Assembly (NCBI GenBank): GCA_903904835.1
Contig: CAIVEI010000008.1
Location: 1-36,187, forward strand
From: an uncultured Schlesneria sp.
Lineage (GTDB): Bacteria; Planctomycetota; Planctomycetia; Planctomycetales; Planctomycetaceae
DNA length: 36,187 bases
Reading direction: 5' to 3'
Below, in pieces: positions 1-36,187 of the stretch. Position numbers and translations under genes: made by a program. The notes beneath the pieces were generated by a model. It ran no database searches. It was not told the DNA's origin and was given only the letters and a program-made list of their open reading frames with translations. Within the stretch, counting starts at the first letter, position 1, and the number at the start of each line of letters is the position of its first letter.

Positions 1-1074
1 ACTGATCCCCGGGTTCTGATATTCCACAGGGTCTTCGACCGTAATGATCTTGATTGTCGGCTCTTTGATTTCGTTCAAAGCACTATAGAGTGTTGAGGTT
101 TTACCACTACCGGTCGGACCGGTGACCAGGATGATTCCGTGAGGTAACGCGATCAATTCATGGAATGTCTTGGCAAGTTGATCGGGCATACCGACGTTCT
201 TCAGGTTGAAGACCATTCGGCCCTTATCAAGGAGTCGCATAACGACACCTTCGCCGTGCACCATCGGGATAATCGAAACACGGACGTCGATCTCGCGTCC
301 CGATACCCGCAGCTTGATACGACCGTCCTGGGGAATTCGCTTTTCGGCGATATTCAGCTTCGACATGATCTTCAGGCGTGTCACAATCGCCTGAAAGAAG
401 TGTGAGATTGACTCGGGCACTGGTTGCACTCGTAGCAGACCGTCCACGCGATACCGAATCGTCAATCCATTCTCTTGCGGCTCGATGTGAACGTCGCTTG
501 ACTGCTGTTCGAGGGCTTCAACGAGCAGTTCGTTCACGAGTTTGATGACCGAAGCATTCTCGGCCTGTTGTGCCAGGTCCGAATCGTCAGCCGACAAATC
601 ACTCAGTAGCTCAATCCCTTCGGCAGATCGTTGTGCTACGAGCTCATTCAGCGTGTCGCCACCGACACCTAAATGCTCTTTGATCAGTTCGACAACATCC
701 AGGCGCCGAGCGAGAACCGGCTCCAGATGAAATCCGCTGACGGCAGACAATTCTTCCAGAGCTTCCAGATTGAACGGGTCGCTCGTCGCGACGATCACAC
801 TCCCATTCCGACGGGCCAGTGGTAAAAGAGAATGTCGAAAAACTGCGGTTGTCGGGAACTGCATCAGCAGTTCGTGATCGATCGTTTCCTGTTTGACTTC
901 GACAAAATCCATCCCCAGTTCTTCGGCAAACGCTCGCAAGACATCGTCTTCTTTGACGATCCCCATTTCAACGAGCACCCTGTCGACTCGTTTTCCAGCG
1001 GCCTGGGGCAAAGCGGCTTCGACCTGAGGCTTTGTGACGAGACCGTGTCGAATGAGAGTTTGAGCGATATCCAT
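1..1074 (-). CDS. GspE/PilB-family secretion or pilus assembly ATPase, 3' part missing
   Basis: The first 358 codons are present and the gene runs off the left edge of the window. The protein starts [20 protein letters not shown] and has an N-terminal MshEN-like domain (about residues 1-140). A linker leads into the catalytic core, with SSDVHIEPQ and RVDGLLR at about 190-215, the Walker A motif GPTGSGKTS near residue 319, and [11 protein letters not shown] at the edge. Walker B, the His box and the tetracysteine zinc site would lie outside the window. Such ATPases sit on the cytoplasmic face and power type II secretion or type IV pili; which one cannot be decided here. An in-frame stop lies two codons before the ATG at 1074, which fixes the start, although no clear Shine-Dalgarno is visible. 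Confidence 0.93.
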
Positions 1075-1341
1075 AGTTCAGCGGTCAAGATTCTGGGTTG
1101 GAAGTAGCAGGTTCGGAAGGATTCTTCTCGCAGCGCTTCAGGCGGCTCTCAACTTATTAATCGCGGTGCATTCCAAATGTCGTATCGCTCAATCAAACCG
1201 GAAAAAACGGTTGGATTGCAAATCCACACACCATTCTCGACGAACGATCTGTGTCTGTCGATGTCCTTTGATCCGGTTTCAGCCCCATTTCAGGTTGTCG
1301 CGATCACACAGGTTCGAATAGGGCGAGTGTGCTTAATAACG
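1075..1341. other. Intergenic region upstream of the GspE-family gene
   Basis: Apart from the aldolase terminator at its right end, this stretch holds no supportable gene. Small ORFs here have no recognisable product. It presumably carries the promoter of the secretion ATPase gene, but I cannot pick convincing promoter boxes. Confidence 0.4.
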
Positions 1342-1377
1342 AAAAAGCCCGGACGCACAAAAGCATCCGGGCTTTTC
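1342..1377 (-). terminator. Rho-independent terminator of the aldolase gene
   Basis: An 11-bp perfect stem (AAAAGCCCGGA pairing with TCCGGGCTTTT) closes a 12-nt loop. Read on the minus strand it ends in a run of five T residues. It lies about 30 bp past the aldolase stop codon. The A-rich left arm could also make it work for plus-strand transcripts. Confidence 0.85.
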
Positions 1378-1406
1378 GAAAACGAATCTTCGCTGTTGGC
1401 AAAGGG

Positions 1407-2426
1407 TTACTTCGCTTTTCCAGACGCGATCAGCTTGCTGGCATTGCCTGCTTGACCAAACTGAACCATGCGAGCGACGCAGACCTTTTTCATCGCTTCG
1501 CGGGCGGGCTTCAGATAGTCGCGTGGATCGAACTTGTCAGGGCTTGTCGCCAGCAACTGTCGAATCGCACCGGTAATCGCCATGCGGCAGTCGGTATCGA
1601 CGTTAATCTTGCGAACACCGCTCTTGATCCCTCGTTGAATCTCTTCTACTGGGACACCGAACGTTTGCTTCATCTTGCCACCGTACTTGTTGATGATGTC
1701 TTGCAAGTCTTGTGGCACAGACGAGCTCCCGTGCATCACAAGATGCGTGTTTGGCAGCTTCTTGTGAATTTCTTCGATGCGCTTCATCGCGAGAACTTCG
1801 CCGTCGGGCTTCTTGTCGAACTTGTAAGCACCGTGGCTGGTTCCGATTGCGACTGCCAAGGCATCGACGTTCGTTGCCTTCACAAATCGTTCCGCTTCAT
1901 CGGGATCGGTCAACAACTGATCGTGAGAAAGTTGACCCGACGCGCCGTGGCCGTCTTCGGCTTCCCCTTCTCCCGTGTCGAGTCGGCCCAGACAGCCAAG
2001 TTCGCCTTCGACTGAGACCCCGAACATATGAGCGACTTTGACGACTTCCGCAGTGACAGCGACGTTATAGTCGTAGTCAGCCGGAGTCTTTCCGTCTTCC
2101 TTCAGCGAACCGTCCATCATGACGGACGTGAAGCCGTACTTGATGGCGCTGCAACAGGTTGCAGGGCTGTTGCCGTGGTCTTGATGCATGACGATCGGGA
2201 TTTCTGGATACAATTCTGATGCGGCCAGCATCAGATGTCGCAGGTAATTGTCCTGCGAATAGGACCGAGCCCCGCGAGATGCTTGTACGATACAGGGGGA
2301 ATCGGTTTCCCGAGCCGCTTCCATGATCGATTGAATCTGTTCCATATTATTAACATTGAATGCGGCGACGCCGTAGTTATTCTCAGCAGCGTGGTCGAGT
2401 ACAACTCGAAGTGGAACCAAAGGCAT
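1407..2426 (-). CDS. fba: Fructose-bisphosphate aldolase, class II (Calvin-cycle subtype)
   Basis: This 339-residue enzyme cleaves fructose 1,6-bisphosphate to glyceraldehyde 3-phosphate and dihydroxyacetone phosphate, or runs the reverse reaction, in cytosolic glycolysis/gluconeogenesis. Zinc-binding and active-site motifs are intact: HQDHG, the EGELG segment, [14 protein letters not shown] and the phosphate-binding KINVDTD. Length and motifs fit the class II subtype seen in Calvin-cycle and many planctomycete aldolases. A longer frame exists upstream, but the ATG at 2426 ([19 protein letters not shown]) matches the family start and has an AGGAG about 10 nt upstream. The gene stands alone, followed by a strong terminator. 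Confidence 0.96.
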
Positions 2427-2759
2427 TGTCTTCAAACTCCTGAAACCAACCAAAACCGTATCGTGTCTCGCAGCGCGGTCGTTCCCCATTGGACAGACTC
2501 TAGGATACGATCGAGATCGATGCTTTGGAAAATAGGATATCGTTTTTGATGCAGCGACGGGAAGGGATGCGGTTTCGGAAAACGAAGAGTCTTTTCAATC
2601 ACCATTGCAAGTTCGCCTCAACCGCCAGGCTGAAGTGTTTGTGCTAACGGTGATTTATTCCCTGGAACTGCTGGCATCTCTTGTCGGAAGGTTTCCGTAG
2701 CATTCGCCCTTAGAGTTTGAGAGGATGCCTTTGTTGCGTACTAAGTTGGAGACCTCCGC
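2427..2759. other. Divergent intergenic region between fba and the DUF433 gene
   Basis: This 333-bp spacer separates two divergent genes and must hold both promoters. No hairpin, repeat or additional ORF is convincing. If the DUF433 protein autoregulates its own operon, as antitoxins often do, its operator would be in the right half. That is inference only. Confidence 0.4.
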
Positions 2760-3128
2760 ATGTCTGTCCTTGACGCCGTTCCGTTGACTGTCGATGTTCC
2801 TTTACAGAGGGACGATTTCGGTGCGATTCGTGTGGGTAAAAGCCGAGTGTTGGTGGAATTGGTGATACGGGCTTTCCAAAACGGACAAACCCCCGAAGCA
2901 ATCGTCGAATCGTATGACACGTTGAACCTGGCAGACATCTATGCAGTTATTGGCTATTACTTGAGGCACCCTGACGCGATTAATCGTTACCTCGCTGAGC
3001 GGGCCGATGCTGCCGTAGCGACGCGTCAGAAAATTGAGGCTTCGCAGCCCGCCCGCCCGAATCTCCGCGAAGTACTACTCAAACGGGCCAAAGCGACGGA
3101 GAATTCGAGTGCTGAGACTTCTCAGTGA
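2760..3128 (+). CDS. DUF433-family antitoxin of a toxin-antitoxin pair
   Basis: This 122-residue protein has a DUF433 (COG2442) winged-helix-like core at about residues 20-85. It includes the family's GQTPEAIVESYDTLNLADIYAV-like segment (here split at residues 42-63), in which a helix-turn-helix follows the 'pe.i...y..l...diy.al.yy' pattern. A charged, Ala/Arg-rich tail follows. In established TA surveys this family is the antitoxin partner of DUF5615/COG4634 PIN-like proteins, which is exactly what lies downstream with a 20-nt overlap. A GGAG sits about 11 nt before the ATG. The likely role is to neutralise the toxin and repress the operon. Confidence 0.8.
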   Translation: MSVLDAVPLTVDVPLQRDDFGAIRVGKSRVLVELVIRAFQNGQTPEAIVESYDTLNLADIYAVIGYYLRHPDAINRYLAERADAAVATRQKIEASQPARPNLREVLLKRAKATENSSAETSQ

Positions 3129-3447
3129 CGAGAACTTCCGTGGCGACATCTTGCGCGGACTGAAACGGCGACTTCCCGACCTGGATGTCGTTCGTGTGCA
3201 AGATGTCGGATTGGCGGGACGGGATGATCCGACGATTCTCGCCTGGGCTGCAACGTCAGGCCGAATCCTACTTACGCACGACCGCAACACCATTCCAGAA
3301 TTTGTTTTCGACCGTGTACGCGTGGGGCTGCCGATGCTCGGTGTGTTTCTTGTCGATGACGAACAGCCGGCAGGTCGAGTGATCGCGGACATCGTATTGG
3401 CACTGGAATGCGGCGAACCTGCGGACTGGCAGGATTTCGTCACATAG
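3109..3447 (+). CDS. DUF5615 PIN-like toxin
   Basis: This 112-residue protein matches the DUF5615/COG4634 family, predicted PIN-fold ribonucleases. It opens VLRLLSDENFRGDIL, with the first acidic pair D-E-N. It continues with DVVRVQDVGLAGRDDPTIL and the conserved RILLTHDRNTIPEF, which carries the third acidic position. The start is taken as the GTG at 3109. Upstream codons in the same frame lie inside the antitoxin gene and encode an Arg-rich stretch with no family similarity. The 20-nt overlap with the antitoxin suggests translational coupling. Catalytic activity on RNA is inferred from the family, not shown. Confidence 0.8.
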   Translation: MLRLLSDENFRGDILRGLKRRLPDLDVVRVQDVGLAGRDDPTILAWAATSGRILLTHDRNTIPEFVFDRVRVGLPMLGVFLVDDEQPAGRVIADIVLALECGEPADWQDFVT

Positions 3448-4000
3448 CTTTCCACTCTAACCGTATATGCCACAACTTCCCGTCGTTGGCCAAGGTTTTC
3501 AAACGAAAGTTTCGACCAGAAAGAATTTCACCGCTGATGACAGGGCAGCGAAGAAAATTGGAATAATTCCAAATTTTTTAGGGTTCGCCGTCTTCGATCG
3601 ACTTTTTCGGGCGACCTCGGGGGCGAAATCGGAATTCGAGTCTGAGTTGTTTGGCAGTAGCCACTTGCCACGACCCTGAGCCGAATGGGCGGCCTCGAAC
3701 GACAGATACTTGCACGGCTTCCCTTTCCTTTTTTGCCAAGGCTCGGTTCACTCGTGTGACTCCGTCTTTAAGGGAAAGTCATGGGATTGTCCATGGGCAT
3801 AAAATTCGAACGCCGCTTCGTCAGAGTCATCGCCGAAATTCTGATCCCGGGCATCTCCACGATTGAGATCGTGAAAGATCATTCCCCCCAGCGTCTGGCG
3901 TGCTGTGCGTTGCGTGCCAATGAGAAGATCCTAGGTGAACGATTAATCCGACTTGTCACGTTTTCTCAACCATTTTGTCGACCGTCAAAAATGAATTGAA
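3448..4000. other. 553-bp intergenic region with no supported gene
   Basis: Three short plus-strand ORFs fall here (3467-3679, 3651-3866, 3781-3999). None has a ribosome binding site, recognisable motif or low-complexity signature worth calling. The region separates the toxin 3' end from the 3' end of the downstream kinase, so it is a convergent gap. It could be decayed coding sequence. Confidence 0.4.
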
Positions 4001-7000
4001 CTACTGAGGCTTGCTGAACTCGCCAGCGTCGTATTTCTTCCAGAATTCATCGGCGGGAATCGGTTCATCGTTACCGATGGTTTTTAGACTTTTCATCTTT
4101 CGTATTACGTCGGTCCCCTTCGAGATGGCCTTGGGCGTAAAATGGAATGCGTCCAATTTTATCCCTTCGAGCGGTGACAAGTCAGAGACATTGGTCGCAG
4201 AGACATTAAGTGCGGTCAGTGGCATTCCCTTCAGCGGCGATAGATCAGAAATCGGTGTATGGTTGGAAGTCAGATGAGCCAGCGGCATTCCTCGGAGCGG
4301 CGAAAGATCCACAACAGGCGTGCCAGCAATATTGAGTCCACCCAACATCATCCCTTTCAACGGGGAAAGGTCTTCGACTTTCGTTCCCCACATCATTAAC
4401 AGCTTCAGCGGCATCCCTTGGAGGGGCGACAAGTCGGAAACTTCGGTGCTTCCAATCCATAAATCTTCCAGAGCCATTCCTTGAAGTATTGAAAGATTCG
4501 TTACCTGAGTCCCCGCCAAGTTCAAATGTGTGAGCGGTACTCCTTTGAGCGGCGTCAAATCAGACAATCTCGGGTTATTACCGCTGTGTAAACTCGTTAT
4601 CTTCATCCCATTGAGGGGTGAGAGATCACGCAACTTTCCTCGCTCCGGTGAACTACCCCAACAGCCAAGAAAATCCAACCCGGCCAACGCACGAACCGGA
4701 GAGACATCTATTACATCGTCGGTCGTGAAAGACATCATCGTCACAATTCCATTTGTGACCACTGGAGACCACTCTCCGAAGTTATTCGTCAGCTTCCCAT
4801 CAAACCCCGGATTCAACTCCCTCAGCTTCTTGGAAACTGCCTCCAACTGCTGCTCGGCAGGCATGGCCTGTACGTCCTTGACCCATTGATCGAAGCCAGG
4901 TTTCTGAAAGGCAAGCGGCTTGCCGAACTCACCCGCGTCGTATTTCTTCCAGAATTCTTCGGGGGAGATTTGACCCCACGCATGAGTGCCAAATCGTTCA
5001 ATGGTCTTCATATTTCGAACGACATCAATTCCGTTAGTGATGTTTTTTGGCGTAAACATCAAATGAGTGAGCTTCATCCCTTTGAGAGGCGACAGGTCTG
5101 ACACTGGCGTCTCGCTGAACCCTGTGGTCCTCAAAGACATTCCGCTTCCACTGAGCGGCGACAAGTCTGCCACTTTCGTTTGGTTGAAATAAACGAAATT
5201 CAACGGCATTCCCCTGAGCGGCGAAATGTCAGAGACAAGTGTGCTATCAAACGCGAAGAATGACAGGCTCATCCCCTTCAGGGCCGAAAGATCAGAAATC
5301 TTTGTGTGTGTGATACCGAGGTTGGTCAAGTGCATCCCTCGAAGTGGCGAAAGATCCGTGACTTGCGTTCCGTCGCACACGAGCAACCAAATCGACGTCT
5401 CTCGTAGCGGGGAGAGGTCTGAGACTTTTGTGTTCAAGACAAGCAAATTTGCCAGAGGCACTCCTCTGAGTGGTGACAAGTCTGACAATTGCCCTTTTTC
5501 CGGGCCACTACCACTGCAATTCAGAGAAAACAAACCTGTGAGAGCTCTCACGGGCGAAATGTCCGTCACATTGTCTGTGACAAAACCAAGCCGTTTGACG
5601 ACTCCGTTTTCGATGAGCGGAGGCTTGGTTTCGCCGTCTGTCAGCTTCCCATCGAACCAAGGATTCAACTCCATCAACTTCTTGGACACCGCGTCGATCT
5701 GCTTCTCGGCAGGCATGGCGTGCACCTCTTTCACCCATTGATCGAAACCCGCTGTCTGAAAGGCGAGTGGTTTCGATGATGGTGACGGCTTGCCGCCCGG
5801 TATCGCTTCCTTCACCAGCGGTTTCAACTCTGCCCTGATCGCCTCGGTCTTCCCCGATTTGATCTCAAAGCTGTCGGTGAAGATTTCAAATCCGTCCTTC
5901 TGAACCTTCAGTCGATGCTTCCCCTCAACGACCGTGATCTTGATCGGCCGGTCGTCCCCCTTGCGGGTAATTTCAACCGTGTCCTTTTCATTCAGCACTT
6001 GGACGTCAGCATCAGGCTCAGTCACCGTGACGACCAATGTGCCGTCCCCAGACCTGGTCTTCATGTTGATGACCACACCGGCCAGCAGGAACAACACGCC
6101 CAAAGCCGCAGCACCGGTCAGAAGCCGTTTTTTCTGGTCGTTAAGAAACGAGTTCTTCCCTTTTTTTGCAGGTTTGTTCGGCAGCGACTTCGTGCGAACG
6201 GGTTTTGCCGGTGCTGAGGGAAGGTTGTCGAGAAAGTTTGTGAAGTTCGCCGCCGTTGACGGTTCGACCGACTTGTTTGTGGACGAGGCGTTTGATTTGA
6301 CGACCGTTTCCCGTGTTGGGGTCGCCAATGTCATCGCGGGCGACGAAACCGATTTGGCTTTTACAAGAATCGTTTGTTCGGTTGCCGAAGACTGTAAGGC
6401 AACTGTATTCGGTTGATCACGACGACAGCCTTCCAGAGCGACAATCACTTCTGCCATCGTCTGATAACGGTCTTCGATTTTCTTGGCAACCATCTTCCTG
6501 AAGACCGCTTCAAGCGGTTCCGGGACCTCGTCACGAGCAGAACGCAGCGACGGAATCGGCTGTTCCCGATGAGCCAACAACTTTTTCATGAGCGTGTCGC
6601 CTTCGTATGTTGGCGTGCCAGTCAGTAGATAAAACAGCGAACAGCCCAACGCATAGATATCAGTCCGGGCATCAGCCGTCTTTGTGTCCATCGCCTGTTC
6701 CGGGGACATGTAATCGACCGTCCCCATCACCGCGCCTGTGTTTGTCAGCTCGGCCTGCGTCGTAGCCTCGCTATCACTATTCAGGCGAGCCAGCCCCATA
6801 TCCAGAATCTTGACCGTTCCCTCTGTGTCCAAAAGGAGATTGGCCGGTTTAATGTCCCGATGCACAATCCCCTTCCTGTGGGCGGCTTCCAGTCCTTTTG
6901 CAGCTTGCAGGATGTAGTTCACCGCTGTCTCAACCGGGAACCGCCCATTCTTTTTGACAAGGGCTGACAAGTCACTCCCGTCCACCAGTTCCATCACAAG

Positions 7001-7432
7001 GAAGTGAACGCCATTGGCACAGTCGGCATCGTGAGCCGCAACAATATTGGGATGACTGATTTTTGCTGCTGCCTTGACTTCCCGCTCAAACCGGGCGATT
7101 GCGTCTTTGTCTTTCGTCAAGGCGGATGGCAAAACCTTGACCGCGACCAGGCGATCCATTCGCAGATGCCGGGCTTTGAACACCTGCCCCATGCCACCCG
7201 CTCCGATCTTTTCCATCAGGACATAGTTGCCCAGAACAAGCGATTTGCCCTTCCCTTTCGAAACTTCTTCCGCTTGAAACTTCGTCAGTTTTTTCTTGCG
7301 TACCAGTTCCAGGGCCAGTTCTTCGGCGCTCGTGGGTGATGCCTTTGGGGGCAAAAAGTCCTTCAGAGTCTCGCCAGCGATCACACCGCTGTCTTCAAGC
7401 TGTTGAACAAACTTTTCAAGAGGGACGGCCAT
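4001..7432 (-). CDS. Membrane Ser/Thr protein kinase with PEGA domain and two LRR modules
   Basis: This 1143-residue protein begins with a planctomycete-type leader (1-68). A Hanks-type kinase domain follows (about 70-335) with glycine loop GAGGMG (77-82), Lys99 in VAVKV, Glu117, [10 protein letters not shown] (Asp193), DMG instead of DFG (Asp211), and activation segment [13 protein letters not shown] Ser/Thr/Pro-rich linker (340-430), one transmembrane helix (about 437-457) and a PEGA domain (464-538) come next. The outer part is two copies (556-837 and 840-1143) of a module with consensus [16 protein letters not shown], then [11 protein letters not shown]. Each module is followed by internalin-like repeats of about 23 residues (T-x-VSDLSPLxGMPL) and [10 protein letters not shown]. 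The kinase should be cytoplasmic and the repeats outside the membrane, suggesting a receptor. Substrate and ligand are unknown. It lies 103 bp after its paralogue. Confidence 0.92.
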
Positions 7433-7534
7433 CGCCAGAAGCCTCGTTCAAAGGCAAGGACATGCAACGAAAAAGATTCTCTACGAAAGTCACGCCATTT
7501 GCCAGAGAATTGGCTCTGTCACCGCCCACCGATC

Positions 7535-10500
7535 CTACTTCTTCTTTTCGACTTGTTTCCAGAACTCTGCTGATGATTTATTGTTGATCGACTCCAACGA
7601 CTTGATGGAGCGGAGGATTTCTGTGTCCCGTTCGGGCTTGAAGTCGAACTTAACGGTCTTAAGTGGCAGTTCCCTAAGTATTGAAAAGTCCGAAACTTTC
7701 GTGCCGTGACATAACAATTCTTGCAGCGGCATCCCACTCAGCACTGAAATATCGGAAACTTTTGTCTCACCAAAAGACAAGTATTCGAGCTTCATGTTCT
7801 TCAGAGGCGACAAATCACTGACTTGTGTATGTCCGAAGCTAATCCGAGTGATCTTCATTCCATCCAAAGGAGAAAGGTCATAGACTTTTTTCGACTCGTC
7901 AAGGTAAAGCTCCTTTAAAGGCATCCCTTTCAGCGGCATTAAATGCGAGACATTGGAACCCATACAAGAAAGTACAGTGAGCGGCATTCCGCTAAGAGGT
8001 AACAAATTAGAAACTTGAGTGAAATCACAACGAAGCGAAGCCAATTTCATGTCGTTTATCGGTGAGAGATCGGAAATCTTTCCCTTGCCGATTCCGCTTC
8101 CAGAACAACTGAGATCTGTCAAACCAGTTAATGCCCGCACCGGAGAAATATCTTTCACGTCGTTTGAAAGAAAGCCAATGCGTTTAACAACATCTTTCTC
8201 GATGACGGGAGTGCCAACCCCTCCAGCATCCGTCAACTTCCCATCAAAACCCGGATTGAGCTCCTTCAACTTCTTGCTGACGGCTTCCACCTGCTTCTCG
8301 GCAGGCATCGCTTGCACGTGTGTAATCCAACTTTCGAAACCGGGAATTTGGAAGGCCAGCTTCGATGGCTTTTTGAACTCACCAGCGTCGTATTTCTTCC
8401 AGAACTGATCGGGAGTGAATTTGTTTTTATCGTCCCAACCAATTCCGATGCTCTTGAGACTTTTCATCTGGCGAATGCCGTCTAACCCACTGAGGCTCGT
8501 TGCGGGGGTGAGAATCAAATTTTCCAACTCAATTCCCCGCAGTGGCTCAACGTTCGTGACCTTGGTCCCAAGAATATTCAAGTCCTTCAGCGGCATCCCT
8601 TTGAGTGGCGACAAATCGAACACCGGAGTTTGCCCGAAGTCTGCGACTTTCAGCGTCATTCCGATCAACGGTGTTAAATTTGATACGTTAGTACCTGGGC
8701 ATACAATCTCTCGTAAAGGCATTCCCGCTAAAGGAGCGATGTCTGAAAGTGAGAGATTCTGTGAGCATTCGATACGAACGAGGTGCATCCCATTCAGCGG
8801 CGACAGGTCGAACAATCCGCCGTTTGCACGTGTGCCAATGTTGCTGCTTCCCCTGCAAACCAGAACCTTTAATCCCGTTAACGCCCTCAAAGGGGATAGA
8901 TCGCTTAACCGATCCGTATAGACTTTCAGTTCCGTGACCACCCCTTCGACAATCGACGGCGGACCTTGTGCGTAGGAATTTGCGAGCTTCCCATCAAATC
9001 CCGGATTCAACTCCATCAACTTTGTCGAGACGGCCTTCAACTGCTTCTCGGCTGGCAGGGCTTGCACATCTTTGACCCATTGCTGGAAGGCGGGACTGTT
9101 CCATTTTTCGGAAGAACTGTTCTGGAGGGCAATTTCTGCGATCCTGATATTTCGGAATCGCACCTCATTTTTCTGAGATTGCAGGCCGATCCGGCCTTTT
9201 GTTCGTTTCCATGCGGGATAGGCGTTGGGCCGACTTGCCAATTCGTTCACGTCCAGCTTGAGAACTTCTGTCCCATTGACTGCGATCTTTAATTTGCGGG
9301 AGTGAAGGTTCATTTCCAGCGAATTCCACGCATCACCCGACTTTTCTTGGGCAAGTTGTTTCACGGGAATAAATCCCGCATCTACGGTGTTTGCCAGGTC
9401 CGACCAGACCCCTCCCGTGGCCCAGCCGGCAATCTGACCGATCTGAACTTCCAGATGTTCTTTGTCTGCAGGTGAAGCGAGAATGGCAACGCCGCTGTTT
9501 GACCCTTCTTCTGTCTGATACTCCAATCTCAACACAAATTCGGCATATTCATTATTTGTGAGCAGCCAACCGCCACCTTTTCCGGTTGCCGTTAAGACAT
9601 GTTTGGAAGCGTCCACTTTCCAGTTACTTTGGTCCCCTTCTCGTGTCCATCCTGTAAGATCACGACCATTAAAAATGTCCACGAATTTGAGGTCGTCAAA
9701 TGGATTTGAACTGTCGACCGTCCCGGCCACCGCTGCGTTCACGAGCGGTTTCAACTCCGCCCGGATCGCCTCGGTCTTCCCCGACTTAATCTCAAAACTG
9801 TCCGTGAAGATTTCAAAGCCGTCCTTCTGAATCCTCAGCCGATGTTTACCCGGTACGACCTTAATCTTGATCGACCCTTCCTGTCCCTTGCGGGTAATCT
9901 CAACCGTGTTCTTTTCGTTCAGCACTTCGACGTCAGCATCAGGCTCAGTGACCGTAACGACTAAAGTGCCGTCCCCAGCCCTGGTCTTCATGTTCATGAC
10001 GACTCCGGCCAGCATGAATAACGCCCCCAGAACCGCAGCACCGATCAGAAGCTGTTTTTTCTGGTCGTTGATAATCGAATTCGTCCCATTTGTGACGGGC
10101 TTTTTCGGCGGCGCCTTCGTGCGGATGGGTTTCGTCGGTGTCGAGGGGAGATTGTCGAGAAAGTTTGAGAAGCTCGCCACCGGGGACGAATCGACCGACT
10201 TGCTTGTCGATGAGTTGTTTGAGTTGACCATCGTTTCCCGTGTCTGGGATGGCAACGTCATCACTGGTGACGAACCCGATTTGTTTTGTACAAGAATCGG
10301 CTGGCTGGTCTCTGAAGACTGGATGGCAACGGTGTTCGCTGGACCAGAACGAATGCATTCCAGGGCGGCAATCACTTCCGTCATCGTCTGGTAACGATCT
10401 TCGATTTTCTTTGCGACCATCTTCTTGAAGACTGCGTCAAGCGGTTCCGGGACATCGGCACGTGAAGAACGTAACGACGGTATCGGTTGTTCCCGATGAG

Positions 10501-11359
10501 CCAGCAACTTCATCATGAGCGTGTTGCCCTGATAGGTTGACGTGCCGGTCAGCAGATAAAAGAGCGAACAACCTAACGCATAGATATCTGTACGGGCATC
10601 AGCCGTCCTCGTGTCCATCGCTTGTTCGGGGGACATGTAATCGACAGTCCCCATCACGATACCGGTGTTTGTCAGGCCGGCTTGTGCTGCAACGTCATTA
10701 TCACTACTCAGGCGAGCCAGCCCCATATCCAGAATCTTCACTGCTCCCTTTTTGTCGAGAAGCAGGTTGGCTGGTTTAATGTCCCGGTGAACAATCCCTT
10801 CGGCATGAGCGGCTTCCAGTCCTTTGGCGGCTTGCAGGATGTAGTTGACCGCCGTCTCAACCGCTAAACATCCATCCTTTTCGACAAGGGCCGACAGGTC
10901 ACTTCCATCCACGAGTTCCATCACAAGAAAGTGGACACCATTGGCACAGTCAGCATCGTGAGCCGCGACAATATTGGGATGACTGATCTTCGCGGCCGCT
11001 TTCACTTCCCGTTCAAATCGGGCGATTGCGGCGTTGTCTTTCGTCATGTGGACTGGCAGCACCTTGACCGCGACAAGGCGATCCATCCGCAGATGCCGAG
11101 CTTTATACACCTGCCCCATGCCGCCCGCCCCGATTTTTTCCATCAAGACGTAGTTGCCCAGAACTAGCGTTTTTCCCCTCCCTTTAGAAACAACCTCCGC
11201 CTGAAATTTCGTCAGTTTTTTCTTGCGGACCAGTTCCATCGCCAGCTCTTCGGCGCTCTGGGGAGATGCCCTGGGGGGCAAAAAGTCCTTCAGCGTTTCG
11301 CCAGAGACGATGCCGCTGTCTTCAAGCTGCTGAATAAACTTTTCGAGAGGGAGGGCCAT
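7535..11359 (-). CDS. Membrane Ser/Thr protein kinase with PEGA, DUF1080 and LRR modules
   Basis: This 1274-residue paralogue of the next gene downstream keeps the same order: leader, kinase (about 70-335; GAGGMG, Lys99, [25 protein letters not shown]), linker, transmembrane helix (437-457) and PEGA (464-539). At the PEGA/LRR junction it has an added 3-keto-disaccharide hydrolase-like (DUF1080) domain at about 555-745. That domain starts [13 protein letters not shown] and ends [19 protein letters not shown]. Two [17 protein letters not shown] modules with internalin-like repeats follow (752-998, 999-1274), and the last lacks the [10 protein letters not shown] tail, ending FWKQVEKKK. The extracytoplasmic DUF1080 and LRR parts suggest sensing of a carbohydrate or surface ligand, which is inference. 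No strong ribosome binding site is visible. Confidence 0.92.
9125..9709 (-). other. DUF1080 (3-keto-disaccharide hydrolase-like) domain segment unique to one kinase paralogue
   Basis: This is the coding segment for residues about 551-745 of the larger kinase. It shows the jelly-roll signature of the family: F-NGRDLTGW near the start, [29 protein letters not shown], and GRIGLQS before FRNIRI. The smaller paralogue passes directly from PEGA to the LRR module at the equivalent point, so the domain was gained or lost after duplication. Confidence 0.85.
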
Positions 11360-11524
11360 CGGCGGCAGCTTCGTTCAAAGGCAAGGACATGGAACACAGG
11401 GATTCTCATCGAAAATCGAAGTATTTGCCAGAGAAATGGGTTCTTTAATGATCGACGGTCGCTTACTTTCCCGTCGTTACCGAGTCAGCCGTGGTCACCA
11501 TGGCTGACGACCAGGGCCATCAAG

Positions 11525-11722
11525 TCAGTTCGCAAGTTCGTTGAGCTGCGACGTAGGGATTTCCCCAGTAGTATTTTCGATTTCGGGAATGACGCTCGAA
11601 CACATGACGTCAATCGTTTCGACTCGCGTGCCTCGCGAACGCAAATTCACTAGACTACAAATGACGTGTTCGATCTCGTCAAACCGCTCGTCCGTTGTCT
11701 GGCCGTTTTGCGGAGATGTCAT
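11525..11722 (-). CDS. Small hypothetical protein (65 residues)
   Basis: The frame reads MTSPQNGQTTDERFDEIEHV and ends SQLNELAN. It is acidic, has no membrane segment, and I do not recognise it. The ATG at 11722 is preceded by AAGGG at about 6 nt, which is better support than most short ORFs here have. Longer frame extensions would run into the start of the divergent lpd gene. It lies between the kinase gene, in the same direction and 165 bp away, and lpdA. It might be a real small gene or chance coding in a promoter region. Confidence 0.4.
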   Translation of the reverse strand: MTSPQNGQTTDERFDEIEHVICSLVNLRSRGTRVETIDVMCSSVIPEIENTTGEIPTSQLNELAN

Positions 11723-11775
11723 CGGCACCCTTGTTTCATTCACACCCGAAATAGACCTTGAGATTGAAATAAAAC

Positions 11776-13194
11776 ATGGCGGAATTGCAGACACAATTGC
11801 TCGTGCTCGGTGGTGGTCCTGGTGGATATCCTGCGGCGTTTGAAGCGGCGGATCACGGGATGCAGGTTATGCTCGTTGACGAAGGGGCACGACCTGGTGG
11901 AGTCTGTCTGAATCGGGGTTGTATCCCGTCGAAGGCTTTGCTGCACGTCGCCAAAATGATTAACGAAACGCATGAATCAGCGGAAATCGGTGTCACGTTC
12001 GCTCCGCCAAAGATTGATCTGGCAAAATTGCGGGAATGGAAAAACAACGGAGTTGTTGGCAAGCTTTCCGGCGGGGTTGCCGAGTTATGCCGGGTTCGCG
12101 GCGTTAAACTGATCAGTGCTCGCGGGACTTTTCTTAGCCCGAACAAGATCGAATTGAAGTATACTGATGGCAAAACCGACACAGTGACGTTTGAAAAGGT
12201 GATCATCGCCACCGGTTCATCCCCTGCCATGCCGCCTGTCTTTCAAATCGGCGATCCGCGTGTGATGGACTCGACCGGTGCCCTCGAACTGGCAGATATT
12301 CCCGGTTCGTTGCTCGTCGTTGGCGGTGGTTACATCGGCTTGGAGATGGGTTCGTTCTACGCGGCACTTGGTTCGAAAGTGACAGTCGTCGAATGGACAA
12401 AAGAGCTTCTTCCGGGCGCAGACCGCGATCTGGTCCGACCACTCCAGAAACGACTGGAAACTCATTTTGCCGCGATTCATCTCAATACAAAGGTGGAAGG
12501 CCTCAAGGCCGCAAAGAATGGAATTACCGCAAAATTGACGGGCGAAGGGGTCGCTCCAGAACAGACTTTTGACCGAGTCTTGATCGCGATCGGTCGTCGT
12601 CCTAACAGCAAAGGTTTCGGCCTGGAAACGACTGGCGTTGAAGTCGATGAAAAAGGATTCATCAAGGTCGATCGTCAGCGAAAGACGAATGTTGCCAACA
12701 TTTACGCGATCGGTGACGTCGCCGGGGAACCAATGCTGGCTCATAAAGCGACTCGCGAAGCCAAGGTCGCGGTCGAAGCGATGAACGGTGGCCCTGCTGA
12801 GTTCGATAACATTGCTATCCCTGCCGTAGTCTTCACCGACCCGGAAGTTGCCTGGTGCGGCCTGACCGAACCTGAGGCGATCGCCAGGAATCGCGAAGTC
12901 AAAGTCGTCAAATTCAATTGGGCTGCGTCAGGACGAGCGATCACACTGGCCCGAAGCGAAGGGCTGACAAAGATGATCGTCGACCCCAAAACCGAACGGA
13001 TTCTCGGAGTCGGGATTGTTGGAGTGGGTGCGGGCGAAATGATTGCCGAAGCGACATTGGCGGTCGAAATGGCTGCCGTGGCGCGTGATCTGGCGGAAAC
13101 GATTCACGCTCATCCAACACTCAGTGAAACCGTGATGGAAGCGGCTGAAAGCGTCTATGGCCAGGCGACACATTCGTACAAACCAAAACGCTGA
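11776..13194 (+). CDS. lpdA: Dihydrolipoyl dehydrogenase (E3)
   Basis: This 472-residue flavoprotein reoxidises dihydrolipoyl groups of 2-oxoacid dehydrogenase complexes or the glycine cleavage system using NAD+. The FAD Rossmann motif [14 protein letters not shown] (about 12-25), the redox disulfide in [11 protein letters not shown] (Cys44/Cys49), the NAD-binding [10 protein letters not shown], the second FAD motif [17 protein letters not shown], and the C-terminal catalytic pair in [13 protein letters not shown] (His446, Glu451) are all intact. No E1 or E2 gene is nearby, so it probably serves several complexes. A short terminator hairpin follows the stop codon. Confidence 0.96.
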
Positions 13195-13199
13195 TCTCG

Positions 13200-13218
13200 A
13201 CCGGCACAGCCGGTTTTT
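13200..13218 (+). terminator. Short rho-independent terminator after lpdA
   Basis: A CCGGC/GCCGG stem with a 3-nt ACA loop is followed directly by five T residues, six bases past the lpdA stop codon. The same hairpin shape, with TGA as the loop, recurs after the globin stop codon at 15112-15124, where the T run is missing. Both belong to a wider repeat family. Confidence 0.75.
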
Positions 13219-13326
13219 ATGCGCGTCGCACGACGGGTTTAAAATAGGGAAATCATTCGCGCGTTAAACATGGCGAGCCGGGGTGCGTCAGCCCCCGGAC
13301 TCTTCGTCCGTCACGTTCAGCGACGG
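13219..13326. repeat. Dispersed repeat, rearranged copy of the MITE-like family
   Basis: The left half (about 13219-13265) carries the family core GCGCGTCG, then CGACGGGTTTA, then CGCGCGTT. The same core occurs inverted at 15061-15110 and in the two large elements near the right end of the window. The right half (13272-13300) matches the terminal inverted repeat GGCGAGCCGGGGTGCGTCAG of those elements, followed by CTCTTCGTCCGTCACGTTC, which matches their interior. It fills the space between the convergent lpdA and rhomboid genes. Confidence 0.75.
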
Positions 13327-13353
13327 TATTAACTAGGCAAACGCGTGAGTCGG

Positions 13354-14142
13354 TTACCAGCGGCGAGCGATTTCGCGAGATCGTTCATAAGGGCTCGAAG
13401 CTGGAACCTGTATCTGCGAGTTCAGCCAACCGAGCTTGTACAACGCGACGGTCATCCCCAGTCCGGCAACAAACCCGCCAACGTGTGCCCACCAGGCAAC
13501 CCCGGCTCCACCAGCTTCCGTTCGGAAACCAGAAAAGATCTGAATCGCAAACCAGATCCCGAGAAACAATGGGGCGGGAACAGGCATCAATCTGGAAAAA
13601 ATGCCAAATGGAACAAGTGACATCACCGACGCCTTGGGATAAAGCCAAAGGTATGCCCCCATGACACCTGCGATGGCACCACTGGCACCGATCGTCGGGA
13701 TAAACGAATTGGCATCCACGGCGATATGCATGATTCCCGCCGCGACTCCGCTGACGAGATACATTAACGCAAACCCGAGATGGCCGAATCGATCTTCGGT
13801 GTTGTCACCGAAGATATAAAGAAACCACATATTGCCAATGATGTGCATCCAGCCTCCATGCAGGAACATGCAAGTTGCCAGAGTGAACAGCGGTGGGACC
13901 GGTGACTTCAGATCGACAATTTCCCGTTCAAGGCGTCCTCGTTCGGTCCGGGTTTCGACAACAACCTGATTTTCTTTGGGATGTGTGACGCGAATGGGAA
14001 TCATTCCAAACTCACGAACGATTCTCTCGCCCCCTTCAGGTGCTTGAAGTTGCATAAAAAACGCCACTGAGCACGCGGCAATGATGGCGTAACTGACAAA
14101 CGGAATTCGCGAGGCAGGAACATCGTCCCAGAGCGGAAACAT
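13354..14142 (-). CDS. Rhomboid family intramembrane serine protease
   Basis: This 262-residue multi-spanning membrane protein has the rhomboid signatures HGGWMHIIGNMWFLYIFG (95-112), the catalytic serine in GASGAIAG (Ser154) and the catalytic histidine in WWAHVGGF (His220). It would cleave transmembrane substrates inside the inner membrane; the substrates are unknown. The hydrophilic segment between TM1 and TM2 (about 50-78) is longer and more charged than in GlpG. The ATG at 14142 has AAAGGA upstream, and that site overlaps the stop codon of the macrodomain gene. The two genes are therefore an operon, probably translationally coupled. Confidence 0.94.
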   Translation of the reverse strand: MFPLWDDVPASRIPFVSYAIIAACSVAFFMQLQAPEGGERIVREFGMIPIRVTHPKENQVVVETRTERGRLEREIVDLKSPVPPLFTLATCMFLHGGWMHIIGNMWFLYIFGDNTEDRFGHLGFALMYLVSGVAAGIMHIAVDANSFIPTIGASGAIAGVMGAYLWLYPKASVMSLVPFGIFSRLMPVPAPLFLGIWFAIQIFSGFRTEAGGAGVAWWAHVGGFVAGLGMTVALYKLGWLNSQIQVPASSPYERSREIARRW

Positions 14143-14155
14143 GCTGAAGATCCTT

Positions 14156-14698
14156 TCATCGGTCTACGAATGACTCGAGCACTCGGGCGAAAGCACCGTA
14201 CGTTCCCGCATCAAATAACACAAATCGTACCAGCAGGGGTGAGACATGTCCTCTCAAAAACAGCACGACTTCATCAATCGAATTTTCCGCGGCGAGATCA
14301 ACAGGAAAGCGATACGCGCCCGTGCTGATTGCAGGAAACGCGAGACCAGTACAATTGTTTTTCAATGCCAATTCTAAGCAGCGGCGAATACAAGAACGAA
14401 GCAATTCGGTCTCGCGATGTTGCCCACCGCGCCAGACGGGTCCGACCGCATGAAATAAAAACTTCGCCGGTAACAATCCGGCACCAGACACGACCGCATC
14501 CCCCGGCGGACAACCGAGCGGGTAACGTGCTCGTGTTTCTTCCATCACACTGGGGCCGGCCCCCTGGTGAATCGCACCATCGACACCGCCACCCCCTGCA
14601 AGCTGGGGATTGGCCGCGTTCACAATGGCGTCGATTTCCTGGAGGGAAATGTCCCCCTGTACGAGTTCCACTCGACTGAAATCAAACTGAACTTTCAT
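14156..14698 (-). CDS. Macrodomain protein, O-acetyl-ADP-ribose deacetylase type
   Basis: This 180-residue protein is one macrodomain of the MacroD/YmdB type. It has QGDISLQEIDAIVNAANPQL at the start, then the ligand loop GGGGVDGAIHQGAG (about 36-49), and AFPAISTGAYRFP as the second phosphate-binding loop. Members hydrolyse O-acetyl-ADP-ribose or remove mono-ADP-ribose from proteins, and may act on other ADP-ribose products. Its acidic/His loop is complete, so activity is plausible. It is the first gene of a pair with the rhomboid protease, with 13 bp between them. No functional link between the two is known to me. Confidence 0.93.
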   Translation of the reverse strand: MKVQFDFSRVELVQGDISLQEIDAIVNAANPQLAGGGGVDGAIHQGAGPSVMEETRARYPLGCPPGDAVVSGAGLLPAKFLFHAVGPVWRGGQHRETELLRSCIRRCLELALKNNCTGLAFPAISTGAYRFPVDLAAENSIDEVVLFLRGHVSPLLVRFVLFDAGTYGAFARVLESFVDR

Positions 14699-15060
14699 TA
14701 CGGGCGATCTCTGTATGACTCACCAAAACATTTACGCAAACCGGGAAGACTCCAACCTCGGATTTTTTTAACATCAATCAGGCAATTGCGTAATGCTCTG
14801 AACAATTTGGAAAATGCAAAAGAGTTTTCACCACGAATCTGACGGATCGCACGAATAAGAATCATGAGAAATTAAATCAAAACCGGCTGAGTCCTTTTAA
14901 CGGGTCGTGGAAACCCGAACGTAAAAGTTGGGTGAACGAACCTCGAATGATCTTATCTTATTCTTCAGATTCGTACTACTAACGTTTGAATTCTTTGCAT
15001 TCTGCGAAACTTGTGTAGAAAAAAAGAAAACAGGGGTTTACGCCGCCTGGCTTGCCTGGT
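14699..15060. other. AT-richer intergenic region upstream of the macrodomain gene
   Basis: This region is more A/T-rich than its neighbours and carries no convincing gene; the short minus-strand ORF at 14965-15150 lies mostly in repeat sequence. It should contain the promoter for the macrodomain-rhomboid operon. I cannot point to firm promoter boxes. Confidence 0.4.
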
Positions 15061-15124
15061 CAACGCGCGAAAGATAACCCAATTCTGAACCCGTCGTGCG
15101 ACGCGCGTCACCCGGCTGAGCCGG
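15061..15124. repeat. Dispersed repeat copy adjoining the globin stop codon
   Basis: It reads AACGCGCGAAAGATAACCC, then AATTCTGAACCCGTCG, TGCGACGCGCGT and the hairpin CCGGC-TGA-GCCGG, ending directly against the globin stop codon. The hairpin and the GCGCGTCGCACGACGGGTT core match the copy at 13201-13265 in the opposite orientation. The TAACCCAATTCTGAACCC part matches the two large copies near 34800 and 36110. Confidence 0.75.
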
Positions 15125-15532
15125 TCAGGAGACCAGATTCGGTTTCGCACCCCGATTGATCAAGAACGTCGCGACCTCGTGAAGAAAGGGTTGGACAATC
15201 GCCGTTGCTGCCGCCGGCAATTCGGCCTCAACCAACGCTTGATCCATTAGCGAAACCCATCTGTCACGGACAGTCTGGTCAATCGCAAAAGGCGCATGTC
15301 GCATTCGCAACTGCGGATGACCTCGTTCGTGCAGATAGCGATCCGGCCCACCGAATCGAAAGATCAAGAAACTTCTCAGCCGGTATTCCGCCCCGGCAAG
15401 ATCCTCTGGCGGGTAAAGCGGTCCCAGCAGATTGTCGGTGGGAACGTGACGATAGAATGCAGCGACCAGTCGCTCAAAACCAGCATCGCCGATCAGGCTG
15501 TAAACACTTGAAATCGCAGCTTCATCCGGCAT
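15125..15532 (-). CDS. glbO: Group II truncated hemoglobin
   Basis: This 135-residue protein matches the group II (TrHbO) globins. It has the B-helix AAFYRHV with Tyr27, the group signature PPEDLAGAEYRLRSFLIFRFGG split across residues 41-62, YLHERGHPQLRMRHAPF with proximal His79, and the G8 tryptophan in DRWVSLM (Trp92). Such globins bind O2 or NO and are linked to oxidative or nitrosative protection or O2 delivery at membranes. The gene starts 8 bp after the lipase stop codon, so the two are co-transcribed. A repeat-borne hairpin lies directly after its stop codon. Confidence 0.92.
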   Translation of the reverse strand: MPDEAAISSVYSLIGDAGFERLVAAFYRHVPTDNLLGPLYPPEDLAGAEYRLRSFLIFRFGGPDRYLHERGHPQLRMRHAPFAIDQTVRDRWVSLMDQALVEAELPAAATAIVQPFLHEVATFLINRGAKPNLVS

Positions 15533-15540
15533 ATGTCGGC

Positions 15541-16563
15541 CTATTGTTTCGAAACAGTCGAGGCTTCCACATCGCCTTCTCGAATCGGTTGTGGATCGCC
15601 CTCGGCACGCAGTCGACCGTACTTCAGAAAATTGATTGTGTGCTCGTGCGCTTCATCGCTCCACAATAAACGTGAGTGAAGCGCGTTAACGGTAGTAAAG
15701 TCGGCGGCTCCTGGCAATTTCGTGCTGGCAACAGTCACAGTTCCATCATCGTCACCGGGAATTAACGGATTCCAACCTGCGGGTGTACCGCGCGAACCGG
15801 CGATGACCGCGAATTCGAATTTGGGGATCGGCAGTTTCTGAATCAGCCCGTCTGTTCGCGTCCCCAATTGGCGAGCTCCAGGCCCCGCTGCCGTTCGAAG
15901 AATCCAGTACTGTTGAGTCAGATCCGCCAGCTCGGCACCTTGATTGGGAGTTCCCAGCATGACCATTCGTTTAATACGGGGATCGTCGTACTCCATCGTA
16001 TAAGCCCGGACAACCAATCCCCCCATGCTGTGCGTGACGAAATTGATCTCGTCAATACCGTCCAACGACTGAATCAACTGGTTCAAATATCGTGCCGCCT
16101 CGGGGATACTCACTTGAGTGCTCGGATAATCAAATTCGACTGCGGAATACCCCGCCTTTTCGATATTCGCACCAAACTTGACCATACACCGTGACGATTG
16201 CAGCAACCCGTGAATTAAAATGACTGCGGGGCCCTTCATCGGGGCGAGCTTTTTTTCCGCCGAAACGCGGTTCAACCTGGCATGACACTCATCGAACGAA
16301 CCCAACGTATGACAGAGATCGTCAGGATCGATCAATCGATAATTCTTCGAGAAGACGTTCTGCTGAATTCGCCAGCCGTGAAAGTGGTGTACGTCACCCC
16401 AGAATTGGCGTCCGCCAAGCGTTTTTGAATACATCGCCTCGTCAGCGTGCTTCTTAATTGTCTCTACCCACGACGTTGCTAACGATTCCTCTGCGCACAG
16501 GCGAGAAACGGCCAACAGCAGCAAACTGCTCGTGCAAATCGTCAGTCGAGTGAAAAGTCGCAT
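15541..16563 (-). CDS. Secreted alpha/beta-hydrolase, lipase-like
   Basis: This 340-residue protein starts MRLFTRLTICTSSLLLLAVS, a typical Sec signal peptide with likely cleavage after CA near residue 24. The hydrolase core has the oxyanion segment VILIHGLLQSS, the nucleophile motif THSMGGLVVRAY (Thr replaces the usual first Gly of G-x-S-x-G), MLGTPNQGAELAD, an acidic GDDDGTVTVAST segment and a likely catalytic His in NALHSRLLW. It resembles triacylglycerol lipases and periplasmic esterases; the substrate is not predictable. An upstream frame extension of 11 codons exists, but the ATG at 16563 has AAGGG at 6 nt and gives a clean signal peptide. It heads an operon with the globin gene. Confidence 0.88.
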   Translation of the reverse strand: MRLFTRLTICTSSLLLLAVSRLCAEESLATSWVETIKKHADEAMYSKTLGGRQFWGDVHHFHGWRIQQNVFSKNYRLIDPDDLCHTLGSFDECHARLNRVSAEKKLAPMKGPAVILIHGLLQSSRCMVKFGANIEKAGYSAVEFDYPSTQVSIPEAARYLNQLIQSLDGIDEINFVTHSMGGLVVRAYTMEYDDPRIKRMVMLGTPNQGAELADLTQQYWILRTAAGPGARQLGTRTDGLIQKLPIPKFEFAVIAGSRGTPAGWNPLIPGDDDGTVTVASTKLPGAADFTTVNALHSRLLWSDEAHEHTINFLKYGRLRAEGDPQPIREGDVEASTVSKQ

Positions 16564-16919
16564 CCGAAACCCTTGTACCGCGTACCGTCTTGTCACCGAA
16601 TGTGAATTGTTGTCAAACGTTCAAATTAAAGAAAGATGTCTCTGCCTGTTTCAGACAGTTCGTCACAATCTCGCGTCACTCAGTCGTCTCATGTTCTTCG
16701 GAAAGCCGAGAATTTTTTATTGCGAAACTTGGTTTTTCGTCGATTCGAAGAGTCATACAAACCGATCGCCGGTGGATTGTATACCAGTCGAGTTTCGAAG
16801 TCTCATTCGAATCGGCGCGATTGGGGTTTCGCCTTGTTGCCTGACTGACGGATTAGCGAGTAAGCTTTCAATCCGCCAAGATTGACCTACCGCTGGTTTG
16901 AATTCCAAAAGTTTTTCCT
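16564..16919. other. Divergent promoter region between the lipase and cinA genes
   Basis: This 356-bp gap separates two divergent genes. Several overlapping plus-strand ORFs of 70-117 codons exist here, but none has a ribosome binding site or recognisable content. The region is moderately A/T-rich and should contain both promoters. Confidence 0.4.
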
Positions 16920-18167
16920 ATGCATGCAGAAATTATCTCCGTCGGAACAGAACTGACGACGGGCGCCAAACTCGATACCAATAGCCAGTGGCTCAGTCTT
17001 GAACTGGCTGAAATTGGTATTCAGGTTCTGGCACATTTGACGATCTCCGACGACCTTGACGCGATGGCTGAAGCCATTCGAACGGCGGCAGAACGCTCGG
17101 AAATCGTCCTGATCACGGGCGGTCTTGGACCAACTCTTGACGATTTGACGCGCGAAGCGATGGCAAAGTTCGGAAATGTGGAACTCGTTCGACACGAGCC
17201 ATCTCTTCAACATGTCAAAGAGATGTTCGCCAAACGAAACCGTCCGATGCCGGAACGAAATGTGATGCAGGCCATGTTTCCGAAGGGGAGTGAGCCTTTG
17301 CCGAACCCGCGCGGGACCGCACCGGGAATCTGGATGACTTATCAGCGAAAGGATGGCAGCATTTCTCACGTCGCGGCAATGCCGGGCGTTCCGAGCGAAA
17401 TGAAACAAATGTTCCGGCAGCAGGTTCTTCCACGATTGGACGGAAGCGGACAAGTGATTCGTCGAGCACGGATTAATCTGTTTGGCGTCGGCGAATCGCA
17501 GGCAGAAGAGATTTTGGGCGATCTGACCGCCCGAGGTCGCGACCCTGACGTCGGCATCACTGTTCACGAAGCAACGATTACCTTGCGAATTACCGCCGCA
17601 GCCGGATCGGTGGATGAATGTACTGACAAGATCGAAAAGACAAGAGAAGCGATCCTCAATCGCATGGGAACGTTGGTTTTCGGCGTGGAAGACGAGGAAC
17701 TCGAACATGCGCTGGTTCGTTTACTTCGCCTCCGCCGGGCTTCACTCTCGACGGCCGAATCGGGGACAGGGGGTCTCTTGGCACACCGACTGACCGGTGT
17801 TGCGGGGTTCGAGTCCTGTTACATGGGAGGAGTTGTCGTTCCCACGAACTCGGCAAAACGTGAACTGGTCTCTGTTGATCCCATGCTAATTCGACAATTC
17901 GGCCCGATCAGTGAGGAAGTCGCCCTGGCGATCGCCAAAGGATGCCGTCAGCGGTTTGGGACAAATTTCGCTCTCGCCGTGTCAGAATGGCCAGAATTTG
18001 ACCCGGATGACCCGCTCGCGCCCGTCCCTGCCTCGTTCGTTGCTCTGGCCGGCCCAAAAGTGGCAAAAGTGGAAAAGGTTCAACACTTCGGTGATCCTGC
18101 CATCGCAAAAAGCCGAACGGCAAAGGTCGCAATGAACCTGCTCAGACTGTATTTGATCGAGGGCTGA
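16920..18167 (+). CDS. cinA: CinA-like protein (MoCF domain plus nicotinamide-nucleotide amidase-like domain)
   Basis: This 415-residue protein has the CinA architecture: an N-terminal molybdopterin-binding-like domain with ISVGTELTTGAKLDTNSQ and TGGLGPTLDDLTREA (1-170), a middle region, and a C-terminal CinA/PncC amidohydrolase-like domain (about 255-410). Typical CinA proteins hydrolyse ADP-ribose and deamidate NMN in pyridine nucleotide salvage. The C-terminal motif normally reading AESCTGG is AESGTGG here. The usual YSN-x-x-K is replaced by PTNSAK. The deamidase may therefore be altered or inactive, while the N-terminal domain looks normal. The start has little Shine-Dalgarno support, but MHAEIISVGTEL is the family start. 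Confidence 0.93.
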   Translation: MHAEIISVGTELTTGAKLDTNSQWLSLELAEIGIQVLAHLTISDDLDAMAEAIRTAAERSEIVLITGGLGPTLDDLTREAMAKFGNVELVRHEPSLQHVKEMFAKRNRPMPERNVMQAMFPKGSEPLPNPRGTAPGIWMTYQRKDGSISHVAAMPGVPSEMKQMFRQQVLPRLDGSGQVIRRARINLFGVGESQAEEILGDLTARGRDPDVGITVHEATITLRITAAAGSVDECTDKIEKTREAILNRMGTLVFGVEDEELEHALVRLLRLRRASLSTAESGTGGLLAHRLTGVAGFESCYMGGVVVPTNSAKRELVSVDPMLIRQFGPISEEVALAIAKGCRQRFGTNFALAVSEWPEFDPDDPLAPVPASFVALAGPKVAKVEKVQHFGDPAIAKSRTAKVAMNLLRLYLIEG

Positions 18168-18392
18168 ACTGACTGGTTAGAATTCAACGACGGATGACAC
18201 CACTCAGAAAACCAACTGTCGACGTTTTCATTCTGAAATCAGCATCCCGTCATCTGGAAAATGAGGACAATTTCGAGGAAAACGTTTACCACTGGCGTCT
18301 CAATTGAGAAGTGAGCTATAGTGTTGTTGAGTTAGTCGCCGATGATCAAAACGAGCGACTTGAGCTTTCAATTGAATCGAGGAAGCGGACGG

Positions 18393-18584
18393 ATGGCAAC
18401 AAATCTTGCGAAGAATATGATCTTCGGTTCCTTCGGGGTGGCGGGATTCGTTGCCCTCCTGGCCTTGCTCGACATCATCCTGGGCGTGCCTTTTGCACAT
18501 TCCACCACGATGGACATCCTGTTCCTGCTGAGTGCAGCGATCGTTGGATATCTCGGCTGGGATGCATTCAAAGACATGGCCTGA
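18393..18584 (+). CDS. Small two-helix membrane protein (63 residues)
   Basis: The protein reads MATNLAKNMIFGSFGVAGFV and ends GYLGWDAFKDMA. It has two hydrophobic segments (about 10-30 and 38-56) joined by a short loop with PFAHSTTMD. The ATG at 18393 has GAGGAAG upstream; an ATG 17 codons earlier lacks such a site. I do not recognise a named family. Its TGA stop abuts the stop codon of the convergent gene, forming TGATCA. Confidence 0.7.
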   Translation: MATNLAKNMIFGSFGVAGFVALLALLDIILGVPFAHSTTMDILFLLSAAIVGYLGWDAFKDMA

Positions 18585-18917
18585 TCAGACGGATTTTTCC
18601 TTGAGTTGCTTTTCGTAGCCCAGGCCACGCACAACTTCCAGAACTTCGCTCCACGTGGGAAACATCCGGCCGCTTTTTCGTTTGTAGTCGTCCATGGCCT
18701 TCATGAATTCGACTTCATCCAGAGAATAGTCGCGTTCACACGTCGTCGGATCGATCAGTTTCCGACGTTCCACTTTACGACGATCTGTCGAACGACTTTC
18801 CGGGGTCTTTAATTCGATATCAGATCCCGCACGACTGCGGACTCCGCCGATTCGGCGATTCTGCATTTTACGTTCGATCGCTTCGATGGCTTCGGTTCCG
18901 AGCTGAGTCTTAATCAC
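18585..18917 (-). CDS. Hypothetical basic cytoplasmic protein (110 residues)
   Basis: The protein starts at a GTG with GAGAGG about 8 nt upstream and reads (M)[21 protein letters not shown] middle part rich in Arg/Glu/Ser leads into [20 protein letters not shown] and [21 protein letters not shown]. The C-terminal 50 residues look like a compact helical domain of a kind common as small conserved planctomycete proteins. No function can be assigned. It overlaps nothing and converges exactly on the small membrane protein gene. Confidence 0.7.
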
Positions 18918-19111
18918 GGTTTCATCCTCTCAATTCAGGTCGTGGGGAAGGCAATCCAATTGCCGCGAGTCGCTCCGTCGACAAGAAGATTATGACCGCA
19001 ACTTTTCCTGTTAAGCTGAAAGTAAAGATTGCGAAACAACGTTCAATAAAGGAAACATTGCTGGCGAAACAGTCATGTCGATCGTAATGATTGTAACGCT
19101 CACATCAGCGA

Positions 19112-19651
19112 TTATCGCTTTTCCATGACGTTGATCTTGTCCCCTTTGATCGGATCAAGCCTTTGGATATCCACGATTTTCCATGCGCCACCTTCTTTCT
19201 GGAAATCGAGGATGCAGCGAAACGGATGATGTCCCGTAAATCCCATGACCGAGATCGTCGCATTCGCCCGAAAGTGAACACTGGCTTGCGAATTCTGGCC
19301 GGTAAGCTTGGTGTGGAAATCAGTCAGCCGCAAATCATCGTGAATTTCCACCATCTCCATGGCGGACTTGCAGAGCAATCTCAAGTCGGTCGCGTTCGCG
19401 GAAAAATGGTCGAGAGTGGCAGGATCGCGTTTGCGGAACTGGTCGCAAAGCTGCACGACTTCAGCCTGTAATTTTTCGCCATCGGTGACGATCGCACGCT
19501 CAACGACGTAAACCGCACCGACAATTCCCAGGCAAACGAATGCCAATATCAGGTACAAATTTCGTCGATTCGAATTCCACAGCCCAAAACAGACTAACGA
19601 GCCCAAACCGGCCAGTAACATCGGTGGCCATGGATTTTCTGTGAACCACAT
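19112..19651 (-). CDS. Membrane-anchored hypothetical protein
   Basis: This 179-residue protein has two N-terminal hydrophobic segments (about 10-28 and 33-52) after MWFTENPWPPML. A soluble domain follows, resembling NTF2-like/SnoaL folds in pattern: a helix EKLQAEVVQLCDQFRKRD, then strands ending GGAWKIVDIQRLDPIKG. That tail is typical of small domains whose last strand reads 'W+I...'. The ATG at 19651 is chosen over a TTG five codons upstream. No catalytic motif is visible and I cannot name a family. It is divergent from thiE. Confidence 0.7.
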   Translation of the reverse strand: MWFTENPWPPMLLAGLGSLVCFGLWNSNRRNLYLILAFVCLGIVGAVYVVERAIVTDGEKLQAEVVQLCDQFRKRDPATLDHFSANATDLRLLCKSAMEMVEIHDDLRLTDFHTKLTGQNSQASVHFRANATISVMGFTGHHPFRCILDFQKEGGAWKIVDIQRLDPIKGDKINVMEKR

Positions 19652-19864
19652 GATGTGTACTCGCAATATCAGGTTGAAGGGAGTTAGAGACGTGATGACT
19701 TAATTCTAGGCAAATCTCAGATTCAGACAAGGTCGGCATCTGGCAGTCACTTGAAATTAAAATCGAAAAAACAGGGCTCAGATTTTTGGGCTCGGTTCGT
19801 TCAAATTAATTGATCCGAGTACAATCTTGCGAAATTGTTCGGAATTAAAAACTTGGAAGACCCG

Positions 19865-20911
19865 ATGACGGATGTTCGAACGGAAGTATTTCGTATTCTT
19901 GATGCCGCTGGCAATCGGACGCGTGAAGGACTGCGCGTCATCGAAGACTTTGTGAGATTTGAACTGAACGACGGCCACTTCTCGCAAATCCTCAAAGACC
20001 ATCGGCACAAACTGGCTTCAATCGTCTCAGAACTACCTGCCGCCAGTTTGCTGGCAGCTCGCGATACGCTCTGTGACGTCGGGACCACGATCTCAACTCC
20101 GGCAGAATACGTCAGGACTTCATCAACCGATGTCGTCGCGGCCGCGTTCAAACGGGTGCAAGAAGCGCTGCGCACGCTGGAAGAATACAGCAAGATTGTC
20201 GATCCGAGGCTCGCACCGCAATTCGAACAACTGCGGTATCAGCTCTACACGACCGAAAAGGCTGTGTTACGAACCAACACTGCCAGAAAACAATTTGAAG
20301 AAATTCAACTGTATCTGCTGGTGACCGCTTCCGAATGCAAAAATGGATTCGAAACAGTCGTCAAAGCGGCTCTCGATGCAGGCATAAAGATCATCCAGTC
20401 GCGAGAAAAGTCTTTGACGGATCGAGAATGGGTTTCTCGCGCCAGAACACTGCGAAAGTGGACGTCGGAAGCGGGAGTACTGCTCATCATCAACGACCGT
20501 CCCGATATCGCGCTGGTGGTCCAAGCGGACGGAGTTCATCTCGGTCAGGACGAGTTCTCTGTTCAAGATGCGAGAAGCGTCGTCGGTCCAGATCGGCTGA
20601 TCGGGGTTTCAACCCACTCGATCGAGCAAGCCAGACAGGCGGTCCTTGACGGAGCTGATTATCTCGGCGTCGGTCCCACATTTCCGACCAGTACCAAGTC
20701 GTTTACCGAGTTTCCCGGCCTTCAATTTATCCGGCAAGTGGCAGGGGAAATTCAACTGCCGTGGTTCGCCATTGGTGGCATCAACGCAAATAACATTTCC
20801 GAAGTGACGAATGCAGGAGCTGACCGGGTCGCCGTCAGCTCCGCAATCTGTCACAGTCCGACCCCGAACGAAACGACTCGCCAGATGATCACGTTAAGTG
20901 GTATCCGCTGA
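19865..20911 (+). CDS. thiE: Thiamine phosphate synthase with N-terminal ThiD2-like domain
   Basis: This 348-residue protein is a fusion. Residues about 5-140 (RILDAAGNRTREGLRVIEDF, split by helices, to LRYQLYTTEKAVL) match the ThiD2-type domain found fused to ThiE and reported as an HMP-phosphate kinase. Residues about 145-348 are ThiE: LLVTASE, IQSREKSLTDREW, IINDRPDIALVVQADGVHLGQ, GVSTHS, GADYLGVGPTFPTSTK and FAIGGINANNI. Together they would make HMP-pyrophosphate and couple it to thiazole phosphate to give thiamine phosphate. The ATG at 19865 has GGAAG at about 5 nt; a TTG ten codons upstream is less likely. No TPP riboswitch is recognisable upstream. Confidence 0.93.
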   Translation: MTDVRTEVFRILDAAGNRTREGLRVIEDFVRFELNDGHFSQILKDHRHKLASIVSELPAASLLAARDTLCDVGTTISTPAEYVRTSSTDVVAAAFKRVQEALRTLEEYSKIVDPRLAPQFEQLRYQLYTTEKAVLRTNTARKQFEEIQLYLLVTASECKNGFETVVKAALDAGIKIIQSREKSLTDREWVSRARTLRKWTSEAGVLLIINDRPDIALVVQADGVHLGQDEFSVQDARSVVGPDRLIGVSTHSIEQARQAVLDGADYLGVGPTFPTSTKSFTEFPGLQFIRQVAGEIQLPWFAIGGINANNISEVTNAGADRVAVSSAICHSPTPNETTRQMITLSGIR

Positions 20912-21019
20912 CGAATCGGATGGGCGGCGTCAACTGCTGCGAAGGTGAGCTGATAATAGGCCAAATTGTGGTCAGGTAAGCCTGTTGCGTCTTATGGGCG
21001 GTGTGGCGCTCGAAACTCG

Positions 21020-21120
21020 GGGTGCCACGGTTTTGGAGTCTTCGACAAGGCCGTGTCTTCATGGTTCCACACCGCGTCTGAAGAGCACGGCCTTACCGAA
21101 GACGGTAAAACCGTGCCACC
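21020..21120. repeat. About 100-bp imperfect inverted repeat (GTGCCAC family), copy 1
   Basis: The ends GGTGCCACGGTTTT and AAAACCGTGCCACC pair almost perfectly. Inside are GGAGTCTTC, CCGTGTCTTC, GAAGAGCACGG and ACCGAAGA. The same order occurs in a second copy at 29201-29300. It lies between the convergent 3' ends of thiE and a methyltransferase gene. Confidence 0.8.
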
Positions 21121-21145
21121 CATGATCATGGCTTTCCCCCACAAT

Positions 21146-21859
21146 TCAGTTTTTCGAAGGGGTCATGATGTTGCTTCGTTTTTGAATCGCAATCACGAGC
21201 CGATTCGATGTGATATCACTCGTCGACGAATTGACCCACGGTGACGTGACGTACGGGACGATCCGCTGATCTTGCTGGAAGTCCATTCCTCGAAATGCCC
21301 AGCAATCGACGTCGGGCAATTCAGAGACTAACTCCGTCAGTTCCGCCGGATTGGGAGCCACGTATTTGCCGGCAAATCGTGCGATCGTTTTCTGGACGAT
21401 CGGATTATTCTTATTGGGGACAATCACCACGATTCGGCCACCGGGACTGACACGATCCCAAAGCGATCGAAGAGTCTTCTGCCAGCCAACGAGCTGCAAC
21501 AATTCGATGCAGAACATCAAATCGAATTGTCCAAGAGACTTGCAGAATTCTTCGTTTTCGGGCGTTCCAATTTCCCAGCGAACTTGCGGGTGACGTTCCC
21601 GGCAGGCGTTGATCGAATCGGCAATGATATCGACCCCAACGACTTCTTTTGCCTGAAGAGCCGCCAATGCCAGCGAAAGCTGCCCACGTCCGCAGCCAAC
21701 GTCTAAACAACGCTTTCCGGTAATGGGGCCTGCCGCTTCCAGTGCGATACCAAAAGTCTGGCCTTGAACATGCGCGTTCGAATAATCCAGCCAGGTATTA
21801 TCGGTCGCGTAAACTTTTTGATAGTAGTCTACCCATGACGCGTCCAGCGAATCGGACAT
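21146..21859 (-). CDS. Class I SAM-dependent methyltransferase (paralogue 2)
   Basis: This 237-residue protein begins MSDSLDASWVDYYQKVYATD, then SNAHVQGQTFGIALEAAGPI. Next come SAM-binding motif I CLDVGCGRGQLSLALA, VVGVDI as the acidic motif II position, and FDLMFCIELLQLVGW for motif IV. The C-terminal part contains GGRIVVIVPNKNNPIVQKT and WAFRGMDFQQDQRIVPYVTS. It is clearly a tandem paralogue of the gene upstream. The start matches the paralogue's, with GGAGTCCG about 6-8 nt before the ATG. The substrate is unknown; the cluster suggests a sugar or lipid hydroxyl or carboxyl. Confidence 0.88.
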   Translation of the reverse strand: MSDSLDASWVDYYQKVYATDNTWLDYSNAHVQGQTFGIALEAAGPITGKRCLDVGCGRGQLSLALAALQAKEVVGVDIIADSINACRERHPQVRWEIGTPENEEFCKSLGQFDLMFCIELLQLVGWQKTLRSLWDRVSPGGRIVVIVPNKNNPIVQKTIARFAGKYVAPNPAELTELVSELPDVDCWAFRGMDFQQDQRIVPYVTSPWVNSSTSDITSNRLVIAIQKRSNIMTPSKN

Positions 21860-22020
21860 CGATCGGACTCCATTGATTTGGTCTTGAGTCAATTTCGCGA
21901 ACTCAAACGATTGACAACAACTTTCGATTCAAAATTTTGAAAGCGTGTCAAGACGTCTTACAATCGCTACAACCCTCAAATTCGACCAAACCGATGGCGA
22001 GACTTTCGTGTTTTCGGGAT

Positions 22021-22710
22021 TTAAACCTTCTTCTGAATGACGAATACCAGGCGATTGGATGCAAACCCGGAAATCATCTCGTTTGTCCAGGGTGAGGTGA
22101 CATACGGCAAAATTCGCTGATCTTGCTGGAAGTCCATCCCACGATAGGCCCAGCAATCGACTTCTGGCAGGGTCCCGACAAATTCCAGAATTTCCTCAGG
22201 ATTCAGAGGGACATACCTTCCTTCAAACCGGGCAATCGTCTTCTGAACAATCGCATTATCCTTGTTTGGAACAATCGCGACGATCCGACCGCCGGGATTC
22301 AATTGATTCCAAAGGATTTGAAGTGTCTTGCGCCAGTCGACGTAATGCAGCATTTCAATCAGGAAAATCACGTCGAACTGCCCGAGTGTCTGACAGAATC
22401 CTTCGTTTTCGGGAGTACCAACTTCCCAACGAACTGAGGGATATCGTTCGCGGCAGGCTTGAATCGATTCAGCGACGATGTCGACGCCGACCACTTCTTT
22501 CGCCTGTAATCCTGCCAGGGCCAGTGAAAGATGACCGCGGCCACAACCGAGATCGAGGCATCGCTTGCCATTGATCGGCCCGGCAGCCTCGATCGCCACG
22601 CCGAACGTCTGTCCCTGAACGTGAGCGTTTGAATAATCCAGCCAGGGATTACCCGCCGCAAAAACTCGCTGATAGTACTCAGCCCAGGATTCCTGTTTCA
22701 TTTCTGACAT
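22021..22710 (-). CDS. Class I SAM-dependent methyltransferase (paralogue 1)
   Basis: This 229-residue protein starts MSEMKQESWAEYYQRVFAAG and has CLDLGCGRGHLSLALAGLQA (SAM motif I), VVGVDIVAES, FDVIFLIEMLHYVDW and GGRIVAIVPNKDNAIVQKT. The tail matches its downstream paralogue closely, including RGMDFQQDQRI. A frame extension upstream would overlap the sugar dehydrogenase gene and adds a basic stretch. The ATG at 22710 is preferred because it aligns with the paralogue and has GGAGTCCG upstream. It lies 67 bp after the dehydrogenase stop, so the two are probably in one operon. Confidence 0.88.
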   Translation of the reverse strand: MSEMKQESWAEYYQRVFAAGNPWLDYSNAHVQGQTFGVAIEAAGPINGKRCLDLGCGRGHLSLALAGLQAKEVVGVDIVAESIQACRERYPSVRWEVGTPENEGFCQTLGQFDVIFLIEMLHYVDWRKTLQILWNQLNPGGRIVAIVPNKDNAIVQKTIARFEGRYVPLNPEEILEFVGTLPEVDCWAYRGMDFQQDQRILPYVTSPWTNEMISGFASNRLVFVIQKKV

Positions 22711-22777
22711 CGTTTGCGGACTCCGTTCATCGCAGTTGACGATCGCCGTCGAGTTTCGACTTTGTTTTTGCCGACGC

Positions 22778-24103
22778 TCAGGCTTTAAAAATCTTTTCGC
22801 GACCCACTTTAACATTTTTCGTGGCATTTCGCGTGTCCAGCACCATGCGGCTGTGCTGGACGATGAAATCGTGATCGTAGGCGGAATGGTCGGTCGAGAT
22901 CAGCACACAGTCTTGTGCGGCCAGATACTCGGGTGTCAGTGCCTGACTCGTCATCGCTGGCAGATCAGGGTAATGACGCATCTTTGGCAGCGTTGGAATG
23001 TGCGGATCGTTGTAACTCAGGACCGCGCCCCGTTTGGAAAGCAGTTTCATCAGTTCGAAGGATGGGCTTTCCCTGGGATCATCGACATCTTTTTTATACG
23101 CCGCACCAAGAATCGCAATCTTGCTTCCCTTGATCGGTTTTCCTGCGTCATTCAAGAACTCGGCAAGTTGATTGACGACGTAGGTTGGCATGTGAGTATT
23201 AATCTCGCCCGCCAACTCGATGAACCGGGTCTGTTCACCCCATTTTCGGGCAAGCCATGTCAGATAAAACGGGTCGATCGGAATGCAGTGGCCACCCAGG
23301 CCAGGTCCCGGATAAAAGGCTTGAAAACCGAATGGTTTCGTCTTGGCCGCATCAATCACTTCCCAGACATCAATGCCCATCTTGTCGTAGAGCATTTTCA
23401 ATTCGTTGACCATCGCGATATTCACCGCGCGGTAGGTGTTTTCCAGGATCTTGGCCGCTTCAGCGATCTCCATGCTGGAAACCCGGATCACTTTCACGAC
23501 GGCATAACCGTACATGGTACTCGCCAGGTCTCCGCTGATAACGTCATAGCCACCGACGACTTTGGGAATGGACGATGCTTCGAAATTCGGATTTCCAGGA
23601 TCTTCACGTTCGGGGCTGAAGGCAAGAAAGTAGTCCTTTCCTGCGGTCAGACCGGTTGCATTCAAAACAGGAAGGACGTTTTCGCGAGTTGTCGTCGGAT
23701 GGGTGGTACTTTCAAGGACGACAAGCTGCCCTTTTCGCAATGTCTTTGCGATGGAATGAGCCGTCCCTTCAATGTAGCTGAGATCAGGATCACGGCTTTC
23801 GTTCAGCGGCGTCGGGACACAGATAATAATGCAATCTGCTTCGCCCAGTCGGCCCATATCGGACGTCGGTTCAAATTGTTTATCCTGAATCAGCTTGGCG
23901 ATCGCAGAACTGTCAATGTGCTTGATATAGCTCTGGCCTGCTTTCAGCTTATCGACTTTCGACTGATCGACGTCAAAGCCCATTGTCTTAAACCCGGCCC
24001 TGACGAACGCTCGGATCAATGGCAGACCGACATAACCCAGGCCGATCACTCCAATTACGGCCGTCTTGCTCGCGATTTTCTCTCCAAGTCCGTGTGTCGT
24101 CAT
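22778..24103 (-). CDS. UDP-N-acetylhexosamine 6-dehydrogenase (WbpA/WecC type)
   Basis: This 441-residue enzyme has the NAD-binding GVIGLGYVGLPL (18-29), CVPTPLNESRDPDLSY, ESTTHPTTT, AFSPEREDPGNPNF (161-174) and the catalytic cysteine in GPGLGGHCIPIDPFYL (Cys273). Lys-containing ILENTYRAVNIAMVNEL is also present. The PERxDPGN pattern fits oxidation of UDP-GlcNAc-type sugars to the uronic acid rather than UDP-glucose. It supplies a UDP-HexNAc uronic acid precursor for surface polysaccharide in the cytosol. The ATG at 24103 fits the family start; a TTG ten codons upstream is possible. The antisense frame is also long and open but is a shadow. Confidence 0.93.
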   Translation of the reverse strand: MTTHGLGEKIASKTAVIGVIGLGYVGLPLIRAFVRAGFKTMGFDVDQSKVDKLKAGQSYIKHIDSSAIAKLIQDKQFEPTSDMGRLGEADCIIICVPTPLNESRDPDLSYIEGTAHSIAKTLRKGQLVVLESTTHPTTTRENVLPVLNATGLTAGKDYFLAFSPEREDPGNPNFEASSIPKVVGGYDVISGDLASTMYGYAVVKVIRVSSMEIAEAAKILENTYRAVNIAMVNELKMLYDKMGIDVWEVIDAAKTKPFGFQAFYPGPGLGGHCIPIDPFYLTWLARKWGEQTRFIELAGEINTHMPTYVVNQLAEFLNDAGKPIKGSKIAILGAAYKKDVDDPRESPSFELMKLLSKRGAVLSYNDPHIPTLPKMRHYPDLPAMTSQALTPEYLAAQDCVLISTDHSAYDHDFIVQHSRMVLDTRNATKNVKVGREKIFKA

Positions 24104-24291
24104 GGCCCATCCGTTTCTGTGCTTTGTGAACAAAAAGGGTCGTTCGGAGTTCGTTTGTCGGAGGTCGTTGTTCCACGATGAAAAACGAAAAGCCGATCCA
24201 CCCTCATCGAGAGTCTAGAAAAACAGTGGCAAGGCGCGAAGCGACCACAGCCTGTTTACCCCTCCGTTGGACGATAAACAACGTTACGCCA

Positions 24292-24390
24292 GCTTTTGCC
24301 GGAAAAATGGGTCTGACCCCCTACCTGTCGTTTGCACAGAGAAACCTGACACCACCCATGAGGGGTCTGACCCATTTTTCGGGCAAAGCC
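24292..24390. repeat. REP-like inverted repeat with GGGTCTGACCC core
   Basis: Two arms of 29 bp (24292-24320 and 24362-24390) pair with few mismatches around a 41-bp loop. Each arm holds AAAAATGGGTCTGACCCC or its complement, and each is itself partly palindromic (GGGTC-N-GACCC). Such sequences resemble the REP/BIME units of RAYT transposases and other short mobile repeats. The right arm ends 2 bp before the acyltransferase stop codon. Confidence 0.8.
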
Positions 24391-24392
24391 TG

Positions 24393-25766
24393 TCATGCCA
24401 CTTTTTTGCCAGAGGAATTTGAGGGGGTGGCTCGACGCAGTTGACGAAACTCCAGCGTTTCGCCTGGCGTATCCGGGGTCTTGATTGCGTTCGAATGTGG
24501 CTGTTTACGTGCAAGCTCGAAATAACCCGTGAGAAATGGACGCTCGGCCGAAACGTGGAATATGTATCCCGCCACGATCGACATCGTCAGAGTCAAGGGG
24601 ATGCATACGAACGCAATCGACCAGTCGTCGTTATACCCTAAGTATGCTAACTGCTGGCTAAGAAATTTTGTGGGGAATAAATGTGTCAGATAAATGCTGT
24701 AACAAATCACGCCGCACGACTTGAAACCATTCAGAAAAGTGAGGCTGTCGATTCGTTCGTCATACCTCTTCAAGAACCATAATAACCCCGCGAATCCCAT
24801 CGCCTCCACAACTCGCCACGCAGAAAATTGGGACCCGTGTCCAAAGATTGTCGTCGTCGCTGCAAGGACCGTCAGTCCGACCAGCACCAAACAAGCCAGC
24901 ATTCGAAACACTTTCGCTTGTCTCGAAGTGGCGCAGTGCAGATCCCAATAAAGACCCACACCGGCGGCAAACATAAACCAGTGCTCGTCAATCAAAAATC
25001 CTCGGATCGGAATCGAATGGCAACTGGCAAGGAAATCGATTGTTGCGACAGCAGCGGTCAGAAACGCGATCGCCTGAAAGAAACGACGACCACTGAGCGC
25101 CAGGAGGATGCCGATCACGACATAGAACTGTGTCTCATAGCAAAGTGTCCACGCCTGGATCGGAAAGAGTATTTTGGACTCGCCAGTGAGGAAACCGAGC
25201 CAGGTCTCAGTCAACGTGGCGTTTCCAACCCACTGAAAGAAGGACAGATCCCATGGCATCGGAAGTGGCCACGGTCCTCGTTTCAACGAGCCGGGACTTA
25301 TGAAGTCCATGGCAAAGCAAATCAATACCGAGCCGATTAACGCACACCAGAATGGAGGGAAAATTCGCATAAATCGGCGTAAGAAATACTCGCGGACAGT
25401 ACGACCCGATCGGCGGATCGACTCGGCGGAAGCGGTGATACAATAACCGCTGATCACAAAAAACATTTCGACACCGATATGAAGCTGATGACAGATGATA
25501 TTCCGCAAATTTCGTTGTATCGTCCGAGGTTGACTCTTCGAAACGTCGGCTGGTTTCTCGAATGAAGAAGATTTCAAAATGGCGATTGCCGAGGACTTTC
25601 GCACGGGCTGTCCTTGATCGCACATTGGCAGCAACGCGTGATAGACGACGACGATCAAACAGGCGATGCCTCGCCAATGATCGAGTGACTTATAACGCGG
25701 CGAAGTCGAACTCGATTTGCCGACAATCGGGCTCGCCGAGACTCCGGAAACAGATACTGCTGCCAT
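24393..25766 (-). CDS. Acyltransferase-3 (OafA/YrhL-like) integral membrane protein
   Basis: This 457-residue protein has about ten hydrophobic segments and the family hallmarks KSLDHWRGIACLIVVVYHAL (catalytic-type His43) and EMFFVISGYCITASAESI. RTVREYFLRRFMRIFPPFW follows. Family members transfer acetyl or other acyl groups to sugars of O-antigen, peptidoglycan or exopolysaccharide at the inner membrane. An unusual hydrophilic insert (about 50-90, with KSSAIAILKSSSFEKPADVS) splits the first two conserved segments. A Ser/Pro-rich cytoplasmic leader of about 25 residues precedes TM1. The ATG at 25766 has AAAGGA at about 7 nt. The C-terminus ends at a dispersed repeat and may have been altered by it. 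Confidence 0.9.
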   Translation of the reverse strand: MAAVSVSGVSASPIVGKSSSTSPRYKSLDHWRGIACLIVVVYHALLPMCDQGQPVRKSSAIAILKSSSFEKPADVSKSQPRTIQRNLRNIICHQLHIGVEMFFVISGYCITASAESIRRSGRTVREYFLRRFMRIFPPFWCALIGSVLICFAMDFISPGSLKRGPWPLPMPWDLSFFQWVGNATLTETWLGFLTGESKILFPIQAWTLCYETQFYVVIGILLALSGRRFFQAIAFLTAAVATIDFLASCHSIPIRGFLIDEHWFMFAAGVGLYWDLHCATSRQAKVFRMLACLVLVGLTVLAATTTIFGHGSQFSAWRVVEAMGFAGLLWFLKRYDERIDSLTFLNGFKSCGVICYSIYLTHLFPTKFLSQQLAYLGYNDDWSIAFVCIPLTLTMSIVAGYIFHVSAERPFLTGYFELARKQPHSNAIKTPDTPGETLEFRQLRRATPSNSSGKKVA

Positions 25767-25834
25767 CTCGAAATCCTTTGGCGACCTGAGTCAGACCGGC
25801 GCAATGGCTTGCACGCCGCCGTTTCGGGTATCGG

Positions 25835-26869
25835 TCAATCAGTCGCGTGCGCCGCAGGTGCATACCGAACCAGGGTTGCACCCCAAGAGTAACCAACACC
25901 AAACCCGACAAGCATGATCCTCATTCCCGGTTTCAGTCGGCCTTCTGCCGACACGACGTTTAATGCGATGGGAATCGTCGACGAAACCGTGTTGCCAAAG
26001 CCTTTCATGGCAATCACGAAACGGTCAGCAGGAATCTGCAGCTTGGCCTGTAAGCGATTCAGCATGAATTCATTCGCCTGGTGAAAGACGAAAAGATCGA
26101 TGTCAGCCAGTTGAAGCTGTGAGCGATTCAAAAGTTCGTTGACTGCTTTGGGAACAGCGTCGATTGCGAAACTGAAAATCTCGGGACCGTTCATGAACAA
26201 ATACTGATCGGTGTCGCCAGAGACCTCGGCCCCTTCAGAAAGCGGTTCGCTTGAAGTATTGGAATGTCTGAGCGAATGACGCTTTAACATCAGGTTTGCA
26301 GCCCCCTGACCATCGGTGCCGTAACAGTACGGACCAATCAGAGGGCGATCGCTTTCGACACCACGTATCAGCGTGGCAGAACCCGCATCACCAAACAGTG
26401 AACGAACACCAATGTCGTCTTGGCGAAGAAATTTTGTGTACGTATCACCCGTCAGAAACAACACATTTTTCGCTTGACCCGTCTCAATCAAGCCCTGAGC
26501 CAGACCTAATCCATAGATGTATCCGGAACAACCAAGATTGAAGTCGAGTGCCCCGATTCCTGTTCTCAGCTTTAAGCGATCTTGCAGCAGACACGCAGTG
26601 GTTGGCAAAAGGTAATCAGGTGACTGCGTACAGAAGAGCACGAAATCAATTTCTTCACGGGTACATGTGCCGTTGGCGAACAGCTTCTCCGCAGCATGGA
26701 ATGCCAGGTCGGACGATAATTCATTGATATCGGCCACGTGGCGTTCTGCGATTCCAGTCTTGTCGAGAATCTTTTGTGGATTCCAATTCGGCGAGAGAAG
26801 TGCGATTTCTTCGTTACCGACGACCACTTTCGGCAGATGGAACTCAACGGCTGCCAGTGACGCATACAT
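25835..26869 (-). CDS. Beta-ketoacyl-ACP synthase III (FabH-like)
   Basis: This 344-residue thiolase-fold enzyme has the complete Cys-His-Asn triad: LGCSGYIYG (Cys114), FHQANEF (His253) and GFGNTVSSTIP (Asn283). The C-terminal GVGYSWGATLVRY replaces the usual GGG-x-TWG loop with a Gly-Val-Gly-Tyr form. The sequence DFNLGCSGYIYGLGLAQG fits FabH homologues. The setting, between a sugar acetyltransferase and a membrane acyltransferase, suggests it starts or condenses an acyl chain for glycan or lipid decoration rather than housekeeping fatty acid synthesis. The ATG at 26869 matches family length; an upstream extension adds MNRRIPF. It is 30 bp downstream of the acetyltransferase stop. Confidence 0.9.
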   Translation of the reverse strand: MYASLAAVEFHLPKVVVGNEEIALLSPNWNPQKILDKTGIAERHVADINELSSDLAFHAAEKLFANGTCTREEIDFVLFCTQSPDYLLPTTACLLQDRLKLRTGIGALDFNLGCSGYIYGLGLAQGLIETGQAKNVLFLTGDTYTKFLRQDDIGVRSLFGDAGSATLIRGVESDRPLIGPYCYGTDGQGAANLMLKRHSLRHSNTSSEPLSEGAEVSGDTDQYLFMNGPEIFSFAIDAVPKAVNELLNRSQLQLADIDLFVFHQANEFMLNRLQAKLQIPADRFVIAMKGFGNTVSSTIPIALNVVSAEGRLKPGMRIMLVGFGVGYSWGATLVRYAPAAHATD

Positions 26870-26899
26870 GAAAGGAATCCGCCTGTTCAAAAAAGGCTG

Positions 26900-27685
26900 T
26901 TAACCTGCCATTGAATCTGTCTGGTCAACGTCTGAATCGTCCTGTAACCAGCTAATTCGTTTTGCCGGGACCCCCATCATACTGACGCCTGGGCTGACAT
27001 GATTGATCACAACGCTACCAGCGCCGATCCGTGCGAATTCGCCGATCTGCATTTTTGGCAAAATGGCTGTCTGACATCCCAGAAAAACGCCACGCTTCAA
27101 GCTGACATTGCCCGCGACGTCAGAATGGGGTGACAAAGTGCACCCGTCCCCGATCATCGAATCGTGCCCGGCTACCGATCCGATGTTCATGGAGACGAAA
27201 TTCCCCAACCGAACATTGCAACACACAACGGCAAATGGACAGATAATGCAGCCGACGCCAATACGAACGTCCTGCGCGATGACCGCGGTCGGATGAACAA
27301 AGGACGCAAAAACCGCTCCACGCGCTTTTAACGCTTCGCCCACAGCGAGTTTTGACGTGGGATCGCCAACCGCCATCAAAAGCCGGTCACCTGACCGAGG
27401 TGAATAGGTCGAAATTCGACCCATCCAGCGTTCCTTCAAGGTCGGAAACTGATCGAGTGAATCTGGATCGTCATCGAGAAAACCAACAGGGAAGTTGGAT
27501 TGAGTCGCACGAAGTTGACCTGATGTCCACGAAAAGACTTCCCGTCCAAACCCGCCTGCACCAACAATCAGCCAGCGTTCCGCCTCAACGATGCCTTGTC
27601 CGGCGATTTCGACACGAGAATCCGGTAATCGGTTGGACATTGTTTCCGGGGCCGTGCCGTGAGATGGAGAAAGCTGGGTCATCAT
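26900..27685 (-). CDS. NeuD/PglD-type sugar O- or N-acetyltransferase
   Basis: This 261-residue protein has an N-terminal nucleotide-sugar-binding domain starting WLIVGAGGFGREVFSW, then LDDDPDSL. A left-handed beta-helix follows, with hexapeptide repeats including VIAQDVRIGVGCIICPFAVV, VAGHDSMIGDGCTLSPHSDV with the likely catalytic His, and VFLGCQTAILPKMQIGEF. The end is GVPAKRISW. Family members transfer acetyl to amino or hydroxyl groups of UDP-sugars or sialic acid precursors. Residues before about 35 are low in similarity, so the ATG at 27685 is a judgement; a later ATG (MSNRLPDSRVE) is also possible. It is the first gene of the minus-strand cluster. Confidence 0.9.
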   Translation of the reverse strand: MMTQLSPSHGTAPETMSNRLPDSRVEIAGQGIVEAERWLIVGAGGFGREVFSWTSGQLRATQSNFPVGFLDDDPDSLDQFPTLKERWMGRISTYSPRSGDRLLMAVGDPTSKLAVGEALKARGAVFASFVHPTAVIAQDVRIGVGCIICPFAVVCCNVRLGNFVSMNIGSVAGHDSMIGDGCTLSPHSDVAGNVSLKRGVFLGCQTAILPKMQIGEFARIGAGSVVINHVSPGVSMMGVPAKRISWLQDDSDVDQTDSMAG

Positions 27686-28172
27686 GACATTCCGTCGAAG
27701 TGAATTTGGCCCGACATTTGAAACCAATTTGGCACCAGATTCAGCCACTCCGTCTCATTACACAAGAGAGAGAGTCGCTTTCGACATCAAGGCAAACGAT
27801 TTGTACTTCATTACGTATTTTACTCAAACTGGATTTCGCTGGAATTCAGGCAGATCACACCGAACGCTGACGTTCTTGTAAGAATACGCCACTGCGGACA
27901 ACGCGGGTTAATCCGATTGGGTTGACTTTATCGAATACTCCACTTTGTTAACCTCGGCAACCTGATCTCGTAAACTTGAACCCAAGGGGGTCGACTGGTG
28001 TCACTCGGGCTGGCAGGGTGGCCAAAGCGGCATAAATTGCCGGTCGCGATCGAAATGGATTATTGAAGTTTGCTTCGGCGCCGACACCTGTTGACGCGGT
28101 CGGTACAATCATTCTGCTTCGCTGACTTGTATTGCATGCGGCATGATTGGTTTGCTATGGGGAGTTATTAAC
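27686..28172. other. Divergent intergenic region between the acetyltransferase and oxidoreductase genes
   Basis: This 487-bp region separates two divergent transcription units and must hold the promoter for the surface-modification cluster. A TTGACT occurs at 27922-27927 but no good -10 box follows at proper spacing. No repeat or gene was found. Confidence 0.4.
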
Positions 28173-29171
28173 GTGAAAGCCGCCTTTATTCGTGAAACGG
28201 GATCACCATCGGTCATTCAGTACGGTGATCTTCCGACGCCGGAACCACGGCCCACTGAGGTGCTGGTCAAAGTGGGAGCGGTCGCGGTTAACCCGATCGA
28301 TACCTACATTCGTGCAGGGATCGTTTCCATGATCTCGCAGTTTCCCTATGTGATTGGTTCAGATCTGGCTGGGACGGTTGAAAAGGTTGGCAGCGAGGTG
28401 AAGCGGTTCAAAGCAGGTGATCGGGTCTGGGGCAGTAATCAGGGTCTTTTCGGACGACGGGGAACTTTTTCTGAGTACGCTTCGGTTGACGAGCGCTGGT
28501 TGTATCCCACCCCTGCCAAAGAAACAGATGCCGAGGCCGCAGCAGGTGCTCTCGTCGGCCTGACGGCTCATATGGGACTTTTTCAACACGCTGAACTGGG
28601 ATCTGGTGAGGTTGTCTTCGTCAACGGTGGATCAGGTGGGGTTGGTTCGTCCGTCGTGCAGTTGGCCAAGGCCGCAGGTGCCTTCGTGATTACGACCGGT
28701 GGCAGTGAAAAAAGCCTGGAAATCTGCCGGAAACTCGGTGCTGATCTTGTTCTGAATTACAATGCCCATAATCTGGACGACCAGATTCGAGCGTTCAGCT
28801 TGCCACACGGCGGGGTTCACCTCTGGTTCGAAACTCAGCGCGAACCAACCTTGGACCGAACAGTCTCGTTAATGGCACCCAGGGGCCGCATCGTATTGAT
28901 GGCCGGCCGCTCCGCACGGCCTGAATTTCCCGTCGGACCATTTTACGTCAAAGACTTGAGAATGATTGGCTTCGCCATGTTTAACGGAGCTCCCGAAGAA
29001 CAACGCGCCGCCGCTGATAAGCTGAATACTCTGTACGATTTTAACCGCTGGAAACCCTCGGTTGGAAAAACACTTTCTCTGAGTGAAGCAGCGGCGGCTC
29101 ATCAACTTCAAGAAGACAATACGCTGCAGAAACAGGGGACTGTTCATGGCAAGATTGTCTTGACACCGTAG
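28173..29171 (+). CDS. NADPH:quinone reductase-like zinc-independent MDR oxidoreductase
   Basis: This 332-residue protein is a medium-chain dehydrogenase/reductase of the zeta-crystallin type. It has VKAAFIRETGSPSVIQYGDL at the start, VNPIDTYIRAG, VIGSDLAGTVEKVG, and the NADPH-binding VNGGSGGVGSSVVQLAKAAG. No structural zinc cysteines are present. It probably reduces quinones or enones in the cytosol using NADPH. The GTG at 28173 is preferred to an upstream ATG at 28143 because a strong GGGGAG lies 8 nt before it and the family begins at MKA. A dispersed repeat follows, so it is probably monocistronic. Confidence 0.9.
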   Translation: MKAAFIRETGSPSVIQYGDLPTPEPRPTEVLVKVGAVAVNPIDTYIRAGIVSMISQFPYVIGSDLAGTVEKVGSEVKRFKAGDRVWGSNQGLFGRRGTFSEYASVDERWLYPTPAKETDAEAAAGALVGLTAHMGLFQHAELGSGEVVFVNGGSGGVGSSVVQLAKAAGAFVITTGGSEKSLEICRKLGADLVLNYNAHNLDDQIRAFSLPHGGVHLWFETQREPTLDRTVSLMAPRGRIVLMAGRSARPEFPVGPFYVKDLRMIGFAMFNGAPEEQRAAADKLNTLYDFNRWKPSVGKTLSLSEAAAAHQLQEDNTLQKQGTVHGKIVLTP

Positions 29172-29200
29172 TGCGTTGCCCAGACTTAAAGTTCGGATCT

Positions 29201-29300
29201 TGTGCCACTGCATCGGAGTCTTCTCCGACGCAGTGTCTTCGCTTTATTTGAAGGCAGTCAAAGAGCACTGGGTGGCCGAAGAGGGTCATCCAGTGGCACC
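29201..29300. repeat. About 100-bp imperfect inverted repeat (GTGCCAC family), copy 2
   Basis: The ends GTGCCACTG and CAGTGGCAC pair, and the interior keeps GGAGTCTTC, GTGTCTTC, AAGAGCACTGG and GGCCGAAGAGG in the same order as the copy at 21020-21120. It lies 29 bp after the oxidoreductase stop codon, in the 309-bp gap before hflX. The rest of that gap is featureless apart from the hflX leader. Confidence 0.8.
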
Positions 29301-29480
29301 CGAAGATTGAGTTTGGACAATGCGCTAGTCTGTTTTCGCATCGCGATGATATCATTTCGTTGATACATCTCCTGATGATGACGACACTGACATCGTTTGA
29401 CAAACGCTGAAACCGCAGACATTGCAGGGTTAAGACCGGTTTAACACTGATATTTTCAACTGACCAGAACGGATACTCAC

Positions 29481-30767
29481 TTGGCCGACCCCATTCGCGA
29501 CGACCTGAAAGTTCAATCTCGCACCGCCATTCTCGTTTCCGTACCCGATTCGAGTCGAAATCTTGGAAAAGAACAGGCGCTGGATGAATTGAAGGGTCTC
29601 GTGAAAACAGCCGGTGTCAAAGTCGTTGGTGAGCTTGTCCAGATGCGCGGTCGTCCCCATCCTGGAACCTGTCTCGGCAAAGGAAAGATTGTTGAACTGA
29701 AAGACCTTGTCGATGCGACGGGTGCTGAACTGATCATCTTCGACAACAATCTCTCGCCTGGCCAGGGTCGACATCTCGAACAGGAAACCCAGCGAATCAT
29801 CGTGGACCGAAGTGAATTGATTCTCGATATTTTTGCCACTCACGCCCGCACGGCCGAGTCGCGACTCCAGGTTGAGTTGGCTCAGCTCCAATACACGCGA
29901 ACTCGACTCAAACGGATGTGGACACACTTGGAACGTATCGAGGGGGGTATCGGCGCAAGTCGTGGCCCCGGTGAAAAACAGATTGAAACCGACCGAAGAA
30001 TCATTGATCAGCGGATTGACGAGCTGAAACTTCGGCTTGCCGAAGTGGAAGTACGACGCGAACGGATGGTGCGTCAGCGTGAGTCGCATGCGCTCGTGTC
30101 GCTCGTCGGGTACACAAACGCGGGCAAGAGTACCCTCATGAACGCGCTGACCGGTGCTGACGTGTATGTCGCCGACCAGTTGTTTGCCACGCTCGACACT
30201 CGCACACGCAAGTGGACGATCCCATCGTGGGGCGACCTGTTGCTAAGCGACACCGTCGGATTCGTCCGAGACCTGCCACACTCGTTAATTGCGTCGTTTA
30301 AATCGACGCTCGAAGAAGCCCGTCAAGCCGATCTATTGCTTCACGTCGTCGACGTCTCAAACCCGGAAGCCGAACAACAGGCCGAAACGGTCGAACGTGT
30401 CCTCGATGAAATCGGGGTCGAAGTTCGCAACTTTATCCTGGTTCTGAACAAGATTGATGCCGTTAAGGATCGAGGCATCGTCGATGTGCTGCGAGCGAAA
30501 TACGCCCATGCGGTGACGGTATCAGCAATTACGGGGGAAGGACTCGATAAACTTGGTTCCCTGGTGGGTGAACTACTGGGTCAGGGTTACGTCGAAGCCG
30601 AAATCGTGACATCTGCGGGTAATGGAAAACTGTTCGCATTCCTGGCCGAACACGCCGAAGTGCTGAGCTCGGAATATGTCGATTCAACGGCGACGTTACG
30701 CTGCCGCATCGCGAGAAACATCCTTTGGAAAGTGAACGGCGAAGGAACGTCGGTCAAATTGCTCTAG
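29481..30767 (+). CDS. hflX: GTPase HflX
   Basis: This 428-residue ribosome-associated GTPase has the HflX N-terminal domain (HPGTCLGKGKIVELK, FDNNLSPGQGRHLE) and a coiled linker with SRGPGEKQIETDRR. The G domain carries G1 GYTNAGKST (210-218), switch I FATLDTRTRKW, G3 DTVGFVRDLPHSLI and G4 NKID. HflX splits stalled 70S ribosomes under stress. The start codon appears to be TTG at 29481, with weak Shine-Dalgarno support, and no ATG in frame gives a full N-terminal domain. A perfect 28-bp inverted repeat follows the stop codon within 11 bases. Confidence 0.95.
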   Translation: MADPIRDDLKVQSRTAILVSVPDSSRNLGKEQALDELKGLVKTAGVKVVGELVQMRGRPHPGTCLGKGKIVELKDLVDATGAELIIFDNNLSPGQGRHLEQETQRIIVDRSELILDIFATHARTAESRLQVELAQLQYTRTRLKRMWTHLERIEGGIGASRGPGEKQIETDRRIIDQRIDELKLRLAEVEVRRERMVRQRESHALVSLVGYTNAGKSTLMNALTGADVYVADQLFATLDTRTRKWTIPSWGDLLLSDTVGFVRDLPHSLIASFKSTLEEARQADLLLHVVDVSNPEAEQQAETVERVLDEIGVEVRNFILVLNKIDAVKDRGIVDVLRAKYAHAVTVSAITGEGLDKLGSLVGELLGQGYVEAEIVTSAGNGKLFAFLAEHAEVLSSEYVDSTATLRCRIARNILWKVNGEGTSVKLL

Positions 30768-30777
30768 TGCGTAATCC

Positions 30778-30874
30778 TTAGCCCGACGCGCAAGCGAGGG
30801 ATCTTCTCGTCGTTTTCCGGGGATCTTCTTGTCGTTTTCCGGGGATAAGATCCCTCGCTTGCGCGTCGGGCTAA
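30778..30874. repeat. Perfect 28-bp inverted repeat around a 22-bp tandem duplication
   Basis: Arms 30778-30805 and 30847-30874 are exact reverse complements and include the motif AGCCCGACGCGCAAGCGAGG. From 30801 to 30844 a 22-bp unit containing TCGTTTTCCGGGG is repeated twice with one difference. The structure would fold into a long stem in RNA and sits just past the hflX stop codon. It might serve as a transcript end. Confidence 0.9.
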
Positions 30875-30992
30875 CGTTTGACGGTGTTTTAAGTGACATG
30901 GGTTTAACTCGTAATTGAAAATGTTATTGTGTCGAATCGCAGAAAATGCATGAATAAACCGGGCTAGCCGCATGTTTCACGAAAGGGGCAAT

Positions 30993-31775
30993 ATGCCTTC
31001 CACATCAAAAGTTGCCATTGTCACCGGCGGCGGAACTGGAGTTGGTCGATCAACGTCGCTCGCACTGGCGCGACTTGGTTATCACGTTGTGATCAACTAT
31101 TCCCGTTCAAAGGACGAAGCCCTTAAAACTATCTCCGAAATCCAGGAACATGGCGTCCAGGGATTCGCCGTTATGGCAGATGTAGCGGATGATGCGGCAT
31201 GTCGGAATATGGTCTCAGAAACCATCGCGAAATTCGGCAGGATCGACGTGCTCGTCAACTGTGCCGGAACGACTCAATTTATTCCTTTCAATAATCTGGA
31301 AGATGTCACAGACGATGTGTGGGACCGTCTGTTCAAGGTCAACGTCGTCGGCGCGTTTCACTGTGCTCGCGCCGTGCGCGAACCCATGCTGAATGCGGGG
31401 GGCGGTGTCATCATCAATGTTTCCAGCGTCGCAGCGCAATTGGGACAGGGAAGTTCAATCCCCTACTGCTGCACCAAAGCGGCGCTCGACAACCTGACCG
31501 TCTCGCTCGCCAGAACGCTGGCTCCCCAGATCCGTGTGAATGGTGTCGCACCCGGCTTCATCGCCGGCCGCTGGACGGAAGCGGGACTTGGCGACAACTA
31601 CAACCGAATCAAACAGGCCTACGAACAGACACTGCCGCTGGGTCGGGTCTGCGATCCTGATGATGTCGCCGCCTGTATCATCAGCCTGATTACAGGTAGC
31701 ACGCTCGTCACGGGACAGACACTGACGGTCGACAGCGGTATGATGATCTCGGGTTTTCAAGTGAAATTCAGTTGA
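30993..31775 (+). CDS. Short-chain dehydrogenase/reductase (SDR)
   Basis: This 260-residue classical SDR has the cofactor motif TGGGTGVGRS (11-20), the NCAG motif (Asn89), Asn117 in KVNVVG, the active-site Ser145 in INVSSVAA, and YCCTK with Tyr158 and Lys162. It ends VTGQTLTVDSGMMISGF, typical of FabG-like members. Substrate cannot be predicted; a ketoacyl or sugar/alcohol reductase are both plausible. The ATG at 30993 has AAAGGGG close upstream and fits family length better than the ATG seven codons earlier. It is followed after 158 bp by the EutBC-like gene in the same direction. Confidence 0.92.
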   Translation: MPSTSKVAIVTGGGTGVGRSTSLALARLGYHVVINYSRSKDEALKTISEIQEHGVQGFAVMADVADDAACRNMVSETIAKFGRIDVLVNCAGTTQFIPFNNLEDVTDDVWDRLFKVNVVGAFHCARAVREPMLNAGGGVIINVSSVAAQLGQGSSIPYCCTKAALDNLTVSLARTLAPQIRVNGVAPGFIAGRWTEAGLGDNYNRIKQAYEQTLPLGRVCDPDDVAACIISLITGSTLVTGQTLTVDSGMMISGFQVKFS

Positions 31776-31933
31776 TGGACGGGTTGATGATCCAACCGCA
31801 GTACTCTGTTTCTGTCACCATTTCCGTTTCGCTAATCCGCAGAACAGTTGATTGCTGCTAAAGACCGTTTGCGTTCGTTCGTCAGCACGAGACATAATCA
31901 TCGGCGTGTTTCACGAATTATTCGGATTGGTCC

Positions 31934-34219
31934 ATGTTCAATCGTCGCGACTTTCTGACCGCAGTCTCGACACCCCTTTTACTAGGGGGCGGGCTGAAGA
32001 TCAGTCCCGCCTGGGCCGATCACGAAGATCAAGGAGTCGACGTCGGACCATTGAGCGATGGCGAAGATCTGTTTGCTTACATCCGTCGAACACGCGGAAA
32101 ATTCGACGTTCGTCAGTACCAGAAATTGCTCGGTGCTGCCAACGAATTTAAAGACGGAGACGCGATCGTTGAGGTCGCTGCCGTCGATGAACGTTCGCGA
32201 TCTCGCGCACGATCGCTGCTCGCCAATACGAAGATTGCTGAACTTGTTGATCATCCACCCTGGCAAGATGACTTATCGCGCTGGGTTGACGGATTCGCAT
32301 CAAAAGAGCCGTTGAGATCCTGGAGCAACCGGACGGTCGGACAACTGAAAAACTATTTGATTGCCGCCAGCGAAGCGGAAATTCATGAAACCCTTCCGGG
32401 ACTGACCAGCGACCTGATTGCCTGTCTCGTTCGATTGATGACGAACGAAGAATTGATCTCCCTGAGCAAGCGGATCTTTCACTCCCTGCCCGGTTCGAAA
32501 ATCGGAGCGAAAGGATATCTCGGTGCGAGGATTCAACCGAATTCCCCGACCGATCATCTCGACGACATTCGGTTCCAGGTTTTCGACGCTTTTTCTTATG
32601 CCGTTGGCGACGTCCTGCTCGGGACCAATCCCGTATCGAGTGATCCTCGTTCAGTCGCCGCCGTCGAACGGGCGTTGCAAGACATTCTCAAAACATTTGA
32701 AATTGATCATGTCATCCCTCATTGCGTACTGGCCCACATCGACGTTCAGGCGGAAGTTGAACGAGTTCAGCCGGGTTCGACCGAATTCTGGTTTCAAAGC
32801 ATCGCCGGGAACGATGCCGCGAATGCGACCTTCGATATCACCCTCGACAAAATGAGGTCTTACGCACAAAGCCGTACGGGTCGATATGGCCTGTATCTTG
32901 AATCGGGACAGGGAGCCGATTTTACCAACGGTCACAGCCACGGCTGCGACATGGTGTTTCATGAGTCACGCAAATATGGATTCGCACGAGGCCTGACTCA
33001 TACAATCGCCGCTTCGAAGCAGATCCCTGCCAATCAAGTCTGGCTGCATCTCAACGATGTCGCGGGATTTATCGGACCCGAAGTCTTTCGAACTCGCGAA
33101 CAGCTTGTCCGCTGCTGCCTGGAAGACATCGTGATGGGGAAACTGCACGGACTGACCATCGGGCTGGATGTCTGTTCGACGCTGCATATGGATCTCTCGC
33201 TGGATGACCTGGACTGGTGCCTGGATCAGATTGCCCCTGCCAACCCCGCCTACCTGATGGGATTGCCCACTAAGATCGATCCGATGCTGGGCTATTTAAC
33301 AACTGGATATCAGGACCATGTCCGACTGCGTGAAAAATTCGGCTTCCGTGTTGATGATCGAATGTGGTCGTTCTTCCAGCGGCTGGGGGTTATTGGACCT
33401 GATGGAGGACCAACCGAACACTTTGGCGACCCGAACTGGGTCTACCTGCAATACCGTCGTTGTAAGAACGATTCTCGTACCGATGCGGTGATCCTCGCCG
33501 AATCCCGAAATCTGATTTCAGAAGTTCGCCAGCGCGGTCTCTTCATCGCAGAAGGTTACGGAAATCGTCCCGGCGATCTGTCACCCAAACTTCGCAGTGA
33601 AATTCAAACGGTTTACGACGATGCAAAACAGTGTATCTGGAAGGAGTGGAATCCCGACTTCGTCAAACAGATTCCTAACGCCATTCATTTGTCGACGCGT
33701 TCAGCGAACCGCCAGGATTACATCCTGCATCCGACGACAGGCGAACATTTGTCGGACGAATCGCTACGTCGCATCAAGCAGTTTCGCGTTGATGACAAAC
33801 AAGCATCCAACGTCGTAATCGTCGTCTCCGAAGGACTGAACGCCCTGGCCATGATGGACGACGGGAATCTTTTACCGCTGCTCGAAGAACTTCGACCACT
33901 CCTTACAAAATCAGGATTGGCGGTTGCCCCCGCTCCACTGGTCGCTACAAGCGGTCGAGTTCGTGCCGGTTATCGGATCGGTGAAGTCCTGTTCGGTGGC
34001 CTTCCCGGTTCAAGGACGATCATCCATCTGATTGGTGAACGACCTGGTTCTGGCCATCACACCATGTCGGCCTATGTGACAAGTGCCGAGGGGACGACAT
34101 GGGGACGGCAAAACGAAGTCGATCACAACATCACGAAGGTTGTCTCCGGCATCGGAGTCACCGCTCTTGCCCCACAAAAAGCAGCTAGTGACATCGCGGC
34201 TTTAATCACGTCACGTTGA
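31934..34219 (+). CDS. Fused ethanolamine ammonia-lyase EutB-EutC with Tat-type signal
   Basis: Residues 1-28 form a twin-arginine-type signal: MFNRRDFLTAVSTPLLLGGG, then a PAWA cleavage-like site. About 52-510 matches EutB: GAANEFKDGDAI, WSNRTVGQLKNYL, ARIQPNSPTDHLDDI, GTNPVSSD, HCVLAHIDVQ, LYLESGQGADF, AGFIGPEVF, ARGL and CCLEDIVMGKLHGLTIGLD. About 552-758 matches EutC: VVIVVSEGLNALAM, GRVRAGYRIGE, IHLIGERPGSGHHTMSAY. Residues corresponding to the EutB substrate pocket (Arg199, Gln201, Asn232, Glu323) are kept. EutBC is a B12-dependent lyase turning ethanolamine into acetaldehyde and ammonia, and normally its two subunits are separate and cytosolic. Compared with E. coli EutB there is an insert near 350-375. 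The start has only a weak ribosome site. No eutA, eutD or shell gene is nearby. Confidence 0.88.
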   Translation: MFNRRDFLTAVSTPLLLGGGLKISPAWADHEDQGVDVGPLSDGEDLFAYIRRTRGKFDVRQYQKLLGAANEFKDGDAIVEVAAVDERSRSRARSLLANTKIAELVDHPPWQDDLSRWVDGFASKEPLRSWSNRTVGQLKNYLIAASEAEIHETLPGLTSDLIACLVRLMTNEELISLSKRIFHSLPGSKIGAKGYLGARIQPNSPTDHLDDIRFQVFDAFSYAVGDVLLGTNPVSSDPRSVAAVERALQDILKTFEIDHVIPHCVLAHIDVQAEVERVQPGSTEFWFQSIAGNDAANATFDITLDKMRSYAQSRTGRYGLYLESGQGADFTNGHSHGCDMVFHESRKYGFARGLTHTIAASKQIPANQVWLHLNDVAGFIGPEVFRTREQLVRCCLEDIVMGKLHGLTIGLDVCSTLHMDLSLDDLDWCLDQIAPANPAYLMGLPTKIDPMLGYLTTGYQDHVRLREKFGFRVDDRMWSFFQRLGVIGPDGGPTEHFGDPNWVYLQYRRCKNDSRTDAVILAESRNLISEVRQRGLFIAEGYGNRPGDLSPKLRSEIQTVYDDAKQCIWKEWNPDFVKQIPNAIHLSTRSANRQDYILHPTTGEHLSDESLRRIKQFRVDDKQASNVVIVVSEGLNALAMMDDGNLLPLLEELRPLLTKSGLAVAPAPLVATSGRVRAGYRIGEVLFGGLPGSRTIIHLIGERPGSGHHTMSAYVTSAEGTTWGRQNEVDHNITKVVSGIGVTALAPQKAASDIAALITSR

Positions 34220-34247
34220 CCAAGGGTGACAACCAACGCGACAAATT

Positions 34248-34286
34248 CTTAGTTTAACCCGCAGCCATCGGCGCAGGCGAATCGGC
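34248..34286 (+). repeat. 39-bp direct repeat, copy 1, with short hairpin
   Basis: It contains TTAGTTTAACCCGCAGCC and GGCGCAGGCGAATCGGC and is followed by AAGCCGA, so TCGGC-AA-GCCGA could pair. It begins 28 bp past the EutBC stop codon. Copy 2 differs at one base. Confidence 0.8.
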
Positions 34287-34502
34287 AAGCCGAAACGGCT
34301 AGATAGTGGATGCGAGATAGTAGAGAGTAGAAAAAGCATTGAGTTGGCGACTCTTTGTTTTCATCCTATCTACTTACGACTTTCTCAATGTCACCTTTCC
34401 AGTCGGTTCGCAATGGCGAAATGAACGATGACACCTCGGGATTGTCATCGACACCGGTGGACTCGCTTCTCTGCGAGGCGCGGTTAAACGATGTAACCAT
34501 CT

Positions 34503-34541
34503 CTTAGTTTAACCCGCAGCCAGCGGCGCAGGCGAATCGGC
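34503..34541 (+). repeat. 39-bp direct repeat, copy 2, with short hairpin
   Basis: It is the same unit as the copy at 34248, with G instead of T in CAGCGG. Its right end enters a perfect AATCGGC/GCCGATT 7-bp stem with a GTTCA loop. The hairpin position is kept although the loop sequence differs from copy 1. Confidence 0.8.
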
Positions 34542-34662
34542 GTTCAGCCGATTTCTTCGAGTTATTAGCTTATTCGACCACGAAGAACCCAGCGAGGACC
34601 GGGTCCGCAAGCCCAATCAAGAAAAGAATCTGAACCACGACATAAACGAAAAAAGCAGTCGA

Positions 34663-34881
34663 GGCGAGCCGGGGTGCGTCAGCGGACTCTTTTCTTCGGC
34701 GAATACGGACTGCCGGTCGTTTGACATCAACCACCCCGCGGATGCGTGGTTCATTCCGTCGTCGAACGTGACGGACGAAGAATCCGGGACAACGCGCGGA
34801 TGATAACCCAATTCTGAACCCATCGGCCGACGCGCGTGAACCGGATCGGACGGTCCGGGGGCTGACGCACCCCGGCTCGCC
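34663..34881. mobile_element. MITE-like element, copy A (about 219 bp)
   Basis: The ends are inverted repeats: GGCGAGCCGGGGTGCGTCAG at 34663 onward, and the complementary CTGACGCACCCCGGCTCGCC ending at 34881. A few bases (CCCC) are missing in the left arm. The interior matches copy B over its full length and includes the TAACCCAATTCTGAACCC core found at 13219-13326 and 15061-15124. No transposase is encoded. A minus-strand mini-ORF inside (MGSELGYHPRVVPDSS) is shared but probably not real. Confidence 0.8.
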
Positions 34882-34909
34882 GGGATCCGACGCGCGTGGT
34901 TGACGATGG

Positions 34910-35094
34910 AGCGGGGTCAGGTCCAGTTATTATCTGAACGGGACCCAGTCCAAATGTTCCTCAAACTGGCTGGTGACGTGCCGACGGGTCCGTCATTGCG
35001 CCAAACCGAATGGCATTACGTCAAGAAATCAATTTCATTTCGAAACAGCTCTACCGATACGAGGGGCCTTTTTCATGCGATTGCCTTGAACTGA
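34910..35094 (+). mobile_element. Possible remnant of a REP-associated element
   Basis: The left end reads GCGGGGTCAGGTCCAGTTAT and the right end GAACTGACCTCCCCC, giving a weak inverted match (GGGGTCAGGTCCAGTT against GGGGGAGGTCAGTT). Between them a frame reads RDPVQMFLKLAGDVPTG and more, which I cannot assign. Terminal GGGGTCAGGTC sequences are seen at the ends of RAYT/IS200-like transposase genes, so this may be a decayed short insertion. Confidence is low. Confidence 0.3.
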
Positions 35095-35239
35095 CCTCCC
35101 CCTTTAAATAAACTCATCCGCCAAATACGTGGTTTTGCGTATTCATAACACTTGTTTAGCTGCGTTTGCACTGAGGTAGACAGGACGCGAGACACCCCGC
35201 ACGACGTATGCTGACCCTGCACTTGGAGAGTTTGATTCT

Positions 35240-35857
35240 ATGATGTTTCGATCTGTTTTTGCGTTTCGCACCTGGTCCTGCGTTGTTGCGAGTCTTTTTC
35301 TGGCCGGCGTGCTGAGTGCTTTGAGCACCGGCAATGCCCTTGCTGGTAGTATCACTTACGACAACACCACATTCACCGGCACCTCGACCGACTTAACAAC
35401 AGTCGGCAACCAAACACTACCTTATACAGACGCATCAAGCCGGGTCGTCAGTAAAGTATCAGGGACCGTTCCCGGTATCTTCAGTACCCTCGGGGTTGTT
35501 ATGCCGGCAAGCTCCGTCATTAGCTTTACTAATCTGGCAAGCGGCACGACGGATTTCGGGTTCGATGCAAAGTCCGCATCTCCAAGCAGTTCGCACATCA
35601 CATCAGTCTCTTTTGACAACGGAGACTCATACACCACATCGCTAAATCTCGCTAGCGGCAATACGTTTTACCACTTTTCCGACACCGCTTCATTCACAGC
35701 AGCGACCGTAACATTTACGGGGGGCACTAATTATTTGGGCGACTTCCGTACCGCAGCCGCTACTTCATCCGTCCCCGAACCTTCCTCGCTGGCTTTGCTA
35801 GCTGCCGGGGCAATGTTCGCTGGTGTTTCGGCATGGCGTCGCCGCAAGGCTAGCTAA
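35240..35857 (+). CDS. PEP-CTERM sorting-domain protein
   Basis: This 205-residue exported protein has a Sec signal peptide (SVFAFRTWSCVVASLFLAGV, then SALSTGNALAG). A Ser/Thr/Gly-rich beta-strand region without cysteine bridges follows (about 36-170). The C-terminal PEP-CTERM signal is VPEPSSLALLAAGAMFAG, then SAWRRRKAS. Such proteins are recognised and cut by exosortase, then anchored or released at the cell surface, often with extracellular matrix. Repeated phrases such as SGTTDFGF and SVSFDNGDSYTT suggest a small beta-sandwich like other matrix PEP-CTERM proteins. The ATG at 35240 follows a GGAGAG about 9 nt away. Its flanks are two copies of a mobile-type repeat. Confidence 0.9.
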   Translation: MMFRSVFAFRTWSCVVASLFLAGVLSALSTGNALAGSITYDNTTFTGTSTDLTTVGNQTLPYTDASSRVVSKVSGTVPGIFSTLGVVMPASSVISFTNLASGTTDFGFDAKSASPSSSHITSVSFDNGDSYTTSLNLASGNTFYHFSDTASFTAATVTFTGGTNYLGDFRTAAATSSVPEPSSLALLAAGAMFAGVSAWRRRKAS

Positions 35858-35886
35858 TGCGTTTGTGATTCTCAAATCGGGTGCAA

Positions 35887-35920
35887 CAGGGTGACCGTCT
35901 TCGGTCGCCCTGTGCTCTTT
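35887..35920 (+). terminator. Terminator-like hairpin after the PEP-CTERM gene
   Basis: A ten-base stem CAGGGTGACC pairs with GGTCGCCCTG (one wobble) around a GTCTTC loop, followed by TGCTCTTT. It lies about 30 bp past the stop codon. The T run is short, so strength is uncertain. Confidence 0.7.
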
Positions 35921-35965
35921 GATCGCTTCGAAAGTCCGTCGCACAACGAAACACAAAAAAGACGA

Positions 35966-36187
35966 GGCGAGCCGGGATGCGTCAGCCCCCGGACTCTTTT
36001 GTTCGGCGAATACGGATTGCCGGTCGATTGACATCAACCACCCCGCGTATGCGTGGTTCACTCCGTCGTCGAACGTGACGAACGAAGAGTCCGGGACAAC
36101 GCGCGAACGATAACCCAATTCTGAACCCATCGGCCGACGCGCGTGAACCGGATCGGACGGTCCGGGGGCTGACGCACCCCGGCTCGC
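35966..36187. mobile_element. MITE-like element, copy B (cut by the window edge)
   Basis: This is a direct-orientation copy of the element at 34663-34881, about 90% alike by eye. The left end reads GGCGAGCCGGGATGCGTCAG followed by CCCCCGGAC, so its left arm is complete. The right end, GTCCGGGGGCTGACGCACCC to CGGCTCGC, reaches the last base of the window. It encodes a mini-ORF like that of copy A on the minus strand. Confidence 0.8.

Follow-up and report, generated by a model that had tools for sequence, protein, structure and literature searches.

The closest described enzyme, the ethanolamine ammonia-lyase (EAL) EutBC, yields acetaldehyde and ammonia, and its adenosylcobalamin (AdoCbl) is damaged in turnover; the damaged cofactor is cleared by EutA in a process that requires ATP (PMC5821096). 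An encapsulation peptide has been described at the N-terminus of EutC (PMC12487888), as has a signal for targeting to the Eut shell (PMC3299773). Twin-arginine (Tat) signals, whose consensus is S/T-R-R-x-F-L-K (PMC3383694), are present on corrinoid-dependent respiratory dehalogenases (PMC12908670). EAL itself is known, and our searches of the open-access literature turned up no description of an exported or Tat-tagged EAL.

The gene analyzed here lies on a 36,187-nucleotide stretch of DNA from an uncultured Schlesneria sp., which we call the window, and its features are listed in Table 1. An earlier note on this DNA had proposed that EutB and EutC are fused in one reading frame. Searching the halves against the Pfam models confirmed this, as both matches were significant and exceeded the cut-offs: in the 761-aa ORF, EutB matched residues 59–494 (profile positions 3–433 of 435, E = 1.3e-128, 430 bits, cut-off 25) and EutC residues 556–759 (profile positions 31–222 of 235, E = 1.2e-32, 113.6 bits, cut-off 25.8). 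The ORF also passed the NCBIfam cut-off for EutB (561.6 vs. 554). Its score for the NCBIfam EutC equivalog was 90, below a cut-off of 230 that is a naming threshold for stand-alone EutC and not a mechanistic feature, and for this reason we regard the EutC half as divergent. A search of the sequences of solved structures returned five matches, all of them EAL subunits: the heavy chains 2qez and 3abo (E = 8.7e-60 and 2.5e-57) and three light chains at about 3e-7. No second EutB match was present in the source genome (8.18 Mb, given as 99.97% complete), and the closest relatives of the ORF, 90–91% identical, are found in uncultured Schlesneria MAGs.

Table 1. Features of the fused EAL gene and its upstream neighbor, in window coordinates.
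Feature	Position	Strand	Evidence or remarks
Fused, Tat-tagged EAL gene	31934..34219	+	ATG start, 761 aa plus stop, no internal stop
Twin-arginine signal peptide, residues 1–28 (NRRDFL, hydrophobic stretch, AWA)	31934..32017	+	Called from sequence; pattern in 57/61 intact N-termini
Variable spacer, residues 29–51	32018..32086	+	dN/dS 0.22–0.25 vs. L002–L004
EutB half, residues 52–510	32087..33463	+	R160, Q162, N193, S247, E287, F329, D362 and C364 (E. coli numbering) all kept
Linker joining the halves, residues 511–551	33464..33586	+	E. coli EutC residues 1 to ~60 have no aligned counterpart
EutC half, residues 552–758	33587..34207	+	GERPG, RV and GL motifs in common with split EutC; Glu633 at the position of Asp167 of split EutC
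Short-chain dehydrogenase (SDR)	30972..31775	+	158 bp upstream of the EAL gene; also adjoins it in L002, not conserved over the 50 loci compared

To place this gene among its relatives, matches were collected from the family of the window, from the phylum and from plasmids. EAL matches were present in 96 of 150 genomes of the family (the source genome included). According to a tally of the match table, 60 of these 96 carry the type found in the window (group 1, at least 50% identity, some of them as fragments), and the remaining 36 hold a split EutB/EutC (group 2), a second fused form with about 33% identity to it (group 3), or mere fragments. When the fetched loci were scanned for domains, groups 1 and 3 were confirmed as fused. 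In the phylum as a whole, matches at 1e-20 were obtained in 30 of 392 genomes, 16 of them belonging to group 1 by identity. A tblastn search of a plasmid collection matched 149 records, 32 of which cover at least 80% of the protein; the best 25 of these 32 come from Sinorhizobium, Ensifer and Pararhizobium (51.7–54.8% identity), and the other seven are 27–31% identical. Four of the best 25 were read, and all four carry a Tat-type signal (e.g., SRRELL, TRRDLL). To frame this enzyme as planctomycete is too narrow: the Tat-tagged fusion is also present on megaplasmids of Sinorhizobium and Pararhizobium (L121–L124). Sinorhizobium meliloti Rm41 and SM11 have the copy on pSymA. The pSymA record of strain 1021 had no EAL match, whereas in the plasmid search the same query protein found other pSymA records; in one pSymA, genes for a phosphoketolase and an alcohol dehydrogenase lie less than 10 kb from the fused EAL. 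Three of the best 25 plasmid copies are annotated in gene tables, and they are named only eutB, so both fusion and export are easily overlooked.

The N-terminus of the ORF reads MFNRRDFLTAVSTPLLLGGGLKISPAWA-DH and contains twin arginines, a hydrophobic stretch and A-W-A; the N-terminal sequence MFNRRDFLTAVSTPLLLGGGLKISPAWADH has the complete layout of twin arginine, hydrophobic stretch and A-x-A. Compared with the S/T-R-R-x-F-L-K consensus, Asn replaces S/T and Thr replaces K. The Tat-type call was judged by the motif pattern (RR-x-[FLIVMT] plus a hydrophobic stretch) and by its conservation among relatives. The sample, drawn from part of the group-1 genomes, consisted of 63 distinct group-1 sequences besides that of the window, with the one-half fragments L009, L110 and L111 excluded; three sequences (L006, L029 and L116) are cut at contig ends, which leaves 61 intact N-termini with that of the window. 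We observed the pattern in 57 of these 61, compared with 535 of 12,200 shuffled N-termini (4.4%). This agrees with the proposal of the earlier note that a Tat-type signal precedes the EutB half: fused homologues bearing the signal were sought across Planctomycetota, and instead of lacking it throughout, the family conserves it. Two sequences for which the script had mis-picked the start (L028 and L032) both show QWNRRDFVQA when read directly, and the fragment L009 also starts with an RR signal. When 26 EALs of the split or second fused type were read with the start codons considered, not one had an RR signal; a cruder script had flagged 4 of 24, but there the RR precedes the probable start codon or is not followed by a hydrophobic stretch.

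The four exceptions are of different kinds. L042 and L043, which belong to other families of the phylum, and L007, from a MAG labelled Phycisphaera, have no signal, and L008 starts with a Sec-like signal, MRKFTQKGIIAGAALAAFVCLSTYAGA, in place of the RR one. The latter gene (L008:7920–10190) is a fused EAL from the MAG "bacterium isolate S015_6". For the 28-codon signal of the window, dN/dS was 0.05–0.21 against L002–L004 and 0.39 against the more distant L005, where dS elsewhere is saturated. TatC was found in the source genome (E = 3.3e-60).

Taking EutB of E. coli MG1655 as the reference for the pocket, R160, Q162, N193, Q246, S247, F258, E287, F329, D362, C364, L402 and Y404 are invariant across all 64 group-1 sequences, and M392 is replaced by Ile in four of them. 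We take the binding roles of the pocket positions, including R160, Q162, N193, E287, F329 and D362, from crystallography; R160 is also named in the title of a reference. The retention of Asp362 in group 1 is not automatic, given that all eight group-3 sequences have lost it (seven to Ala, one to Gly). For EutC, we compared the 38 columns in which at least 85% of the split EutC rows agree, the 12 "split" rows including the group-1 fragment L110, which accounts for most of the 12/13 values. The same residue is kept in all 64 group-1 sequences at 13 of these columns (P137, G140, G168, L169, R206, V207, G214, G227–G231 [GERPG] and Y241), and EutC Asp167 is replaced by Glu in 9 of 64, the window among them. 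Against L002–L004, dN/dS was 0.07–0.10 for the EutB half and 0.09–0.14 for the EutC half, values that point to purifying selection on both. In view of the low dN/dS and the invariant pocket, we rejected chance or decay as an explanation of the gene, in line with the earlier view that it is not a decayed pseudogene. None of the three outcomes named in the earlier note as refuting its reading was observed. An AlphaFold model of the fused protein built from nine sequences was poor (mean pLDDT 60.9), with the cobalamin cleft beyond its reach; a Foldseek search with this model returned EutB chains first (E = 5.8e-18) and EutC chains at ranks 8–11, with an rmsd near 10 Å.

A FastTree phylogeny (700 columns; 72 sequences, 62 from group 1 and 10 from group 3, two of the latter being repeats) was rooted with group 3. 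L043 and then L042 branch at the base, with SH-like support of 0.832 for group 1 overall and of 0.988 and 0.995 for the clades nested within it. The rhizobial copies have L008 as their sister (support 0.999), and the planctomycete clade (0.981) includes L007, whose exact position is weakly supported (0.42–0.87). As neither L043 nor L042, the deepest-branching fused relatives, carries a signal, fusion probably came first and the export signal later; most simply, L008 then exchanged its signal and L007 lost it, an order that depends on the rooting.

The absence of a eut operon nearby, also claimed in the earlier note, was borne out by a Pfam scan of 19 different window proteins (EAL included), which revealed no other eut gene. 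Neighboring genes were clustered for 50 of 51 group-1 loci (L100 was left out), using a crude longest-ORF picker and keeping families present in at least four loci. The recurrent neighbors were a Tat-tagged protein, presumably DUF1501-like, in 11 loci, an SDR in 8, a zinc dehydrogenase in 5, and two different large proteins, each in 4. These families look generic; a dedicated operon was rejected, and we propose none of them as a partner. Across the 50 loci, the EAL has no conserved neighbor for a downstream step on the aldehyde, and no Rfam match, to a cobalamin riboswitch or otherwise, was obtained in the window or in the loci of 14 relatives. The gene appears to act alone. Elsewhere in the window, we noted a tandem pair of very large serine/threonine kinases that contain leucine-rich repeats (4001–11359; 1143 and 1274 aa), the second of which also bears a 3-keto-disaccharide hydrolase domain; a single frame with ThiD2 and thiamine-phosphate synthase domains (19835–20911); long ORFs overlapping on opposite strands (22736–24181; 481 aa on the + strand, with no Pfam match, and 451 aa on the − strand); and, downstream of the EAL gene, a PEP-CTERM protein (35240–35857).

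Regarding the cofactor, the source genome has a PF01923 cobalamin adenosyltransferase and an AdoCbl-dependent NrdJ, and EutA, CobS and methylmalonyl-CoA mutase were each without a match. Since CobS is unmatched, the cobamide is likely scavenged and costly to export. The idea of an adenosyltransferase dedicated to the exported EAL was unsupported, as NrdJ also needs AdoCbl. In the family, EutA exceeded the cut-off in 9 of 150 genomes. If the two 150-genome surveys are taken as the same draw, the only group-1 genomes among these carriers are G023 and G101, both of which also hold a group-3 enzyme. Group-3 genes were fetched from six genomes of the family, and each of the six has EutA, lying beside that gene on the same contig in G036, G039, G041 and G101, and it was not over the cut-off in 30 of the 36 genomes with other EAL types. 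EutA therefore accompanies mainly group 3, and group 1 manages without it, as do most other EAL carriers in the family. The earlier remark that no reactivase gene lies nearby was supported, but it is a weak argument given the rarity of EutA in the family, and for the same reason we rejected the absence of EutA as proof of work outside the cytoplasm.

From the sequence evidence, we consider it probable that this gene encodes a single-chain, AdoCbl-dependent EAL that works outside the cytoplasm; its activity, cofactor state and location are inferred. The chain would fold in the cytoplasm, where the cleft between EutB and EutC would close over AdoCbl within one polypeptide, so that the enzyme would probably be loaded with cofactor before export. 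The Tat system would then move the folded protein across the inner membrane, and owing to the fusion one signal would export both halves at a 1:1 ratio. The signal may be cleaved after Ala28 or act as an anchor. In E. coli, EAL forms a large hexamer. Given that Tat cargo measures 20–70 Å (PMC4273604), the exported enzyme would have to be smaller than that hexamer; multi-subunit enzymes are also moved by Tat through hitchhiking (PMC4273604). Further points against this reading are the low NCBIfam score and changed columns of the EutC half, the signal-less L042, L043 and L007, and the cost of exporting a scavenged cobamide. Once outside, the enzyme would act on ethanolamine that is released from lipids or crosses the outer membrane; the resulting acetaldehyde and ammonia could diffuse or be taken up. 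Because ethanolamine would be split outside the cytoplasm, import of the charged amine would be unneeded and part of the aldehyde would be kept outside. Without ATP or a reactivase there, the spent cofactor may be exchanged passively, or the enzyme may be disposable. More broadly, we lean slightly toward a family, shared by planctomycetes and rhizobial megaplasmids, in which an AdoCbl radical enzyme is loaded inside the cell, shipped folded via Tat and run outside without ATP-driven reactivation, the fusion having enabled export with a single signal. With such an enzyme, ethanolamine would be broken down, and the toxic aldehyde formed, away from the cell interior, as an alternative to a microcompartment, and the question arises of how the enzyme survives without cofactor repair of the EutA type.

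The Sec-like signal of L008 is hard to square with loading in the cytoplasm, since the Sec route carries unfolded protein. That signal, together with the unmatched CobS and the lack of a dedicated partner gene recurring near the 50 loci, would fit an enzyme exported in the apo form that receives its cobalamin, perhaps as the adenosyl form from other cells, outside the cytoplasm. We regard this as unlikely, because the Tat-type signal, which belongs to a route for folded cargo, is found in 57 of 61 N-termini and the Sec-like one in only one. Slightly less likely still is that the exported protein has been repurposed, either for binding or scavenging cobamides or as a lyase for another amino alcohol. 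The divergent EutC half, the absence of a conserved downstream aldehyde gene and the apparent dependence of the genome on external cobamide are consistent with such a change; nevertheless, the pocket is invariant in 64 of 64 sequences, whereas group 3 has replaced Asp362 in all eight. Finally, it is very improbable that the enzyme is cytoplasmic and its RR stretch conserved for some reason other than export: L042, L043 and L007 keep the enzyme core without a signal, which means that the enzyme can do without one, but the complete signal layout occurs in two phyla whose N-termini otherwise have little in common, and in L008 it is replaced by another export-type signal.

The exported single-chain EAL that we favor resembles EutBC (PF06751 and PF05985; E. 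coli 3abo, Listeria EutB 2qez) in the eutB–eutC order, the pocket residues and the GERPG and RV motifs. It differs in being a single chain rather than the usual two subunits, in its Tat-type signal, in the replacement of the N-terminal (encapsulation) region of EutC by the fusion linker, and in having no adjoining eut gene and no EutA match in the genome. The second fused group (L044, L056 and L101–L106, from Planctomycetota) likewise has EutB and EutC in one frame; in contrast, it is only about 33% identical, has no signal, carries Ala or Gly instead of Asp362, and is accompanied by EutA in six of six family genomes. This group possibly uses a different substrate, and a Methylocystis plasmid match (H51) possibly belongs to it. 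The Tat-tagged planctomycete neighbors, which we take to be members of the DUF1501 family, have the same RR-x-F style of signal on proteins unrelated to EAL. Respiratory corrinoid reductive dehalogenases (RdhA) contain iron-sulfur clusters and carry out chemistry unrelated to that of EAL, and to our knowledge they use no adenosyl-radical chemistry. Like the fused EAL, however, they are cobamide enzymes that carry a twin-arginine signal (PMC12908670).
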